Source: Bacteroidota bacterium (GTDB taxonomy: Bacteria; Bacteroidota; Bacteroidia; Bacteroidales; VadinHA17). Taken from it: 64,000 bases of DNA. Shown here piece by piece: positions 1 through 64,000 of the stretch. Location of the stretch: positions 215,271 through 279,270 of the forward strand of contig JAKPOU010000042.1 of NCBI GenBank assembly GCA_029547705.1, written 5' to 3'. The position numbers and the translations under genes were made by a program. The notes under the pieces were generated by a model, which was not told the DNA's origin, did no database searches, and was given only the letters and a program-made list of their open reading frames with translations. Numbering within the stretch: the first letter of the stretch is position 1; each line of letters begins with the position of its first letter.

Positions 1-644
1 CTGATCACAGCCTTTCCGTCCCTGGTGTTTAGCGGTGTGATATATGCGGTGTCAAAGCGTTCGTTGGTGAACTCGCCCCTGTTGAATTTTACCCTTGTGC
101 CCTTGTCTGACAGTTCCAGGGATATCCTGTACAGGCTCCGGGTATTGTATTCATCACTTACAGCTGCGACAATTTCGGGATAATCCCGTATCAGCCTGCC
201 TTTGTTGTCATATTCCTCAAAGAAGGGAGTGCGCATACCCATGTCATATCCTATCATGGCCTTCAGTTTCCCGGTTCTGTAGTACTGCTTCTGAATCCCG
301 TTAATAGTGTCATTTTTGTACGGGGTTGTTCTGAACAGCTGTCCTTCAACGTAATAATAACGTCCGGAGTCCTGTCTCAGGCCGTTCTCATACCAGAAAG
401 TCTGGTAAAGCTGACCTCCCGGATAATATGTTTTCGTTAATCCGTGCCGGACACCATTCCTGAAGGTAACTTCCTTGATGATCCGGTTTCCGCCCATATA
501 CTGTTTAATTCCCGTGTATCCCGTATCCGGGATGCTGATTGTGTCACTGGCGGCGGATGCTTCTTTTCCCGCTCCTCCGCCCCTGCATCCTGCCATTGCC
601 AGGATAATTACTGCCAATGCTGCTGATATTGTCTCGGCTTTCAT
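1..644 (-). CDS. MORN/YwqK-repeat lipoprotein, 3' end cut by window
   Basis: The minus-strand frame opens at ATG 644-642 and stays open to the window edge, so only about 214 N-terminal codons are present. Residues 1-20 form a lipoprotein signal peptide ending in a lipobox (LAMAGC, Cys20), which predicts a lipid-anchored envelope protein. From about residue 45 there are degenerate repeats in the pattern of MORN/YwqK proteins, with G-x-x-H-G, YYPGGQLY, YYVEGQLF and YYRTGKLK units about 20-25 residues apart. Proteins of this type are common in Bacteroidota, are often labelled antitoxin-like, and have no proven function. The gene lies downstream of manA on the same strand with a 27-bp gap, so the two could be cotranscribed. 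The repeat type is clear; the role is unknown. Confidence 0.7.
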   Translation of the reverse strand, partial: MKAETISAALAVIILAMAGCRGGGAGKEASAASDTISIPDTGYTGIKQYMGGNRIIKEVTFRNGVRHGLTKTYYPGGQLYQTFWYENGLRQDSGRYYYVEGQLFRTTPYKNDTINGIQKQYYRTGKLKAMIGYDMGMRTPFFEEYDNKGRLIRDYPEIVAAVSDEYNTRSLYRISLELSDKGTRVKFNRGEFTNERFDTAYITPLNTRDGKAVI

Positions 645-671
645 TTTATGCGATATTTGGGTAAGTGTATT

Positions 672-1652
672 TTACTGTATGAAAATCTCCAGAAGAGTGG
701 CTCCGGGAAGCGGCTCCAGTATTACTTCGTTAATCATTGCCGGGAGGAGAACGCTTTCTCCTTTTATTACCTCTTCCGCATTTCCGTTCTGCCTGATGAG
801 GAATCCGCCTTCGGTGCAGATATAAATCACGAAGGAATCAAGGAGGCTGTATTCCTTTTTTACAGATTCATTGAAACTGATAATGTTTGTGGTAAAAAAC
901 TCGCAGTTTACAAGATTCTCCGTTTTGTTGAGCTGCGGTTTTGCTGATGATTTATTGCTTCCTGCAGCATTGAAGTCTATGGCATCCAGTGCCAGGCCGG
1001 TATGAAGCTCCCTTGGTTTTCCGTCCGGTCCCGTTCTGTTCCAGTCGAATATCCTGTAGGTGATATCCGAAGTCTGCTGTATCTCAACCAGCAGATTGCC
1101 CGCACCGATGGCATGTATTCTTCCGGCAGGCGTAAAAAACACGTCCCCCGGCGATGATATGTCTGCGTTCAGCACTTCTGCCAGTTTTCCGTTTTCAAGC
1201 TTGCTGATGTATTCTTCCCGGCTGAGGCTTTCCCTGAATCCCGAATAGATCCTGGCATCCCGGGCACTTTCCAGTATGTACCACATTTCTGTTTTTCCGT
1301 AGGCCCTGTGTCTCTTTTTTGCAAGTTCATTGCCCGGATGAACCTGTATGGAAAGATCCTTCCTTGCTTCAATCAGCTTGATGAGCAGCGGGAACTCGTT
1401 TCCGAACTTTTCAAACACGGAATCACCGGTAATATCTCCCATGTACACTTCTATGAGATCTTCAATATTATTCCCGGCAAGGAAACCATTGCTCACCACC
1501 GACAGATTGTCCTGAACCGCAGAAATTTCCCAGCTCTCCCCGTATGTTTTTTCAGGATCTCCCTTTTTATTGTAACGGTTTACCAGTGAATTGCCGCCCC
1601 AGATGGTCTCTTTCAGAATCGGTTCAAACTTTAGGGGATATAGTTCTGACAT
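672..1652 (-). CDS. manA: Mannose-6-phosphate isomerase, class I
   Basis: This cytosolic zinc enzyme interconverts mannose 6-phosphate and fructose 6-phosphate, feeding GDP-mannose and glycan synthesis. The 326-residue length fits the short bacterial type I family. The N-terminal WGG near residue 18, the zinc-site QVHPGN at about 103-108, GKTEMWYIL at about 119-127 and the block GRIHAIGAGN followed by LVEIQQTSDITYRIFDW (around 175-205) are all family signatures. It is divergent from udk, with about 90 bp between the two starts. The ATG at 1652 gives the expected N-terminus (MSELYPLKFEP). Nothing is missing from the active site as read. Confidence 0.93.
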   Translation of the reverse strand: MSELYPLKFEPILKETIWGGNSLVNRYNKKGDPEKTYGESWEISAVQDNLSVVSNGFLAGNNIEDLIEVYMGDITGDSVFEKFGNEFPLLIKLIEARKDLSIQVHPGNELAKKRHRAYGKTEMWYILESARDARIYSGFRESLSREEYISKLENGKLAEVLNADISSPGDVFFTPAGRIHAIGAGNLLVEIQQTSDITYRIFDWNRTGPDGKPRELHTGLALDAIDFNAAGSNKSSAKPQLNKTENLVNCEFFTTNIISFNESVKKEYSLLDSFVIYICTEGGFLIRQNGNAEEVIKGESVLLPAMINEVILEPLPGATLLEIFIQ

Positions 1653-1703
1653 TTTGAATATTGGTTTAAGTTTCAGCTTCGTCTCATTTCAGTCACTTTT
1701 TAT

Positions 1704-1711
1704 TAACTTTG
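1704..1711 (+). promoter_or_regulatory. Candidate -7 box for udk (TAACTTTG)
   Basis: TAACTTTG matches the Bacteroidetes -7 consensus TAnnTTTG and lies 31 bp upstream of the udk ATG. A weak -33 match (TTCG at 1678-1681) sits 22 bp upstream. The match is by eye and the box is short, so it is only a candidate. Confidence 0.35.
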
Positions 1712-1742
1712 GCTGGATTGAGCGATGCTAATTTACGAATAA

Positions 1743-2375
1743 ATGCTGATTGTTGGTATAGCAGGAGGTACCGGTTCAGGAAAAACAACGGTAGTAAACA
1801 AACTGAAGAAGGAATTTCCCAACGGAGAGATTGTGGTGATTCCCCAGGATGCCTATTACAGGGATAACAGCCATATTCCCCCTGAAGACAGGCAGAAAAT
1901 AAATTTCGACCATCCCGACTCGCTTGAGTTTTCTCTCCTCATCAGGCATCTCAGGGAGCTGAAGGAGGGAAGAGCGGTTGAAATGCCGGTTTATTCCTAT
2001 CTTACATGCCTGAGGTCGAAGGAGACCATTCCTGTTAAGCCGGCAAAGGTAATAGTGGTGGAGGGGATCCTGATCCTTACCGATTCTGAGTTGAGAGACA
2101 TGTTTGATATCAAGGTTTTTGTGGATGCCGATGCGGATGACAGGCTCGGGCGTGTTATTCAGAGGGATATCATTGAACGCGGGAGATCGGTGCTCATGGT
2201 GCTGGAGAGATATCACGATACGGTAAAACCATCACATCTTCAGTTTATTGAGCCTTCCAAGCGCTATGCCGACATAATTATTCCAGGCGGTGGAGAGAAT
2301 GAGGTTGGCATCAGGGTGCTTGTTTCCATTATTGAAAAACATCTTGCTGAAAAAGGTGAAAACGGTGAAAAATGA
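1743..2375 (+). CDS. udk: Uridine kinase
   Basis: Phosphorylates uridine and cytidine with ATP or GTP in pyrimidine salvage. The 210-residue protein begins with a P-loop at residues 8-16 (GGTGSGKTT), followed by the nucleoside-binding region (DAYYRDNSH, FDHPDSLEF) and PVYSYLTCLRS. The C-terminal block RGRSV then PSKRYADIIIPGGG is diagnostic of the udk family. The ATG at 1743 places the P-loop at the normal distance from the start. The gene stands alone between divergent manA and the convergent hydrolase gene. Confidence 0.94.
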   Translation: MLIVGIAGGTGSGKTTVVNKLKKEFPNGEIVVIPQDAYYRDNSHIPPEDRQKINFDHPDSLEFSLLIRHLRELKEGRAVEMPVYSYLTCLRSKETIPVKPAKVIVVEGILILTDSELRDMFDIKVFVDADADDRLGRVIQRDIIERGRSVLMVLERYHDTVKPSHLQFIEPSKRYADIIIPGGGENEVGIRVLVSIIEKHLAEKGENGEK

Positions 2376-2464
2376 TACGGGAAGAATTGAATGATATGCC
2401 AGCGGTCCTTGATCGGTGATGGTCAGGAGGCGGTAAGCCCGGAATAACATTCAGAAGTAATTCA

Positions 2465-3265
2465 TCAGTGATCACGGAGTGCCGAAAAAGCTGAAATGAC
2501 TGCTTCCGGATTGTCAGCATTCAGCCAGTGGCCTGCATTTCTGATGGTTTCAAACCCGGCAGAGGGGAAGATCCTGAGAATGTCACTTCGGTCATCATCG
2601 GGCAGATAGTCTGAGTGTTCCCCTTTCAGGAAAATCACGGGGAATCCGGTGACGGGTTCACTGCTGCCATCCGGCCTTGGCAGACCGTCCATTATATTGT
2701 CCAGATTCCGCAGGAGGGCAGGGGCATTGATTTTCCACCTGAACTTTCCGTCGGGCATCCTCTGAAGATTTTTCAATATGAATCCTCTTATCCTTCCGGA
2801 GGAGATCTTCCCGGAAATGAGATTTTCCACATCACTGCGGGAAGAAATTTCCGACAAACCGGTTTCGTTGATTGTCCTGAGGATTTCAAGGTGCAGCCTG
2901 TATTCCCTTGATCTTCTGCCTTTGGCAGGAAACGGGGAAATGTCGGCTATCAGCAGTCCTTCCAGTTTTTCCGGCCATTTCCTGGCATAGAACAGTGCAG
3001 TCTTGCCTCCCATGCTGTGGCCGGCAAGGAAGAACTTTTCCAGGTTCAGTTCCCGGGCCAGTTCATCAATATCATCACTCAGGGCATTGTAGTCATGAAT
3101 ATCGCTATGGGGGGAAAGGCCATGATTCCTGAGGTCGGGCAGATAAACCGTATATTCTGAACTGATGGCCCTGGCCACTGACATCCAGTTGTCGGATGAA
3201 CCGTACAGGGCATGGAGAATAATAAGCGGAGGTCCCTTCCCGGATTTGCGGCAGTAAAGCTTCAT
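2465..3265 (-). CDS. Alpha/beta hydrolase, YbfF-type esterase
   Basis: A cytosolic alpha/beta-fold hydrolase of 266 residues. The oxyanion segment is LHALYGSSDNW near residues 18-28, the nucleophile elbow is GHSMGG near 93-98, and the catalytic histidine is probably in NAGHWLN near the C-terminus. The pattern LPDLRNHG followed by GHSMGGK resembles the YbfF/abhydrolase-11 esterases, which cleave short acyl esters or thioesters. It starts 5 bp after the pdxJ stop, so the pair is almost certainly one transcript. The substrate cannot be named from sequence. Confidence 0.85.
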   Translation of the reverse strand: MKLYCRKSGKGPPLIILHALYGSSDNWMSVARAISSEYTVYLPDLRNHGLSPHSDIHDYNALSDDIDELARELNLEKFFLAGHSMGGKTALFYARKWPEKLEGLLIADISPFPAKGRRSREYRLHLEILRTINETGLSEISSRSDVENLISGKISSGRIRGFILKNLQRMPDGKFRWKINAPALLRNLDNIMDGLPRPDGSSEPVTGFPVIFLKGEHSDYLPDDDRSDILRIFPSAGFETIRNAGHWLNADNPEAVISAFSALRDH

Positions 3266-3270
3266 GGCCG

Positions 3271-3987
3271 TCAGTCTTCCAGCTGCTTTTTATACATCTG
3301 TATAGTGTTCTCGAGTCCGAGATAGAGGGCGTCCGAAATCAGTGCATGGCCGATGGAAACCTCCTTCAGCCAGGGGATATTCCTGTGTAGGTAGTTGAGG
3401 TTATCCAGATTCAGGTCATGGCCGGCATTTATTTCCAGGCCCAGTTCCCTGGCCAGTTCCGCAGCCTGAACGAATGGTCTGACAGCCTCTGCCGCATTTG
3501 CTGAAAACCCGGAAGCATAAGGTTCGGTGTACAGCTCTATCCTGTCGGTTCCGGCAAGGGCGGCATTCTCTATATTCACCGGGTCTGTATCAACAAAAAG
3601 GGATGTCCTGATGCCTTCCTTCCTGAATATTTTTATGATATTGCTGAGAAAACTGCGGTTTTTCAGCGTATCCCAGCCCTCATTTGATGTAATGGCATCA
3701 TGCTTGTCGGGGACAAGAGTCACCTGTTCAGGCCTTACCGAGAGCACAAGATTGATGAAACTGTCGGTCGGATTGCCTTCAATATTGAATTCGGTCTTTA
3801 TAACGGGCCTGAGCTCAATTACATCCCTGTATCTGATATGTCTCTCGTCCGGTCTGGGGTGAACGGTTATACCGTCAGCTCCAAAGAGCTGGCAGTTGAT
3901 GGCGGCGTTTATCACATTCGGAATATTCCCGCCCCTTGCATTACGGATGGTGGCAATCTTGTTGATATTAACACTGAGCCTTGTCAT
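3271..3987 (-). CDS. pdxJ: Pyridoxine 5'-phosphate synthase
   Basis: PdxJ condenses 3-amino-2-oxopropyl phosphate with 1-deoxy-D-xylulose 5-phosphate, the last ring-forming step of DXP-dependent vitamin B6 synthesis. The 238-residue length is typical. Family motifs are the N-terminal [32 protein letters not shown] near residue 37-51, ELYTEPYA near 152 and [15 protein letters not shown] near 189. The C-terminus ([11 protein letters not shown]) is also standard. It is the first gene of a two-gene unit with the hydrolase. Confidence 0.95.
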
Positions 3988-4026
3988 ATAATAAAATTTA
4001 GCTGTTTACGTATTGTTAACATGTCA

Positions 4027-4034
4027 CAAAAGTA
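4027..4034 (-). promoter_or_regulatory. Candidate -7 box for pdxJ (TACTTTTG)
   Basis: On the minus strand the sequence reads TACTTTTG, an exact TAnnTTTG match, 39 bp upstream of the pdxJ ATG. No convincing -33 TTTG lies at the right distance. Confidence 0.35.
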
Positions 4035-4080
4035 ATACAACTGGCTTTTTTTTTCATTACTTTACATAAAAATTAAGTGC

Positions 4081-4746
4081 ATGGTTGCCGCCGATCTCAT
4101 ATCCGACAATATTCCGGCCCTTAAAACATCTGATACAGGGCAGGTTGCCCTTAACTGGATGGAAATATTCAGGATCTCCCATCTGCCTATAGTGAATAAT
4201 CTCGATTTTCTCGGACTTATTTCCGACAGTGATATTTATGATATGAATCAGCCCGAGGAGGCGATCGGAAACCATGAGCTGACACTTTTAAAACCCTATG
4301 TAAGGGATGACCAGCACCTGTTTGAGGTTATCGGTATTGCTGCCAGGCTGAAACTTACGGTTATACCCGTGCTTGACGGGAACGATCACTATCTGGGCGT
4401 CATAACCAGCAGCGACCTGATCAGGCATGTGGCCTCATTATCCTCACTCGAACAGCCCGGCGGAATTATCGTGCTTGAGATGACTGACAGGGATTATTCC
4501 CTGTCCCAGATCGCACAGATCATAGAAAGCAATAATATAAAGGTACTGAGTATGTATATCACCTCTCCGGCTGATTCCACAAAGCTTGAGGTTACCCTGA
4601 AAGTCAATGAAACGGATCTCCTTCCCGTAATACGTACCTTTGAGCGCTATAATTATGATGTCAAAACCTGGATTACCGGCAATGACTCGCTTGACCGCTT
4701 TTATTCCGAGAGGTTTGATCTGTTAATGAAATACCTGAACATGTGA
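4081..4746 (+). CDS. CBS-domain protein with C-terminal ACT-like region
   Basis: A 221-residue cytosolic protein. Residues 1-130 form a CBS pair: one repeat around ALNWMEIFRISHLPIVN and a second around LKLTVIPVLDGNDHYLGVI. CBS pairs bind adenine nucleotides such as AMP, ATP or SAM. Residues 135-215 (IIVLEMTDRDYSLSQIAQII through SMYITSPADSTKLEVTLKVN) look like an ACT-type sensor fold. Its stop overlaps the alternative GTG start of nadK and lies 5 bp before the preferred nadK ATG, so translational coupling is likely. A regulatory role next to NAD kinase is inference; the fold assignment is firmer. Confidence 0.8.
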   Translation: MVAADLISDNIPALKTSDTGQVALNWMEIFRISHLPIVNNLDFLGLISDSDIYDMNQPEEAIGNHELTLLKPYVRDDQHLFEVIGIAARLKLTVIPVLDGNDHYLGVITSSDLIRHVASLSSLEQPGGIIVLEMTDRDYSLSQIAQIIESNNIKVLSMYITSPADSTKLEVTLKVNETDLLPVIRTFERYNYDVKTWITGNDSLDRFYSERFDLLMKYLNM

Positions 4747-4751
4747 CATAT

Positions 4752-5630
4752 ATGCTGAAAAGAGTTGCAATTTACAGCAAGGACAGCAATGACCGGACAC
4801 GGGAGGCTGTTCAGAAACTTGTAAGTGAATTTCTTAAAAGGGACATAGAGGTAAATCTCTATCAGAAAGCCGGTGATACAAGATTCAGTTTCAGCAGGGA
4901 AGAGGTTACTCCCTTTACCAGTCTTGCCATGCTTCCGGCAAGGCCTGACATGATCCTCAGTGTCGGCGGCGACGGAACCTTTCTTGAAACAGTCCTTAAG
5001 GTCAAGGATTCCGGTATCCCTGTTGCAGGAGTCAATACCGGCAGAATGGGCTTTCTCGCGAACATACCGAATGAGGAACTGGGTAATTCGGTTGACCATC
5101 TCTGTTCCGGCGACTATCAGATAATTGAAAGGTCAATGCTTGAAATAACCAGTCCGCCGGGCCTTTTCAACGGGGAATCATCCACTGTACTGAATGAGAT
5201 CACCATTCAGAAACTGCTGCTCAGTATGATCATAATCCATGTATATGTGGATGATGTATTCCTGAATACCTACTGGGCAGATGGTCTGATTGTATCCACG
5301 GCTACCGGCTCCACGGCATATAATCTGAGTGCGGGAGGACCAATACTGTCGCCCGGTGATGAGAGCATCATTATTTCACCGATGTCGCCGCATAATCTTA
5401 CAATCAGGCCTATAGTCCTTTCCGGGAGCAGCAGGCTGAGGATGGTTATGGAAGGAAGAACGGAGGAATGCCTTCTTACCTGTGATTTCAGATTCAGAAA
5501 GATACCGATAAGTGAGGAAATAATCATAGTTAAGAGCAAATCCAGGCTCGGAACGGTTATGCTGAAGGGAAGAGATTTTTACAGTACCCTGAGGAACAGG
5601 CTGATGTGGGGTGCTGACACAAGAAACTGA
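4752..5630 (+). CDS. nadK: NAD kinase
   Basis: Phosphorylates NAD+ to NADP+. The chosen ATG at 4752 gives MLKRVAIYSK; an in-frame GTG at 4743 overlapping the previous stop is the alternative. The diagnostic GGDGTFLETV lies near residue 74, followed by NTGRMGFLANI and DGLIVSTATGSTAYNLSAGG (the NAD-binding GSTAY block). The length of 292 residues is normal. The C-terminal half has the usual SPMSPH and RPIVL segments. It follows the CBS protein directly and precedes the envelope cluster, an arrangement often seen in Bacteroidota. Confidence 0.94.
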   Translation: MLKRVAIYSKDSNDRTREAVQKLVSEFLKRDIEVNLYQKAGDTRFSFSREEVTPFTSLAMLPARPDMILSVGGDGTFLETVLKVKDSGIPVAGVNTGRMGFLANIPNEELGNSVDHLCSGDYQIIERSMLEITSPPGLFNGESSTVLNEITIQKLLLSMIIIHVYVDDVFLNTYWADGLIVSTATGSTAYNLSAGGPILSPGDESIIISPMSPHNLTIRPIVLSGSSRLRMVMEGRTEECLLTCDFRFRKIPISEEIIIVKSKSRLGTVMLKGRDFYSTLRNRLMWGADTRN

Positions 5631-5740
5631 AATTTTACCATCGGCTGTCATTTATGCTTTTCAACATTGCACGGTTGATATATTCATGTGTATATGTTAA
5701 TATTATAACTGATTTTTATACTTCCTGAAATTTAGATTGC

Positions 5741-5748
5741 TATATTTG
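5741..5748 (+). promoter_or_regulatory. Candidate -7 box (TATATTTG) for the envelope-biogenesis cluster
   Basis: TATATTTG is an exact TAnnTTTG match 25 bp before the start of the first barrel protein. The 140-bp gap after nadK is AT-rich and is the natural place for a cluster promoter. The -33 element is poor (a T-run at 5713-5717). Confidence 0.45.
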
Positions 5749-5772
5749 TATTTGCAACTATTGTCAATCATT

Positions 5773-6534
5773 ATGAAGCGATACATTTTGGTTCTACTGA
5801 TCTTTTGGCTTGCTGTACCCTTTTCCAGTGCCCAGTTATGGAAAATGAGGAGATGGGAGGCAGTTGCCGGAGCCGGACCGTCTTTTTTCTTCGGGGACAT
5901 AGGGGGCTACAGCCGGAGTGAGAATTTTCTCGGGCTGCGGGATATCACCTATCTTCAGACAAGATACAACTTCAATGCCAGTCTGAAATACCGGTTGAAC
6001 CGTGTGACGAACCTGAGGCTTGGAATGTCATATGCCCGGCTTCATGCCACCGATGAGAGAGGCTCGAATGAGGGGAGGCCCTTTGAGGTTTCCACGCAGA
6101 TTTTTGAACCGGCCCTTACCGCTGAATATTATTTTATAAAAAACAGGGCTGAAAGCAGTTATCTTTTTCAGAAGAGGAGGGGCAGGTTTTTGTGGTCCCT
6201 TCTGAGATCGCTTGATTTCTATGGATTTGCAGGAGCAGGTGCTGCTTATTTCGATGCAAATCCCAATGAGGCCCAGAGGCAGGAAATGGCCTTGCACGGC
6301 ATGAAGGACAGCGGAGTTGCCCTTGTCATTCCGGCAGGAATTGCAACAACGCTTGTATATACCCCAAATATCAATTTTGGCCTGGAGCTGGGCGGGCGCT
6401 ATGCTTTCACCGACTGGCTTGACGCCTATCATAAAGAACAATATTCCAAGGCAAATGACGTTTATTATTTTTTGAACTTTACAATTTCATACAAAATGAA
6501 AACAGGGCCACGCGGGTTGCCCTCATTCAGATAA
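5773..6534 (+). CDS. Outer-membrane beta-barrel protein, DUF6089/porin-like
   Basis: A secreted barrel-type protein. The ATG at 5773 is preferred because it begins a clean signal peptide (MKRYILVLLIFWLAVPFSSAQ); an upstream start would add residues in front of it. The mature part carries GPSFFFGDIGG near residue 36, then alternating aromatic strands (RYNFNASLKYRLN, FEPALTAEYYFI, YGFAGAGAAYF, LELGGRYAF). This pattern matches the DUF6089-type proteins found beside uppS-bamA in Bacteroidota. The function is unproven; the position suggests an outer-membrane assembly or structural role. Confidence 0.75.
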   Translation: MKRYILVLLIFWLAVPFSSAQLWKMRRWEAVAGAGPSFFFGDIGGYSRSENFLGLRDITYLQTRYNFNASLKYRLNRVTNLRLGMSYARLHATDERGSNEGRPFEVSTQIFEPALTAEYYFIKNRAESSYLFQKRRGRFLWSLLRSLDFYGFAGAGAAYFDANPNEAQRQEMALHGMKDSGVALVIPAGIATTLVYTPNINFGLELGGRYAFTDWLDAYHKEQYSKANDVYYFLNFTISYKMKTGPRGLPSFR

Positions 6535-6555
6535 TAATAAGCGGAATCTTTTTTA

Positions 6556-7275
6556 ATGAAGCGAGTACCCTGGGTAATTCTTTTTTTTAGCTTTTTTATT
6601 TCCTCCCATGGCCAGCGTAATTCTGACTATGGAATATTCGGGGGTGTATCTTCCTACATAGGTGATATCAATCCCGGAAGACTTCTTTATGCTCCCGGTC
6701 CGGCTGCAGGAGTCCTATACAGGTATAATTTCCATCCCCGGCATGCCCTGAGGGGCAGTCTGCTTTACGGCATGATGAGGGGGTCAGACAGGGATTTTTC
6801 AAATAGTTTCCAGGCAGCAAGAGATTCGTCGTTTTCTGCAGGTGCAGGTGAACTGGCGGTTCAGTTTGAATTTAACTTTCTTCCTTTTTCAACCCAGGGC
6901 AGGCATCTGAATTTTTCTCCTTATTTTTCCGCAGGCGCAGCTGTGGCATACTTAAATACCACAACAGCAGCCAATACACATATTTCGTCCATTCAGCCCG
7001 TCATTCCGCTCTCCTTTGGATTCAAGGTCAATATCTGGAAAAATATGGGACTGGAGGCCGAATATGGATTTCGTAAAACTTTTTATGATAACTTAGACGG
7101 CGTAAAAAATATGGTTTCTCCGGAGGATCAAAGTCTGATCCATAATAACGACTGGTATTCATTTACCGGTATTGTACTGACGTGGAAAATTTACAGCAGA
7201 CTGGCTGGTTGTCCGGCATACGATGATGTCGACAAAAAACCAAAGATTAAGAAATGTCGTTCAGGGAAAAGATAA
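6556..7275 (+). CDS. DUF6089 family outer-membrane protein
   Basis: A 239-residue protein with an N-terminal signal peptide (VPWVILFFSFFISSHGQ) followed by the DUF6089 signature GVSSYIGDINPG near residue 31. Amphipathic strands follow (AAGVLYRYNFHPRHALRGSL, LNFSPYFSAGAAVAYL, MGLEAEYGFRKTFYDNL). It is a second, divergent member beside the barrel gene at 5773, with 21 bp between them. Its 3' end overlaps the uppS start by 22 bp, so the genes are one operon. The cellular role is unknown; a link to cell-envelope growth is inferred from position. Confidence 0.8.
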   Translation: MKRVPWVILFFSFFISSHGQRNSDYGIFGGVSSYIGDINPGRLLYAPGPAAGVLYRYNFHPRHALRGSLLYGMMRGSDRDFSNSFQAARDSSFSAGAGELAVQFEFNFLPFSTQGRHLNFSPYFSAGAAVAYLNTTTAANTHISSIQPVIPLSFGFKVNIWKNMGLEAEYGFRKTFYDNLDGVKNMVSPEDQSLIHNNDWYSFTGIVLTWKIYSRLAGCPAYDDVDKKPKIKKCRSGKR

Positions 7276-8000
7276 ACATGAACAAGCTTCCGGTCCATAT
7301 TGCCATAATCATGGACGGAAACGGAAGATGGGCCGTACAGCACAGGAGGGAAAGGATTTTCGGACACGAACAGGGAGTTGAATCAGTCCGGCAGGTTGTT
7401 GAGGCTGCAGGGGGCCTTGGAATAAAATATCTCACTCTCTATGCCTTTTCCACGGAAAACTGGGACAGGCCTGATGATGAAGTATCGGCCCTGATGAGAA
7501 TTATGGTTCAGTCTCTTAACCAGGAAGGTGCCAATCTTCTGAAGAATAATGTAAAGCTTTCCGCCATCGGTGATTTTGAAAGGCTTGGACAGGATGTCAG
7601 GATGAAACTGTCTGAGACCATCGATCTGACCTCGGCTTCAACAGGTCTCAATCTGATACTTGCCCTCAGCTACAGTTCAAGATGGGAAATAACCCGGGCG
7701 GCAAAAAAGCTGGCTGCCGACATCGGAAAAGGATTGCTCACGGTGGAAACAGTCAGTGAAAAGGAAATGGAAAAACGGCTTATCACATACGGGACGCCTG
7801 ATCCCGATCTGATGATAAGGACAAGCGGGGAACTTAGGATAAGCAATTTCCTGTTATGGCAGATGGCCTATTCAGAATTTTATTTTACTGAAACACTTTG
7901 GCCTGATTTTGGCAAGGAAGATTTTTATGAGGCCATAGTTGAATTCCAGAACAGGGAAAGAAGATTTGGAAAAACGAGTGAACAGATTTTGGAAAAATAG
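7254..8000 (+). CDS. uppS: Isoprenyl (undecaprenyl) diphosphate synthase
   Basis: A cis-prenyltransferase that builds the C55 lipid carrier for peptidoglycan and surface glycans by adding isopentenyl units to farnesyl diphosphate. The 248-residue protein has the catalytic IIMDGNGRWA near residue 14, YAFSTENWDRP near 65, and the C-terminal DLMIRTSGELRISNFLLWQ. The start at 7254 (MSFREKINMNKLP) fits homologues in the phylum; ATG 7278 is the alternative. It overlaps the previous gene by 22 bp and is followed by bamA after 7 bp. Confidence 0.95.
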   Translation: MSFREKINMNKLPVHIAIIMDGNGRWAVQHRRERIFGHEQGVESVRQVVEAAGGLGIKYLTLYAFSTENWDRPDDEVSALMRIMVQSLNQEGANLLKNNVKLSAIGDFERLGQDVRMKLSETIDLTSASTGLNLILALSYSSRWEITRAAKKLAADIGKGLLTVETVSEKEMEKRLITYGTPDPDLMIRTSGELRISNFLLWQMAYSEFYFTETLWPDFGKEDFYEAIVEFQNRERRFGKTSEQILEK

Positions 8001-8007
8001 TAGAAGG

Positions 8008-10521
8008 ATGATATTCAGGGAGCTTAACTGTATCTTATTGGTACTGTTTATGGCATTGGGCAATATTCCGGCATATGCGCAGGAAAAACAGGAGATTTAT
8101 GATTATTCCAGGGAAGATGAATATGTAATAGGCGGAATTTCCGTTTCAGGAGTCAGGTATCTTGACGTCAACGCCATAGTGGGCATTTCGGGATTAAGAA
8201 TGAATCAGCGGATCAGCATTCCCGGTGATGCTACAAAAAATGCAGTTCAGAGATTATGGACACAGGGCCTTTTCTCGGATGTGAGAATAACAATCGAATC
8301 AATGAAGTCGGATACGGTTTTTCTGGATATACTGCTGCAGGAGCGCCCGAGGATATCATCTATCAAGTTCAATGGGATAAGACAGTCCGAATCCACGGAT
8401 ATTACAAAGAAAATCAACCTCCCTGTCGGTTCACAGATCACATCCTATATTCTTGACAACACCAGGAAAATTATCAGGGATCATTTTATTGAAAAGGGCT
8501 TTTTCAATACAACCGTGGATTTTGTCCAGAAGGATGATCCCGATCAGCCGAACAATATCATACTGTCAATAAATGTCGACAAGAAGTCGAGGGTAAGGAT
8601 AGGGGACATCACCTTTGACGGGAATGACAGCTTTGATGACAGGAAGCTCAGGCGGCAGATGAAGGACACAAAGAAGAAGAACCTGAATTTCTTCAAGCCA
8701 TCCAAATACATTGCCCAGAAATTTGAAGATGACAAGGAGAAGCTGATCAAATTTTACAATGATAACGGATTCAGGGATTTTGAAATCATTTCCGACTCCC
8801 TTTACGATATATCCGACGACAGGATAGGGCTGCAGATCAAAGTGGACGAAGGCCAGCAGTATTACCTCAGGAATGTTGACTGGGTGGGGAACAGCGTTTA
8901 CAGCAAGGAAGAACTGGCAAGGGTCTTCAACATTGAGAAGGGGGCTGTTTACAACCAGTCGCTCATCCTTGACAGGCTCAAGGGACTGAGCGGATCCGAG
9001 AATGCCGTGAGCAATCTGTACCTTGATTACGGATATCTGTTTTCACAGCTGACGCCTGTTGAGGCGAAGGTGGTCGGGGATTCCATAGATCTTGAAGTAA
9101 GAATATACGAGGGTGATCAGGCCTATGTCAACAATGTGATAATTTCCGGCAACTCCCGGACCAATGAACATGTTGCCCGGCGTGAGCTGTACACGCTTCC
9201 GGGGGATCTTTTCAGCAAGGACAAGATACTTCGTTCAATCCGCCAGCTTGGTGTTCTCGGACATTTCGACCCGGAAAAAATAAATCCGACACCCATGCCT
9301 GATCCTGTCAACGGGACGGTGGATCTGCTGTACAAGCTCGAGGAGAAAGCCAATGATCAGTTTGAAATATCCGGCGGATGGGGAGCCGGAATGCTGGTGG
9401 GTACCGTGGGAGTGAGATTCAACAACGTGGCAATGAGGAATTTCTTCAAGCTCAGAGAATGGCGGCCTTATCCCTCGGGTGACGGACAGTCGCTCAGCAT
9501 CAGGGCACAGTCAAACGGCCGGATATACCAGTCCTATTCAGTTTCCTTCATGGAGCCGTGGCTGGGCGGGAAAAGGGCAAACTCCTTCTCCGTTTCACTC
9601 TACAGGTCGCTGATGACCAATGGCAAGAAGAAGGGAGAGGACGGACGCCAGTCAATGATAATTGACGGAGCATCTGTAGGTCTGGGAAAAAGACTGGAAT
9701 GGCCTGATGACTATTTCTCCATATATGGTGAACTGAGCTATCAGAAATACAATCTCAACAACTACAATTACTACCAGTTCCTGTTCGAGAACGGGGAATC
9801 CAACCTTTTCAGCCTTACCGCAAGGCTTCAGAGATTTTCGGTGGGTCCGAACATTATTTATCCCAGAAGCGGTTCCTCCTACTCCATATCACTTCAGGTC
9901 ACCCCGCCCTACAGCTATATCGCCGGAAAATCCATGCTGGGGGTTCCTGATGAGGAAAAATACAGGTGGATAGAATTTCACAAATGGGTTTTCAAGACGG
10001 AGAACTATTTTCCCCTTACAAGGAATGACAAGCTTGTTCTCAGTTCACGTTTCGCATTCGGATATCTTGGACACTACAACAGAAACATAGGACCTTCTCC
10101 CTTTGAGTCGTTCAGTGTGGGAGGAGACGGAATGACTGGATACAGCTTCTACGGCCGCGAAATAATTGCCCTGCGGGGTTATACCAATCAGTCGCTTACA
10201 CCAACTGCAGCCAACGGGGCCCCGGTCGGAAATGTCTATTCCAAAATAACTTTTGAGGTAAGATATCCCATATCCCTTAACCAGCAGGCGACAATATACG
10301 GTCTGGCCTTCCTGGAATCGGGAAGGGCATGGAACAGGCTGAAAGAGTATAACCCGTTCAGGATGAACAGGGCGGCCGGAATCGGACTGAGAGCCAACCT
10401 TCCGATGTTCGGGCTGCTTGGAATTGACTGGGGCTACGGCTTCGATCAGGTGCCCGATCCTTCAAGATTCTCCAATGCAAATAAATCGCAGTTCCATTTT
10501 GTCATAGGTCAGCAGTTTTAA
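8008..10521 (+). CDS. bamA: Outer-membrane protein assembly factor BamA
   Basis: The essential Omp85 insertase that folds beta-barrel proteins into the outer membrane. The ATG at 8008 is chosen because it begins the signal peptide (MIFRELNCILLVLFMALG, ending AYAQ); the frame is open upstream into uppS. About 450 residues of POTRA repeats follow (for example VSGVRYLDVNAIVGISGL, RIGDITFDGNDSFDDRKL, YLRNVDWVGNSVYSKEEL, NNVIISGNSRTNEHVARREL). The barrel then has the conserved loop-6 region ALRGYTNQSLTP, close to the Omp85 R-G-[YF] signature. It ends in F (IGQQF), the usual outer-membrane C-terminal signal. No bamB-E genes are nearby. Confidence 0.96.
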   Translation: MIFRELNCILLVLFMALGNIPAYAQEKQEIYDYSREDEYVIGGISVSGVRYLDVNAIVGISGLRMNQRISIPGDATKNAVQRLWTQGLFSDVRITIESMKSDTVFLDILLQERPRISSIKFNGIRQSESTDITKKINLPVGSQITSYILDNTRKIIRDHFIEKGFFNTTVDFVQKDDPDQPNNIILSINVDKKSRVRIGDITFDGNDSFDDRKLRRQMKDTKKKNLNFFKPSKYIAQKFEDDKEKLIKFYNDNGFRDFEIISDSLYDISDDRIGLQIKVDEGQQYYLRNVDWVGNSVYSKEELARVFNIEKGAVYNQSLILDRLKGLSGSENAVSNLYLDYGYLFSQLTPVEAKVVGDSIDLEVRIYEGDQAYVNNVIISGNSRTNEHVARRELYTLPGDLFSKDKILRSIRQLGVLGHFDPEKINPTPMPDPVNGTVDLLYKLEEKANDQFEISGGWGAGMLVGTVGVRFNNVAMRNFFKLREWRPYPSGDGQSLSIRAQSNGRIYQSYSVSFMEPWLGGKRANSFSVSLYRSLMTNGKKKGEDGRQSMIIDGASVGLGKRLEWPDDYFSIYGELSYQKYNLNNYNYYQFLFENGESNLFSLTARLQRFSVGPNIIYPRSGSSYSISLQVTPPYSYIAGKSMLGVPDEEKYRWIEFHKWVFKTENYFPLTRNDKLVLSSRFAFGYLGHYNRNIGPSPFESFSVGGDGMTGYSFYGREIIALRGYTNQSLTPTAANGAPVGNVYSKITFEVRYPISLNQQATIYGLAFLESGRAWNRLKEYNPFRMNRAAGIGLRANLPMFGLLGIDWGYGFDQVPDPSRFSNANKSQFHFVIGQQF

Positions 10522-10525
10522 TTGA

Positions 10526-11059
10526 ATGAAAAAAATTACAGTCATGAAAAAAATCAGCGTCATAGCAACAATACTGATTCTGGCTTCAGCCACGGCCGTG
10601 GCCCAGAAATATGCATTTGTCGATACCGAATATATTAGGAAGAACATACCCGCATTCACAACCGCCCAGGAGCAGCTGGACAACCTTTCAAGGCGCTGGG
10701 AGAAGGAGATTGCCGACGGTTATTCCGTGGTTGAGCAAATGTATAAGTCATATCAGAATGAGGCCCCGCTTCTGTCAAATGACATGAAAATAAAGAGGGA
10801 AGAGGCAATTGTTAACAAGGAAAAGGAAATGAAGGAGCTTCAGAACAGATACTTCGGCATGGAGGGGGAATTGTTTAAAAAGAGGGAAGAGCTGGTGAAG
10901 CCAATTCAGGATGAAATACTTAAGGCCATCAGGGATATAGCCGTTGAAGGGAGCTATGCAGTCATTTTTGATTCGGCTTCGGGAGGCAATATTCTTTTTG
11001 CGAACCCCAAATTTGATATCAGCGATCAGGTTCTAGAAAAATTAGGTTATAAGAATTAA
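10526..11059 (+). CDS. OmpH/Skp-family periplasmic chaperone (copy 1)
   Basis: Skp holds unfolded outer-membrane proteins during transit to BamA. The 177-residue protein has a signal peptide (ISVIATILILASATAVAQ), the conserved first strand KYAFVDTEYIRKNIPAF, a long charged coiled coil (about residues 45-125) and a C-terminal strand region with AVIFDSASGGNILFANP. A second ATG at 10544 is equally possible as the start. It begins 4 bp after the bamA stop, so it is cotranscribed with its functional partner. Confidence 0.9.
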   Translation: MKKITVMKKISVIATILILASATAVAQKYAFVDTEYIRKNIPAFTTAQEQLDNLSRRWEKEIADGYSVVEQMYKSYQNEAPLLSNDMKIKREEAIVNKEKEMKELQNRYFGMEGELFKKREELVKPIQDEILKAIRDIAVEGSYAVIFDSASGGNILFANPKFDISDQVLEKLGYKN

Positions 11060-11072
11060 ATAATTACTTTTG
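11042..11072 (+). promoter_or_regulatory. Candidate internal promoter before ompH copy 2
   Basis: TACTTTTG at 11065-11072 matches TAnnTTTG exactly. A one-mismatch -33 element (TTAG, 11042-11045) lies 19 bp upstream. The start of ompH copy 2 is 31 bp downstream. It overlaps the end of copy 1. Confidence 0.4.
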
Positions 11073-11103
11073 CAGAGGTTAAAATTTAATACACAGTAGT
11101 ATA

Positions 11104-11616
11104 ATGAAAAGGTATATAGGAATAGCAGCTCTTGTTGTTTTAATGATTTCTGCCGGTCAGGCACAGAATTTCAAGTTCGGCCATATAAACAGTGATGAAC
11201 TGATAAGGACCCTTCCGGAATTCGATACTGCCAATGCCCAGCTTGAGAAACTCCGCCAGGAGCTTATCAATAACCTTGAGATAATGTCGGTTGAGCTTAA
11301 CAATAAAAGTGACGCCTACAACAAGGAAAGCAAGAACCTGACGGAACTGGTGAGGCAGACAAAGGAACAGGAACTGATCGACCTGAACAGGAGGATTCAG
11401 GAATTCCAGGTAAATGCCCAGGAGCAGCTTCAGAACAAACAGGTTGAATTGTTTCAGCCGATATACGCCAGGGTGGAGAAGGTAATCAGTGATGTGGGGA
11501 AGGAAAACGGATTCCTTTACATCTTTGATGTTGCAAAGGGTTCCCTGCTGTATTTTGATGAAAGCAAGAGCACCAATGTCCTTGCATTGGTAAAGACCAA
11601 ACTGGGTGTGAAATAA
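11104..11616 (+). CDS. OmpH/Skp-family periplasmic chaperone (copy 2)
   Basis: A second Skp-like protein (170 residues) with signal peptide (IGIAALVVLMISAGQAQ), the conserved strand FKFGHINSDELIRTLPEF, a central coiled coil rich in K/E/Q/N (about residues 50-125) and the C-terminal FLYIFDVAKGSLLYFDES. It lies 44 bp after copy 1. Tandem ompH genes after bamA are usual in Bacteroidota; the two copies differ clearly in sequence and are not a recent duplication. A strong terminator follows. Confidence 0.9.
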   Translation: MKRYIGIAALVVLMISAGQAQNFKFGHINSDELIRTLPEFDTANAQLEKLRQELINNLEIMSVELNNKSDAYNKESKNLTELVRQTKEQELIDLNRRIQEFQVNAQEQLQNKQVELFQPIYARVEKVISDVGKENGFLYIFDVAKGSLLYFDESKSTNVLALVKTKLGVK

Positions 11617-11635
11617 AGTTACGGAATACCGATAC

Positions 11636-11665
11636 GGCCATCCGGAAAATCCGGATGGCCTTTTT
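11636..11665 (+). terminator. Rho-independent terminator after ompH copy 2
   Basis: A perfect 11-bp stem, 11636-11646 (GGCCATCCGGA) pairing with 11650-11660 (TCCGGATGGCC), has an AAA loop and is followed directly by five T residues. It ends 16 bp before the murI start, so murI would rely on readthrough or on a promoter not recognised here. Confidence 0.9.
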
Positions 11666-11681
11666 GTAATATACAGCCAGT

Positions 11682-12482
11682 GTGAAAAATCAGCCTATAG
11701 GTATTTTTGATTCGGGTGTGGGAGGCCTTACGGTCGCACAGTCGGTCAAGCAGGTACTGCCAGGGGAAAGTCTGGTTTATTTTGGTGATACTGCCCACCT
11801 TCCCTACGGCGACAAGTCTGCCGGTGCAATTCAGTACTATTCCCGGAAAATCACCGGATTTCTCCTTGACCACGGGGCCAAGGTTATCCTGATTGCATGC
11901 AATTCCGCCTCCGCCTCTGCCTTTGATGTCCTGAAGGAAGAATTCAGGGACAGGACGGCATTGATTGATGTGATAGATCCGGTGGTTGATTACCTGGGCA
12001 CCCGGAATTATTCCAGGGTTGGAATCATTGGTACAAAGCGGACCATTGAATCGGGAAGCTATGAGAACAAGATAAAGGTGAAATCCCCCGGGACGGAGGT
12101 GGTTTCACTCGCAACACCCCTGCTGGTTCCGATGATAGAGGAAGGATTCGTTTTCGATGACATCAGCAATGCCATTATCCGTTCATATCTTTCGCATGCT
12201 TCCTTTTCGGATATTCAGGCACTTATACTTGCCTGCACCCATTATCCCATAATAAAAAACCAGATAAGCAAGATATTTGATTTCGGAATTGAAATCATTG
12301 ATTCAGGAAAACCTGTTTCCGCCATACTGAAGGAATACCTCGAGGCTAATCATCTCTTAAATGATTCGGGGAAGAGTGATGACAGGTTCTTCGTGTCGGA
12401 TTACACACCATATTTTGAAAAGGTGGCCAGGATGTTTTTTGACGGGGATATCAACCTGAAAAAGGCCGACATCTGGAAATGA
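11682..12482 (+). CDS. murI: Glutamate racemase
   Basis: Makes D-glutamate for peptidoglycan by two-cysteine acid/base catalysis. The 266-residue protein opens with GIFDSGVGGLTV near residue 6 and continues with VYFGDTAHLPYGDKS. Both catalytic cysteine regions are present: LIACNSASASAF near 72 and LACTHYPII near 185. The start is GTG at 11682, with no in-frame ATG near the required N-terminus. It lies immediately after the ompH terminator. Confidence 0.95.
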   Translation: MKNQPIGIFDSGVGGLTVAQSVKQVLPGESLVYFGDTAHLPYGDKSAGAIQYYSRKITGFLLDHGAKVILIACNSASASAFDVLKEEFRDRTALIDVIDPVVDYLGTRNYSRVGIIGTKRTIESGSYENKIKVKSPGTEVVSLATPLLVPMIEEGFVFDDISNAIIRSYLSHASFSDIQALILACTHYPIIKNQISKIFDFGIEIIDSGKPVSAILKEYLEANHLLNDSGKSDDRFFVSDYTPYFEKVARMFFDGDINLKKADIWK

Positions 12483-12599
12483 CAGACTGACTGCTGTTGA
12501 TATTTATTCGGGTTTCCGGGATAATTTTATTGCTAATTTTTTATATATTAATGACTTATTTTACCGGTTCCGGGTCTTGCAATAAAACAGAGGCTTACC

Positions 12600-14444
12600 A
12601 TGGCAAAGAGCGTGAAAGTTGTTTCAAAAGAAAAAGCAGTCATTCTTTTTTCAGGGGATTCCGGTGACGGAATGCAGCTGACGGGCACCCTGTTCTCGGA
12701 TTCTGCGGCTCATTACGGAAATGACCTGATTACCTTTCCTGATTATCCTGCAGAAATACGGGCACCCCAGGGGACTGTTGGCGGTGTTTCGGGCTTTCAG
12801 ATTCATCTGGGAAATTCAGTAATCGATTCGCCCGGGGATTCTGCAGATGTGCTGGTGGCAATGAATCCGGCAGCAATAAGGGCAAATGCCTCACGGGTGA
12901 AAGCCGGAGCCATCGTAATATATGACAGGGATAATTTTACTTCAAGGAATATTGAAAAAGCAGGCTATACGGCTGATCCCGTTGCCGAGGAAAAACTTGA
13001 AAACTGCAAGGTCATTGCCGTGCCTGTCAGTTCAATGGTGAAGGAGGCACTGCAGGATTCAGGTCTGGATTCAAGGCTGGTACTCAGGACAAAGAATATG
13101 TTTGTACTGGGAATGGTATACTGGCTGTTCGACAGGAAGCTGAATTTCACGGAAGAGTTTTTCGATACAAAATTTGCTGACAGACCTGAGATTGCAAAGG
13201 CAAACAAGACCGTGCTCAGGGCCGGTTATGACTATGCAGGAAGCCTTGAGGAGCTTGCCCCGGTGATCAGTATAGCGCCGGCCGGCCTGCCTCCCGGCAG
13301 GTACCGGAACATAAACGGGAACACCGCAACTGCATGGGGGTTTATGGCAGCTGCAGAAAAAGCCGGGCTTGACCTTTTCGTAGGTTCATACCCTATTACT
13401 CCTGCTACGGGAATACTAGAGGAGTTTGCCGCACGCAGGGACCTTGGTGTCAGAACCTTTCAGGCTGAGGATGAAATTGCCGGCATGTGTGCAGCCCTTG
13501 GTGCCGCTTTTGCCGGAAGCCTTGCAGTAACTTCCACATCGGGCCCCGGCCTGGCTCTTAAATCCGAAGCCATCGGACTGGCAGTAATGGCAGAATTGCC
13601 GGTGGTCATTGTCAATGTACAAAGAGGAGGCCCCTCCACCGGCCTGCCTACCAAGACCGAACAGGCTGACCTGATGCAGGCCCTGTACGGAAGAAACGGT
13701 GAGAGCCCGGTGGTTGTCCTGGCTGCAGGCAGTCCCTCCGACTGCTTCCGGTTTGCCTATGAGGCTGCAAGAATTGCCCTGGAGCACATGACACCTGTAA
13801 TACTCCTCACCGACGGTTACCTGGCAAATGGCTCGGAACCCTGGAAAATACCTGAGATGAAGGATCTTCCGCCAATACAGCCGCCTTTTGCCTCACAGGA
13901 TGAACAGCCTTTCATGCCATACCGGCGGAACAGTTCCACCCTGGTCCGTTCCTGGGCCGTTCCGGGTACAGCCGGACTGGAACACCGTATCGGCGGTCTG
14001 GAAAAGACTCCTGAAGGGATAGTATCCTATTCACCGGAAAACCATGAATCAATGGTAAGACTAAGGGCGGGCAAAATTGCCCGGGTTCTGGAGAAAGTAC
14101 CTGATCTGCAGGTATACGGCGAGGATTCGGGAGATCTCCTTCTTGCAGGCTGGGGCGGATCGGGGGGATACATAGTTTCGGCAGTAAAGGAGCTGCAGTC
14201 AGAAGGCTTCAGCGTCAGCTTTGCCAATTTCAATTACATAAATCCCCTTCCGGGAAATGTAAGGGAGGTTTTCAGCAGATTCCGGAAAATTGCGGTGGCA
14301 GAGCTGAATACAGGACAGTTTGCAGCCTGGCTGAGGTCGCAATGCGGGGGATTCGGCTATGAACAGATAAACAAGGTTCAGGGATTGCCGTTCACCACTA
14401 AGGAAATCAGGGAAAAATGTCTTAAAATACTGGAGGATATTTAG
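12600..14444 (+). CDS. korA: 2-oxoacid:ferredoxin oxidoreductase, gamma-alpha fused subunit (KorA type)
   Basis: The large subunit of a 2-oxoacid (probably 2-oxoglutarate) ferredoxin oxidoreductase, which interconverts 2-oxoglutarate and succinyl-CoA with reduction of ferredoxin. The N-terminal gamma domain (about residues 10-200) begins FSGDSGDGMQLTG. The alpha domain starts near residue 245 with GNTATAWGF and carries VGSYPITPATGILEEFA, STSGPGLALKSEAIGLAV and TEQADLMQALYGRNGE, the last being typical of 2-oxoglutarate enzymes. The length (614) matches gamma-alpha fusions. korB follows after 3 bp. Confidence 0.92.
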   Translation: MAKSVKVVSKEKAVILFSGDSGDGMQLTGTLFSDSAAHYGNDLITFPDYPAEIRAPQGTVGGVSGFQIHLGNSVIDSPGDSADVLVAMNPAAIRANASRVKAGAIVIYDRDNFTSRNIEKAGYTADPVAEEKLENCKVIAVPVSSMVKEALQDSGLDSRLVLRTKNMFVLGMVYWLFDRKLNFTEEFFDTKFADRPEIAKANKTVLRAGYDYAGSLEELAPVISIAPAGLPPGRYRNINGNTATAWGFMAAAEKAGLDLFVGSYPITPATGILEEFAARRDLGVRTFQAEDEIAGMCAALGAAFAGSLAVTSTSGPGLALKSEAIGLAVMAELPVVIVNVQRGGPSTGLPTKTEQADLMQALYGRNGESPVVVLAAGSPSDCFRFAYEAARIALEHMTPVILLTDGYLANGSEPWKIPEMKDLPPIQPPFASQDEQPFMPYRRNSSTLVRSWAVPGTAGLEHRIGGLEKTPEGIVSYSPENHESMVRLRAGKIARVLEKVPDLQVYGEDSGDLLLAGWGGSGGYIVSAVKELQSEGFSVSFANFNYINPLPGNVREVFSRFRKIAVAELNTGQFAAWLRSQCGGFGYEQINKVQGLPFTTKEIREKCLKILEDI

Positions 14445-14447
14445 ATA

Positions 14448-15473
14448 ATGGCAGCATTGGATTCATATCAGTATACAGCGGAGGATCTGAAAAGTCCCCA
14501 GGAAGTCAGATGGTGCCCGGGATGCGGTAACCATGCCGTCCTGAATGCAGTCCGGAAAGCCCTCATCGAGCTGGGCATGCCAAGGGAACAATATGTTTTT
14601 GTTTCCGGCATAGGCTGTTCTTCCAGGTTCCCCTATTACATGAATACCTACGGGTTTCACGGGATACACGGCCGTGCGGCTGCCATTGCCTCAGGAATCT
14701 GCATAGCAAATCCCGGCCTGTCGGTATGGCAGATCACGGGTGACGGCGACGCACTTGCAATCGGCGGCAATCATTTTATTCACGTGATCCGCAGGAATAT
14801 CAATATGAACATACTATTGTTCAACAATCAGATTTATGGCATGACCAAGGGGCAGTATTCGCCCACTTCCGAAAAGGGCCTGGTTACCCGGACCTCACCC
14901 TTCGGTACCATTGAAAAACCTTTTTCCGTCGGGGAGCTTGTGATGGGCGGGCAGGGCACTTTTTTTGCCAGAACGGCAGATTACAACATGAGCCTTTCAA
15001 CGGGGATTTATGTTGAGGCTGCCAGGCACAGGGGAACGTCGGTTGTGGAAGTGCTTCAGAACTGTGTGATCTTCAACGACGGCATTCATGACGTGGTGAC
15101 AGGCAGGGAAGTCAGGGATGAGAGAACGATAGTGCTCAGGCACGGGCAACCTATGATTTTCGGTAAGGAAGGTGACAAGGGGCTGGTGCTTGATGGTTAC
15201 AGGCTGAAGGTTGTGAAAATAGGTGAGAATGGCATTTCTGCCGGTGATATACTGGTTCATGATAAGAAGGAAGCGGATCCCGCCATCCATTACCTGCTGG
15301 CAGCCATGAGATATCCTGAATATCCGGTAGCCCTGGGGGTAATCAGATCCGTGGAAGGGAAAACCTATGAAGACGGGCTGGAGGAGCAGATCACGGACAT
15401 CAGGAAAGGAGCGGAAATAAAATCGGCGGACGATCTGCTCAACAGCGGGCCGGTATGGGAAACAGGGCATTAA
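14448..15473 (+). CDS. korB: 2-oxoacid:ferredoxin oxidoreductase beta subunit (KorB type)
   Basis: The thiamine-diphosphate and Fe-S subunit partnering korA. The 341-residue protein has the cysteine motif WCPGCGNHAVL near residue 23 and GIGCSSRFPYY near 54. The TPP/Mg signature runs from GDGDALAIGGNHFIHVIRRN near 100 to LFNNQIYGMTKGQYSPTS. It lacks a bacterial-type 2x[4Fe-4S] domain, as expected for KorB. The product probably feeds the reductive or oxidative TCA branch; substrate choice is inferred from the GRNGE motif in KorA. Confidence 0.93.
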   Translation: MAALDSYQYTAEDLKSPQEVRWCPGCGNHAVLNAVRKALIELGMPREQYVFVSGIGCSSRFPYYMNTYGFHGIHGRAAAIASGICIANPGLSVWQITGDGDALAIGGNHFIHVIRRNINMNILLFNNQIYGMTKGQYSPTSEKGLVTRTSPFGTIEKPFSVGELVMGGQGTFFARTADYNMSLSTGIYVEAARHRGTSVVEVLQNCVIFNDGIHDVVTGREVRDERTIVLRHGQPMIFGKEGDKGLVLDGYRLKVVKIGENGISAGDILVHDKKEADPAIHYLLAAMRYPEYPVALGVIRSVEGKTYEDGLEEQITDIRKGAEIKSADDLLNSGPVWETGH

Positions 15474-15489
15474 TCAGTATATTAAGCCC

Positions 15490-18462
15490 ATGACAATGAT
15501 AGACAATATAGACGAGCTTGGAAAATATGACTTCAGCGATACCTCCTTTGATCTGCTGATGCAGAAGAGAATACACAGGGTGTTGATAATATGCAGTAAT
15601 TATGACAATTACATGCTGGAGGAGGACGGGAGGATTGATGAGCAGATTTTTAATGAGTACGTGTCGCTGAGCCTGCGCCATCCCCCGGTTTTTGTACAGA
15701 CAGACAACGCGGAAGATGCACTCAGAATACTCAGGGAAGAAAGCATTGACCTGGTCATTTCAATGGAAAGCCTGAAGGGGACGGATGTTTTTGCACTGGC
15801 AAAAAGAATAAAGAATGAATATCCGGATATTCCCATTGTTGTTCTGACCTATCTGTCAAGGGAGGTAACCCTGCGTCTCAAGGGCGAGGACATGAGTGCC
15901 ATAGACTATGTGTTCTGCTGGCTGGGGGATGCTTCGGTGATACTTGCAATAATCAAGCTTATCGAGGATAAGATGAATGCCGAACACGATATTGAGGTTA
16001 TCGGCGTTCAGGCAATAATACTGGTTGAAAACTCCGTCAGGTACCTCTCGTCCTACCTCCCGAACATTTACAGGATACTGCTTTTACAGTCCCTGGATTT
16101 CCAGAAGGAAGCCCTTAATGAGCATCAGCGCATGCTCAAAAAGAGGGGGCGGCCCAAGCTTCTGTTCGCCAATAATTTCAATGATGCGGTAGATCTTTAC
16201 AGGAAATATAAGTACAATGTACTGGGTGTTATTTCCGACATCAGTTACAAGAGGGACAATGTGCAGGATGAGAATGCCGGCATAGAACTGTGCAGGATGG
16301 TTATGGCCGATGATGACAAGGTTCCTTTTCTCCTGCAGTCTTCCAGTTTGAAACACAGGAAGAAAGCCGAGGAAATGGGTGCCGGGTTCATTTATAAGTA
16401 TTCCAAGACCCTGTCCCTGGAACTGCGCAATTTCCTGATTCAGAACCTGGCCTTCGGCCCTTTTGTTTTCAGGAATCCTGAAACACTGGAGCCGATAGCC
16501 ATTGCCACTGATCTGCAAAGCCTGCAACAGAAGCTTCTTACAATTCCGGACAATGTCCTTGAATATCACGCTACCAGGAATCATTTCTCAAAATGGCTGA
16601 ATGCCAGGGCTCTCTTTCCGCTTGCCCAGATGTTCAAATACATAGGCAAGGAGGATTTTCCCAGCATTGAGGAGATGAGGCGCTTTCTTCACGTTGCCGT
16701 ATCTAGTTTCCGGCTGGGCAGGGGGAGAGGCGTAATTGCAAAATTCGACAAGGCCGGCTTTGATGAATACCAGGTATTCTCACGCATGGGCGAAGGATCC
16801 ATAGGAGGCAAGGCAAGGGGGCTGGCATTCATCAACAGGATGCTGAAGACGAACAAGCTTTACAACAGGTTTCCCGGCGTCCTGATAACAATACCCCGGA
16901 CAGTTGTTCTGAGTACGGATGCCTTTGATGAGTTCATGGATCATAATAATCTGTACCCTGTAGCCCTCTCCGATCTTCCGGACAGTGAAATCCTGAATAA
17001 ATTCCTGAATGCCAGGCTGCCCGGACATGTTATCCAGGATCTGTTCGCTTTCCTTGCTGTCTCACGCAGCAAGCCCATTGCAATACGGTCGTCAAGCAAG
17101 CTCGAGGATTCACACTATCAGCCTTTTGCAGGTATTTATTCAACCTATATGATTCCGAGGCAGAGTGAAGACCAGCGCATGGTAAGAACCATGGCGGAGG
17201 CAATAAAGGCAGTGTATGCCTCGGTGTTTTACAAAACCAGCAAGACATACATGACTGCCACGAGCAATGTGATTGATGAGGAAAAGATGGGTATTGTCCT
17301 TCAGGAGATATGCGGACGCAGTCACGGCAATATCTTTTATCCTACTTTTTCGGGTTTTGCAAGGTCACTGAACTATTATCCGATAGGTGCGGAAAAAGTG
17401 GAAGACGGGGTTGTAAATGTGGCTTTCGGTCTTGGGAAGCTGATTGTTGAAGGTGGATTGTCCCTTCGTTTCTGTCCCAGGCTGCCGAAGAAAATCATCC
17501 AGCTTTCATCCCCGGAGTCAGCGCTGCGTGACACTCAGAAAACTTTCCGGGCACTGGATCTTAACATGACCGGTTTTGTACCCTCAACCTATGACGGGGA
17601 GAACCTGCCTGCCCTGGATATCAGGGATGCAGACAACGATGCGGCGATGAGATATCTCGCCTCAACCTATGATTATGAAAACAATATTCTGAGAGACGGC
17701 ATACTGTATCCCGGAAGGCGGGTCATTACCTTTGCCGGCATACTGCAGCACAATCTCTTTCCCCTGGCAGATATTACCAACACTATTCTGGAATTCGGGA
17801 AAAAGGAAATGAACAATTCCATTGAGATTGAATTTGCCTGTGACCTTGAAACTCCTCCGCGGACTCCCAGGATTTTCAATCTCCTGCAGATACGCCCGGT
17901 GGTCCATTCGGAGGAATCAAGCACCATCAGCCTGGAGGATGTGAAGCCGGAAGACACCATAATCTATTCGGAATCGGCACTGGGGCACGGTATATTCCGG
18001 GATATATCCGACCTGGTCTATGTAAAGCCCGAATCCTTCAATCCGTCGAGAAACAGGGGTCTTTCAGTGATAATTGAGAATCTTAATTCCACCCTGGCCG
18101 GGCAGGGTAAGGGTTATGTGCTGATAGGGCCCGGCCGCTGGGGTTCAACCGATCCCTGGCTCGGGATCCCGGTGAAATGGGCGCAGATTTCTGCTGTAAG
18201 ACTGATTGTTGAATCGGGTCTGGAAAACTACAGGATTGATCCGAGCCAGGGAACCCATTTCTTTCAGAATCTTACCTCCTTCGGAGTGGGCTATTTCAAC
18301 ATCAATCCCTTTATTGACGAGGGATATTATGATGTTGATTATCTGAATAGTCTGAGGCCTGTTTATGAAGACGATGCCCTGAGGCATGTCAGGTTTGAAA
18401 AAGCCATCGACATAAGGATTGACGGCCGTACAAACAAGGGTGTGATAATGAAGCCTGAATAG
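15490..18462 (+). CDS. PEP-synthase-like ATP-grasp protein with tandem receiver-like domains
   Basis: A 990-residue cytosolic protein. Residues about 25-165 read as a receiver-like domain (VLIICSNYDNY, DLVISMESLKG, IPIVVLTYLS) in which the usual phospho-acceptor Asp is replaced by a Ser/Met segment. Residues about 215-330 form a second receiver-like domain with VISDISY at the acceptor position. From about 430 the PEP-synthase/PPDK N-terminal ATP-grasp domain begins (GEGSIGGKARGLAF, PIAIRSSSKLEDSHYQPFAG). I do not see the phosphohistidine swivelling domain (GGxxSHA) or the PEP-binding TIM barrel, so it is not an ordinary PEP synthase. The conserved tail includes GYVLIGPGRWGSTDPWLG. The reaction is unknown. 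Confidence 0.75.
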   Translation: MTMIDNIDELGKYDFSDTSFDLLMQKRIHRVLIICSNYDNYMLEEDGRIDEQIFNEYVSLSLRHPPVFVQTDNAEDALRILREESIDLVISMESLKGTDVFALAKRIKNEYPDIPIVVLTYLSREVTLRLKGEDMSAIDYVFCWLGDASVILAIIKLIEDKMNAEHDIEVIGVQAIILVENSVRYLSSYLPNIYRILLLQSLDFQKEALNEHQRMLKKRGRPKLLFANNFNDAVDLYRKYKYNVLGVISDISYKRDNVQDENAGIELCRMVMADDDKVPFLLQSSSLKHRKKAEEMGAGFIYKYSKTLSLELRNFLIQNLAFGPFVFRNPETLEPIAIATDLQSLQQKLLTIPDNVLEYHATRNHFSKWLNARALFPLAQMFKYIGKEDFPSIEEMRRFLHVAVSSFRLGRGRGVIAKFDKAGFDEYQVFSRMGEGSIGGKARGLAFINRMLKTNKLYNRFPGVLITIPRTVVLSTDAFDEFMDHNNLYPVALSDLPDSEILNKFLNARLPGHVIQDLFAFLAVSRSKPIAIRSSSKLEDSHYQPFAGIYSTYMIPRQSEDQRMVRTMAEAIKAVYASVFYKTSKTYMTATSNVIDEEKMGIVLQEICGRSHGNIFYPTFSGFARSLNYYPIGAEKVEDGVVNVAFGLGKLIVEGGLSLRFCPRLPKKIIQLSSPESALRDTQKTFRALDLNMTGFVPSTYDGENLPALDIRDADNDAAMRYLASTYDYENNILRDGILYPGRRVITFAGILQHNLFPLADITNTILEFGKKEMNNSIEIEFACDLETPPRTPRIFNLLQIRPVVHSEESSTISLEDVKPEDTIIYSESALGHGIFRDISDLVYVKPESFNPSRNRGLSVIIENLNSTLAGQGKGYVLIGPGRWGSTDPWLGIPVKWAQISAVRLIVESGLENYRIDPSQGTHFFQNLTSFGVGYFNINPFIDEGYYDVDYLNSLRPVYEDDALRHVRFEKAIDIRIDGRTNKGVIMKPE

Positions 18463-18466
18463 GGAT

Positions 18467-19348
18467 TCAGAACCGGGCTCCTTCTGTCCTGACATCCCTG
18501 CTGATCTTCCTGATCAGTCCCTGCAGGACATTTCCCGGACCAACCTCAATAAAATCTGTTGCACCATCCGAGATCATGTTTTCAATGCTCAGTGTCCATC
18601 TTACGGGAGAGGTCAGCTGGGAAACCAGCCTTGTTTTTATAATACCGGGATCGGCGGATGGCCTTGCATCACAATTCTGATATACAGGACAGCGGGGTAT
18701 GCTGAATGGCGTACTGCTGATGGCCTTTTCAAGTTCGGCCCTTGCAGGTTCCATCAGAGGCGAGTGGAAGGCCCCGCCCACCTGGAGTTTCACGGCCAGT
18801 TTGGCACCTTTCGGCTTCAGTATTTCAATTGCCCGCGCTATTCCTTCATCCGTGCCTGATATTACGATCTGGCCCGGACTGTTGTAATTGGCTGGAACCA
18901 CGATATCATCAACAGCGGCACAGGCTTCCTCAACTGTTCTGTCGTCAAGTCCGATTATTGCAGCCATTGAGGAAGGATGCAGCTCACATGCCTTCTGCAT
19001 GGCCGAGGCCCTGTGTGAAACGAGAAGGAGACCATCCCCGAATGACAGCGCCCCGGATGCCACCAGGGCAGAAAATTCCCCGAGGGAATGGCCGGCAACC
19101 ATATCCGGCCTGAATCCGTCTCCCATTACCGTGGCAAGGATGACCGAATGAAGGAATATTGCCGGCTGGGTAACCCTTGTCTGCCTGAGGTCCTCTTCGC
19201 TGCCCGTGAACATGAGCTCGCTTATCCTGAACCCCAGGAGCCTGTCTGCCTTTTCAAACATTTCTTTTGCCAGGGCGGATCCTTCATACAGATCCTTTCC
19301 CATACCCGGAAACTGGGCTCCCTGTCCGGGAAATACATATGCTTTCAT
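18467..19348 (-). CDS. fabD: Malonyl-CoA:ACP transacylase
   Basis: Loads malonate onto acyl carrier protein for fatty-acid synthesis. The 293-residue protein has AYVFPGQGAQFPGMGKDLY at the N-terminus, the nucleophile motif GHSLGEFSAL near residue 89, and the catalytic-histidine region GGAFHSPLM near 198. The C-terminal FIEVGPGNVLQGL is standard. It is the last gene of a minus-strand unit queD-folE-fabD, 8 bp after folE. It ends tail-to-tail with the PEP-synthase-like gene, 4 bp apart. Confidence 0.95.
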   Translation of the reverse strand: MKAYVFPGQGAQFPGMGKDLYEGSALAKEMFEKADRLLGFRISELMFTGSEEDLRQTRVTQPAIFLHSVILATVMGDGFRPDMVAGHSLGEFSALVASGALSFGDGLLLVSHRASAMQKACELHPSSMAAIIGLDDRTVEEACAAVDDIVVPANYNSPGQIVISGTDEGIARAIEILKPKGAKLAVKLQVGGAFHSPLMEPARAELEKAISSTPFSIPRCPVYQNCDARPSADPGIIKTRLVSQLTSPVRWTLSIENMISDGATDFIEVGPGNVLQGLIRKISRDVRTEGARF

Positions 19349-19356
19349 GTTTCGTT

Positions 19357-20004
19357 TCAGTGAAGTCCGGAACCAATGAGGTGAATAAACTCCTCACGTG
19401 TGTTTTGATTTGAAAGAAAGATTCCCGTAAAGGCAGATGTGGTGGTGACGGAATTCTGTTTCTGAACACCTCTGATCTGCATGCACATGTGCTGTGCCTC
19501 GATGACCACTGCCACTCCGAGCGGCCTGAGGCAGTCCTGCAGAGTGTTGCGTATCTGTACCGTCAGTCTTTCCTGTACCTGCAGGCGCCGGCTGTATGCC
19601 TCCACCACCCGTGCTATCTTGCTCAGTCCGGTGATATAGCCGTCGGGAATATAGGCAACATGCGCCTGTCCGAAGAAGGGAAGCATGTGATGCTCACACA
19701 TGGAATAAATGTCAATATTTTTTACTATAACCATTTGCTTGTAATCTTCCCTGAACTTGGCGGAATTGATTATCTCACAGGGATCCATGGAGTATCCCAT
19801 CATCAGGAAATGAAGGGCTTTTGCCACCCTTTCGGGAGTTTTCCTCAGTCCTTCGCGGTCAGGATCTTCCCCAAGCAGCTTCAATACCCTGTAATACATG
19901 CCGGAAAGTTCCCTGATGCTCTCCTCGTCCCATGACTCTATCCTGTTATAGCCATTATGCACATTCAGCTCACTGATTTTTCCGCTTTCATTTTTCTCAG
20001 CCAT
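19357..20004 (-). CDS. folE: GTP cyclohydrolase I
   Basis: Converts GTP to dihydroneopterin triphosphate, the entry to folate and pterin or queuosine synthesis. The ATG at 20004 (MAEKNESGK) is chosen because it overlaps the queD stop by 8 bp; an upstream in-frame start would overlap further. Motifs include [19 protein letters not shown], the zinc-site [18 protein letters not shown], and the C-terminal [16 protein letters not shown] with Cys and His zinc ligands. The 215-residue length fits the unimodular bacterial enzyme. Confidence 0.95.
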
Positions 20005-20410
20005 AATATTCGATTGAATTGTTTTCAGTTTCACAGATTCTCACACAATGGAGCTTAGCACCCTCTTGTTCTATGAAGGGCCTCAGTTCATCCCAGATGG
20101 AAATGGCAAGGTTTTCGGTTGTGGCTGTCTTTCCCTTCATAAAGTCAACTTCAAGATTGATGTTCCTGTGATCTATCCTGTCAATAATCCTGGCCCGGAT
20201 GATTTCCTTCAGCCTGCCCACATTCATGATAAATCCGGTTTCTTCTGAAATTTCACCTTTTACCGTTACAAACAACTCGTAATTATGTCCGTGCCACCTG
20301 GGATTTGAACATTTGCCAAACACTTCCATGTTCTTTTCATCCGTCCAGTCCTGCCTGAACATCCGGTGTGCTGCACTGAATCTTTCGCGGCGGGTGAGAT
20401 AGATCATCAT
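19997..20410 (-). CDS. queD: 6-pyruvoyl-tetrahydropterin synthase / QueD family
   Basis: Acts on dihydroneopterin triphosphate from FolE, giving either 6-carboxytetrahydropterin (queuosine route) or 6-pyruvoyl-tetrahydropterin. The 137-residue protein has the zinc histidines at His15 (FSAAHRM) and His40/His42 (WHGHNY), with the catalytic Cys34 in [10 protein letters not shown]. The C-terminal [16 protein letters not shown] supplies the substrate-binding Glu. It is translationally coupled to folE (8-bp overlap). Other queuosine genes are not in the window, so the final product is uncertain. Confidence 0.88.
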
Positions 20411-20506
20411 TCAGTTATTTAAGCTGCAATATTAACCATTAAAGTTGATCTTTTTAAATATATTTAAGCTCAATATTGTTGAACTGATGCTATTTGATCG
20501 AAGACC

Positions 20507-21343
20507 GTGAACGTTTTACTGGTTACCGCCACTGAGACTGAAGCAGCTGTATTCAGAAAGTATGCTGTCAATGATTCCCTCCGGAATGCTTCCCCTGACA
20601 GCCCCGGGCTTTCTGGCAGGTATGCTCCCGCTGAATGTCCGGAGCGTAGCGCCAGGGGTGGTTCTGCGGGTAGTCCTGATCTTCCCGGAAATTTTAACCT
20701 CAGCGTAATGGTCACGGGAATCGGAAGTGTTGCCACAGCCTGGGCTCTCACCAGGCGGCTCTGTTCCGGTCCCCGACCGGATCTTGTCATAAATGCCGGG
20801 ATTGCAGGAAGTTTCAGGGATTCCATCAGGACAGGGGATGTGGTGATGCCCCTTACGGATTGCTTTGCGGATGCAGGTGTTGAAAGTGCTGAAGGATTCC
20901 TTACTCTTTCAGAAGCCGGTCTTCAGGATCCGGACAGCCATCCCTTCACCGGAGGCCGGATTAATGCATACAGCTGCCCTGCAGGTTTTCAGTATCCGGG
21001 TCCTTCTGTCAACCGCGGTGAAAGGACCCTTGAACCTGACAGCTTTCTCAGGCTGGCGGCAGCAAATGTCCGGCCTGTCAGGGCCCTGACGGTAAATACC
21101 GTTACCGGTACCGCGGAAACTGCCGGCAGGCTCATGCGGAAATACGATCCGGATATTGAAACGATGGAAGGAGCAGCCTTCTTTTATGTATGCAGCCGGG
21201 AGGGGATTCCCTTCATTGCACTGAGAGCCGTTTCCAACAGAGTCGGCGTACGTGACCGTGCAGGCTGGAACATCCCGCTTGCACTGGAAAACCTTGCCCT
21301 GCTATTTGAAGATCTTCTTAAAAAAACTCTGCTGAAAAGATGA
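20507..21343 (+). CDS. mqnB: Futalosine hydrolase
   Basis: Removes adenine or hypoxanthine from (aminodeoxy)futalosine in the futalosine route to menaquinone. The protein starts at GTG 20507 (MNVLLVTATETEA). The nucleoside-phosphorylase fold is seen in MVTGIGSVATAWALTRRL, LVINAGIAGSFRDSI, and ETMEGAAFFYVCSREGIPFI followed by ALRAVSNRVG near the C-terminus. Residues about 29-65 are an unusual Ser/Pro/Gly/Arg-rich insert (SPDSPGLSGRYAPAECPERS). It overlaps mqnD by 4 bp, so the two are coupled. Confidence 0.9.
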   Translation: MNVLLVTATETEAAVFRKYAVNDSLRNASPDSPGLSGRYAPAECPERSARGGSAGSPDLPGNFNLSVMVTGIGSVATAWALTRRLCSGPRPDLVINAGIAGSFRDSIRTGDVVMPLTDCFADAGVESAEGFLTLSEAGLQDPDSHPFTGGRINAYSCPAGFQYPGPSVNRGERTLEPDSFLRLAAANVRPVRALTVNTVTGTAETAGRLMRKYDPDIETMEGAAFFYVCSREGIPFIALRAVSNRVGVRDRAGWNIPLALENLALLFEDLLKKTLLKR

Positions 21344-22173
21344 AACTGACACTGGGCTTTTCGCCCTGCCCGAATGATACCTATATTTTTGAAGCCATGG
21401 TACATGGCCTGATTGATACTGAAGGACTTGAGTTCGATTACTTCATGGCCGACGTGGAGGAGCTTAACCAGCAGGCTTTCAGGGGACTGACGGATATTAC
21501 AAAGATGAGCTGCCACGCTTATTCATTTGCTGCTGGTAATTATCTCATTCTGGATTCGGGAAGTGCCCTGGGATATAAAAACGGTCCCCTGCTGACAGCC
21601 AGAAGGAAAATGACTGATGAGGAAATATCAGTCTCACGCATAGCAATTCCGGGCAAGTATACCACGGCCAATCTTCTCTTCAGTCTTGCATGGCCTGATG
21701 CGGTCAATAAAACCGAATATCTCTTTTCCGGCATTGTTGATGCTGTGCTGGACGGAAGAGCTGATGCCGGACTGATAATTCATGAAACCAGGTTTACCTA
21801 TCAGGAAAAGGGACTGATAAAACTGGCTGATATGGGGCAGTTCTGGGAAGAGCTGACAGGCCTGCCCATTCCGCTGGGCCTGATAGCGGTTCACAGGAGA
21901 ATTCCCTTTGAAATTGCACAAAAAGTAAACCGGGTTATCAGAAGAAGTCTGGAATATGCCGGCAGGCGTTCAGATGCAATCAGCGGATTCATTGAAGAGA
22001 ATGCCCGGGAAATGGAAAAATCAGTGATTGAAAGTCATATAAGATTATATGTGAATGAATTCACTGCCGGTCTGGGCCAGACCGGCAGGAAGGCAATATG
22101 CACACTGTATGGAAAAGGACGTGAGAAGGGTGTTGTTCCGGAAATGCCGGAAAAGATATTTCTAGAAGCCTGA
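21340..22173 (+). CDS. mqnD: 1,4-dihydroxy-6-naphthoate synthase
   Basis: Converts cyclic dehypoxanthine futalosine to 1,4-dihydroxy-6-naphthoate in menaquinone synthesis. The 277-residue protein has the family signature LGFSPCPNDTYIFEAMVHG at residues 4-22, then DVEELNQQAF, DITKMSCHAYSFA and GYKNGPLLTA, and DAGLIIHETRFTYQEKGL near 146. It overlaps mqnB by 4 bp. The last seven codons fall inside the first unit of a 24-bp tandem repeat, so its C-terminus may have been extended or altered by repeat expansion. Confidence 0.94.
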   Translation: MKLTLGFSPCPNDTYIFEAMVHGLIDTEGLEFDYFMADVEELNQQAFRGLTDITKMSCHAYSFAAGNYLILDSGSALGYKNGPLLTARRKMTDEEISVSRIAIPGKYTTANLLFSLAWPDAVNKTEYLFSGIVDAVLDGRADAGLIIHETRFTYQEKGLIKLADMGQFWEELTGLPIPLGLIAVHRRIPFEIAQKVNRVIRRSLEYAGRRSDAISGFIEENAREMEKSVIESHIRLYVNEFTAGLGQTGRKAICTLYGKGREKGVVPEMPEKIFLEA

Positions 22174-22296
22174 AAAGGAATGTTTCCGTAGTTCAGAGCA
22201 GGAATGTTTCCGGAATCCAGAAGAGGATTGTTTCCGGAAGCCTGAACGGGCATGTTTCCGGAATCCAGAACCAGAATATTTCCTGGTGAATGGATG
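22153..22296. repeat. 24-bp tandem repeat, about six degenerate units
   Basis: Units start at 22153, 22177, 22201, 22225, 22249 and 22273. The consensus is close to GGAATGTTTCCGGAATCCAG plus four variable bases. The middle four units are best conserved; the first overlaps the 3' end of mqnD and the last decays. Each good unit contains the palindrome TTCCGGAA. There are no unique spacers between units, so this is not a CRISPR array. Function unknown. Confidence 0.85.
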
Positions 22297-22312
22297 CCCC
22301 GGTTTATTTTCT

Positions 22313-22320
22313 TAATTTTG
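22313..22320 (+). promoter_or_regulatory. Candidate -7 box for nitroreductase (TAATTTTG)
   Basis: TAATTTTG matches TAnnTTTG and lies 35 bp before the nitroreductase ATG. No good -33 element was found; the area upstream is the tandem repeat. Confidence 0.35.
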
Positions 22321-22355
22321 CTTTTAAATTTCAGAAATTAATATTTTTCCTTAAC

Positions 22356-22934
22356 ATGAAATTTGAAGATCTCGTATTCAGGACCCGTTCTTTCAGGCGT
22401 TTTGACGAATCCGTCAGAATAGGCCGTGATATCCTTGAGAAACTGGCCGGACTGGCAAGGCTTTCGGCATCCGCGGCCAACAGGCAGCCTCTGAAGTTCA
22501 TTCTCATCAGTTCGCCGGATGAATGTTCAAAGGTATTTCCATCCCTGGCATGGGCTGGTTACCTGAAGGATTGGGAAGGTCCCGCACCGGGCGAAAGGCC
22601 TTCGGCGTATATTATCATTCTGGGCGACAGGTCAATTGCCGAAACATTCGGAGTGGATCACGGCATTGCTGCGCAGAGCATTATGCTTGGAGCTACCGAG
22701 GCCGGCTTTGGGGGTTGTATGATAGCATCAGTAAAAAAAGAGCTTCTCAGAAAGAATCTGAACATTCCGGAACGATTTGAAATATTGCTTGTACTGGCTC
22801 TGGGCAAACCTGTGGAAAATGTAATCATTGATGAGATTAAGAACGGAGATGTGAAGTACTGGAGGGATCTGCAAAATAACCATCATGTTCCGAAAAGGCC
22901 CTTGAACGAGTTGATAATCAGGTTTGTTCATTAA
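22356..22934 (+). CDS. Nitroreductase-family flavoprotein
   Basis: A 192-residue FMN-dependent NAD(P)H oxidoreductase fold. The chosen ATG at 22356 gives MKFEDLVFRTRSFRRFDESV, where R-T-R-S-[FI]-R-x-[FY] is the usual N-terminal FMN phosphate-binding motif. Further signatures are LSASAANRQPLKFILI near residue 41 and the AAQSIMLGATEAGFGGCMIA segment near 113 (the A-x-Q-x-x-x-L-x-A pattern). The C-terminus has VLALGKPVE. The physiological substrate is unknown. The next gene starts 7 bp downstream. Confidence 0.88.
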   Translation: MKFEDLVFRTRSFRRFDESVRIGRDILEKLAGLARLSASAANRQPLKFILISSPDECSKVFPSLAWAGYLKDWEGPAPGERPSAYIIILGDRSIAETFGVDHGIAAQSIMLGATEAGFGGCMIASVKKELLRKNLNIPERFEILLVLALGKPVENVIIDEIKNGDVKYWRDLQNNHHVPKRPLNELIIRFVH

Positions 22935-22941
22935 ATCTGGT

Positions 22942-23658
22942 ATGAAAAGGTATTTATCTGTTTTATTGCATATTCTGATGCTTATCCATGTTTTGACCGG
23001 ACAGGAGGCAAAGCAGGGGATACAGGCTATGCTTTTTCGCGGTATTGTAATGAGTGCAGAAACAAAAATGCCCCTTTCAGGAACACAGATAATGATTAAC
23101 AGGGCTTTTGCATCTATAAGTGACACTGAAGGTAAATTTGCATTTTATGTTAACAGACTGGATACCGTCAAATTCAGTATGCTGGGTTATAAATCCACGA
23201 TCCTGCATATAAGTGATACACTTCAGGGTTATGAATTCATTGCAGGGATCTATATGAATACCGATACTCTGTCGATCGATGAAATAGTGATAATGCCCGG
23301 ATTAAGAACCCTGAAATCGGATCTGCTGAGACCAGCCGGTAAACCAGATCCTGAATTGGAAAATGCAAGGTACAATCTGGAAGTATCAGCATATCAGGGA
23401 AAGATCACCCAGAGTAAACTAGGGGACCCGGATATGAATTATAAATATCTGCAACAGAAGTACCGGGCAGAAGTTTATTCAAAAGGTCAGATCCCTTCCG
23501 ACAGGATAATCGGATTAAGTCCTTTCATGGTCGTTCCTGCAGTTTATCTTCTCATGAATGGATTCCCCGGAAAACCGCCCTCAATTAAACCACACCTCTC
23601 TGACTATGAACTGAACATGATTTATAAAAAATACCTGGAAACCTACGGAAAAAAATAA
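22942..23658 (+). CDS. Secreted carboxypeptidase-regulatory-like domain protein
   Basis: A 238-residue exported protein. The ATG at 22942 begins a signal peptide (YLSVLLHILMLIHVLTGQ). Residues about 35-115 form a CarboxypepD_reg-like beta sandwich (FRGIVMSAETKMPLSGTQIM, ASISDTEGKFAFYV, VKFSMLGYKSTILHI), a domain common in Bacteroidota surface proteins and at the N-terminus of SusC/TonB receptors. Here no receptor barrel follows; the C-terminal 120 residues have no recognised fold. It may be cotranscribed with the nitroreductase, but a functional link is not evident. Confidence 0.75.
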   Translation: MKRYLSVLLHILMLIHVLTGQEAKQGIQAMLFRGIVMSAETKMPLSGTQIMINRAFASISDTEGKFAFYVNRLDTVKFSMLGYKSTILHISDTLQGYEFIAGIYMNTDTLSIDEIVIMPGLRTLKSDLLRPAGKPDPELENARYNLEVSAYQGKITQSKLGDPDMNYKYLQQKYRAEVYSKGQIPSDRIIGLSPFMVVPAVYLLMNGFPGKPPSIKPHLSDYELNMIYKKYLETYGKK

Positions 23659-23769
23659 ATCTGCTCCCCGCTCCCTATTCCCCACACCACACTCCACACT
23701 CCCCGCTCATTATTCATCACTCAACTTCCGCTTCGCGAAACTGCGTCGTTTTACACCTTGTCTCATCTC
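23659..23769. other. Pyrimidine-rich, G-poor intergenic tract
   Basis: About 110 bp between two convergent genes. On the plus strand it is strongly C/T/A-rich (ctccccgctccctattccc, then cacaccacactccacactcc) with an embedded TTCCGCTTCGCGAA palindrome. No coding potential or clear terminator is seen. It looks like intergenic filler or a decayed repeat. Confidence 0.5.
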
Positions 23770-24681
23770 TCACCCCTTTATGAAGATGGCCCTGATAATA
23801 TGACTAGCCATCTTTGGATTTTCTTTCAGCCGCCGGGTTGAATAGCCAAACCATTTTTCCCCGAAAGGCACATACACTCTCATGGTATGACCCTTGTCCA
23901 CAATGCTTTGTCTCAGGTTCGGGCATACGCCGTAGAGCATCTGGAACTCATACAGGTGTTCCGGGACGCTGTATTCCGATATAAGCCGGTATGCATTCTC
24001 AATCAGGATTTTATCATGTGTGGCAATTCCGACATGTATCCTGTTTTTGAACATGTATTCCAGATCTTCGGTAAAATGCCTGTTTATCTCATCATATTTC
24101 TTATATGAAATGGCTTCGGGCTCAATGTATATGCCTTTGCACAGCCTGATGCTCAGGGGTGTTTCTCCGGAATTGAGATCGCTCAGGCTTTTCAGGTCAT
24201 CCATTGTCCTTTTCAGGTAGGCCTGCAGAACGATTCCGACATTTGCAGGATATTCCTTTTTCAGCTTCCTGAAAAGTTCAATTTCCTTCGTGGTACACGG
24301 TGAATCTTCCATGTCAATCCTGACAAACCCGTTGTATGATGCTGCCCTTGCAACTATTTCCCTCATGTGGCTGAAGCATGCCTCTTCATCAATAAGCAGT
24401 CCGAAACTTGTGGGCTTGGCAGAGAAATTCCCGTCTATGCCATGGCGGTGGGCAGTATCAATGAGGTTAAGATACTCTAGCTTATTGGTTTCGGCTTCGT
24501 GAAGGCTTTCAATGTATTCACCCAGAACGTCTATAGTGACCTTTATGTTTCTGGCGTTAAGCTCTTTTGATACTCTGATTGCATCACCGACCGATTCTCC
24601 CGAAATATAGGATTTTGAGAATATCCATACCAGTTTTTTCGGAAGGTATGGCAGCATTGATGCTATGAGTTTATTGAACAT
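23770..24681 (-). CDS. Proline dehydrogenase
   Basis: An FAD enzyme oxidising proline to pyrroline-5-carboxylate and passing electrons to the quinone pool. The start at 24681 (MFNKLIASMLPYLPKKLVW) matches phylum homologues; an in-frame ATG at 24738 is the alternative. TIM-barrel motifs include VTIDVLGEYI, FVRIDMEDS, GIVLQAYLKRT, SIRLCKGIYIE, VGIATHD and EFQMLYGV. The C-terminal RVYVPFGEKWFGYSTRRLKE contains the conserved Y-x-x-R-R substrate-binding motif. It is a stand-alone PRODH of about 300 residues, without a P5C dehydrogenase partner nearby. Confidence 0.93.
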   Translation of the reverse strand: MFNKLIASMLPYLPKKLVWIFSKSYISGESVGDAIRVSKELNARNIKVTIDVLGEYIESLHEAETNKLEYLNLIDTAHRHGIDGNFSAKPTSFGLLIDEEACFSHMREIVARAASYNGFVRIDMEDSPCTTKEIELFRKLKKEYPANVGIVLQAYLKRTMDDLKSLSDLNSGETPLSIRLCKGIYIEPEAISYKKYDEINRHFTEDLEYMFKNRIHVGIATHDKILIENAYRLISEYSVPEHLYEFQMLYGVCPNLRQSIVDKGHTMRVYVPFGEKWFGYSTRRLKENPKMASHIIRAIFIKG

Positions 24682-24778
24682 GGCCGGACAAATGTTGATA
24701 ATTGTTAATTTCTCGCTGCTAATTAAGCTTGTATCCATTTAATTTTTGATGACCTTTGTCATCGGAAACTGATACAAA

Positions 24779-24818
24779 GGAAAGTCAATTTTTCAATATT
24801 TATTATCGGAAAGTCAAT
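24779..24818 (+). repeat. Direct repeat GGAAAGTCAAT upstream of the ECF sigma gene
   Basis: GGAAAGTCAAT occurs at 24779-24789 and 24808-24818, 29 bp apart start to start, immediately upstream of the candidate ECF promoter. This spacing is close to three DNA turns, which would put both sites on one face of the helix. Confidence 0.7.
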
Positions 24819-24847
24819 GCAACCATTTTTCCTTTTAGCTTGTCTTA
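24819..24847 (+). promoter_or_regulatory. Candidate autoregulatory ECF-sigma promoter
   Basis: GCAACC (24819-24824) and GTCTTA (24842-24847) are separated by 17 bp, resembling the AAC-type -35 and GTC-type -10 elements typical of ECF-dependent promoters. The predicted transcript start is about 10 bp before the sigma-factor ATG. Self-activation is common for ECF genes; here it is inferred from sequence and position. Confidence 0.5.
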
Positions 24848-24863
24848 AACTTGTCCTCTGCTT

Positions 24864-25430
24864 ATGATGAGCGACCAGGAGATAATCAGCGGCTGTGTCA
24901 GGCATGAGCGCAGGGCGCAGAAAATGCTCTATGACAAGTATTCCGGTTTCCTGCTGGGTATCTGTCTGAGATATGCTTCCGACAGGGCAGAGGCAGAGGA
25001 TATACTTCAGGACAGTCTGCTGAAGATATACTTCGGCATAGATGATTTTACCGGATCAGGTTCTTTTACAGGCTGGCTGAGAAAAATTGCGGTTAATACT
25101 GCCATCACTCATTATCACAGGAATCTGAAATTCAGATATAGTGTTGATATTGAGGAGTATGTTTCGACAGAAACCGGTGTTTCGAGCTTTGAGGAGGATT
25201 TTTTTACATCCGATGAGCTTTTCAGGGTTCTCAATGAGCTTCCCGCCGGTTACAGAATGGTTTTCAATTTGTATGCAATCGAAGGTTATAAGCACAGGGA
25301 AATAGCAAAAATACTGAAGATTGATACAAATACTTCAAAATCGCAGTATTGCAGGGCAAAAGCAGTCATAAGGAACAAACTGGAGAAGTTAAGGACATTG
25401 AAAGCTAATTATCCGGCTGGCGGCCGTTGA
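24864..25430 (+). CDS. RNA polymerase ECF sigma-70 factor
   Basis: A 188-residue extracytoplasmic-function sigma factor. Region 2 spans about residues 20-90 (YDKYSGFLLGICLRYASDRA, AEDILQDSLLKIY, SFTGWLRKIAVNTAITHYHR). Region 4 spans about 118-172 (VLNELPAGYRMVFNLYAIEG, HREIAKILKI, SKSQYCRAKAVIRNKL). Regions 1.1 and 3 are absent, as expected. The start could be either of two adjacent ATGs. The next gene encodes a membrane protein with an anti-sigma-like cytoplasmic segment, 18 bp downstream. Confidence 0.93.
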   Translation: MMSDQEIISGCVRHERRAQKMLYDKYSGFLLGICLRYASDRAEAEDILQDSLLKIYFGIDDFTGSGSFTGWLRKIAVNTAITHYHRNLKFRYSVDIEEYVSTETGVSSFEEDFFTSDELFRVLNELPAGYRMVFNLYAIEGYKHREIAKILKIDTNTSKSQYCRAKAVIRNKLEKLRTLKANYPAGGR

Positions 25431-25448
25431 AAATTTGGTTGTAATCAG

Positions 25449-26789
25449 GTGAAGAGAAAAAAGGAAGACAAGATGCTCAGGGATCTTTTCAGGCAGAAGC
25501 TTGAAAAGGCTGAAGTTCATTCCTCCCCGTCTTTCGAAGCTGAATTCTTCCGGAAACTGGGCAGAAAGGAATTTCTTCGCTTTGATCCTTTACGCTTCAA
25601 TGCCTGGTATGCCGGTGTGATCATAACAGCCGCAGCCCTCGGCCTGATTTTTTACCTGAACGGCAGCAGTGACAATGAAGCAGATGCAGTGTTGCCGGAA
25701 AGCGGCAGGCCGGCCGCAGGACTGATACGGGAGACGGAAGAGTCATTGCCCCCGCGCATCAATCCGTGGGAGACGGAACAGGAAGGAAAGGACATTTCTG
25801 AAGATTCCGCCGTGGAAGAACCTCCCGGAAGTCAACGTTACGGCAGACTGGGCAGTGATGTTGATGGCGGGCAGGCTCCCCTCATCCCTCCAGGCACTGA
25901 AATAAAAAATGCCATAAACGGACAAAATATTTTTCAGAAAACAGATGGCGGAAGTGAAAGGCTGAGAAGTCCCCTGCAGCATTCTGATCTGATTATGGTA
26001 TCGCAGGAGAGGGGCTGCAGCCCCCTGAAAGTATCTTTCCGGGCACGGTCCGGGGATTTTAACAGATACAGATGGACTTTCGGTGACGGCGGAGTATCTG
26101 AAGAGGCCGGTCCCGACTGGATTTTCGATATGGAGGGTGAATACACCGTAACACTGCATGCCTATAAGTCAGATGAGCTTCAGGCTGTCGGATCACGTGT
26201 AATAAGAGTATTCCCCAGGCCACTTGCACGCTTTGAAATAATTCCTGAAAACGGGGAGTTGTCTGAAAACAGGATAAGGCTGATCAATTATTCAGTAAAT
26301 GCGGTCAGGTTCACATGGGATTTCGGAGACGGCCATATTTCAGGCCTGTATGAACCGGTTCATGTTTACCGCGAAGGCCGCGATCACAGCGTTAAACTGA
26401 CGGCATTTTCGGAAGAGGGCTGTACTGATACAATCATTGTGTCAAGGCTGCCTGACAAACCGGAGAATTATATTGAATTTCCCAATGCCTTCCTGCCCGG
26501 ACAGAATGGTCCCACCGGGGGGTTCTATTCAGCCTCCAGTGATGATGCCGCTACCGTCTTTCATCCTGTTTCCTCAGGAGTGACTAACTATCAGCTGAAA
26601 ATATTCAGTAAGCTCGGGCTGCTTATTTTTGAGAGCAATGATATAAATATAGGCTGGGACGGTTATTACAAGGGCCGCCTGTGTCAGGCCGGGGTATACA
26701 TCTGGAAAGTGCGCGGGACATACATTAACGGGGAGACCTTTACCAGGATGGGGGATCTGACACTTCTGAAAAACACTGACAGGATGTGA
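25449..26789 (+). CDS. Anti-sigma-like membrane protein with PKD repeats and gliding-type (T9SS type B) C-terminal domain
   Basis: A 446-residue protein. Residues 1-55 are charged and presumably cytoplasmic (MLRDLFRQKLEKAEV), resembling N-terminal segments of Bacteroidota membrane anti-sigma proteins. One transmembrane helix follows at about 57-76 (AGVIITAAALGLIFYL). Residues about 80-175 are an acidic, Pro-rich linker. Two PKD-like domains contain RYRWTFGDGG (about 205) and RFTWDFGDGHIS (about 290). The final 85 residues match the gliding-motility-associated CHU_C domain (FPNAFLPGQNG, YQLKIFSKLGLLIFES, GWDGYYKGRLCQAGVYIWKV). No cleavable signal peptide is seen. The start is GTG at 25449, or ATG 25473. 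Confidence 0.82.
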   Translation: MKRKKEDKMLRDLFRQKLEKAEVHSSPSFEAEFFRKLGRKEFLRFDPLRFNAWYAGVIITAAALGLIFYLNGSSDNEADAVLPESGRPAAGLIRETEESLPPRINPWETEQEGKDISEDSAVEEPPGSQRYGRLGSDVDGGQAPLIPPGTEIKNAINGQNIFQKTDGGSERLRSPLQHSDLIMVSQERGCSPLKVSFRARSGDFNRYRWTFGDGGVSEEAGPDWIFDMEGEYTVTLHAYKSDELQAVGSRVIRVFPRPLARFEIIPENGELSENRIRLINYSVNAVRFTWDFGDGHISGLYEPVHVYREGRDHSVKLTAFSEEGCTDTIIVSRLPDKPENYIEFPNAFLPGQNGPTGGFYSASSDDAATVFHPVSSGVTNYQLKIFSKLGLLIFESNDINIGWDGYYKGRLCQAGVYIWKVRGTYINGETFTRMGDLTLLKNTDRM

Positions 26790-26941
26790 CCGGTATTTCC
26801 GGCCGTTTCAGACAGATCCGCCATACGTCAAAAAAAATTCTGTTGATAACTTTAACTTTTGGTGATAAATTCCGTACAACGGAGAAATCTTGCATTAAGA
26901 GATTTAGTTAATTTAGCAATTGGAAAGTTAAGTTTACAGGT

Positions 26942-27931
26942 TTGCATAAAAGGATCAGTTATATAGTTATACTGTCATTCGTCCTTTTTGTTAAGAGTCA
27001 GAGTCAGGATCCGACATTTTCGCAGTTTTATGCGAATCCCCTGTATCTGGCTCCGTCATTTGCCGGAGCTACCGAGGATTACCGCTTTGGGATGAATTAC
27101 AGAAACCAGTGGCCTGCTGTGCCGGGTGTTTTTCACACCTACAGCATTTCATTTGATAAGTTTCTTCACAATTTCAATTCGGGGATAGGTGTGCTGGCAA
27201 CCTATGATGTGGCCGGATCCGGTGACCTGAGCACCACAAACATAGGGTTATTGTATTCCTATGATTTCCATATCAGCCAGGACTGGCATATCAGGCCGGG
27301 TGTGGAATTCAAGTTCTATTACCTCGGACTCAATATCTACAAGCTGGTGTTCAACAGCCAGCTGACCGGAAGCGGAACAACTCCTTCGGTTTATCCTCCC
27401 CCTTTCGAAAATGTTGCTGATGTGGATTTTGCCACTTCGGCACTGGTTTACAATGACAGGATCTGGGCAGGCTTTACACTTGACCACCTGCTGGTGCCCA
27501 AGACTTCCTTTTACGGCGAAGAGGGGCATGTACCTGTAAAATTCAATCTTTTCGGGGGTACTCAGATACTGAGGAAGACCCGGCTGAAGGTCAAACTCCA
27601 GGAGGTGCTTTCCGTTGCTTTCAATTTCCAGAAACAGGCAAAATTTTACCAGACCGATGCAGGTGTTTATTACTACCGCGATCCTCTTATTTTCGGCCTG
27701 TGGTACCGGGGAATCCCCTTTGTCACAAGTCAGGCCGGCGATGCCATTATCGGGCTTCTCGGGGTAAAGACCGGTCCGTTCCATCTGGGGTACAGCTATG
27801 ACTTTACCATATCCAACCTTATCAGTTCAACCGCCGGTGCGCATGAACTGTCACTGATATACGAATTCACCTCGTTTTCAATCAATTCACCCAAGCGAAA
27901 GATGAGGGCGATTCCATGTCCCGAGTTTTAA
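26942..27931 (+). CDS. PorP/SprF-family type IX secretion membrane protein
   Basis: A 329-residue outer-membrane barrel protein. The start is TTG at 26942, since the signal peptide (ISYIVILSFVLFVKSQSQ) begins there and no ATG fits. The signature QDPTFSQFYANPLYLAPSFA follows directly, then GMNYRNQWPAVPGVFHTY and the C-terminal LGYSYDFTISNLISSTAGAH with HELSLIYEF, all typical of PorP/SprF. These proteins assist surface delivery or attachment of partners carrying the CHU_C (type B) secretion domain. The upstream neighbour carries exactly that domain. Confidence 0.92.
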   Translation: MHKRISYIVILSFVLFVKSQSQDPTFSQFYANPLYLAPSFAGATEDYRFGMNYRNQWPAVPGVFHTYSISFDKFLHNFNSGIGVLATYDVAGSGDLSTTNIGLLYSYDFHISQDWHIRPGVEFKFYYLGLNIYKLVFNSQLTGSGTTPSVYPPPFENVADVDFATSALVYNDRIWAGFTLDHLLVPKTSFYGEEGHVPVKFNLFGGTQILRKTRLKVKLQEVLSVAFNFQKQAKFYQTDAGVYYYRDPLIFGLWYRGIPFVTSQAGDAIIGLLGVKTGPFHLGYSYDFTISNLISSTAGAHELSLIYEFTSFSINSPKRKMRAIPCPEF

Positions 27932-27980
27932 GGCAGTGTAATTAACTTCTTTAAATTAGTTCCGTTTATTTATTTGTTTT

Positions 27981-27988
27981 TATATTTG
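27981..27988 (+). promoter_or_regulatory. Candidate -7 box (TATATTTG) before the OmpH-like gene
   Basis: TATATTTG, an exact TAnnTTTG match, lies 33 bp before the ATG at 28021 in an AT-rich gap after the PorP gene. The -33 element is unclear. Confidence 0.45.
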
Positions 27989-28020
27989 CGGACTAATGTT
28001 TAACCAATATTCAATCTGTG

Positions 28021-28626
28021 ATGAAGAATCTTTCCATTGCCCTGTTTTCCGTCCTGTTTCTTGCAATTACCGTTCTCTACATACTTCATTTCACCGGAAG
28101 GAAAAAGGAAACCGTACGTGAGTCCGTGAGCAGTCCCGTGGAAGTCCGTTCGGAGGGAATCGCATTTGTCAACATTGATTCGGTAATAATGAATTTTGAT
28201 ATGTTTTTTGACCGCAGGAATGAACTGATGGAGAAGCAGAGGAAGGCTGAGGCTGAACTCACCTCAAAGGGAAGCAGGTATGAAAGGGATGCAAGGGATT
28301 TTCAGGAAAAAGTTACCAAAGGCCTGGTCACCAGGGCTACTGCGGCAGAAATGGAAAAGAGTCTCCTCCAGCAGCAGCAGGATCTTATCACCCTGAGGGA
28401 TGACCTTCAGACAAACCTGATGGAAGAGGAACAGGTCATGAACAGGCAGATAATTGATTATATAACCACCTGCCTGGAACAGAACAAATCGGAGTTCAAC
28501 TACCAGTACGTCCTGGGCAAATCATTCGGAAGCGTTGTACTTTATGGTGATGAAGCCCTTGATATCACCAGAAGGGTTAGTGAAGCCATCAACTCGAAAT
28601 ACAGGTCGGAAAAATCCAAAAAATAG
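28021..28626 (+). CDS. OmpH/Skp-like protein with N-terminal membrane anchor
   Basis: A 201-residue protein starting at ATG 28021. Residues 5-24 (SIALFSVLFLAITVLYILHF) form a hydrophobic helix with no clear cleavage site, followed by a positively charged KK, so a membrane anchor is likely. The OmpH-type first strand GIAFVNIDSVIMNFDMFFD appears near residue 48, then a long coiled coil (about 65-145, with QQQQ) and a C-terminal YQYVLGKSFGSVVLYGDEAL strand. This is the third OmpH-fold protein in the window and differs from the bamA-linked pair. Its client is unknown. Confidence 0.8.
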   Translation: MKNLSIALFSVLFLAITVLYILHFTGRKKETVRESVSSPVEVRSEGIAFVNIDSVIMNFDMFFDRRNELMEKQRKAEAELTSKGSRYERDARDFQEKVTKGLVTRATAAEMEKSLLQQQQDLITLRDDLQTNLMEEEQVMNRQIIDYITTCLEQNKSEFNYQYVLGKSFGSVVLYGDEALDITRRVSEAINSKYRSEKSKK

Positions 28627-28631
28627 GGACC

Positions 28632-29897
28632 ATGGGTTTTGCCACCAGGTGGCTTTCGGAAAAAGCTCTTTTTCCGGAATTATTCAGGGACAAGCCATGT
28701 GACAATACGGGTATCATCGTTGTGATACCTGCATATGATGAACCGGATATAGCAACTGTCCTGGATTCGCTCGCCTCATGCAGCCGGCCAGGATGCAGTG
28801 CGGAAGTCATTATAATAGTGAATCTCAGGAAGGATGCCGGCAGGCAGGCAATCCTGAACCACAGGAAAAGCATTGAAAACATAGAAGACTGGAAGAAAAA
28901 GAATGCTTCCTGCTTTTTCCGCCTTTTTCATTACGATGCCGGTTCTCCGGCTGTAAAGAACTGGGGCGTCGGCCTTGCCAGGAAGACAGGAATGGATGAG
29001 GCACTGAGAAGGTTTGATGCGGCCGGTAATCCGGACGGTATAATTGTGTGTCTCGATGCTGACTGTACGGTAAAGGAGAATTATTTCACGGCAATTGAAA
29101 AGGAATTTCTGAACCGCAGGAAGGCCGGGGCCTGTTCCCTTTATTTTGAACATCCCGTGGAGGATGATCCCGCATCTGTTTCCGCCTTTTATGGCATAAT
29201 ACTGTATGAACTGCATCTGCGTTACTATGTCGGTGCACTGAGAGCCGTACAGTATCCATATGCATTTCATACCGTCGGTTCGGCAATGGCAGTAAGGGCA
29301 AGAGAGTATATGAGGGCGGGGGGAATGAACCGCAGGGAGGCCGGAGAGGATTTTTACTTTATACAGAAACTGGTTCCGTCGGGCAGATATTTCTCCCTTA
29401 ATTCAACCACTGTGTATCCTTCCCCCAGGCAATCGCACAGAGTACCCTTCGGGACAGGGGCAACAATGGGCAAACTGGCAGGAGATGCTGAACAGCAGTA
29501 CTATACCTATAATCTGGATGCATTCAGGGAACTGCAGTGGTTGTTCAGCCTGAAGGAAGATCTGTTCAGCTCCGGCAAAAGGGAAGCAGAAAGAATGTAT
29601 GATAAATTTCCACCGGGTTTGAGATATTTTACAGACAGGGATGAATGGCTTGTGAAACTGGAAGAAATCAGATCAAATACAGCCGGTTATGAGTCATTCT
29701 GTAAAAGATTCTTCGGGTGGTTCAATATGTTCAGAATTGTCAGGTTCATGAATTCGGTTCATGACGGGATCCATGAACGCAGGCCCGTTGTGCGGGCAGC
29801 ATGTGATCTTCTCCGTCACACAGGGCATGATCTGATTCCGGATGATGCCCTGCAGCTGCTGAAATATTACAGGCAGCTCGACAGGGAGAGTCAGTGA
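28632..29897 (+). CDS. Family-2-type glycosyltransferase
   Basis: A 421-residue cytosolic GT-A-fold enzyme. The nucleotide-sugar region begins with IIVVIPAYDEPDIATVLDSL near residue 28. The metal-binding DxD is in GIIVCLDADCTVKENYF near 137. The acceptor-side block GGMNRREAGEDFYFIQKL near 231 carries the ED catalytic pair. No transmembrane segment is evident. It starts 5 bp after the OmpH-like gene and overlaps the 3' end of the DivIC gene by 7 bp tail-to-tail. The sugar and acceptor are unknown. Confidence 0.85.
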   Translation: MGFATRWLSEKALFPELFRDKPCDNTGIIVVIPAYDEPDIATVLDSLASCSRPGCSAEVIIIVNLRKDAGRQAILNHRKSIENIEDWKKKNASCFFRLFHYDAGSPAVKNWGVGLARKTGMDEALRRFDAAGNPDGIIVCLDADCTVKENYFTAIEKEFLNRRKAGACSLYFEHPVEDDPASVSAFYGIILYELHLRYYVGALRAVQYPYAFHTVGSAMAVRAREYMRAGGMNRREAGEDFYFIQKLVPSGRYFSLNSTTVYPSPRQSHRVPFGTGATMGKLAGDAEQQYYTYNLDAFRELQWLFSLKEDLFSSGKREAERMYDKFPPGLRYFTDRDEWLVKLEEIRSNTAGYESFCKRFFGWFNMFRIVRFMNSVHDGIHERRPVVRAACDLLRHTGHDLIPDDALQLLKYYRQLDRESQ

Positions 29898-30229
29898 TTC
29901 TGTTTTGAGTTTTTCCTGTCTTCACGGGGAGTGAGAACAATGTAGAGATCCTCGTCAGGCTTCTTCATCCTGTATTGTTCCCGTGCGAATTTCTCGAGAT
30001 TGTCATTTCCGGTTTTCAGTTCCCGGAGCTTTCTGCTTTCTTCCTCAATCCTGTTGATGTAATAATCCCTTTGATTTCTCAGCTTTTTCAGTTCGCGCAT
30101 TTCCCTGTACCTCGAGATCAGATTGTTGGAATCAAGAAAAAGTATCCATATCAGGAACAGAAGTATGGTAAGAACATATTTGTTCCTGAGAAAAGCCGGT
30201 ATCCTGTCTGGTAAACTGAACCTTGCCAT
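29891..30229 (-). CDS. DivIC/FtsB-family septum formation protein
   Basis: A 112-residue bitopic cell-division protein. Residues 17-33 (KYVLTILLFLIWILFLD) form one transmembrane helix, and residues 34-80 form a periplasmic coiled coil (REMRELKKLRNQRDYYINRI). The conserved region after the coil (LEKFAREQYRMKKPDEDLY) is the FtsB/DivIC signature. It is expected to act with FtsL and FtsQ in the divisome. It stands alone on the minus strand. Confidence 0.88.
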   Translation of the reverse strand: MARFSLPDRIPAFLRNKYVLTILLFLIWILFLDSNNLISRYREMRELKKLRNQRDYYINRIEEESRKLRELKTGNDNLEKFAREQYRMKKPDEDLYIVLTPREDRKNSKQNH

Positions 30230-30327
30230 CTCAGTGCAAAGCTATGAATTTTTTTTCATCTAACACCCGGCCGGTATTCTGACGTGACAGGTTAATTTTC
30301 TGCCGCACTGCCCGGGAAACAGCCGGG

Positions 30328-31617
30328 TCAGTGAGTCATCCGGTTGAGGGTGTTTATGCTGCCGCTTGCAAGAAGGCGGTCATAGCGATCCCTGGGATTC
30401 CTGTAATAAACCAGTATGTGGTAATCGTTCTCCGTTTCGGAATGGCTGCCTTCAAACCTTGATGAGGTTCCGTCCTTCACATCCCGGCTTATGTACACGT
30501 ACTCATAATTATACCAGCCCTGCTTGAGCAGCATGGTGCATTCATACTGTTTCATGCCGGGATTGTACAGCATCCTGTTGTCCCCGCCGAAGGTCCAGTC
30601 TGCCAGCAGGCCCGAAACATACAGCTCTCCTGCATCAGGTTTTTCGTATGAAGGCAGCGTGAAATAGACGTACAGATAATCTGCATCGGTATCCGGGTCG
30701 CGGCCTTCCTGCCGGGCAATGATGTACTTTCCGTTAATGTCCTGCGAGTAAAAATACGGCTTGAATTCGCGGTTGTCCGACGGCAGAAGCAAAACGTGAT
30801 AATCAGGGGCACGGAAATCAATCCTTTCCACATTCACGCCGGGACGTTTTATGCTTTTAATGTCGAAAAACCTGTATTCATTCCCTCCCCTGAAAATATT
30901 TCTGTCGGAGAGTGATGTATATTTCAGTTCATTGCTTCCGTAAACGTCAGGTTTGAGGTTTTTCCTGGAAGTGTTCCATCTGCCGTTCTGCAGGATGAAG
31001 GCGTAAATATTCCTGAAAGGATCAATAATTCCGAGTCCGGCAATATTTATGCTGAAATCCACCTGCTGCTTTTCGTTCCTGCTGTCTTCCGTCCGTGGAA
31101 GGTGAACGCTTATATCAATTCCGGCAGCATCCTCGGTTATCATGAAGCGCCTGGTGATTACAGGCCTGTCCGGATCATCACCGGAATAAACATACAGTAT
31201 GTAGTTGCCTGAAAGCATGGGTTTCAGCCTTTCCTCCGGGAAGATCAGACTGTAATGAAAATAGGAGACGGTGGTATTGAAGGAAGGTCTGTATTTGCTT
31301 ATCTCATCATAGGTGAAGCCTTCCAAATAATCGCCTGTGAAGAGCTCAGACCTCTGCCAGTCCTTGTTGCAGTGAATAAGGGTGTAGTAATATGTTTCAG
31401 GATGCTCATCAAGGAGATCGAAATGAAATGCAAGCCTGTCCGGACTGTTAAGCCTTATCAGGGGATATGAGAGATTCCATTCCTCCCTGAAGAGCTGCAC
31501 CGTTTTAATCCTTTTGTCAAAAATGCTGTCGGTGTAAAAATCCGGGTCATAGGCTCTTCCCCTGATAACCGGCTGCAGGAAAGCGGAAAAGATGATAAAT
31601 ATCAGTATTCTTTTCAT
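30328..31617 (-). CDS. Type IX secretion system plug protein (DUF5103)
   Basis: A 429-residue exported protein. The ATG at 31617 starts a signal peptide (MKRILIFIIFSAFLQPVI); the open frame continues upstream but adds an unlikely second hydrophobic stretch. DUF5103 hallmarks include SPDRLAFHFDLLDEHPETYY, YTLIHCNKDWQRSELFTGDY and LEGFTYDEI near residues 60-110, and the C-terminal WTFGGDNRMLYNPGMKQYEC. Family knowledge: in Flavobacterium the Plug protein closes the periplasmic side of the SprA translocon. It is divergent from nqrA across 168 bp. Confidence 0.9.
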   Translation of the reverse strand: MKRILIFIIFSAFLQPVIRGRAYDPDFYTDSIFDKRIKTVQLFREEWNLSYPLIRLNSPDRLAFHFDLLDEHPETYYYTLIHCNKDWQRSELFTGDYLEGFTYDEISKYRPSFNTTVSYFHYSLIFPEERLKPMLSGNYILYVYSGDDPDRPVITRRFMITEDAAGIDISVHLPRTEDSRNEKQQVDFSINIAGLGIIDPFRNIYAFILQNGRWNTSRKNLKPDVYGSNELKYTSLSDRNIFRGGNEYRFFDIKSIKRPGVNVERIDFRAPDYHVLLLPSDNREFKPYFYSQDINGKYIIARQEGRDPDTDADYLYVYFTLPSYEKPDAGELYVSGLLADWTFGGDNRMLYNPGMKQYECTMLLKQGWYNYEYVYISRDVKDGTSSRFEGSHSETENDYHILVYYRNPRDRYDRLLASGSINTLNRMTH

Positions 31618-31642
31618 TTTATAGACTGCAGTTGGAAATATG

Positions 31643-31650
31643 CAAACATA
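31643..31650 (-). promoter_or_regulatory. Candidate -7 box (TATGTTTG) for the plug gene
   Basis: The minus strand reads TATGTTTG, an exact TAnnTTTG match, 26 bp upstream of the plug ATG. The leader would be about 20 nt. Confidence 0.4.
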
Positions 31651-31681
31651 AAGGAAAAAAATTACAATCATATTCAGCATT

Positions 31682-31715
31682 TTTGGCAATTTTTAAAGAG
31701 CTATTTATACATTTG
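31682..31715 (+). promoter_or_regulatory. Promoter of the nqr operon
   Basis: TTTG (31682-31685) and TACATTTG (31708-31715) are separated by 22 bp, fitting the Bacteroidetes primary promoter pattern TTTG/TAnnTTTG. The predicted start is near 31722, leaving a leader of about 65 nt before nqrA. Confidence 0.6.
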
Positions 31716-31785
31716 CAACCAATGTTATTTTATTAACAAATCCCGGTTTCCGTTTTATTCTGCTAACATGGAATTAAATTAAAAA

Positions 31786-33138
31786 ATGACCAGAAAAATA
31801 AGATTGAAGAAAGGCTTGGATATTCCTCTGCCCGGGAAAGCTGAAAAAACTGTATCGGTTGTTGCTTCCCCTGCATTTTTCGCTGTTAAGCCGGTTGATT
31901 TTCCGGGACTTGTTCCCAAGCTGGATGTCAGGCCCGGTGACAGTGTAAAGGCCGGTTCCCCGCTTTTTCATGACAAGCTCAGGCCCGGGATACTTTACAC
32001 ATCTCCCGTAAGCGGTACTGTAAGATCCATTGAAAGGGGCGACCGCCGGAAGATGCTGGAAGTGGTTGTGGAGAAGAGCGGTGATGATTATGTTGATTTC
32101 GGTAAGGCAGATCCGGAATCCCTTTCTGCAGAGAAGATAAAGGAGAGACTTCTTGCTTCGGGCCTCTGGCCCGCAATACGGCAGAGGCCCTATCAGGTGG
32201 TGGCAGATCCGGCAGACAGGCCCAGGGCAGTTTTTATTTCAGGATTTGATACGGCACCTCTGGCTCCGGATAACTATTTCATAATTGAAAATTCGGAAAG
32301 TTCACTGTTCCTCACAGGTATCAGGGCGGTTTCCCGACTGACAGAGGGGAAGGTTCACCTTGTGCTTGACGGAAAGAGAAAAGCCCCGGCCCTGCTTGAG
32401 GAATGCCCCGGAGTGGAAGTGTCATATTTTTCAGGACCCCATCCTGCCGGGAACGTGGGAATTCATATTCATCATCTCGATCCGGTAAATAAGGGCGAAG
32501 TGGTTTGGTTCGTCAATCTTCAGGATGTGATTTCCATAGGCAGGCTATTTACCGGAGGCAGGTATCATCCGGAAAGAATTGTGGCACTTACCGGTTCGGA
32601 AGTTATTAAGCCTCAATACTACAGGATGCTATCCGGCAGTTCGGTGGAAAATATCATAAAGGACAATATAAATCCCGGGAAAGCCAGGTATATAAGCGGA
32701 AATGTCCTTACCGGCATGAAAATATCTGAAAAAGGTTTCCTGGGTTATTATGATTCACAGATAACGGTGATTCCCGAGGGCGATTATTTTGAACTGCTTG
32801 GCTGGGCTGCGCCCGGATTAAGGAAATACAGCTTTCACCGCGCCTTCCTGTCAAACCTGCTTCCTTCAAGATCATACAATATTGATACAAATCTTCACGG
32901 AGGGGAAAGGGCATTTGTAGTTACCGGGAAATATGAAAAGGTGCTGCCGATGGATATTTACCCCATGCAGCTGTTCAAGGCAATCCTTGCGGAAGATATT
33001 GAACTGATGGAGAATCTCGGTATATATGAAATAGCCGAGGAAGATGTTGCCCTCTGTGAATTTATCTGCCCTTCAAAAATAGAGATCCAGTCTATCGTCA
33101 GGAAAGGGCTGGAACTCATGATAAAGGAAATGAGTTAA
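31786..33138 (+). CDS. nqrA: Na+-translocating NADH:quinone reductase subunit A
   Basis: The peripheral cytoplasmic subunit of the sodium pump that oxidises NADH and reduces quinone. The 450-residue protein begins KIRLKKGLDIPLPGKAE, the NqrA opening, followed by the biotinyl/lipoyl-like sandwich PVSGTVRSIERGDRRKMLEV near residue 75. FISGFDTAPLAPD, the C-terminal MDIYPMQLFKAILAEDIELM and CEFICPSKIEIQSIVRKGL are standard. It is the first gene of a six-gene operon in the canonical order A-B-C-D-E-F. Confidence 0.96.
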   Translation: MTRKIRLKKGLDIPLPGKAEKTVSVVASPAFFAVKPVDFPGLVPKLDVRPGDSVKAGSPLFHDKLRPGILYTSPVSGTVRSIERGDRRKMLEVVVEKSGDDYVDFGKADPESLSAEKIKERLLASGLWPAIRQRPYQVVADPADRPRAVFISGFDTAPLAPDNYFIIENSESSLFLTGIRAVSRLTEGKVHLVLDGKRKAPALLEECPGVEVSYFSGPHPAGNVGIHIHHLDPVNKGEVVWFVNLQDVISIGRLFTGGRYHPERIVALTGSEVIKPQYYRMLSGSSVENIIKDNINPGKARYISGNVLTGMKISEKGFLGYYDSQITVIPEGDYFELLGWAAPGLRKYSFHRAFLSNLLPSRSYNIDTNLHGGERAFVVTGKYEKVLPMDIYPMQLFKAILAEDIELMENLGIYEIAEEDVALCEFICPSKIEIQSIVRKGLELMIKEMS

Positions 33139-33157
33139 TAAAACTGTTAATTATAAA

Positions 33158-34321
33158 ATGAATTCCCTTAGAAAACAGCTGGATAAGCTCAGGCCTCACT
33201 TCTCTGAAGGAGGCAGGTTTCAGAAGTTGCATTCGGTATTTGAGGGCTTTGAAACCTTTCTGTTTGTTCCGGACAAGGTTACTTTTAAAGGATCCCATAT
33301 CCGCGACAACATGGACCTGAAACGGACGATGACGGTGGTCATCATCGCCCTGGTCCCTGCTATTCTTTTTGGCTGTTACAACACCGGCCTTCAGCATTTC
33401 AGATCTACAGGCACGGATGCTTCCGTTCTGCAACTGTTCTGGTACGGCTTCCTCAGGTTTCTGCCCCTGATCATAGTAAGCTACATAACAGGACTTGGCA
33501 TTGAATTCGCAGCGGCACAGATCAGAGGTCATGAGATCAATGAAGGATTCCTTGTAACGGGTATTCTCATACCGCTGATAATGCCTATTGATGTTCCGCT
33601 CTGGATGCTTGCCCTTGCAACAGCTTTCTCAGTCATTCTGGGAAAGGAAGTTTTCGGCGGCACCGGAATGAATATATTTAATCCCGCCCTTCTTGCACGG
33701 GCATTCATTTTCTTCAGTTATCCGGCATGGATGACAGGCGACAAGGTCTGGACAAAAGGACTGGTGTCCGGAGCCAATGTGATTGACGGATATTCCGGGG
33801 CAACCCCGCTGGGGCTGTGTGCACAGGGACATACTGCCGACCTGCCTTCCTTTATGGAAATGTTTATCGGAACAATTCCGGGTTCAGTGGGTGAAACCTC
33901 TGTTCCCGCAATATTGATAGGAGCACTGATACTGATAGTTACAGGTATCGGAAGCTGGAAGATCATGCTCAGCATGTTCGGAGGAGGACTTACCATGGCC
34001 CTTCTTCTTAATGCCCTTGGAACCAATGAGTTTATGCAGCTGCCTTTTTACTATCATTTTGTAATGGGAGGCTTTGCCTTCGGGGCAGTTTTTATGGCTA
34101 CCGATCCGGTAACAGCATCACAGACGGAAAAAGGGAAGTGGATCTACGGCTTTATGGCAGGAATTCTTTCAATACTTTTCAGAGTGCTTAACCCTGCCTA
34201 TCCTGAAGGGGTAATGCTTGCAATCCTGCTGATGAACCTTTTTGCCCCGCTGATCGATTATTTCGTAATACAATCCAATATAAAGAGAAGAATCAGGCGT
34301 CTTCAGGCGGTAAATCAATAA
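33158..34321 (+). CDS. nqrB: Na+-translocating NADH:quinone reductase subunit B
   Basis: The large integral membrane subunit that carries a covalent FMN and riboflavin and forms part of the sodium path. The 387 residues include about ten transmembrane segments (for example MTVVIIALVPAILFGCY, FLVTGILIPLIMPIDVPLW). The flavinylation motif SGATPLG is present with the acceptor Thr216. Other family motifs are GKEVFGGTGMNIFNPALLAR and FMATDPVTASQTEKGKW. It starts 19 bp after nqrA. Confidence 0.97.
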   Translation: MNSLRKQLDKLRPHFSEGGRFQKLHSVFEGFETFLFVPDKVTFKGSHIRDNMDLKRTMTVVIIALVPAILFGCYNTGLQHFRSTGTDASVLQLFWYGFLRFLPLIIVSYITGLGIEFAAAQIRGHEINEGFLVTGILIPLIMPIDVPLWMLALATAFSVILGKEVFGGTGMNIFNPALLARAFIFFSYPAWMTGDKVWTKGLVSGANVIDGYSGATPLGLCAQGHTADLPSFMEMFIGTIPGSVGETSVPAILIGALILIVTGIGSWKIMLSMFGGGLTMALLLNALGTNEFMQLPFYYHFVMGGFAFGAVFMATDPVTASQTEKGKWIYGFMAGILSILFRVLNPAYPEGVMLAILLMNLFAPLIDYFVIQSNIKRRIRRLQAVNQ

Positions 34322-34331
34322 TCCAAAAAAT

Positions 34332-35033
34332 ATGAGGCAATTCAGTAACAGGTATATTTTTGTTTTCTCAACTGTGATGGTTGTGATTGTCGCTGTATTA
34401 CTTTCGCTTGCAGCTACACTGCTTCAGCCTGCCCAGGAAAGGAATCAGGAAATCGAGAAAAAGAAGAGCATGCTTGAATCGATACGCATACCGGCAAGCC
34501 GCCAGAATGCTGTTGAATTGTACGACAAGTATATACGGGAAAGTTTTGTAATCAATACCAGGGGGGAAGTCCTGGAGGGTATTGATGCTTTCAACGTGGC
34601 CCTCAGGAATGAACAGAGGAAACCTGCCGAACAGCAGTCCCTGCCCGTTTTCAGGGCCGTGACGGACGAAGGCGAGCAGGTAATAATTCTTCCCCTGGAG
34701 GGCAAGGGGCTGTGGGGGCCCATTAATGGCTATATTTCTCTGAGACGGGATATGAATACGGTATACGGGGTGACATTTGATCACAAGGGTGAAACGCCCG
34801 GACTGGGAGCTGAAATAAACACTCCGGGTTTTGAAAACATGTTCCGCGACAAGAAGCTCTATGAAGATCAGACATTCGTATCGGTGAAGGTGGTCAAGGG
34901 AGGAGCCCGGAAAGATGATGTTCACGGTGTGGATGCAGTCTCGGGGGGGACGATAACCAGCAGGGGGCTTGAAAATATGCTTTTCGACTGTCTGGAAAAG
35001 TATAATGATTACCTTCTGAAAAACAGAAATTGA
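34332..35033 (+). CDS. nqrC: Na+-translocating NADH:quinone reductase subunit C
   Basis: A membrane-anchored subunit holding the second covalent FMN. The 233-residue protein has one N-terminal helix (YIFVFSTVMVVIVAVLLSL) and a periplasmic FMN-binding domain. GLWGPINGYISL near residue 128 and GETPGLGAEINTPGF near 155 are characteristic. The flavinylation site reads SGGTITS with acceptor Thr207, with Gly where many homologues have Ala. It is 10 bp after nqrB. Confidence 0.95.
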   Translation: MRQFSNRYIFVFSTVMVVIVAVLLSLAATLLQPAQERNQEIEKKKSMLESIRIPASRQNAVELYDKYIRESFVINTRGEVLEGIDAFNVALRNEQRKPAEQQSLPVFRAVTDEGEQVIILPLEGKGLWGPINGYISLRRDMNTVYGVTFDHKGETPGLGAEINTPGFENMFRDKKLYEDQTFVSVKVVKGGARKDDVHGVDAVSGGTITSRGLENMLFDCLEKYNDYLLKNRN

Positions 35034-35063
35034 TATTTAACAACACATAAATAATATTTTCGG

Positions 35064-35723
35064 ATGAACAACCAGGAAAAAGAGCCTTTGTTTTCGGCAC
35101 GAAACATTAAACTGCTCACGGCACCGCTGCACAAGGACAATCCGATTACCATACAGGTTCTGGGAATCTGTTCGGCACTTGCCATTACAGTGAAGCTTAA
35201 GCCGGCCCTTGTCATGGCATTGTCTGTTACAATAGTCGTTGCAATATCCAATGTGGTGATAGCCGCATTGCGCAGCTACATTCCCGACAGGATAAGAATA
35301 ATTGTTCAGCTGGTTGTAATAGCGACCCTGGTGATAATGGTCGACCAGATACTGAAGGCATATGCTTTTGATGTAAGCAAGCAGCTGTCTGTTTTCGTGG
35401 GACTGATTATCACAAACTGTATCCTGATGGGCAGGCTTGAAGCCTTTGCAATGGCGAACAGGCCCTGGCCCTCTTTTCTCGACGGCCTGGGCAATGGCGC
35501 CGGCTACGGACTGATCCTTGTTATTGTAGCATTCTTCAGGGAATTGCTGGGATCAGGTACAATATTCGGATATCCCGTAATGGAGAAAATCGGAATATAC
35601 ACCACCGGCTATGAAAATAACGGAATGTTTATACTTCCGCCCATGGCCCTGATTCTGGTGGGACTGATAATCTGGGCCCAGAGAAGCAAGGACAGAAGTC
35701 TGATTGAAGAAAAACAAAGCTAG
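35064..35723 (+). CDS. nqrD: Na+-translocating NADH:quinone reductase subunit D
   Basis: An integral subunit with about six transmembrane helices that, with NqrE, holds the intramembrane iron centre. The 219-residue protein has [20 protein letters not shown] near the N-terminus and the family block [19 protein letters not shown], including the conserved Cys near residue 117. [20 protein letters not shown] follows. It lies 30 bp after nqrC and 5 bp before nqrE. Confidence 0.96.
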
Positions 35724-35728
35724 TATTT

Positions 35729-36346
35729 ATGGAAAATCTGCTTAATATATTTATAAAAGGCATCTTTGTTGAAAACATGATTTTTGCCTTTTTCCTGGGC
35801 ATGTGTTCGTACCTTGCTGTGTCAAAGACCCTGAAAACATCATTCGGCCTGGGAATAGCAGTGGTTTTTGTACTGGTGATAACCGTTCCCGTAAACTTCC
35901 TGATTGAAAATTACATCCTGAAGAAGGGAGCCCTGGCATGGCTGGGAAAAGGGTTTGCAGATGTCGATCTCAGCTTTCTCAGCTTTATAGTGTTCATTGC
36001 CGTTATTGCCGCCATAGTTCAGCTTGTTGAGATGGTAATAGAGAAATTCAGTCCTGCACTCTATAATTCTCTGGGTATCTTTCTCCCTCTGATTGCCGTG
36101 AACTGTGCAATACTTGGTGCTTCACTTTTCATGCAGGAAAGGGAATATGCAAATATTGCCGAGGCAACAGCCTTCGGGGCCGGATCAGGGGTTGGCTGGC
36201 TTCTTGCCATAGTAGGAATAGCAGCCATAAGGGAGAAACTGCATTACAGCAATGTGCCGGATCCCCTGAAAGGTCTTGGAATAACATTTATTATCACCGG
36301 ATTAATGGCAATTGCCTTCATGGGATTCATGGGAATCACTTTATAA
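35729..36346 (+). CDS. nqrE: Na+-translocating NADH:quinone reductase subunit E
   Basis: The inverted-topology partner of NqrD. The 205-residue, six-helix protein starts [20 protein letters not shown] and contains [15 protein letters not shown] with a conserved Cys near residue 32. A second Cys lies in [18 protein letters not shown] near 128. These two cysteines contribute to the metal centre shared with NqrD. Length and order in the operon are canonical. Confidence 0.96.
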
Positions 36347-36362
36347 TTGAAATTTTCAGAAT

Positions 36363-37616
36363 ATGATTTTAGCTGTTTCAACTATCCAGACTCTCCTTTT
36401 TGCACTGATTGTCTTCATGATCATTATTCTCCTGCTGGTTGCAATGCTTCTCATTGCGAGGGACAGACTGATGCCGAAGGGTGATGTTCAGCTTCTGGTC
36501 AATGACAGGGAAATGACTGTATCTCCGGGTTCAAATCTTCTTACGACACTCTCGTCGAACGGGATTTTCCTGCCTTCAGCCTGCGGGGGAATGGGTACAT
36601 GCGGAATGTGCAAGTGCCGTATCCTTGAAGGCGGCGGATCCATCCTGGCAACCGAAACAGGCTTTTTTACAAGAAAGGAGCAGCTTAACAACTGGCGTCT
36701 CAGCTGCCAGGTCAAGATAAGGGAGCCGCTGAAAATCGAAGTCCCCGAATCGGTTCTCGGGATCAGGAAATGGCAGTGCGAAGTGGTATCGAACAAAAAT
36801 GTCGCAACATTTATCAAGGAGTTTGTAGTCAGGCTGCCCGACGGAGAGGAACTGAACTTTGATCCGGGAGGCTATATCCAGATAGATGTCCCGAAATATT
36901 CGGCAGATTACAGGGATTTTGCCATAGAGGAAGAGTTCCATGCCGACTGGGATAATTTTAAGGTGTGGGATTTCAGTATCAGAAATACGGAAGAAACATT
37001 CAGGGCTTATTCCATGGCCAATTATCCCGCTGAAAAGAACCTGATCAAGCTTAATATCAGAATAGCCACCCCCCCCTGGGATAATGTCAGGAAACAATAT
37101 CTGAACGTTCCTCCGGGGATCTGTTCATCCTATATATTCTCACTGAAGCCGGGAGACAAGGTCATGATTTCAGGACCCTACGGCGAATTCCATATCAAGG
37201 ACACTGATAATGAAATGGTTTATATAGGTGGCGGGGCAGGAATGGCTCCGCTGCGCTCACATATCTTCCACCTCTTCCATACCCTGAAAACAAACAGGAA
37301 GGTTTCATACTGGTATGGAGCCAGATCACTCAGGGAAGTTTTCTATGAAGAGGAATTCCGGGAAATTGAAAGGAGGTTCCCTAATTTCAGATTCCACCTG
37401 GCCCTTTCGGCACCCCTGCCGGAAGACAACTGGACGGGACTCACCGGCAATATCCATCAGGTACTCCTGGATAACTATCTTAAAATGCACGATGAGCCCG
37501 AAGATATTGAATATTATTTCTGCGGGCCGCCGGTGATGAATGATGCAGTACTGAACATGCTGGACAATCTTGGTGTGCCGTCTGAAAACATCTCTTTTGA
37601 CGACTTCGGGATTTAA
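36363..37616 (+). CDS. nqrF: Na+-translocating NADH:quinone reductase subunit F
   Basis: The NADH-oxidising subunit. Residues 1-30 contain one membrane helix ([20 protein letters not shown]). The 2Fe-2S ferredoxin domain has [14 protein letters not shown] near residues 74-87 with the fourth Cys in RLSCQVK. The FAD domain shows RAYSMANYP near 214, and the NADH domain shows [17 protein letters not shown] near 288 and [12 protein letters not shown] near 387. Length 417 is normal. It ends the core nqr operon, 51 bp before apbE. Confidence 0.97.
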
Positions 37617-37667
37617 AACAGGGGTACACTTACACACTAACACCCGCAAGGGAAAAAACGGATTAAG

Positions 37668-38684
37668 ATGAATAGTTTAAGGCTGATAATCCTGCTTACA
37701 GGCATTCTGTGTTTCGATTCATCCTGCAGAGAGAAGACGGAATATTCGAAGTTCAGCGGTTTTGCACAGGGTACCACCTACAGTATGATATTTGAAAATC
37801 CGCGCCGCTTCAATGTGGCAGCAATTCAGGATGAGGTGGAACAGATACTGACCGGATTTGACCTGTCACTTTCCCTCTATGTGGATTCTTCCGTTCTTTG
37901 CCGTATCAACCGCAATGAAACTGATATTCCGGATGAATATTTCACCGAGGTTTTCAGAAGGTCGAAGGAAATATCTGCATTGACGGGAGGTGCATTTGAC
38001 GTAACAGTCGGGCCGCTTGTAAGGGCATGGGGTTTCGGGCCTGATGCCCATAAAAATTTCAGGGAAACAGACAGGGACAGCCTGATGCAGCTTGTGGGGA
38101 TTGAAAAGGTAGATATCCGCAATGGCAGGATTCTCAAGGCTGATCCGAGAATATCCCTGGATTTCAATGCAATTGCCAAGGGCTATTCAGTAGATGTGAT
38201 AAGCCGGTTTTTTGACCGCAAGGGAATAAAAAGCTATCTGGTTGAAATAGGAGGGGAGATAAGAGCCAGGGGCGACAGGGGAGGAGTATTCTGGAAAATC
38301 GGTATTGACAAGCCTGCCGACAGCAATGTGGTTCCGGGACAGGACCTTCAGGCGATAATCAGCATGAAGGACAGATCTCTTGCCACTTCCGGCAATTACA
38401 GGAGGTTTTATATGGAAGATGGTGTAAAATACTCCCATACCATTGATCCGAAAACCGGTTACCCTTCGAAGAACCGGCTTCTAAGCGCAACCATCCTTGC
38501 TTCCGACTGCATGACAGCCGACGGGATAGCCACAGCCTGCATGGTGATGGGCAAGGAAAGAGCGATTGAGTTCATTGAACGCAATCCTGAATTTGATGCC
38601 TTTCTTATTTATTCTGATGATCAGGGAAACTACAGGACCTGGATATCAGAAAAACTTATTCAGTATATAGATCAATCCAGGTAG
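37668..38684 (+). CDS. apbE: FAD:protein FMN transferase
   Basis: ApbE attaches FMN to the threonines of NqrB and NqrC. The 338-residue protein has an N-terminal signal or lipoprotein sequence (LRLIILLTGILCFDSSC, Cys20). Motifs include FSGFAQGTTYSMIF, the core block SLDFNAIAKGYSVDVISRFF near 163, VEIGGEIRARG, and the Mg/FAD segments GNYRRFY and YSHTIDPKTGYPS. DCMTADGIATACMVMG near 278 completes the family pattern. Placement right after nqrF supports a dedicated flavinylation role. Confidence 0.95.
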   Translation: MNSLRLIILLTGILCFDSSCREKTEYSKFSGFAQGTTYSMIFENPRRFNVAAIQDEVEQILTGFDLSLSLYVDSSVLCRINRNETDIPDEYFTEVFRRSKEISALTGGAFDVTVGPLVRAWGFGPDAHKNFRETDRDSLMQLVGIEKVDIRNGRILKADPRISLDFNAIAKGYSVDVISRFFDRKGIKSYLVEIGGEIRARGDRGGVFWKIGIDKPADSNVVPGQDLQAIISMKDRSLATSGNYRRFYMEDGVKYSHTIDPKTGYPSKNRLLSATILASDCMTADGIATACMVMGKERAIEFIERNPEFDAFLIYSDDQGNYRTWISEKLIQYIDQSR

Positions 38685-38692
38685 GGTAACTG

Positions 38693-38905
38693 TCAGCAGG
38701 AGCTGCATATCCTCCCGTTGCCGCAGGGCACGCAGCCTGTGTCCACATGCCTTGAACACTTTATTCCCAGTTTGCGCATTTCCTTGTTCCTTCCGACATG
38801 TGTCTCGGGAAACTTTCCGCCCGGTTTAAGAAGAATGCCCAGACCCAGTCCGGAAAGCGCCAAACCCACGAATACTATACTTATGGCAAGCAGTTTTAAA
38901 AACAT
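38693..38905 (-). CDS. Small membrane-anchored cysteine-rich protein, NqrM-like
   Basis: A 70-residue protein. Residues 3-25 (LKLLAISIVFVGLALSGLGL) form one transmembrane helix, and the tail carries five cysteines in the pattern C-x7-C-x2-C-x5-C-x2-C (Cys50, 58, 61, 67 and 70 approximately). This is the architecture of NqrM (DUF539), which in Vibrio delivers iron to the NqrD/NqrE centre, although sequence identity cannot be judged by eye. It converges on apbE at the end of the nqr locus, 8 bp apart. A function in NQR maturation is inference. Confidence 0.65.
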   Translation of the reverse strand: MFLKLLAISIVFVGLALSGLGLGILLKPGGKFPETHVGRNKEMRKLGIKCSRHVDTGCVPCGNGRICSSC

Positions 38906-38909
38906 GGCG

Positions 38910-38917
38910 CAAAGATA
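38910..38917 (-). promoter_or_regulatory. Candidate -7 box (TATCTTTG) for the NqrM-like gene
   Basis: The minus strand reads TATCTTTG, an exact TAnnTTTG match, ending 5 bp before the ATG. If it is used, the transcript would be leaderless or nearly so. No firm -33 element was found. Confidence 0.35.
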
Positions 38918-39007
38918 ATCATCTTTTTCTCTTTATGTATTAAACAAGCGCATGAATTTTTTGTTTTATGTGTGAATTCAGCGTTGGATTAATAAATATG
39001 TTTAAAA

Positions 39008-41440
39008 ATGAATCATAACGATACACTAAAAAAACAAAGCAATATATTAAGAGAGATTGGCATCAGCAGGGAAGAGGTTCTTGCAGATTTCCGGCTGGCC
39101 AACCTGAGCCGTAATCTGAGTGTTATCGGACGCCGTGAAGTGTTATCGGGCAAGGCCAAATTCGGAATTTTTGGTGATGGCAAGGAAATAGTCCAGCTTG
39201 CCCTTGCCAGGCAGTTCAGGGAAGGCGACTGGAGGTCGGGATATTACCGGGACCAGACGTGGATGATGGCAATGAAACTATATGATGCCGTTCAGTTCTT
39301 CCATCAGCTTTACGGCAATACCGACAGGGATCTTAATCCCGGCAACGGCGGACGGGTGTTCAACAACCATTTTTCGGTTCCGAACATCAATTCTGACGGA
39401 AGCTGGCGCAACCTCATGAAGCAGAAAAATTCATCCTCCGATATTTCCCCGACAGCGGGACAGATGCCGAGACTGCTTGGACTTGCTTATGCATCAAAGC
39501 TGTTCAGGCAGAACAAAGAACTCCACGGATATACCAGCCTTTCCAATAAGGGAAACGAAGTTGCCTTCGGGTCAATAGGTGATGCAAGCACTTCGGAGGG
39601 ACATTTCTGGGAAACGATAAATGCTGCGGCAGTCCTGCAGGTTCCCGTTGCCCTGTCGGTATATGATGACGGATACGGTATTTCCGTTCCCAAGAAATAC
39701 CAGACTGCAAAAGGGAGCATTTCCGATATCCTGAGAGGCTTTGAAGACGAACCGGGCAAACCCGGAATAAAAATATACAGGGGGAAGGGCTGGGATTATC
39801 CCGGACTGATCAGGATGTACAGGGAGGGAGTGGAAATATGCAGGCGCGATCATATTCCCGTGGTATTCCACATTGAGGATGTCACCCAGCCCCTTGGTCA
39901 TTCCACATCCGGTTCCCACGAAAGGTATAAAAGTCCTGAAAGGCTTAAATGGGAAGATGATTTCGATCCCATACGCAAAATGCGGGAATGGATAATTGAA
40001 CAGAAGATTGCAGGTCCTGAGGAACTCGATTCAATTGCAGCAGAAGCGGAAAATGAAGCCAGGGAATCAAGGAAAAAGGGATGGGAAATGTTCCAGAATC
40101 CGATCAGGGTGGAGCGTGATGCCCTGGTAAGGATAATAAATGAGCGTACATGCAGATGCAGCGAGGAGGCAAAGGAGGCTTCGGTGGAAGTGGTAACGGC
40201 TGAGCTGGCAAAGATCCTTCATCCTATCCGTAAAGATAATTTCATGGCAGCCAGGAAGATACTCAGGAACGTTTGTGAAACATGCTATCTTTCCGATAAT
40301 CTGAATGAGGAACTTCATGCATGGCTTAAAAGAAATTATCAGGACGCTGAATTAAGCTATGACACCTTCCTTTACAATGATATGCCGACCTCAGTCCTGA
40401 AGGTAAAGCCCATACCTCCTGTTTTCTCCGAAAACTCGCCGGAAGTTCCCGGCCGCCAGATACTGAGGGATAACTATGACAGGCTGTTTGCGAAATACCC
40501 GCTGCTGGTAACATTCGGAGAAGATACGGGTTATATAGGGGGGGTCAACCAGTCGCTTGAAGGTCTGCAGAAAAAATACGGCGAACTCCGTATCACGGAT
40601 ACGGGGATTAGGGAGGCCACAATTCTTGGCCAGGGTATAGGGCTGGCTCTCAGGGGCATGCGGCCGATTGCCGAAATCCAGTACCTGGACTACCTGATGT
40701 ATGCTCTTCAGATACTCAGCGATGATCTGGCAACAACCCATTACCGTACTGCCGGCAGAATGGTTGCTCCTCTGATAATTTCGACCAGGGGTCACCGCCT
40801 GGAAGGCATCTGGCACTCCGGTTCGCCCATGAGCATGCTTATAAACTCCGTGAGAGGGGTATATGTCTGCAGTCCGAGGGATATGACAAGGGCTGCCGGT
40901 TTCTATAATACACTTCTGCAGGGTGATGATCCTGCCATAGTCATTGAGCCCCTGAACGGATACAGGCTAAGGGAGAGGATGCCCGATAACCTGGGAGAAT
41001 TCAGAATACCCCTGGGTGTACCCGAAATCCTGAGCGAGGGTAAGGACGTGACCCTTGTGACATACGGATCCACGGTCAGAATAGCTGCAGAGGCTGTCAG
41101 GCAGCTGGCACTGCACGACATTTCGGTTGAGCTTATTGATGCACAGACACTTGTTCCCTTTGATCTGAATGCCGTAATACTTGAATCCCTGAAAAAAACA
41201 AACAGGCTGCTTTTACTGGACGAGGACGTTCCCGGTGGCACAACAGCGTATATGATGCAGGAGATCCTGGAGAAGCAGGGCGGATGGAATTATCTTGATT
41301 CAGCTCCCAGGACCCTTACGGGAAAGGAACACCGTCCGGCATATACCACCGACGGGGATTATTTTTCAAAGCCCAGTGCAGAGGATGTTTTTGATGCCGT
41401 CTATGGAATGATGAAAGAAGCAGTCCCGTCAAAATTCTGA
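39008..41440 (+). CDS. Branched-chain 2-oxoacid dehydrogenase E1, fused alpha and beta subunits
   Basis: An 810-residue thiamine-diphosphate decarboxylase component. The alpha half (about 1-390) has SGYYRDQTWMMAM, the TPP motif GSIGDASTSEGHFWETINAA near residue 191 and VPVALSVYDDGYGISVP. The beta half starts near 480 (LVTFGEDTGYIGGVNQSLEG) with ITDTGIREATILGQGIGLAL, EIQYLDYLMYALQILSDDLA and LVTYGSTVRIAAEAV. Fused E1 genes are common in Bacteroidota. The E2 and E3 partners are not in the window. The 3' neighbour yqgE is unrelated. Confidence 0.9.
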   Translation: MNHNDTLKKQSNILREIGISREEVLADFRLANLSRNLSVIGRREVLSGKAKFGIFGDGKEIVQLALARQFREGDWRSGYYRDQTWMMAMKLYDAVQFFHQLYGNTDRDLNPGNGGRVFNNHFSVPNINSDGSWRNLMKQKNSSSDISPTAGQMPRLLGLAYASKLFRQNKELHGYTSLSNKGNEVAFGSIGDASTSEGHFWETINAAAVLQVPVALSVYDDGYGISVPKKYQTAKGSISDILRGFEDEPGKPGIKIYRGKGWDYPGLIRMYREGVEICRRDHIPVVFHIEDVTQPLGHSTSGSHERYKSPERLKWEDDFDPIRKMREWIIEQKIAGPEELDSIAAEAENEARESRKKGWEMFQNPIRVERDALVRIINERTCRCSEEAKEASVEVVTAELAKILHPIRKDNFMAARKILRNVCETCYLSDNLNEELHAWLKRNYQDAELSYDTFLYNDMPTSVLKVKPIPPVFSENSPEVPGRQILRDNYDRLFAKYPLLVTFGEDTGYIGGVNQSLEGLQKKYGELRITDTGIREATILGQGIGLALRGMRPIAEIQYLDYLMYALQILSDDLATTHYRTAGRMVAPLIISTRGHRLEGIWHSGSPMSMLINSVRGVYVCSPRDMTRAAGFYNTLLQGDDPAIVIEPLNGYRLRERMPDNLGEFRIPLGVPEILSEGKDVTLVTYGSTVRIAAEAVRQLALHDISVELIDAQTLVPFDLNAVILESLKKTNRLLLLDEDVPGGTTAYMMQEILEKQGGWNYLDSAPRTLTGKEHRPAYTTDGDYFSKPSAEDVFDAVYGMMKEAVPSKF

Positions 41441-41587
41441 TGACAGAAAGAGAAAACTCCGGCAGAATTATTTTATATCCTGTGATTCTGATGAAATTGA
41501 CGGACCAGGAGGATTTTGCATTCTTAAAGGCGCATATCCATGGTCAGTATAATAAAAATATGTAAATTGTCCTGTCAATATTGCGAT

Positions 41588-42178
41588 ATGAAAGAGGAGA
41601 TGGATTTGTTTACAATCATGCCTGAAGACAAGATACCGGGAAAGGGCAAGATTCTTATTTCAGAACCTTTCCTTCCCGATACCTTTTTCAACAGGACCAT
41701 AGTATATCTTACCGAGCATAATTCCGAAGGTTCCGTGGGATTTATACTGAACAAGAAGCTTGATATAAAGGTAAGTGATGCAATTTCAGGCTTTGAGGGC
41801 TGGGAGGGATATCTGAACATGGGAGGTCCTGTTGCACCTGACACCCTTCACTACCTGCACGGACTGGGCGACCGGATAACACGGAGCGTGAAGATTGATG
41901 AAGGTATCTGGTGGGGCGGGGATATTGATATCCTCAGGGAGATGGCGATAAACCACAGTCTTCCCACTTCGCAGATCAGGTTCTTTCTGGGATATTCGGG
42001 CTGGTCAGCCGGACAGCTGGAGCGTGAGCTCAGGGAAAACTCGTGGGTTATTGCAAGAGTTCCTGCAGATGTTGTCCTGGACGACCGGATTACCATGAGC
42101 TGGAAACGGGTTCTCAGGGGATTAAAGAATAAATACCGGATCTGGGCCGATTTTCCCGAATCACCTGATATGAATTAG
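41588..42178 (+). CDS. YqgE/AlgH family protein
   Basis: A 196-residue cytosolic protein of the UPF0301 family. The ATG at 41588 (MKEEMDLFTIMPED) is preferred; an upstream start at 41540 would add a non-conserved, Cys-rich leader. The family pattern is clear: GKILISEPFLPDTFFNRTIV, SVGFILNKKL near residue 45, MGGPVAPDTLHYLHGLGD, the WWGGDI segment, and FFLGYSGWSAGQLERELREN. The biochemical role of this widespread family is unknown. Confidence 0.9.
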   Translation: MKEEMDLFTIMPEDKIPGKGKILISEPFLPDTFFNRTIVYLTEHNSEGSVGFILNKKLDIKVSDAISGFEGWEGYLNMGGPVAPDTLHYLHGLGDRITRSVKIDEGIWWGGDIDILREMAINHSLPTSQIRFFLGYSGWSAGQLERELRENSWVIARVPADVVLDDRITMSWKRVLRGLKNKYRIWADFPESPDMN

Positions 42179-42244
42179 TGTCCTCCGTATATTTAAAACC
42201 GGATATCTAATACCAGACAGCTTAGTCAGGTATTACGTTAGTCA

Positions 42245-42267
42245 GGCAGTATCAACTGCCACTTTTT
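42245..42267 (+). terminator. Candidate terminator after yqgE
   Basis: GGCAGT (42245-42250) pairs with ACTGCC (42255-42260) around an ATCA loop, followed by ACTTTTT. The stem is only 6 bp. Two copies of TTAGTCAGG (starting at 42224 and 42239) lie just before it. Confidence 0.45.
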
Positions 42268-43278
42268 CTACAGGTGTAATATTTTATATACCAGTTCCCT
42301 GAGCAGGTCGCCTTCTTCGCTTCCCAGATCCCCGACTCCTTTTGATTTCATGTCAAAAATTCTCAGCAGACTGATTATCTGAATTATCTTTGTAACACTG
42401 TAGGTCATGGCAGCAGTTTCATAGTCCCTTACAAAGAAGGGATGGATATTAAGTGCCGCCGCCACGCTGTTTTTGGACTTGTCAGTGAGATAATGGTATG
42501 CCAGCAGTTTGTTGAAGTAGCTGAAGAGGGAGGCTATTGTGAGAGTCAGGGGATTATCCCGGGGATTGGAGGCGAAGTGACTGACTATCATATTGGCCTT
42601 TAGTATGTTCCTTTCGCCGACAGCTTTTTGCAGTTCGAAATTGTTGTAATCCTTGCTGATTCCGATGTTTTTTTCAACCAGTCCGGCACTTATTACGGAA
42701 TTGCCGGGGGACAGCGTGATTATCAGCTTATTCAGCTCATTGGCAATCTTATGAAGGTCATTGCCAAGATACTCACCCAGCATTACGCTGACGTCGGGCT
42801 CGCTTTTTATACCTTCCTCCATCAGAAACCTTTCGATCCAGCCAGGGATCTGGTAATCCCTCAGCTTGTTGGAGACGAAATAAATACCGTGGTTTCCAAG
42901 GAGTCTGTACAGCCTGGTCCTTCTATCCAGAACCTTGTATTTATAATTGATTACCAGAATGGTTGATGGCAGGGGCCTTTCAATATAGATTGACAGATTC
43001 TCGATATTTCTTACTGATTGTGCCTCCTTGACAATCACGACCTGATGTGTGGCCATCATGGGATAGCGCCTGGATACTTCAATAATGTCGTTGACAGAAG
43101 TATCCTCTCCGTACAATACCATCTGGTTGAACGGCCTGTCTGCCTCGGGCAGCACGTTCTGCTCAATATGGTCGGTTATGAGGTCAATATAATACGGCTC
43201 TTCTCCTGCGAGGAAATAAACAGGTTTGAAGATTCTTTTCCTCAGTCCGGAAATAATTTCTTCGTAGCTTGTTACCAT
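42268..43278 (-). CDS. holA: DNA polymerase III delta subunit
   Basis: The clamp-loader subunit that opens the beta clamp. The 336-residue protein has the delta N-terminal domain (YFLAGEEPYYIDLITDHIEQ near residue 20, FNQMVLYGED, RYPMMATHQVVIVKEAQ), followed by the AAA+-like middle region and the all-helical C-terminal domain (NFELQKAVGERNILKANMIV, LTLTIASLFSYFNKLLAYHY). It is 1 bp after amn on the minus strand and ends beside the yqgE terminator. Confidence 0.92.
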   Translation of the reverse strand: MVTSYEEIISGLRKRIFKPVYFLAGEEPYYIDLITDHIEQNVLPEADRPFNQMVLYGEDTSVNDIIEVSRRYPMMATHQVVIVKEAQSVRNIENLSIYIERPLPSTILVINYKYKVLDRRTRLYRLLGNHGIYFVSNKLRDYQIPGWIERFLMEEGIKSEPDVSVMLGEYLGNDLHKIANELNKLIITLSPGNSVISAGLVEKNIGISKDYNNFELQKAVGERNILKANMIVSHFASNPRDNPLTLTIASLFSYFNKLLAYHYLTDKSKNSVAAALNIHPFFVRDYETAAMTYSVTKIIQIISLLRIFDMKSKGVGDLGSEEGDLLRELVYKILHL

Positions 43279-43279
43279 T

Positions 43280-44053
43280 TCAGAACCTGAGATGTTTTAC
43301 CGAGATTCCGTTGTTCTTTATTTCACGCAGGGCATCTATTCCGATCTTCAGATGTATTTCTGTAAATTTATCGCTTACCTTCCTGTCACTTTCTTCCGTC
43401 TTGATGCCTGCTGATATCATGGGCTGATCTGAAACAAGAAGCAATGCTCCCGTGGAAATTTCATTCGCGAATCCCACCGTAAATATAGTAGCAGTTTCCA
43501 TATCAATGGCCATGGCCCTTGTTTTTACCAGATATTTTTTAAACCTGGCATCATATTCCCACACCCTGCGGTTTGTAGTATAGACCGTTCCCGTCCAGTA
43601 TTCCTTGTTATGCCGGATTATTGACGCGGATATGGCGCTCTGCAGCTGGAAAGCCGGCAGTGCAGGCACCTCCACGGGCAGGTAGTCATTGGAGGTTCCG
43701 TCACTCCTGATGGCGGCAATGGGAAGAATAAGGTCACCCAGGTTGTTCCTTTTCTTCAGGCCTCCGCACTTGCCCAGGAACAATACCGCGCTGGGCGATA
43801 CTGCACTGAGGAGATCCATCACCGTTGCGGCATTGGGACTGCCCATTCCGAAATTGATAATGGTGATTCCATCCTCGGAGGTGGCGCTGGGCATATTCTT
43901 GTCAAGACCCTCTGTTTTTACATTGTTCAGTTTTGCAAAAAGCTCAACATAACTGATAAAATTCGTCAGGAGAAAATATTTGCCGAACGATTCTATGCTT
44001 TTCCCGGTATATCTCGGAAGCCAGTTGTTGACAATGTCTTCTTTGGTTTTCAT
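43280..44053 (-). CDS. amn: AMP nucleosidase
   Basis: Hydrolyses AMP to adenine and ribose 5-phosphate. The 257-residue protein has the nucleoside-phosphorylase fold of the short bacterial AMP nucleosidases: ITIINFGMGSPNAATVMDLL near residue 63, VLFLGKCGGLKKRNNLGDLI near 90, and the base/ribose site AMAIDMETATIFTVGFANE near 180. LLLVSDQPM follows. It is the first gene of the minus-strand pair with holA, with its promoter in the 58-bp gap to the divergent HsdR-N gene. Confidence 0.9.
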   Translation of the reverse strand: MKTKEDIVNNWLPRYTGKSIESFGKYFLLTNFISYVELFAKLNNVKTEGLDKNMPSATSEDGITIINFGMGSPNAATVMDLLSAVSPSAVLFLGKCGGLKKRNNLGDLILPIAAIRSDGTSNDYLPVEVPALPAFQLQSAISASIIRHNKEYWTGTVYTTNRRVWEYDARFKKYLVKTRAMAIDMETATIFTVGFANEISTGALLLVSDQPMISAGIKTEESDRKVSDKFTEIHLKIGIDALREIKNNGISVKHLRF

Positions 44054-44081
44054 TGTTGCAGACCTGTATTGATTATATCAA

Positions 44082-44089
44082 TATATTTG
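44082..44089 (+). promoter_or_regulatory. Candidate -7 box (TATATTTG) for the HsdR-N/NUDIX operon
   Basis: TATATTTG lies 22 bp before the TTG start at 44112. An opposed -7 box for amn (minus strand TACTTTTG, 44094-44101) is 4 bp away, so the two divergent promoters would overlap and may compete. Confidence 0.45.
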
Positions 44090-44093
44090 CGTT

Positions 44094-44101
44094 CAAAAGT
44101 A
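44094..44101 (-). promoter_or_regulatory. Candidate -7 box (TACTTTTG) for amn
   Basis: An exact TAnnTTTG match on the minus strand, 40 bp before the amn ATG, overlapping the region of the oppositely directed HsdR-N promoter. Confidence 0.35.
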
Positions 44102-44111
44102 CAAAACAAAG

Positions 44112-44576
44112 TTGAAAGAGTTAAATCTGCCGGAATATTCGTTCAGGATCATTGAAAGGGACGGCAAGAGGATGATTCTCGATGTCCTCAGGAGAAAGTA
44201 TGTGAGGCTGACTCCTGAAGAGTGGGTAAGACAGAATTTTGTACAATACCTGATTCAGGAGGGGCATTATCCTTCCGGACTTATTGGAATTGAAGTGCCG
44301 GCTCCCTTCAACAGGCTGAAAAAGAGAGTGGATGTTCTTGTTCATGACCGCAGCGGCAGACCGCTTATGATAGTTGAATGCAAATCATATGACCTTTCCC
44401 TGGATGATGCTGTTTTTGAGCAGATTGCAACCTACAATATGAAGTACAATGTTCCCTTCCTTGTGGTAACGAACGGTATGCACCACTATGCATGCAGGCT
44501 GGGAGCCGGATCTGCCAGACCTGTATATCTGAACGTCATACCCCTTTATGAAGAACTTACAGATCTGATTCAATGA
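44112..44576 (+). CDS. Solo HsdR N-terminal (PD-(D/E)XK nuclease-fold) protein
   Basis: A 154-residue protein starting at TTG 44112 (no ATG fits). It contains the type I restriction enzyme R-subunit N-terminal domain: YPSGLIGIEVPAPFNRLKKR near residue 55, then the catalytic D-x-ECK pattern in RVDVLVHD and LMIVECKSYD (Asp about 77, Glu/Lys about 93-95), and VFEQIATYNMKYNVPFLVVT. No helicase, HsdM or HsdS is nearby, so it is not a restriction system. Such solo proteins are common near holA in Bacteroidota. Its stop overlaps the next start (ATGA). Confidence 0.85.
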   Translation: MKELNLPEYSFRIIERDGKRMILDVLRRKYVRLTPEEWVRQNFVQYLIQEGHYPSGLIGIEVPAPFNRLKKRVDVLVHDRSGRPLMIVECKSYDLSLDDAVFEQIATYNMKYNVPFLVVTNGMHHYACRLGAGSARPVYLNVIPLYEELTDLIQ

Positions 44577-45562
44577 TTGATGTCTGTTGTGCAATTATCA
44601 GGAATGTGGAAAATGAAATCCTTGTGGTACAGAACGGGGAACAGGACGATCATGCCTTCAAGTGGGAATTCCCTGGGGGAAAGAGAAAGAAGGGTGAAAG
44701 CGGGGAGGAATGCATAATAAGGGAAATAAGGGAGGAACTGTTCATGGATATAGTTATCTGCGGCAGCCTTGATCCTGTTGTTTATGATTACGGACACAAG
44801 AAAATAAGGCTTTTTCCCTTTGTCTGTGATACCCTTGATGAACTGCCGGTTCTTACGGAACATATTGATTTCAGGTGGTGCATGGAGGAAGAACTGGGGA
44901 CGATTGACTTTTCCGGAGCCGACCTGCATGTTCTGAAACAGTACACGGGCGATATATGCGGATCATCTTCCCCGGCAGCCGCTGAACCCCTCGGGGGTAT
45001 CGATGCGGGTACGGAAAAAGAGATAAAGGGAATGATCAATTCGATGATCAGTACCAGGGAAGCGGACTGGCTGGCTGCCGGTGCACCGGATAACCCGGAA
45101 CTCATTCTGAAATTACTGGAATATTCATACAGCGATGACAGGAAATTGTCGTTCCGTGCTTCATGGACCCTGACAAAAATATCCGATAAAAATCCTGAAA
45201 TCATAATTCCGCACATACCGGGAATGATTGAAAGGCTTGATGAGACCGTTAATGAAAGCACCCGCCGGTCCTTCCTGAGGATCATTTCCCTGAGAAATAT
45301 CACGCTATTGAGCCTTAAACATCACGGGATCCTGGCTGACCATTGTTTCAGAGCCCTGAATTCCAAACTTTCGGCTGTTGCCATCAAATCCTATTCAATG
45401 GAAATAATTTACCGCCTTACCCTGATCTATCCCGAGCTGGCCAATGAGCTTTCGGCTTCCATAAACATGCTCAGCGGAGAAAGCCGGGAAGGGATAGTTG
45501 CCAGGGGAAGGGCAATTCTTGGAAAACTGGCAGGAATCATTCCGGACGGAAAGGAAAATTAA
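44573..45562 (+). CDS. NUDIX hydrolase fused to a HEAT/ARM-like repeat domain
   Basis: A 329-residue two-domain protein. Residues 1-128 are a MutT-like NUDIX domain with the full box GKRKKGESGEECIIREIREE (residues 36-55) followed by LF, and the MutT-type FKWEFPGGK. Residues about 145-325 are all-helical with repeat-like units (ILKLLEYSYSDDRKLSFRAS, LTKISDKNPEIIIPHIPGMI, STRRSFLRIISLRNITLLSL, LADHCFRALNSKLSAVAIKS). The likely activity is hydrolysis of an oxidised nucleotide or similar compound; the helical part may bind a partner. It overlaps the HsdR-N gene by 4 bp. Confidence 0.82.
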   Translation: MIDVCCAIIRNVENEILVVQNGEQDDHAFKWEFPGGKRKKGESGEECIIREIREELFMDIVICGSLDPVVYDYGHKKIRLFPFVCDTLDELPVLTEHIDFRWCMEEELGTIDFSGADLHVLKQYTGDICGSSSPAAAEPLGGIDAGTEKEIKGMINSMISTREADWLAAGAPDNPELILKLLEYSYSDDRKLSFRASWTLTKISDKNPEIIIPHIPGMIERLDETVNESTRRSFLRIISLRNITLLSLKHHGILADHCFRALNSKLSAVAIKSYSMEIIYRLTLIYPELANELSASINMLSGESREGIVARGRAILGKLAGIIPDGKEN

Positions 45563-46176
45563 TCGAATACGGGTTCCCACAGTGTGTGTCCGTGAGCTTC
45601 GAAGCACATGTCAATTTGTTTCCTGGTTGTCCGTTCCGTTGAAAGCCCCGGAAGGTCGTTCCGGGAAAAGAATCCTGCGGCAAATGTTTCTGTGTTGTCC
45701 CTGAAGCTGCCGCTCACCATTTTACATTCAACAAAAACTTTATAAATTGTATAGGGGTAGGGATGGTCATTATGCCTGCCGGCAAGCTGAAGTGCGATTA
45801 TCCTTTCAGGTATGACCGACACGCCCGCTTCTTCAAGGCATTCCCTTTCAACGGATTCACTCACCGAGGAATTGACATCTGCCCAGCCTCCGGGAAGGGC
45901 CCATTTCCCGTCGATTTTTTCCCTCACCAGAAGGATCCTGTCATCGCTGATCACGGACGCCCTTACATCAACCTTCGGAGTCTGATAGCCGGTCTCTCCC
46001 GCAAAAAGATCCCTCAGCTTCTCGTGGCTCACCTCAGTGTAATGATGCATTATCTCAACCGAAAGATCCCTCAGCATCCGGTACCTGTCGGCATCATACT
46101 GATTTTCCGCAAAAGCCAGACCTGCCTGAGCTATTGACTGGATCTGGATGACCCAGTCAAGCCATTTATATTTCAT
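45559..46176 (-). CDS. NUDIX hydrolase with N-terminal helical domain
   Basis: A 205-residue protein starting at ATG 46176 (MKYKWLDWVIQIQSIAQAGL). Residues 1-60 form the helical NUDIX-N segment found in a group of ADP-ribose-pyrophosphatase-like enzymes. The NUDIX box follows KWALPGGWADVNSSVSESVE with ERECLEEAGVSV (about residues 91-115). LAGRHNDHPYPYTIYKVFVE is typical of the same group. It ends tail-to-tail with the NUDIX-HEAT gene; the two stop codons overlap within the palindrome ATTAAT. The substrate is not determined. Confidence 0.88.
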   Translation of the reverse strand: MKYKWLDWVIQIQSIAQAGLAFAENQYDADRYRMLRDLSVEIMHHYTEVSHEKLRDLFAGETGYQTPKVDVRASVISDDRILLVREKIDGKWALPGGWADVNSSVSESVERECLEEAGVSVIPERIIALQLAGRHNDHPYPYTIYKVFVECKMVSGSFRDNTETFAAGFFSRNDLPGLSTERTTRKQIDMCFEAHGHTLWEPVFD

Positions 46177-46256
46177 AAAAGAGGAAATATATTTTGAGTA
46201 ATGAATTATTTCGTAAAATTGCAACAAAAATCAAACAAATGCTAATCCCGTCCTGA

Positions 46257-47246
46257 ATGACATTTCTATATATAATCATAGGGCTGGTTCTGATATTTGA
46301 TTTCATTAACGGCTTTCATGATTCTGCCAATTCGATAGCCACTATCGTTTCAACCAAGGTTCTGTCACCATTCAATGCCGTTCTGATGGCGGCTTTATTC
46401 AATTTTATAGCATTCACCGTATTCCCGCTGAAGGTTGCAGCCACCATGGGTAAGGGAATTATTGATCCGGGAGCTGTCACACTGACAGTTATAGCAGGTG
46501 CGCTGGTTGCAGCCATCACCTGGAATCTGCTCACCTGGTGGTGGGGACTTCCCTCAACCTCGTCCCATACACTTGTGGGCGGACTGGTGGGTGCTTCAAT
46601 TGCCGGTTCAGGACCGGGTTCGGTCATTTCCGGGGGAGTGCTCAAAATAGCTGCATTCATCGTGATAGCTCCGCTGCTGGGTATGATTATATCATTTGTC
46701 ATATCCGTAATTGTAATGAACCTGATCAGAAATTTTTCCCCTTCGGTTATTGACAAACACTTCAAAAGGCTTCAGATTTTGTCGGCTGCCGCATTCAGTC
46801 TGGGACATGGCGGGAACGATGCACAGAAATCAATGGGTATTATCTGGATAGCTTTGATAACCATGGGGTTATCTTCTATTGAAGACAGCAGGCCGGATTT
46901 CTGGGTAATTATTTCGTGTCAGGCAGCCATAGCTCTCGGAACCCTTTTCGGAGGCTGGAGAATAGTGAAGACCATGGGTCAGAAGATTACCAAGCTCAGA
47001 TCCTTTGAAGGCTTTTGTGCAGAAACAGCCGGGGCCCTCACTCTGTTTGGAGCAACCCATTTCGGCATACCGGTCAGCACAACCCACACCATCACCGGAT
47101 CCATTATCGGTGTCGGTGCGATCAAGGGTCTGTCGGCCGTTAAATGGGGTGTCACCGGGAAGATATTTCTTGCCTGGATATTTACCATACCCGTATCAGC
47201 CCTTATCGGTGCCCTGATGTATTATTTCTTCGAGGCAATATTCTGA
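46257..47246 (+). CDS. Inorganic phosphate transporter, PiT family
   Basis: A low-affinity phosphate:cation symporter of 329 residues with about ten transmembrane helices. Both halves of the inverted repeat carry the family signature: FDFINGFHDSANSIATIVST near residue 14 and SLGHGGNDAQKSMGIIWIAL near 181. STSSHTLVGGLVGASIAGSG and VSTTHTITGSIIGVGAIKGL are the matching substrate-site segments. No PhoU-like gene (DUF47) adjoins it, which is often the case when one is present elsewhere. Confidence 0.94.
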   Translation: MTFLYIIIGLVLIFDFINGFHDSANSIATIVSTKVLSPFNAVLMAALFNFIAFTVFPLKVAATMGKGIIDPGAVTLTVIAGALVAAITWNLLTWWWGLPSTSSHTLVGGLVGASIAGSGPGSVISGGVLKIAAFIVIAPLLGMIISFVISVIVMNLIRNFSPSVIDKHFKRLQILSAAAFSLGHGGNDAQKSMGIIWIALITMGLSSIEDSRPDFWVIISCQAAIALGTLFGGWRIVKTMGQKITKLRSFEGFCAETAGALTLFGATHFGIPVSTTHTITGSIIGVGAIKGLSAVKWGVTGKIFLAWIFTIPVSALIGALMYYFFEAIF

Positions 47247-47260
47247 ATATACAGTGGGAT

Positions 47261-48682
47261 TCAGGGCTGAACGGCAGGTGCCATTCTGCTGTGGCCTGCA
47301 GGCAGATGAGCAGCCTGCTCCCGGTAATTCCCGGTCAGTATTTCCAGTTCAGTCAGGGCGATCCGGTGATTCATGCGTGCCGCAAACAGATCTGCTTCCG
47401 CCCTTGCCATTGCTGCCCTGGCAGATAAAAGATCGGCCTCCAGGTTCAGGCCCGACCTGCGTTTATCAGTATGTATCCTGAGATCTGCGCTGCGGTAATC
47501 ACACACTTTTGCGGCAACCTTTATCAGTTCCTCTGCCTGCCTGATCCTGCGCATTGCCGCGGCAATATCCCTGTTCACCTGCTCCCGTGTATTGATCAGG
47601 TTTTCCTCAGCCTGCAGCCTGCTGAGCGACCTCTGTCTCTGAACAGTCCTGTTGGTCAGTACGTCCTGAAGGTTCCACTGGACTGAGGCCCCGATAAAAG
47701 CATTGTTTCTCGGGTAAATATCAGTTCCTTCCTGATAGGTGTAGCCGCCCAGGAGGCCTATGTCGGGGAGATAGCTGAATTTTGCGGCTTTAATGGCATA
47801 ATCGGCCATTAAACGGGTCAGTCCGGCATTTTTCAGATCCTTGTTGTTTTCAATATCAGGGATTGCAGAACTGCCGGCCGGGAAGGGATCCGCCAGTAAA
47901 TAATCTTCCTCGGGGGGGAGAAGTGTCAGGCGGGTATCCGGATTTAATCCTGTGAGATGCAGCAGGCCGGCAGTCAGATCCTCATGTTCAATCTGCAGCT
48001 TAAGAAGGTTCTGCTCTTCATCCGCTGCTGCAGCCGATAATCCGAACATGCCGGATTCAGTTGCCTTTCCCGCTTTCACGGCAATTTCCGCGTCGGCCAG
48101 TCTGGTTTCTGCCAGCAATAATTTTAATTCTGCCTCTTCTATCTTCTTTTCCGATATGAGAAGTCCGAAATAGAGTTTTTCAACTCCCTGCCTTATCTGA
48201 AGGGCTGCCTTGTCATATTCGTTTTTTGCAATCTCAAGTTCAGTTTCCGTTATCCTGACCCCGGCATTTATCTTTCCGAGCTGGCTCACCGGCTGATAAA
48301 GACTTACCCCTGCATTGTAAACATTGTGGCTTCCCACCTCAATAATCTCATCTATGGCAGGCAGGGGAATGATCATGCCGCCAAGGGGAAGCTGTCCGAA
48401 TCTGCCTTTTTCAATGGAAATACTCGGCAGACTGGTATTATACTGGTAACTGCCGCCCAATCCGACAACGGGCAGATATTTGATCCTGCTTTCAGTGACT
48501 TTTTGTTCTTTTTCGTTGACCTGCAGCTTTTTGATATTTAAAAGACGATTGTTTTGAAGTGCTATCTCAACTGCCTTGTCCAGGCTCAGCACAGATATAT
48601 CCTGGGATACGGATTCTGCAATGAGAAGAAAGGGTAAAATAATTCCCGCCACTGATTTCTTCAATAAAACATTAATTTCCAC
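47261..48682 (-). CDS. TolC-family outer-membrane efflux protein
   Basis: A 473-residue exported channel with signal peptide (IILPFLLIAESVSQ). The OEP domain repeats are seen as long amphipathic helices (LNIKKLQVNEKEQKVTESRI, NEYDKAALQIRQGVEKLYFG, NTREQVNRDIAAAMRRIRQA) alternating with barrel strands (VVGLGGSYQYNTSLP, DIGLLGGYTY). It is the last gene of an adaptor-pump-channel operon and overlaps the RND gene by 11 bp. Confidence 0.92.
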   Translation of the reverse strand: MEINVLLKKSVAGIILPFLLIAESVSQDISVLSLDKAVEIALQNNRLLNIKKLQVNEKEQKVTESRIKYLPVVGLGGSYQYNTSLPSISIEKGRFGQLPLGGMIIPLPAIDEIIEVGSHNVYNAGVSLYQPVSQLGKINAGVRITETELEIAKNEYDKAALQIRQGVEKLYFGLLISEKKIEEAELKLLLAETRLADAEIAVKAGKATESGMFGLSAAAADEEQNLLKLQIEHEDLTAGLLHLTGLNPDTRLTLLPPEEDYLLADPFPAGSSAIPDIENNKDLKNAGLTRLMADYAIKAAKFSYLPDIGLLGGYTYQEGTDIYPRNNAFIGASVQWNLQDVLTNRTVQRQRSLSRLQAEENLINTREQVNRDIAAAMRRIRQAEELIKVAAKVCDYRSADLRIHTDKRRSGLNLEADLLSARAAMARAEADLFAARMNHRIALTELEILTGNYREQAAHLPAGHSRMAPAVQP

Positions 48683-51600
48683 TTTGCTCAGGATTGATTA
48701 CTGGTTTGAACTTTTTACTGCCTGCTTTTATGCTTACTGCATAAAGCACGGGTATTACTAGGGTTGATATCAGCATTCCCCAGATGACCCCGAAGGCAAT
48801 AACGCTTGCCAGCGGGCTCCACAGGGGGGATCCTGACACTATCATCGGAAAAACTCCGATTGCTGCGGCCATTGCCGTAAGGAATATGGGTCTCAGCCTT
48901 CTTTTCCCCGCCTCGTATGCAGCAGACGGGATATCCATGCCTGATGCCCTCAGTTCATTGGTATGGTCAATAAGTATGATGGCATTCCTTACCACAATGC
49001 CTGAAAGGCTGATTATTCCGCAGAATGCAGTGAATCCGAAATCGTTTCCGGTAATAATCAGTCCGGCGGCAGCCCCGAAAAGGCTAAGGGGTATTGTAAG
49101 CATTACAAGTCCTGCCTCCTTCAGGTTGCGGAACTGAAGCAGCAGAATGATGAATATGGAAATGAGGCTGATAATAAAGGCCAGGGCCATATAGTTATAG
49201 GTCTCAATCTTGTTTGCGTGCTCCCCGCCGAACCATATCCTGCAGTCCTGAGGCAGACTGATCCTGGCTAATTCCGGCCGTACCGATGCGAGCAGTTCCG
49301 AAGGGAGAACATTATCCCTGGTATCGCTCAGAACCGTCAGGGTTCTGATACCATTTCTCCTGATGATTCTCCCGGTATTCCATTCAGGACTGAGATCCGC
49401 TATCTGGCGCAGGGGCACGAATGAACCGCTGACAGGAGACTGGAGATAGGTATTGCGGAGATCATCCGGATCAGAGCGGAGATGTTCATCAAGCCGCAGA
49501 ACTATTCTGACCGGATTGTCTCCTTCGTAGAGAGTTGAAACAGGATAACCCGAGAAGAAGACATGGATCATCTGTGAAATGGCACCGGTAGTGAATCCCA
49601 GGTGCTCTGATTCCTCTTTCTGTTCAATCCTTATCCCGTAAACATCCTCCCTGAAATCATCCCTGATTTTTGAACTTCCCCCTGATTTTCTCAGAATGCC
49701 TTTTATCACCTCCCCGGTGTTTTTCAGATCGGAAATATCATTTCCAGATATTCTGATTTCCACCTGTGCCGTAAGGGGCTGTCCCTGCTGCATGAGCTTC
49801 ACTGCGGGCCTTCCTTCGGGTATGATGGATCCGGCTTTCTCCCTCAGCTCGTTGTACAGTGACATGGTGGCCTTTTTGTTCACCGTGTTTATCAGTATCT
49901 GTGCATATTCCGGGGAAGGTATTTCAGGCGAATAGTTATAGTAGAACCTGGGAGCGCTTCTGCCAGAGAATACGGCAAACGACCTGACTCTCTCATCCCC
50001 TTCAACAAGTTTCCCCATCCTGTCTATTGCTTCTTCCGTTTTTTCCAGCTTTGTGCCGGCGGGCATCCATAGTTCGATGATAAACTGGTTTCTTTCGGCT
50101 TCCGGGAAGAATTTATGCCTGACAGCAGTTATGAAAAGCAGGGCAGCCAGTGCAACGGTGATCAGGCTGCCCCCGATTGTGACTGTACGGTTCCTCATGC
50201 ACCAGTCTATGGCCCTGTTGTATGAGTTCTGAAGGAGATCCAGGAAGGTCCTTCTGCTTTTTCCTGCCGCATCCTGTTTGCCATGCAGTCCGCGGCCTAT
50301 GAAAAGAAAGCACGTCACGGGAGTCATCAGCATTGCCACGAGGAAGGAAGCCGACAGGGAGATGGTTACTGTAAGCGGCAGTGCACGGATGAATTCCCCT
50401 ATCACGCCTTTCAGGATGATAAGCGGGAGGAATGCTGCTATGATGGTGGCTGTTGCAGTAAACACGGGAACAACAAGGTCGCTGGCACTTCTCCATGCTG
50501 CTGTCCACCGGTCATGTCCCCTGTCAAGAAGTTCAACATAATTATCGGCAATAATTATCGCATCGTCAACAACGAGGCCCAGTACAGCTATCAGGGAAGC
50601 CAGGGATACCTGGTGCAGTTCGATTCCCAGCACATGCATCAGGGCGAAGGTTATGGAAACCGTCATCGGAATTGCAGATGCCGACACAAGTGCAATCCTG
50701 AAGGGCAGGAGAAGGAAAACTATCAGTATGACGGCAGTAATTGCCATGAGGAATTCCTTCATGAACTTCAGGATATTCTCTCCGACTATCATCGGCTGAT
50801 TCACAATGGTGGTAAGGCTTTTCCCCGACGGCAGCTGTTCCGAGAACTCTGCCACAATCTTTTCCACCTCTTTCCCGGTTTTTACAATATTCTTTCCTTC
50901 ATGCATCTGCACGGCAAGCAGGAGAGCATTTTTCCCGTTTACCCTAACGGAGCTTTCCGCCTCCGCATAATCCCTCCGGATATCAGAAATATCTGACAGC
51001 CTGATCAGCGCACCTGTTTCCGATGCTCCCGCGATCTGCTCCCTTATGTCGGCTTCCGAGATGTAATAGCCGGATGTATGGAGCGGTGTGGCGAGAATCC
51101 CGGTCCTGATACTGCCTGAAGAACTGATTGTATTGCGGGATTGAATAAGTTTCACCACCTGCTGCAGGCTGATTCCGTACTGTGTCAGCTTTTCTGAACT
51201 TAAAGTGACTGTAATCTGTTCCCCCCGGGTTCCTGTCAGTTCCAGTTTCGATATTGCAGGGATTTGTCTGAGCCGGTCCGCAAGGCCGTTCATATAATGC
51301 TTCATGCCGGTAAAGTCTTCATCATCACTTTCCAGTGCTATAATCATGGATTCGGTATCGCCGAAATCTGAATTTACCACAGGACCTATTACTCCTTCCG
51401 GGAGGTCGGTCACTTTCACAACGTTCCACTGATGCCTCAGCTTGTTCCAGAACATTTCAGGTTTCTTTACGTTGTCGTGGAGCCAGACGTAGATCGTTAC
51501 CATTCCGTCGGATGTTACAGAATATGTTTTTTCCTTCCGGACTTCCTCAAAGCGGAATATAAAATCCTCGAGCCTGGATGTAAGCTGGTCTTCAACCTGG

Positions 51601-51770
51601 TAAACATTGGCTCCCGGGAGATAGGCAATCACAAGTCCGGCAGGAATGGTCATCCTGGGATCTTCACGCCGGGGCATGTTGATCAGTGAATTTAATCCGA
51701 AGGCAAAAAGCAGGAATAATATAGTGAATGTTACCTGCCGGTGTTTAATGGAAGCTTTTACAAAATTCAT
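48672..51770 (-). CDS. RND efflux transporter permease
   Basis: A 1032-residue proton-driven pump of the AcrB superfamily. There are 12 transmembrane helices, with the proton-relay Asp pair in AVLGLVVDDAIIIADNYVEL near residue 398. The C-terminal half repeats the pattern (CGIISLSGIVVRNAIILIDH). The two large periplasmic loops fill residues about 35-330 and 550-850. It starts 7 bp after the adaptor gene. The substrate class (drug, bile salt or other) cannot be read from sequence; no heavy-metal signature was noticed. Confidence 0.95.
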   Translation of the reverse strand: MNFVKASIKHRQVTFTILFLLFAFGLNSLINMPRREDPRMTIPAGLVIAYLPGANVYQVEDQLTSRLEDFIFRFEEVRKEKTYSVTSDGMVTIYVWLHDNVKKPEMFWNKLRHQWNVVKVTDLPEGVIGPVVNSDFGDTESMIIALESDDEDFTGMKHYMNGLADRLRQIPAISKLELTGTRGEQITVTLSSEKLTQYGISLQQVVKLIQSRNTISSSGSIRTGILATPLHTSGYYISEADIREQIAGASETGALIRLSDISDIRRDYAEAESSVRVNGKNALLLAVQMHEGKNIVKTGKEVEKIVAEFSEQLPSGKSLTTIVNQPMIVGENILKFMKEFLMAITAVILIVFLLLPFRIALVSASAIPMTVSITFALMHVLGIELHQVSLASLIAVLGLVVDDAIIIADNYVELLDRGHDRWTAAWRSASDLVVPVFTATATIIAAFLPLIILKGVIGEFIRALPLTVTISLSASFLVAMLMTPVTCFLFIGRGLHGKQDAAGKSRRTFLDLLQNSYNRAIDWCMRNRTVTIGGSLITVALAALLFITAVRHKFFPEAERNQFIIELWMPAGTKLEKTEEAIDRMGKLVEGDERVRSFAVFSGRSAPRFYYNYSPEIPSPEYAQILINTVNKKATMSLYNELREKAGSIIPEGRPAVKLMQQGQPLTAQVEIRISGNDISDLKNTGEVIKGILRKSGGSSKIRDDFREDVYGIRIEQKEESEHLGFTTGAISQMIHVFFSGYPVSTLYEGDNPVRIVLRLDEHLRSDPDDLRNTYLQSPVSGSFVPLRQIADLSPEWNTGRIIRRNGIRTLTVLSDTRDNVLPSELLASVRPELARISLPQDCRIWFGGEHANKIETYNYMALAFIISLISIFIILLLQFRNLKEAGLVMLTIPLSLFGAAAGLIITGNDFGFTAFCGIISLSGIVVRNAIILIDHTNELRASGMDIPSAAYEAGKRRLRPIFLTAMAAAIGVFPMIVSGSPLWSPLASVIAFGVIWGMLISTLVIPVLYAVSIKAGSKKFKPVINPEQSGN

Positions 51771-51777
51771 GACGGGG

Positions 51778-52812
51778 TTATTTACTTATGGTAACGGAGC
51801 TTCCTTCTGTCAGCCTGTGCTGGCCGCCGGTTACGATTATTTCATTTCCCGACAGGCCGTATGTTATTTCTATTTTATCACGGATGATACGTCCTGTGCC
51901 GACATTCCTCCTGAAAGCCTTTCCGGAAAGGGTATCCACAAAATAGACATAGCTCTGTTTGCTGGCGTCGTGCAATACAGCCTGCGGCGGAAGGGTGATG
52001 GCTCTGCCGGCCTCCGGAGATTCGATCCTTACTGAGGCTGTCATTCCCGGGCGCATCAGCATCCCGGGATTCTCTGCTTCAATTTTCAGTGAAAAAGACC
52101 TTGAAGAGGGATCGGCTGCAGACCCCACCTCGGCTATCACACCTTCAAATGTTTTATTCACGGAGGCCACCTCAATCACAGCTTTCTGCCCTGTTCCTGC
52201 CTTATGCAGTTCCTCACCCGGAATAAAGGCGCTGATCTTTACTTTCCGTATATCTGATACAACGAAGAGGGGCATTCCTGTGCCGATTATTTCCCCGGTT
52301 TCACAAAGCTTTTTCAGGAGTACTCCTTCTATCGGAGAATAAAGCCTGGTTTCCTCCAGGTTCCGGGTATGAAGTTTCTGCTGGGCCCGGGCCTGCTGCA
52401 GTCCGAATGTTATCTTTTGAAAATCACTCTCACTCAGACTGTTATTGTCATACATCAGTTTGAGCCTGTTGTATTCATCCTGTACCTGGTTAAACTGGAT
52501 ATCTGCAAGTTCCTTTGCAATTTCATAGCTTGCCGGATCGAGGTACGAGATCAGGCTTCCCTTCCTTATGTATTCACCCTCGTTTGCGGAAATATAGCTG
52601 ACTTTCCCGGCTACCATGAAACCCAGCCTGACGGTTTTAAAGCCCTCGATATTGCCGCTTAGTTTTATTTCTTCAGCAGTTTCCGAGAACCCGGCCCTTT
52701 CTGTAATGATGTTTACTGCCGGCTCTTCAGAGGCTGAATAATTGCCGGCATTCCTGCATCCCGCGGAAAACAGGAGGAATACCAGGGTAAAAAGAGTATT
52801 GTATCTTACCAT
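51778..52812 (-). CDS. RND efflux periplasmic adaptor lipoprotein
   Basis: The membrane-fusion protein of the efflux system. The ATG at 52812 starts a lipoprotein signal (VRYNTLFTLVFLLFSAGC); ATG 52833 is the alternative. Domains in order are a barrel-sandwich half near residues 55-95 (LGFMVAGKVSYISANEGEYI), a helical hairpin (about 95-150), the second half (SPIEGVLLKKLCETGEIIG), a beta-barrel (VKISAFIPGEELHKAG), and the membrane-proximal domain (YVYFVDTLSGKAFRRNVGTG). It is the first gene of the operon. Confidence 0.93.
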   Translation of the reverse strand: MVRYNTLFTLVFLLFSAGCRNAGNYSASEEPAVNIITERAGFSETAEEIKLSGNIEGFKTVRLGFMVAGKVSYISANEGEYIRKGSLISYLDPASYEIAKELADIQFNQVQDEYNRLKLMYDNNSLSESDFQKITFGLQQARAQQKLHTRNLEETRLYSPIEGVLLKKLCETGEIIGTGMPLFVVSDIRKVKISAFIPGEELHKAGTGQKAVIEVASVNKTFEGVIAEVGSAADPSSRSFSLKIEAENPGMLMRPGMTASVRIESPEAGRAITLPPQAVLHDASKQSYVYFVDTLSGKAFRRNVGTGRIIRDKIEITYGLSGNEIIVTGGQHRLTEGSSVTISK

Positions 52813-53001
52813 TTCAGGAAATTTTTGGAACATTTTCTTGTTTTAGTCCATTCTGTCCGGCCGGTTTAATCTGGTCCTGATTCATGATAAGCAAGCTTGT
52901 ATCGTTCTGAATCACAACACTGTTCCTGCGGAAGCCGGAGGCCGGGACTTCTGAATTCAGGAGAATATTATTCCGGTCAGGATTAATTCTTTAAATGTTG
53001 C

Positions 53002-53038
53002 AAAAAAAAAAGACTGATCCAAAAAGATCAGTCTTTTT
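53002..53038 (-). terminator. Rho-independent terminator after the FadL-type gene
   Basis: A 13-bp stem (53007-53019 with 53026-53038), loop CAAAAA, flanked by an A-run on the plus strand that becomes a U-tract for the minus-strand transcript. It ends about 22 bp after the FadL-type stop codon. Nearly symmetrical, so it could act in both directions. Confidence 0.9.
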
Positions 53039-53060
53039 AATTTTCCTGTTATGGAGTTTT

Positions 53061-54701
53061 TTATTTCAGGCCGAAGTGGAAATCGAGTCCTGCGCCTATG
53101 ACCATTGTGTTTTTGTTATATTTTTCCGTCACGGGTACAGGTATCTGGCCAAGCATATGATTGAAATTTTTTGATCCTTCCTTGTATGTGGTATACTGAC
53201 CTCCCACATTGAGGCTTACCATCGGGGCCAGCTTTATTCCCAGACCGGCTCCCACTGAATTTGTGTTGAGGCTGAATCTCTGATCGTTCTGATAGTCTGA
53301 ATTAACCCCGGTGAAAGTGCCGAGCCATCCTCCGCTTACTTTCAGCCAGGGAGTAAGACCGAGTTCAACTCCCAGTGCATATTCGGTGAAATTTTTGTCG
53401 ATCATTTTTATATCCTTCGTCTTGCTTCCGTCATAATCCACTTTCTTGTCGAAATAGATATTTGCACTTCCTGTAACCATGAATGTTTCGATTGGCCGGA
53501 ACTCAAACCCTGCAGCAAGCATTGCCGGCATATCCGCTATTGTTGTATCCCTGTCGGTAAAAACACCTCCGCCCTTTCCGTCATATACTTTTGTCAGCAG
53601 GTTGAGTTTTGTTTTGAATTCGTATTTAATTCCGATGTTGAGATTGCTGACCGGAGAAATGTTTAAACTGAGGATGGGTGAATAACCGGTTCCTGTCTGT
53701 GCTGCATCAACGTAACGGTCTGCCGTTGCGCCGGCATATTCTCTCATGGCACCAGCCTTTTCAAGAAAATCTTCTCCGGCAGTATTGAGATATCCCTGTG
53801 CAGACTGAATGTCTATAGCGGCTATCTCGTCAGCAGGCAGACCTATGGCAGCCAGAAGGGCCTGGATCCCCTGGATATCCTCTGGTTTCATTCCTACATT
53901 GGCGCCCTGTGCCAGAGGTAATGACCCGCCTCCCCCAGTAATAATTGGCTGCAATTTTGAAGCAGTTCCTGTGAACAGTGCCGAATTAGAATTAAAAAAT
54001 GTTTCACCGGCAGTGAAAAAGGTTCTGGCCTTTACCATTGATCCCTTAAATTCCTCCCCGAATTTCTCGAAGTTGGGGTTTATGCTGATATTAAGCAGAT
54101 TGCCCTTGTAGGTGTTTTTTGCGCTGACCACCCTCAGGCCGACACCTGCTGAAATAATGTCATTCAGTTTATAGGCTACGTTCACCTGGTAGCCCATGTA
54201 AACCGATGTTCCTTCAAAATATATGTCGGCAGCGTATTGTGTTGCGGGTATTTTCTGGGAAGCAAGCAGGGGAACCAGGTCGGAGATGGGCATTTCAAAG
54301 GACGGCAGTCCGGTTTCATATTTAGCACCGCCCCCGCCACCGATCGGGTTGACACCTGCAGATACGGAAAGTTTACCCAGGTTGGCGGCCGCGTAAATTC
54401 CGGGAAACAGGGGAGCCTTTACCTTGCCGGTATATTCCCTGGGCTTGCCGGCCAGGTATGTGTAATCATTCAGTACGGTTGTTGTCTGCCATACCGACTG
54501 ATTGTTCAGGGAAAGAAAAATTCCGCTGCCAAGCCTGGTCACTCCGGCGGGATTGTAATAAACGGCATCGATGAGTGTGGATGCGTTACGGCTTTGTAAG
54601 CGGGTGTAAAGACTGCTTTGATTGGTGTTTGTAACCAGTCCTCCGGCGAAAACTGATCCGGCTGTACATACCGCTGCAATGATTGTAAATAATTTTCTCA
54701 T
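53061..54701 (-). CDS. FadL/OMPP1-type outer-membrane transport protein
   Basis: A 546-residue outer-membrane channel for hydrophobic compounds. It has a signal peptide (LFTIIAAVCTAGSVFA). The mature N-terminus carries the FadL hatch region (SRNASTLIDAVYYNPAGVTR near residue 38, close to the family N-P-A motif). Strands continue to the C-terminal MVIGAGLDFHFGLK. Residues about 205-330 look like an extra, Ala-rich and partly helical insert (PEDIQGIQALLAAIGLPADE), making it longer than the usual 400-450 residues. The substrate is unknown; fatty acids are the family default. Confidence 0.87.
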   Translation of the reverse strand: MRKLFTIIAAVCTAGSVFAGGLVTNTNQSSLYTRLQSRNASTLIDAVYYNPAGVTRLGSGIFLSLNNQSVWQTTTVLNDYTYLAGKPREYTGKVKAPLFPGIYAAANLGKLSVSAGVNPIGGGGGAKYETGLPSFEMPISDLVPLLASQKIPATQYAADIYFEGTSVYMGYQVNVAYKLNDIISAGVGLRVVSAKNTYKGNLLNISINPNFEKFGEEFKGSMVKARTFFTAGETFFNSNSALFTGTASKLQPIITGGGGSLPLAQGANVGMKPEDIQGIQALLAAIGLPADEIAAIDIQSAQGYLNTAGEDFLEKAGAMREYAGATADRYVDAAQTGTGYSPILSLNISPVSNLNIGIKYEFKTKLNLLTKVYDGKGGGVFTDRDTTIADMPAMLAAGFEFRPIETFMVTGSANIYFDKKVDYDGSKTKDIKMIDKNFTEYALGVELGLTPWLKVSGGWLGTFTGVNSDYQNDQRFSLNTNSVGAGLGIKLAPMVSLNVGGQYTTYKEGSKNFNHMLGQIPVPVTEKYNKNTMVIGAGLDFHFGLK

Positions 54702-54825
54702 GGGAACGAGTTTAAATATTAATTTTAATTAATCCTCTAAACAGGGGATTCCTGTTTATGTTCAGTCTGGAATGCGGGTTTAAGCTGCATTTCATTCAGT
54801 ATTACGGGCCAAAAGTATGAAATAA

Positions 54826-54956
54826 TTTGATTCAAACAAATTATTCTAAAATAGCCGGCTGATATCTAATTATTTGTACAGTTTTTTGAATCAGGTTCGA
54901 AAACCACACTTTGTCCATGCCGGGATTGTTTTTGAGTTTGTTTTGATTCAAACAAT
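54826..54956. promoter_or_regulatory. Repeated palindrome TTTGATTCAAA, candidate operator
   Basis: The near-perfect palindrome TTTGATTCAAA followed by CAA occurs at 54826-54839 and 54942-54955. A related half-site TTTGAATCA is at 54885-54893. The sites lie in the divergent gap between the FadL-type gene and the membrane protein gene at 54993. Confidence 0.5.
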
Positions 54957-55012
54957 TTGTAAAATTGTCTGCTTCATCATTCAGTCTTTGCCATGCCGGG
55001 ATTTTTTGAGAG
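54909..55012 (+). repeat. Imperfect direct repeat covering a gene start
   Basis: About 27 bp at 54909-54936 (CTTTGTCCATGCCGGGATTG...) is repeated at 54986-55012 (CTTTGCCATGCCGGGATTTT...). The second copy contains the start codon of the membrane protein gene. The first copy contains an ATG opening a nine-codon frame (MPGLFLSLF, stop at 54944-54946) that mimics the gene's own start. Confidence 0.7.
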
Positions 55013-55415
55013 GTTCAGGCCACATGCATCCAGGAAAGCTTTATCGCTGATAGCCGGTACGATGTGGGCCGGTGTAGGAATAATGCTTACACTGAGGGCA
55101 GTCGGATGGCTCAGGGATTACCAGGGGAATGTTTGGCTTTTTGCAATACCGGGACTTGCAGCCTCACTGCTTATTCATCATTTCGGCTTCATGAAAATGG
55201 CGGACAGGAATCTTGACCGTATCTCGCATCTGCCGGACAGGCCTTGTGTCTTTTCCTTCATCTCCGGCAAAAGCTATCTCATCATAGCCATCATGGTTTC
55301 CATGGGAATCGGGCTGCGTCATTCCCCCGTTCCCAGGCAGTATCTCTCGGTGGTTTACCTGGGAATCGGTCTGGCGCTTTTTCTTTCAGGCATAAGATAT
55401 TTCCGGAAAGCCTGA
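54993..55415 (+). CDS. Conserved small integral membrane protein
   Basis: A 140-residue protein with about four hydrophobic helices: ALSLIAGTMWAGVGIMLTL (residues 15-33), NVWLFAIPGLAASLLIHHFG (46-65), YLIIAIMVSMGIGL (94-107) and YLSVVYLGIGLALFLSG (117-133). No catalytic motif or family name is recognised. The start at 54993 lies in a duplicated sequence. It is divergent from the FadL-type gene and sits 200 bp before the nitrate reductase locus; no functional link is evident. Confidence 0.75.
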   Translation: MPGFFERFRPHASRKALSLIAGTMWAGVGIMLTLRAVGWLRDYQGNVWLFAIPGLAASLLIHHFGFMKMADRNLDRISHLPDRPCVFSFISGKSYLIIAIMVSMGIGLRHSPVPRQYLSVVYLGIGLALFLSGIRYFRKA

Positions 55416-55434
55416 AATATTTAAGGTTTTATCA

Positions 55435-55464
55435 TTTGCCGGTTTAAAAAAACAAATATCTTTG
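55435..55464 (+). promoter_or_regulatory. Promoter of the nar locus
   Basis: TTTG (55435-55438) and TATCTTTG (55457-55464) are 18 bp apart, a good fit to the Bacteroidetes TTTG/TAnnTTTG promoter. The expected start is near 55471, giving a leader of about 145 nt before the cytochrome gene. A second possible -7 box, TAATTTTG, lies at 55478-55485. Confidence 0.55.
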
Positions 55465-55471
55465 TGAGGAT

Positions 55472-55502
55472 GCCTTATAATTTTGCTAAAAATAAGGCAA
55501 AA
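55472..55502 (+). promoter_or_regulatory. Overlapping inverted repeats at the nar transcript start
   Basis: GCCTTAT (55472-55478) pairs with ATAAGGC (55492-55498). TTTTGC (55481-55486) pairs with GCAAAA (55497-55502). The two share bases 55497-55498, so in RNA they are mutually exclusive; in DNA either could be an operator. No FNR-type TTGAT-N4-ATCAA site was seen. Confidence 0.45.
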
Positions 55503-55570
55503 TACTGATAACCCGAAAAGTAGTTTTTTTAGCGTATTAACCCAGGCTCCTGCTCAGATAAAGGAGGATC

Positions 55571-55597
55571 ATGATGACCGGACTTTTCAGTAAATAA
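55571..55597 (+). CDS. Possible eight-codon leader ORF with strong ribosome binding site
   Basis: AAGGAGG at 55561-55567 lies 3 bp before ATG 55571, which opens MMTGLFSK and stops at 55597, 18 bp before the cytochrome start. Shine-Dalgarno sequences this strong are unusual in Bacteroidota, which is why it is listed. Translation is unproven. Confidence 0.3.
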   Translation: MMTGLFSK

Positions 55598-55615
55598 CCT
55601 ATAATTAACCATTTC

Positions 55616-56431
55616 ATGCAAACGGATTTGACAAAGATCTCCCTGTTTGCCCTATGCCTTTTTCTTTACTCAGTGAGCCCCGTTCTGCGGGCTCAGGACG
55701 GCGGTGAGAAAATTTTTGAATCGAACTGTTCCGCGTGCCATACCATTGGCGGAGGGAGGCTGGTGGGCCCAGATTTAAGCGGTGTTTACCGGATAAGGAA
55801 CAATGAATGGCTGATAAGCTTTATACGTTCATCGCAGCAGCTGATCAAATCGGGCGACAGTGCGGCAGTTGCGATTTATGAGGAATACAACAGGGTCCCG
55901 ATGCCTGACAACCGGCTTAGTGATGCACAGATACTCGGTGTAATTGACTATATTAAAGCTTCAGATTCCGATGTTCAGGCTGCCGGCGCCGTTCCTGAAA
56001 TCCCGGAAGACAGTCTGGCCGTTATCTACAGTACTGAATATGCAGCTGCAGGCAGGGCACTCTTTTATGGTCACAGCGCTTTTGCCAACGGTGCCGCCCC
56101 ATGCCTTTCCTGTCACAATATCAGTGATCAGTCCTTTCTGGGAGGGGGAAGAATGGCCCGCGATCTGACCGCCTCCTATGGCAACCTGGGCGCGGCCGGA
56201 ATCACTGCCATTGTCAGAAACTCACCCTTCCCCGCTATGAAAACTGCCCTCAGCGGTCATGACATCAACGATGATGAAATCCAGGCCCTGATCTCTCTCC
56301 TGAAAGCAGCCGGGGAACAGACATACCGCACGAGGCAGCCGGGACTGATCTTTTTCAGTCTGGGTCTGATAGTGGCACTGATACTGATTGCCCATCTCTA
56401 TATTTTTTATGACGGGAGAAGAATTCCGTGA
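55616..56431 (+). CDS. Membrane-anchored diheme cytochrome c of the nar locus
   Basis: A 271-residue exported cytochrome. A signal peptide covers about residues 8-26 (SLFALCLFLYSVSPVLRAQ). Two cytochrome c domains follow, with heme motifs CSACH near residue 40 and CLSCH near 162. Likely axial methionines are in VPMPDNRLSD and FPAMKTALSG. A C-terminal helix (LIFFSLGLIVALILIAHLYI) anchors it, leaving the hemes in the periplasm. It is first in the operon and precedes narG by 64 bp. In Thermus a diheme cytochrome (NarC) is likewise first in the nar operon; homology to it was not tested. Confidence 0.88.
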   Translation: MQTDLTKISLFALCLFLYSVSPVLRAQDGGEKIFESNCSACHTIGGGRLVGPDLSGVYRIRNNEWLISFIRSSQQLIKSGDSAAVAIYEEYNRVPMPDNRLSDAQILGVIDYIKASDSDVQAAGAVPEIPEDSLAVIYSTEYAAAGRALFYGHSAFANGAAPCLSCHNISDQSFLGGGRMARDLTASYGNLGAAGITAIVRNSPFPAMKTALSGHDINDDEIQALISLLKAAGEQTYRTRQPGLIFFSLGLIVALILIAHLYIFYDGRRIP

Positions 56432-56446
56432 GTTTTAAAAATAAGT

Positions 56447-56464
56447 CCGGATGGCGGCATCCGG
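56447..56464 (+). other. Intercistronic hairpin between cytochrome gene and narG
   Basis: CCGGATG (56447-56453) pairs with CATCCGG (56458-56464) around a GCGG loop, without a T-tract. More likely an RNA-processing or stability element than a terminator. Confidence 0.5.
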
Positions 56465-56495
56465 GAAAAGTTATGCTGATTAAAAAACAGGAATC

Positions 56496-59400
56496 ATGAG
56501 TTGGATAAAAGATATGATATCACCCCAGACCCGGGAATGGGAAGAGTTTTATCGTAATCGCTGGCAGTATGACAAGGTGGTACGCAGTACTCACGGGGTG
56601 AACTGTACCGGAGGCTGCGGCTGGAATGTTCATGTCAAGGAGGGAATAGTGGTATGGGAACTCCAGGCCCTTGATTATCCCCGGCTTGAGAATTCTCTTC
56701 CGCCATATGAACCGAGAGGCTGCCAGAGAGGGATATCATTCTCCTGGTACCTCTACAGTCCCGTTCGGGTTAAATATCCCATGATCAGAGGCGCCCTTCT
56801 TGATTTGTTCAATGAAGAAAGGAAAAAGACGGGAGATCCTCTTCTGGCCTGGCAAAACATTCAGAATGATCCTGAAAAAAGGAGAAAATACCAGAAGGCC
56901 CGCGGCAAGGGCGGTTTCAGGAGAGTTGCATGGACGGAGGTAATGGAGCTGATCGGGGCTGCAAACATTTACACGGCCAAAAAATACGGTGCTGACAGGG
57001 TAGTCGGGTTTTCTCCCATTCCCGCCATGTCGATGATTAGCTTTGCCGCAGGATCGAGATTTCTTCAGTTGTTTGGCGGTGTGCATCTAAGTTTTTATGA
57101 CTGGTACTGCGATCTGCCCAGTTCCTTTCCGGAGGTGTGGGGTGAACAGACGGATGTCGGGGAGAGTGCCGACTGGTACAATGCCAGGTTCATTGCCGTG
57201 ATGGGCGCAAACCTGGGCATGACGCGTACTCCCGATGTCCATTTCTTTTCCGAAGCCCGTCATAACGGAACCAAAACCGTGGTTTTCTCACCCGATTTCA
57301 GCATGGTTTCAAAATATGCCGATCAGTGGATACCGGTTCATGCAGGCCAGGATGGTGCCTTCTGGATGGCTGTGACCCACGTTATACTGAAAGAGGCTCA
57401 TGCTGAAAAACAGACAGGCTATTTTATTGAATACACAAAAAAATATACCGATGCGCCTTTTCTTGTGGAATTGGTAAAGGAGGATGACCGGTGGCTTCCA
57501 GGGAGATTGTTAAGGGCAAGCCTACTGGAGAAATACCGTAATACGGAGAACGGAGACTGGAAATTTCTGAATCTTGATGAGAACACGGGTGATTTTATCT
57601 GCCCTTCCGGCAGTTCAGGCCACAGATGGCAAAACGGCACGGGACAATGGAACCTGAAATACCGTGACGGTGAAACAGGATCAGAATATAATCCGGTACT
57701 TTCGCTGATTGACAGAAAAGATGCAATACTTGAAGTTGAGTTTGCCGATTTTGCCCGGGATGCAAGATCCAGGCGGGGTGTCCCTGTGAAATACCTGAAG
57801 ACAAGGGAAGGAGAGACGGCGTTCACTACTGTTTATGACCTCATTATGGGACAGTACGGGGTTGACCGGGGCCTTGGCGGTGACAGCCCTTCATCCTATG
57901 ATGATGCTGATTCTGCTTATACCCCGGCATGGCAGGAGATCTATACCGGAATAAGTTCAGCCACTGTAATCCGGTTTGCCCGGGAATGGTACCGGACTGC
58001 AGAGGCCACCCGGGGCAGGTGCATGGTTATAATAGGGGCAGGAGTGAATCACTGGTATCACAGCAACCTTATCTACCGTGCAGCAACAATGGCTTTGCTG
58101 CTTACCGGCTGCCCGGGAGTCAACGGCGGCGGTCTGAATCACTATGTGGGCCAGGAGAAGCTTGCACCGTTTGATTCATGGGGTGCAATCATGTCGGGAA
58201 AGGACTGGAACATTCCGGCCAGGTTTCAGCAGTCGCCCATATGGCATTACATTCATTCCGATCAGTGGCGCTATGACGGTAATCAGGCTGATTACAACAC
58301 CGTCCCGGAAAATGATTTTTCTTCCCGCCATTCAGCCGATTTGATAGTAAAGGCGGTGAGAAACGGCTGGATGCCATTTTTTCCTCAGTATGACAGGAAC
58401 AACTTTGAAATAGCATCAGATGCAAAAGAGGCAGGTGCCATGGACGACAAGGGCATTCAGGATTATGTGATCAGCCGGCTTAAGAAGGGAGAATTAAACT
58501 ATTCTGTTTCAGATCCTGATTCAGAGGAGAATTTCCCGAGAGTGTGGTTCATATGGAGGGGCAATGCCCTAATGGCCAGTGCAAAAGGTCATGAATATTT
58601 CCTGAAGCACTACCTCGGGACCCATCACAATGAAATAGCCGACGAGGTGGCAAAAGAGCTGGTAAGGGAGATTGAATGGAAAGAAAATGCTCCTGAAGGA
58701 AAGATGGACCTGGTGGTGGATCTGAATTTCAGAATGGACACCACGGCCCTTTATTCCGATATTGTTCTTCCGGCAGCATCATGGTATGAAAAAGCCGATC
58801 TGAACACCACCGACATGCATTCTTTCATCAATCCGCTGGCTCCGGCAATTCCTCCCGTGTGGGAAGCGAAAAGCGACTGGGCAATATTCCGCGAAATTGC
58901 CAGAACAACGAGTGAGATAGCTAAAAAACATTTTCCCGGCCCGGTGCTCGATATTGTTAATGTGCCCATCGGTCATGATACAAGGGGAGAAATTTCCCAG
59001 CCTTCAATAAAGGACTGGTATACGGGAGAATGCGACCCCGTCCCGGGTAAATCAATGCACAATATCGTAAGTGTTGAAAGAGATTATACCAGAATATATG
59101 ATAAGTTCATAAGTCTGGGAAGCAACGTTCGCAAGGGACTTGAAGCCCATAATATAACCATTCCCTGCGAGGATTTCTATGAACGCCTGCTCAGTGACAA
59201 GAGTCATGTAAACCGGATAGACGGTGAAACATTTCCCTCCATCGGGGATGATACGGAAGTCATTAATGCGATCCTTCTCCTTTCATCGGTTACAAACGGT
59301 ACTCTAAGCGGAAGGGCCTTCTCTTCGCTGGAAAAAAATACCGGAATTGACCTGAGTGAGGTTAATCCCGTTAACAATGATATCACTGTCTGTTTCAATG

Positions 59401-60107
59401 ATCTGCAGGCGCAGCCAAGGAGACTGCTGAATTCTCCTATATGGTCGGGCCTGATGACAAACGGCAGGGCCTATTCAGCCTTCACACTGAACATTGAGCA
59501 GCTGATTCCCTGGCGGACCCTTACAGGCCGTCAGCACATGTATCTTGACCATGAAGGCTATATCCGTTTCGGTGAAAACCTGCCCACCTACAAGCCTTCG
59601 CCAAGACCTGAATCATACGGGGACCTCCGCAAAACAATCCCGGAAGGGGATGCTCTTCTTCTCAATGTCCTTACCCCGCACGGGAAATGGCATATCCATT
59701 CCACCTACGGCGACACTTTAAGGATGCTTACCCTGTCGAGGGGCATGGAACCCTGCTGGCTGAGCGAAAAAGATGCTGAAAGGCTCGGGATCAGGGACAA
59801 TGACTGGGTGGAAGTATTCAATGACAACGGAAATTACTGTACCCGTGCATGTGTCAGTTCGCGGATACCTCCGGGAACATGCATCATTTACCATGCTCCC
59901 GAACGAACCTATTCGGTGCCGAAATCGAAACGCAGCGGCAACAAAAGGGCGGGAAGTCACAACAGTCTGATCAGGGTACATCTGAAGCCAAACCTGCTGG
60001 TTGGCGGATACGGACAGTTTACTTTCGGAATGAATTACTGGGGACCGGTGGGGGTGAACAGGGATACATTTGCCCTTATACGGAAACTTGATAATGTGAC
60101 TTTTTAA
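56496..60107 (+). CDS. narG: Respiratory nitrate reductase alpha subunit
   Basis: The molybdenum bis-MGD catalytic subunit reducing nitrate to nitrite. The 1203-residue protein has the NarG N-terminus ([20 protein letters not shown]). The FS0 cluster ligands are His33, Cys37, Cys41 and Cys76 (HGVNCTGGC ... RGCQRG); a His as first ligand is typical of NarG. The block [20 protein letters not shown] near residue 205 carries the region of the Mo-ligand Asp. There is no twin-arginine signal, so the active site should face the cytoplasm. The C-terminal dinucleotide-binding domain ends [14 protein letters not shown]. narHJI follow. Confidence 0.95.
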
Positions 60108-60127
60108 TTTTATGAATCAGGCATACC

Positions 60128-61618
60128 ATGAATATCAAATCTCAGATTTCCATCGTTTTTCATCTTGACAAGTGCATCGGATGCCACACCTGTTCCATTG
60201 CATGTAAGAACGCATGGACCGACAGGAAGGGTGCAGAGTATATGTGGTGGAACAATGTTGAGACCAAACCGGGTACCGGTTATCCCCGCAGATGGGAAGA
60301 ACAGGATTTATACAGGGGGGGATGGGAAAAGGACGGCAGCAGGGTAAGACTGAAAGGAGCCGGAAAAATAAAGGGAACGGGTGTTATATTTCAAAACCCG
60401 AATCTGCCTGCCCTGGATAACTATTATGAACCATGGACCTACCGCTACGAAAAGCTTCTGGATGCACCGGCCGGGGATGATCAGCCGACGGCAGAGCCTG
60501 TATCCCTTATAACTGGAGACAGGATAACTCCGAAATCAGGGCCCAACTGGGATGACGACCTCGGGGGATCTCCCATCTATGCCAGGAATGATACAAATCT
60601 GTCGGATCTGACAGAAACAGAGAAGGAGGCTCTGTTTCAGCTGGAAAGGATGGTTATGTTCTATCTTCCCAGAATCTGCAACCATTGCCTCAATCCGGCC
60701 TGTGTTGCCGCCTGTCCCTCAGGTGCCATATACAAACGGGGAGAAGACGGCATAGTCCTGATAAACCAGAAGAAATGCAGGGCCTGGAGATTGTGTGTCA
60801 CTGCATGTCCGTATAAAAAGGTATATTTTAACTGGAATACGGGTAAATCGGAGAAATGCATCCTTTGCTATCCCCGTATCGAAACCATGCAGATTCCGGC
60901 CTGTATGCACTCCTGTGTCGGGCGTATCAGGTACCTGGGGGTAATGCTCTATGATGCTGACCGGATCAGGGAAGCTGCATCTGCTGAGGACAGGGATATT
61001 GTGGGGAGTCAGCTGGATCTTTTTCTCGACCCGAACGACCCTGTGGTGATCAGTCAGGCAAAAAAGTCCGGTATTCCCGACTCCACAATGGAGGCTGCCA
61101 GGAAATCACCCGTATGGAAATACGTTAAGGAATGGGGGCTGGCCCTGCCTCTTCATCCGGAATTCCGGACCCTGCCCGGCCTGTTTTATGCCCTGCCTCT
61201 CCTGCCGGCCATGGCAACCATGGAAAACAATTTCTACAGTTCTACAGGCAGTTCATTATGGAACAATGTGGATGACTCACGGCTGCCCATGAAATATCTG
61301 GCAAACCTGTTCAGTGCCGGTGATACGGAACTGGTCAGGAATATCCTGAAAAAGATGCTGGCTGTCAGGATTCACCGCCGTTCTGTAACAGTGGGGGATA
61401 TAACTGAAAAGGAGGCTTCCCGCGTTCTGCAGGATTCCGGTCTGTCGGCCGGAACGGCTGATGAAATATTCAGAATGACATCCCTCGCAGACTATGGCGA
61501 CAGGTTTGTTATTCCTCCTGCTCACCGCGAAGAAGCTGTTGAAGCCATTGAAAATACATTTATACGTAAGGAGAACGCGGGATTCGGATTCAGGGAGAAA
61601 CCGGAAAGGGGACTTTGA
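60128..61618 (+). CDS. narH: Respiratory nitrate reductase beta subunit
   Basis: The electron-transfer subunit with four Fe-S clusters. The 496-residue protein has CIGCHTCSIACK near residue 17, then CNHCLNPACVAACPSGAIYK near 184, CRAWRLCVTACPYKKV near 217 and CILCYPRIE with ACMHSCVGR near 244-265. The Trp in CRAWRLC replaces a cysteine and marks the [3Fe-4S] cluster, a NarH feature. The length and the C-terminal NarH-specific domain (SSTGSSLWNNVDDSRLPMKY) are standard. It starts 20 bp after narG, and its stop lies 1 bp before the narJ start codon. Confidence 0.95.
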   Translation: MNIKSQISIVFHLDKCIGCHTCSIACKNAWTDRKGAEYMWWNNVETKPGTGYPRRWEEQDLYRGGWEKDGSRVRLKGAGKIKGTGVIFQNPNLPALDNYYEPWTYRYEKLLDAPAGDDQPTAEPVSLITGDRITPKSGPNWDDDLGGSPIYARNDTNLSDLTETEKEALFQLERMVMFYLPRICNHCLNPACVAACPSGAIYKRGEDGIVLINQKKCRAWRLCVTACPYKKVYFNWNTGKSEKCILCYPRIETMQIPACMHSCVGRIRYLGVMLYDADRIREAASAEDRDIVGSQLDLFLDPNDPVVISQAKKSGIPDSTMEAARKSPVWKYVKEWGLALPLHPEFRTLPGLFYALPLLPAMATMENNFYSSTGSSLWNNVDDSRLPMKYLANLFSAGDTELVRNILKKMLAVRIHRRSVTVGDITEKEASRVLQDSGLSAGTADEIFRMTSLADYGDRFVIPPAHREEAVEAIENTFIRKENAGFGFREKPERGL

Positions 61619-61619
61619 C

Positions 61620-62213
61620 ATGAAAGATTTAACGCATTACGGTCTGCTGGCGGAGATGTTCCGGTACCCCACGGATGATCTGAAGAATTATCCGGAGAAG
61701 TGGAACGACATTGTTTCCCGTTATGATGCATCCCTGATGTCACGGCTGGACCGTTTTACTGCTCATGTAAGGGGAAAGCCGCTGGCCTTTCAGCAGGAAT
61801 ACTACGTCGGCACCTTTGATGTGCAGGCCCTGTGTTTCCTGGATGTAGGCTATGTTTTATACGGTGAGGATTACAGGCGGGGTATATTCCTGGTGAATAT
61901 TAAAAAGGAACAGATAAAGGCAAAAAATGACTGCGGGAGCGAATTGCCCGATCATCTGCCGAATATTCTGACCCTCCTGCCCAGGATGGCTGATCCTGAA
62001 CTGGCTGAGGAACTGATCTGTTCCATGCTTATTCCTGCAATACACAGGATGATTGCGGAATTCAGGGACATGTCGAATCTTTATAAAGGCTTGCTTGAGA
62101 TTCTGGCAGGAATCATGGAAGCAGATTTTCCCTTTTCAACTTTTGAAAGATTCACCTTTGGCGGACGGGAAAATGAAATTATAATAAATAAAAATCAAAC
62201 AGGATGGAAATGA
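61620..62213 (+). CDS. narJ: Nitrate reductase assembly chaperone
   Basis: A TorD/NarJ-family chaperone that helps load the molybdenum cofactor into NarG and does not remain in the final enzyme. The ATG at 61620 is chosen because it follows the narH stop by 1 bp and gives MKDLTHYGLLAEMFRYPTDD; an open frame reaches back into narH but is not needed. The 197-residue helical protein has FQQEYYVGTFDVQALCFLDV near residue 60, followed by GYVLYGEDYRRG. It overlaps narI by 10 bp. Confidence 0.9.
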   Translation: MKDLTHYGLLAEMFRYPTDDLKNYPEKWNDIVSRYDASLMSRLDRFTAHVRGKPLAFQQEYYVGTFDVQALCFLDVGYVLYGEDYRRGIFLVNIKKEQIKAKNDCGSELPDHLPNILTLLPRMADPELAEELICSMLIPAIHRMIAEFRDMSNLYKGLLEILAGIMEADFPFSTFERFTFGGRENEIIINKNQTGWK

Positions 62214-62884
62214 ACGGGTTTTTCTTTTTTGTTTTACTGCCTTACCTGGCTCTTTTTTCCCTGCTTCCTGCAAGCATATATAAATACAGGGTACATGGAT
62301 TCAGGGTATCCTCCCTCTCCAGCCAGCTCCTTGAGAATAAACTGTTGTTTTTCGGAAGCAGGCCGTTTCACTGGGGAATCATCCTGTTGTTCTTCGGCCA
62401 CCTTATCGCTTTTCTGATCCCGGCGTCGGTACTGGCGTGGAACGAAAAACCGGTCCGGCTGTACATACTTGAAGTGGCTGCCCTGTCCTTTGGATTCATG
62501 ACTTTGATAGGATTTTTAATATTGGTTTACAGACGATTGAGGGTCAAAAGGATCCGGCTCGTTACAAGCAGAATGGATGTTTTCGTGTTTCTGATACTGG
62601 CAGTCCAGATTGTAACAGGCTTGTATACAGCATTGTTTTTCAGATGGGGATCATCCTGGTTTGCCACGGTGCTGACTCCCTATCTTAAATCTGTCTTTGC
62701 CTTCAGGCCCGATGTCGCAGCAGTTACTGCCCTTCCCGTTATGGTGAAGATTCATATTGCCTCGGCCTTTGTTCTTGTCGGAATGATCCCCTATACAAGA
62801 TTCATGCATTTTTTGGTTTACCCCTTTGTGTATTTCTGGCGCCGCTATCAGATAGTGATCTGGAACAAAAGGGAAAGTGCCTGA
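62204..62884 (+). CDS. narI: Respiratory nitrate reductase gamma subunit (cytochrome b)
   Basis: The diheme cytochrome b that anchors NarGH and oxidises menaquinol. The 226-residue protein has five hydrophobic segments. Heme-ligand histidines are in RPFHWGIILLFFGHLIAF (near residues 57-70) and VKIHIASAFVLVGMIPYTRF followed by MHFLVYP (near 183-206). The N-terminus (MNGFFFFVLLPYLALFSLLP) is periplasmic by family topology. It overlaps narJ by 10 bp, and the multiheme cytochrome gene follows after 57 bp. Confidence 0.94.
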   Translation: MEMNGFFFFVLLPYLALFSLLPASIYKYRVHGFRVSSLSSQLLENKLLFFGSRPFHWGIILLFFGHLIAFLIPASVLAWNEKPVRLYILEVAALSFGFMTLIGFLILVYRRLRVKRIRLVTSRMDVFVFLILAVQIVTGLYTALFFRWGSSWFATVLTPYLKSVFAFRPDVAAVTALPVMVKIHIASAFVLVGMIPYTRFMHFLVYPFVYFWRRYQIVIWNKRESA

Positions 62885-62941
62885 ACAGTAAAAAGCTGAA
62901 ACACGAAATGACAATTGATACATTATCATAAATTCCATGCC

Positions 62942-64000
62942 ATGAGGAAGTCCTGCAGCCGGAAATATTCCCCGGGCTTATCCGCCCTGACATTTTCATC
63001 ACTTGTTTTTATTTTTTCCGCTGGTTTTTCGCATCCTGCTTCCGCTGACCTGCCGCCTGATGCTCCCGGCAAACAGGAATTGCAGTCAGAAGATTCAGTG
63101 AAAAGCATATCCGGGTCAGTAATACAGGCTTCAGAAGAACTGATCAGGGGGCAGAGACTTTTTTACGGACTGGTTTATCCGGATAATAAAGCGATGAATT
63201 GTGCTGCCTGTCACAATACAGCCGTAACCGACACCCTGAACTGGAATCCTGATGCGGTGGAGATATCGGGGAAATATAAAAACAAAAGTGTTGATGATCT
63301 CACGGAAATCCTGCTCAGTCCCACCGGAAAGAAGATGGCACAGGTGCACCGGGATTTCCGTTTTACCCCTGAGGAGATTATGCTGATAAAGGGTTATATG
63401 GATGAGCTTGCCGGTACCGGCCTGACGCAAAGGAAGCCTCCTGTCACAAACCTGGTTCTGTTCATCACAGCCTTTTTCCTGTTTTTTGTTTCAGCAGTCG
63501 ACCTGATAATCACCAAAAAGATAAAAAAACGCTGGATTAATCCTGTTGTTCTCTCTATTGCAACAGTATATATTACCTGGTCTCTTGTTGTCAATGCTAT
63601 TGATCTCGGGCGTTCTCCGGGCTATTCACCTGATCAGCCGGTAAAGTTTTCCCATCAGATTCATGCGGAGCAAAACGGAACAGACTGCATTTATTGCCAC
63701 AATTATGCTCCTTACAGCAAGTCAGCGGGAATCCCGGCCCAGAATATCTGTATGAACTGTCATCTTCTGGTGCGCAGCGGAACCAGGTCGGGCATGTTTG
63801 AAATAGCAAAGGTTACAGGAAGCTATGAGGAGAAAAGGCCGATTGAATGGATCAGGGTACACAATGTTCCGGATCATGTGTTTTTCAGTCATGCCCAGCA
63901 CGTTGGCGCAGGAGGAATTGATTGCGCGGAATGCCACGGGGATGTTGCAAAGATGGTCAGGATCAGGCAGGTATCTGATCTGTCGATGGGCTGGTGTATT
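62942..64000 (+). CDS. ActA-like multiheme cytochrome c, 3' end cut by window
   Basis: The plus-strand frame opens at ATG 62942 and stays open for 353 codons to the window edge. An N-terminal signal (LTFSSLVFIFSAGFSHPASA) precedes a monoheme domain with CAACH near residue 87. Two transmembrane helices (TNLVLFITAFFLFFVSAVDL and INPVVLSIATVYITWSLVVN) follow. The next section reads SPDQPVKFSHQIHAEQNGTD, CIYCH, GIPAQNICMNCH, IEWIRVHNVPDHVFFSHAQH and CAECHGDV, which matches ActA, the pentaheme subunit of Alternative Complex III. Four heme motifs are visible; more are expected beyond the edge. Confidence 0.85.
   Translation, partial: MRKSCSRKYSPGLSALTFSSLVFIFSAGFSHPASADLPPDAPGKQELQSEDSVKSISGSVIQASEELIRGQRLFYGLVYPDNKAMNCAACHNTAVTDTLNWNPDAVEISGKYKNKSVDDLTEILLSPTGKKMAQVHRDFRFTPEEIMLIKGYMDELAGTGLTQRKPPVTNLVLFITAFFLFFVSAVDLIITKKIKKRWINPVVLSIATVYITWSLVVNAIDLGRSPGYSPDQPVKFSHQIHAEQNGTDCIYCHNYAPYSKSAGIPAQNICMNCHLLVRSGTRSGMFEIAKVTGSYEEKRPIEWIRVHNVPDHVFFSHAQHVGAGGIDCAECHGDVAKMVRIRQVSDLSMGWCI

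Follow-up and report, generated by a model that had tools for sequence, protein, structure and literature searches.

In the standard teaching, respiratory nitrate reductase (Nar) requires quinol alone, and alternative complex III (ACIII) is best known for feeding oxygen respiration. A locus that encodes both in a single run of genes raises the question of what role the two might share. The locus described here lies at the end of the window, the 64,000-nucleotide stretch analysed in this work (contig JAKPOU010000042.1 of the Bacteroidota assembly GCA_029547705.1). This genome, hereafter G000, is about 93% complete.

Gene content of the nar-act locus

The run narC-narG-narH-narJ-narI-actA-F occupies one strand: the nar genes encode a Thermus-type NarCGHI nitrate reductase, and the act genes after them a complete ACIII. 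The original prediction had described NarGHJI with an upstream diheme cytochrome c and a downstream ActA-like gene on one strand; every gene was present as named. Position 55435 is intergenic, and the first gene of the region is narC at 55616. The genes lying in the window are:

narC, 55616..56431, plus strand: membrane-anchored diheme cytochrome c of 271 aa with two CxxCH motifs and a hydrophobic C-terminal stretch (Cytochrom_C match)
narG, 56496..60107, plus strand: nitrate reductase alpha (catalytic) subunit (TIGR01580, 1460.6 bits, cut-off 1084)
narH, 60128..61618, plus strand: iron-sulfur beta subunit (TIGR01660, 652.6 bits, cut-off 524)
narJ, 61620..62213, plus strand: assembly chaperone (TIGR00684, 48.8 bits, E 7e-13, below the curated cut-off of 59.35)
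narI, 62204..62884, plus strand: membrane diheme b subunit (PF02665, E 2.6e-57; TIGR00351, 120.5 bits, over cut-off)
actA, 62942..64000, plus strand: 5' part of a gene whose end lies at contig position 279420, some 150 bp beyond the window; product of 402 aa with six CxxCH motifs

NarG, NarH and NarI all score over NCBI's curated (NCBIfam) cut-offs, which places the enzyme in the respiratory Nar family. The narJ call was kept despite its score because of its position between narH and narI. Inspection by eye of the first 40 residues of the narG product revealed no twin-arginine leader. Histidines 56, 66, 184 and 202 of NarI are invariant among 16 aligned NarI sequences.

The gap between narI and actA measures 57 bp, as predicted. 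When the contig was followed past 64000, actB, actC, actD, actE and actF were found in order, with intergenic gaps of -4 to about 44 bp, so that the "ActA-like" gene is the start of a full ACIII operon. A missing ActB-like gene beyond this point had been named as a sign of chance linkage; since actB is present, that sign does not apply. ActA and ActB match the corresponding subunits of the solved Flavobacterium johnsoniae ACIII (6btm_A, E 3e-45; 6btm_B, E 4e-213), and ActB (986 aa) carries fused molybdopterin-fold and iron-sulfur parts. ActD matches Pfam ActD (E 1.7e-36), ActE has one CxxCH motif, and ActF, which has no Pfam match, was assigned by its place and its resemblance to ActF-like frames in this position elsewhere. 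The sequence thus has the hallmarks of ACIII: six subunits, a fused ActB, a six-heme ActA of the Flavobacterium type and a one-heme ActE. A CoxIII-like gene adjoins actF; coxI and coxII are absent beside act at this locus, which leaves no oxidase next to the operon. Six hemes were considered as a special mark of nar-linked ActA and dismissed, the ActA of F. johnsoniae also having six (PMC8552683).

NarC and its likeness to the ActA arm

The upstream diheme cytochrome had been regarded as an oddity. Judged by homology and gene order, it is instead NarC, the known fourth subunit of the Thermus-type nitrate reductase. Its residues 27-238 align to a plasmid-borne Thermus NarC with 29% identity (E 6e-14), and the gene order there is also narCGHJI. 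The first gene is narC in every one of the 38 related loci with a readable start, among them that of the window; one of the 38 NarC proteins has a single CxxCH motif. One invariant methionine follows each heme motif (M96 and M208; 16 aligned rows). The Thermus protein is needed for an active, membrane-bound Nar and contacts NarI, an interaction seen in two-hybrid assays; how it takes part in electron transport is described as poorly defined, and it is believed to lead electrons away from Nar (PMC7694296).

A NarC profile was then compared with 233 distinct CxxCH-containing frames. All 38 six- or seven-heme ActA proteins were matched, at 36-216 bits, and none of the nine five-heme ActA proteins; CoxII reached at most 21 bits and ActE at most 15. 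On these profile matches, NarC and the N-terminal cytochrome arm of ActA are homologues. A tree built from individual cytochrome domains fits either direction of donation, from NarC to ActA or from ActA to NarC.

Recurrence of the Nar-ACIII linkage

Gene order was conserved in other genomes, as the original prediction had proposed to check: narI-actA(-actB) is kept in two genomes of the same genus (G050 and G053), and two further arrangements occur elsewhere. In total, 10 of the 44 nar loci in the related branch have a linked ACIII, in three gene orders:

group 1, window's genus: narCGHJI-act in G000 and G050; narI-act in G053, where the locus is cut by the contig end
group 2: act-narCGHJI in G127 and G128; actF and narC overlap or are separated by 12 bp
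group 3: narCGHJI, two narK-like genes, then act, in G361, G137, G384, G188 and G388

A single clade of groups 1 and 2 was rejected by the AU test for both NarG (p 1e-8) and ActB (p 1e-11), and group 3 forms a separate clade in both larger trees. In four of the five group 3 genomes, another contig bears a second act operon, which lies next to coxI and coxII. At the remaining 34 nar loci of the branch, act genes were absent from the stretch read, at least five of these stretches being clipped by contig ends, and many of the compared genomes are draft assemblies; a linked ACIII is therefore not required by Nar. G084, of the same genus as the window, has both nar and act, and no linkage was seen. 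A 601-aa frame in G050 (WXFD01000013.1) gave the appearance of a NarI-ActA fusion; this was set aside, as a one-base difference in this single assembly would split the frames.

Because the linkage recurs in three arrangements, a functional link between Nar and ACIII is likely, and the adjacency is hardly due to chance. This suggests that ACIII has been re-used for nitrate respiration in several unrelated Bacteroidota lineages.

Oxidases and nitrogen-oxide enzymes

The COX1 search in the window's genus covered 10 of 18 ACIII genomes. A high-scoring aa3-like COX1 (461-519 bits) was present in 6/6 genomes without nar and in 0/4 with this Nar, a pattern that does not hold elsewhere. By this search, no aa3-like COX1 was found in G000, G050 or G053. 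The sole COX1-family protein of G000 is a quinol-dependent NO reductase (qNor), and that of G053 has qNor length; G050 has a qNor plus one further COX1-family protein of unassigned subtype. COX1-family oxidases are present in all five group 3 genomes and in G127, so oxidase loss is not general, and the idea that linkage is always coupled to it was discarded. G128, a 2.7-Mb draft whose completeness is uncertain, yielded no COX1-family protein.

The original prediction had also raised complete denitrification, which the gene content of G000 does not support. Of the nitrite, NO and N2O reductases that it proposed to look for, the genome encodes an ammonifying NrfA, whose gene lies with an NrfH-like gene on a different contig from nar-act, and the qNor. 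Neither NosZ nor NirK had a match in G000, G050 or G053, and the NirS-family match of G000 (19 bits) falls below the cut-off. Partial NirS-family matches over the Pfam cut-off in G053 and G084 lie in long frames and were taken for other beta-propellers. G000 also encodes other multiheme cytochromes to which no role was assigned.

A possible nitrate-dedicated ACIII

We give about an even chance to the reading that narCGHJI-actABCDEF is a nitrate-respiration module, in which the ACIII is dedicated to the nitrate pathway and menaquinol electrons reach Nar via NarC. ACIII would oxidise menaquinol on the periplasmic side, and electrons would pass from the ActB iron-sulfur cluster through the ActA hemes to the diheme NarC, then across the membrane through the b hemes of NarI to NarH and NarG, with nitrate reduced in the cytoplasm. 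Beside ACIII, Nar would fill the slot that cytochrome aa3 holds in aerobic relatives. The nitrite formed would go to ammonium by NrfAH, and NarI could still oxidise quinol directly. Canonical NarI draws electrons from quinol, so that ACIII is unnecessary for nitrate reduction, which counts against the module. So does the NrfA-family protein encoded by the next same-strand frame after actF in G361, since ACIII may feed nitrite reduction there instead. The view of Thermus NarC as a carrier away from Nar (PMC7694296) also weighs against it.

In F. johnsoniae, aa3 receives its electrons from ACIII alone, with the N-terminal heme domain of ActA as the proposed shuttle (PMC8552683); in Campylobacter, Nap nitrate reduction needs a complex III (PMC6195509). 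The module reading is based on the observed gene content, the linkage in three orders, the second, oxidase-linked ACIII in four linked genomes, the lack of an aa3-like COX1 in G000 and the homology of NarC to the electron-exit arm of ActA. From these we infer cotranscription, the direction of electron flow, physical contact and any energy gain of the nar-act module.

The two complexes could also be co-regulated parallel branches, which we consider possible, if rather unlikely: NarGHI would be fed directly by menaquinol, the linked ACIII would supply other nitrate-respiration enzymes (for nitrite reduction and peroxide removal) with reduced cytochrome c in the periplasm, and NarC would be a structural or branch subunit. 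The G361 arrangement fits this, as does a CCP/MauG-type peroxidase gene in G000. In Thermus, growth on nitrite or NO, under which complex III is repressed, requires NarC (PMC7694296), and a route from ACIII to nitrite reductase has been proposed for Caldithrix (PMC5317091). However, in G137, G384, G188 and G388, the 4 to 13 kb read beyond act (the length differing between genomes) showed no multiheme nitrite reductase. NrfH is the usual quinol dehydrogenase for NrfA, and in G000 nrfA lies together with an NrfH-like gene, away from nar-act on another contig. The lack of NosZ, NirK and credible NirS in the three group 1 genomes also speaks against parallel branches.

A general clustering of respiratory genes, with nar landing beside an existing ACIII operon of ordinary function (oxidase or other acceptor) and no mechanistic meaning, appears improbable. 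ACIII is fairly common in the family (24/117 genomes) and nar is accessory (high-scoring NarI in 5/117), and in five Planctomycetota instances the ACIII-like cluster has oxidase genes downstream (PMC10732223). Clustering does not account well for three arrangements on separate tree branches, close together and on one strand, nor for four genomes that retain a second ACIII beside an oxidase, nor for genomes of group 1 that lack an aa3-like COX1 and yet keep a full-length ActB open frame (G000 and G050). Nar might also run in reverse, as a nitrite oxidoreductase whose NarC hands electrons to ACIII or an oxidase; a Nar-like enzyme of Nitrobacter hamburgensis does oxidise nitrite and pass electrons to a NarC homologue (PMC7694296). 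We regard this as very improbable here, given the NrfA of G000, the occurrence of relatives of this NarC in nitrate-respiring Thermus, and a COX1 family reduced to qNor in G000, to a protein of qNor length in G053 and to none found in the G128 draft.

A stronger form of the nitrate-dedicated module is a nitrate respirasome, a tentative proposal that we think unlikely. ACIII and NarCGHI would then form a functional, perhaps physical, supercomplex with Nar as terminal acceptor of complex III and with NarC, as a free-standing relative of the electron-exit arm of ActA, forming the bridge. Electrons would re-cross the membrane via NarI, adding ACIII coupling to the Nar redox loop, and the arrangement would have some three origins in Bacteroidota, one of them accompanied by loss of the aa3 oxidase.

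Comparison with known systems

The locus shares the narC-G-H-J-I order and a homologous diheme NarC with the narCGHJIKT operon of Thermus thermophilus. On the Thermus plasmid, by contrast, narI is followed by a gene for an MFS transporter, and the (incomplete) PLSDB gene table lists no ACIII gene within 9 kb. NarC is thought to replace complex III in Thermus, whereas at the present locus the genes of a complex III come next, in the same orientation. The act operon resembles those of the F. johnsoniae ACIII-aa3 and Rhodothermus marinus ACIII-caa3 supercomplexes in its six subunits (actABCDEF), six-heme ActA with N-terminal arm and fused ActB (PMC8552683, PMC5928083). In sister genomes of the window, act likewise faces an aa3-type operon, while at the present locus it adjoins nitrate reductase and, of the oxidase genes, retains only the CoxIII-like one. 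In Campylobacter jejuni, a menaquinol:cytochrome c reductase also feeds a nitrate reductase, so that nitrate respiration there is electrogenic, but the partners are QcrABC and the periplasmic Nap rather than ACIII and a cytoplasm-facing Nar (PMC6195509).

The closest case comes from Planctomycetota- and KSB1-focused MAGs, in which Nar lies upstream of a six-gene ACIII-like cluster in 13 instances (PMC10732223). That cluster (multiheme cytochrome, 4Fe-4S/molybdopterin protein, NrfD, ActD, cytochrome and a second quinone-binding subunit) is, by its description, an ACIII gene set. Nar beside ACIII-like clusters has thus already been reported in Planctomycetota, though not under the name ACIII: an NrfAH-like nitrite reductase or respiratory complex was suggested, and the section concerned reports neither a second copy linked to an oxidase nor trees nor a homology between NarC and ActA (PMC10732223). 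Besides this report, neither a Nar-ACIII operon nor the NarC-ActA homology was recognised among the literature matches listed, which covered few subscription papers.

In an earlier description, the known role of ActB is restricted to aerobic respiration (PMC10100899). A nitrate-dedicated ACIII, if true, would change this aerobic-only view of ActB together with the quinol-only view of Nar, and the homology between NarC and the ActA arm would point to a concrete route for the electrons and could explain why certain Nar enzymes have a c-type cytochrome. Such lineages would provide a test bed for ACIII function once the oxidase is gone, and the expected energy yield of nitrate respiration would be higher in many uncultured Bacteroidota.

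Nar and act genes in one run

The window covers bases 215271-279270 of a 426-kb contig, in a Bacteroidota genome (G000) of 3.78 Mb that is about 93% complete; named close relatives point to the phylum. In its final 8.4 kb, narC, narG, narH, narJ, narI and the 5' part of actA lie on one strand, with successive gaps of 64, 20, 1, -10 and 57 bp. Beyond the window, the rest of actA is followed on the same strand by actB, actC, actD, actE and actF (gaps from actA through actF of 28, 17, 11, -4 and about 44 bp). Strand and spacing are the grounds for treating nar-act as one putative unit. NarG, NarH and NarI exceed NCBI curated cut-offs and NarJ falls below its own. ActA and ActB match the solved F. 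johnsoniae complex and ActD its own Pfam family, while a Pfam search found no match for ActF of this contig. The original prediction of Nar beside c-type cytochromes and an ActA-like gene is thus confirmed and extended by actB-F past the window end. Upstream of narC, a membrane-like frame of 140 aa (window:54993-55415) has no Pfam match; tblastn did not find it in the examined stretches of G050, a genome of the same genus.

NarC is an ordinary part of this Nar branch

The cytochrome encoded upstream of narG is identified by its homologues as NarC. Of 72,556 plasmid records searched by tblastn with the window's NarC, 27 gave a match, 14 of them from Thermus; 13 of these 14 matches span NarC residues 27-238 at about 29% identity. 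In the T. thermophilus SG0.5JP17-16 record, the genes after the narC match are those for nitrate reductase alpha and beta, then a TorD-family chaperone, the gamma subunit and an MFS transporter. Passages of PMC7694296 describe Thermus NarC as a fourth Nar subunit, required for the mature enzyme and contacting NarI in two-hybrid tests. In all 38 related loci where its place is readable (window included), narC precedes narG; one of these narC has a single CxxCH. Since NarC is known in Thermus and comes first in every such locus, this branch of Nar ordinarily carries a c-type cytochrome, and its position before narG is not the departure from the Nar norm that had been supposed. A Met invariant after each heme motif (16 aligned rows) suggests His/Met ligation of the NarC hemes.

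Distribution and gene order of the linkage

We combined 117 genomes of the window's family, 20 loci that a search with a NarI alignment found among 84,980 species (it matches short peptides only when they are exact) and an even sample of 395 genomes over the phylum, 25 of which have NarI, the window's genome among them. With repeats removed (G281 was counted as G130 because their COX1 coordinates agree) and G035 excluded for its different Nar type, 44 genomes carry a nar locus of this branch. Genes for alternative complex III (ACIII; ActA-F) adjoin nar in 10, and at least five loci among the other 34 are interrupted by contig ends. The even phylum sample alone gives linkage in 5 of 24 genomes besides the window's, one of the 24 (G459) being too short to tell. 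With this recurrence and the full act set 3' of narI, the proposed link of Nar to ACIII stands. Three gene orders were distinguished:

Group 1 (G000, G050, G053): narI-actA; in G053, narC to narJ are off its contig
Group 2 (G127, G128): actABCDEF-narCGHJI; actF and narC overlap or are separated by 12 bp
Group 3 (G361, G137, G384, G188, G388): narCGHJI, two narK-like genes, act

In G050, NarI and ActA share one reading frame:

L030:9875-11680 (WXFD01000013.1): NarI-ActA frame, 601 aa

Its junction has no in-frame ATG, GTG or TTG, and a signal-like segment lies between the halves; the frame is either a real fusion tying two complexes or an assembly error.

Labelled by eye, narK-like, RIC-like and Crp/Fnr-like genes stand just ahead of act-nar in G127, and a moaA-like gene lies farther along in G361 and G384. 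An Alginate_exp gene lies farther along in G137, with frames alike in G361 and G384. In two other stretches, L237 and L238, narCGHJI and two narK-like genes are followed, beyond one further gene, by an NrfH-like gene with four hemes and by nrfA (checked with Pfam in L237). They make a compact island for turning nitrate into ammonium, and no ACIII was seen in the part examined. Genome G117 carries two tail-to-tail nar operons that differ in type (L078:3331-17434), with narC seen beside only one; it also has NirK.

Trees were built by a quick method, after the groups had been named from gene order. In the NarG tree (19 rows), the four linked rows of groups 1 and 2 separate into two positions (single clade rejected, AU p 1e-8), and a single clade of the five linked rows was rejected for ActB (24 rows; AU p 1e-11). 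Group 3 forms a third clade in larger trees (41 NarG, 33 ActB), and gene order likewise differs among the groups. A single ancient linkage with many losses and inversions stays formally conceivable as the alternative to separate events.

A module common to NarC and ActA

Profile comparison indicates that NarC and the N-terminal part of ActA share a module. With 16 NarC sequences, and E-values of single comparisons, the match reached E 7e-51 over 214 columns for the two-domain ActA form (G016 and G122, two sequences), 2e-45 for the first domain of seven ActA of another form, and 9e-16 for the second domain plus helix of fourteen ActA of the Flavobacterium form, which includes the ActA of the window. 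Controls gave 5e-9 (CoxII cytochrome domain) and 2.5e-5 (ActE). The NarC profile was also run on 285 CxxCH-bearing frames (233 distinct), with 43 frames labelled NarC by BLAST set aside. It matched 35 of 35 six-heme ActA (36-135 bits), some ActA frames counted being the same gene from overlapping loci, 3 of 3 seven-heme ActA (201-216 bits) and the window's incomplete ActA (44 bits). None of the nine five-heme ActA, which are without that N-terminal part, was matched. CoxII reached at most 21 bits, ActE 15 and the next proteins 24; apart from ActA, the only scores above 24 bits came from three octaheme proteins in genomes of group 3.

L178:11953-13410, minus strand: seven-heme ActA, two N-terminal cytochrome domains
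L068:10630-12231, minus strand: seven-heme ActA, two N-terminal cytochrome domains
L255:12252-14891, minus strand: octaheme protein with NarC-like domain, 42-54 bits
L256:6092-8893: octaheme protein with NarC-like domain, same range
L257:6220-8832: octaheme protein with NarC-like domain, same range

The front half of these seven-heme ActA has the same layout as NarC. Judged by eye, the octaheme genes adjoin Rieske- and cytochrome b-like genes and a second oxidase; their NarC-like domain may be this arm again, carried by a bc-type complex.

For F. johnsoniae, passages of PMC8552683 propose the ActA N-terminal heme domain as a mobile link to cytochrome aa3 and report that actA deletion stops aa3. 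A detached relative of this link leading the nar operon would be expected if ACIII and Nar exchange electrons; the likeness is not proof, because NarC also occurs where ACIII is unlinked.

Oxidase genes and the linked ACIII

Four of the five group 3 genomes (G361, G137, G384, G188) carry, on a separate contig, a second act operon that adjoins coxII and coxI; in G388 no second act was found around the one oxidase gene examined. Oxidase-side ActB forms a clade apart from nar-side ActB, that of G361 on a long branch flagged by the tree tool. Within the window's genus, ten ACIII loci were examined in which no nar was seen alongside. In six of them (L061, L063, L066, L067, L072, L074) act and an aa3-type oxidase operon converge, and the other four end before that place. 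Two loci from other genera (L065, L068) have no cox at the place facing act.

COX1 was searched in 10 of the genus's 18 ACIII genomes. It scored 461-519 bits in all six without nar (G089, G068, G048, G046, G030 and G042; in G042 a frame of 318 aa matches PF02665 only in part). Genomes that carry this Nar, four in number (G000, G050, G053, G084), gave only matches of 191-204 bits: a qNor in G000, proteins as long as a qNor in G053 and G084, and one frame of that length in G050, which has a second family member:

L183:8301-9917, minus strand: COX1-family protein of G050, 538 aa, unusual low-scoring subtype, beside a short membrane gene

Frames of similar length and score occur in G068 and G089. 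Three of the four Nar genomes fall in one ActB clade, so the COX1 pattern amounts to about two events; in G084, the nar and act contig ends leave an act-then-nar order possible. Among other linked genomes only G128, a 2.7-Mb draft, gave no COX1 match. COX1 is present in G127 and throughout group 3, so oxidase absence is not a general rule for linkage. COX1 also scored 478-518 bits in 15 of 15 genomes of one search set without linkage seen.

Where sister genomes have the whole aa3-type operon, G000 and G050 keep a CoxIII-like gene:

L006:7183-7809, minus strand: CoxIII-like gene of G000 (Pfam COX3), directly after actF and on the strand opposite to it
L030:18636-19244, minus strand: CoxIII-like gene of G050, beside actF

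The two products are identical at 126 of 202 residues (dN 0.27-0.30, dS 0.78-1.04). Their dN/dS of about 0.3 indicates constraint, though CoxI and CoxII genes are not beside them.

Fate of nitrate and proposed electron flow

NosZ gave no match over the cut-off in 10 of 10 genus genomes tested, and none whatever in G000, G050 and G053; NirK had no match in these three, G084, G127 or G128. For the NirS family, G000 and G050 were below the cut-off. Partial matches above the Pfam cut-off in G053 and G084 (frames of 1016 and 687 aa) were taken for other beta-propellers, since the control also matches Bacteroides ihuae and Methanosarcina acetivorans. The suggested branch for complete denitrification therefore falls for G000. 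Another contig of this genome carries NrfA (PF02335, E 1.5e-171) together with an NrfH-like gene, so that nitrate would go to ammonium rather than nitrogen gas.

No typical cytochrome-c-dependent terminal reductase for ACIII electrons was found in the window's genome, where the one protein of the COX1 family has a NorB cytochrome c-like domain and is a qNor. It also has a CCP/MauG-family diheme peroxidase and further multiheme cytochrome genes. Candidate electron takers are Nar itself, the multiheme proteins and perhaps the peroxidase. Elimination, together with the analogy of ACIII and aa3, makes flow from ACIII to Nar the most likely reading. Menaquinol would be oxidised by ACIII on the periplasmic side, and electrons would pass via ActA to NarC and NarI, then cross the membrane to NarGH. 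Such flow would be energetically allowed, given potentials of +420 mV for nitrate and -75 mV for menaquinol. For the periplasmic Nap of Campylobacter jejuni, supply by a complex III is established (PMC6195509). The chief competing reading has ACIII feed nitrite reduction in the periplasm, or some other acceptor co-expressed with Nar; in its favour, an NrfA-family gene lies directly after actF in G361. In the relevant passages of PMC10732223, on Planctomycetota and KSB1 genomes with Nar upstream of six-gene ACIII-like clusters, the authors matched the cluster to no described complex and put forward a nitrite reductase like NrfAH, or else a respiratory complex. These clusters are independent support from outside Bacteroidota for the linkage, and they limit the novelty of bare nar-act linkage. 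We recognised no paper in the literature searched that names a Nar-ACIII operon, an oxidase-linked second ACIII copy or NarC-ActA homology. The Nar-ACIII locus is a new variant of known parts, for which a concrete, testable mechanism is proposed.
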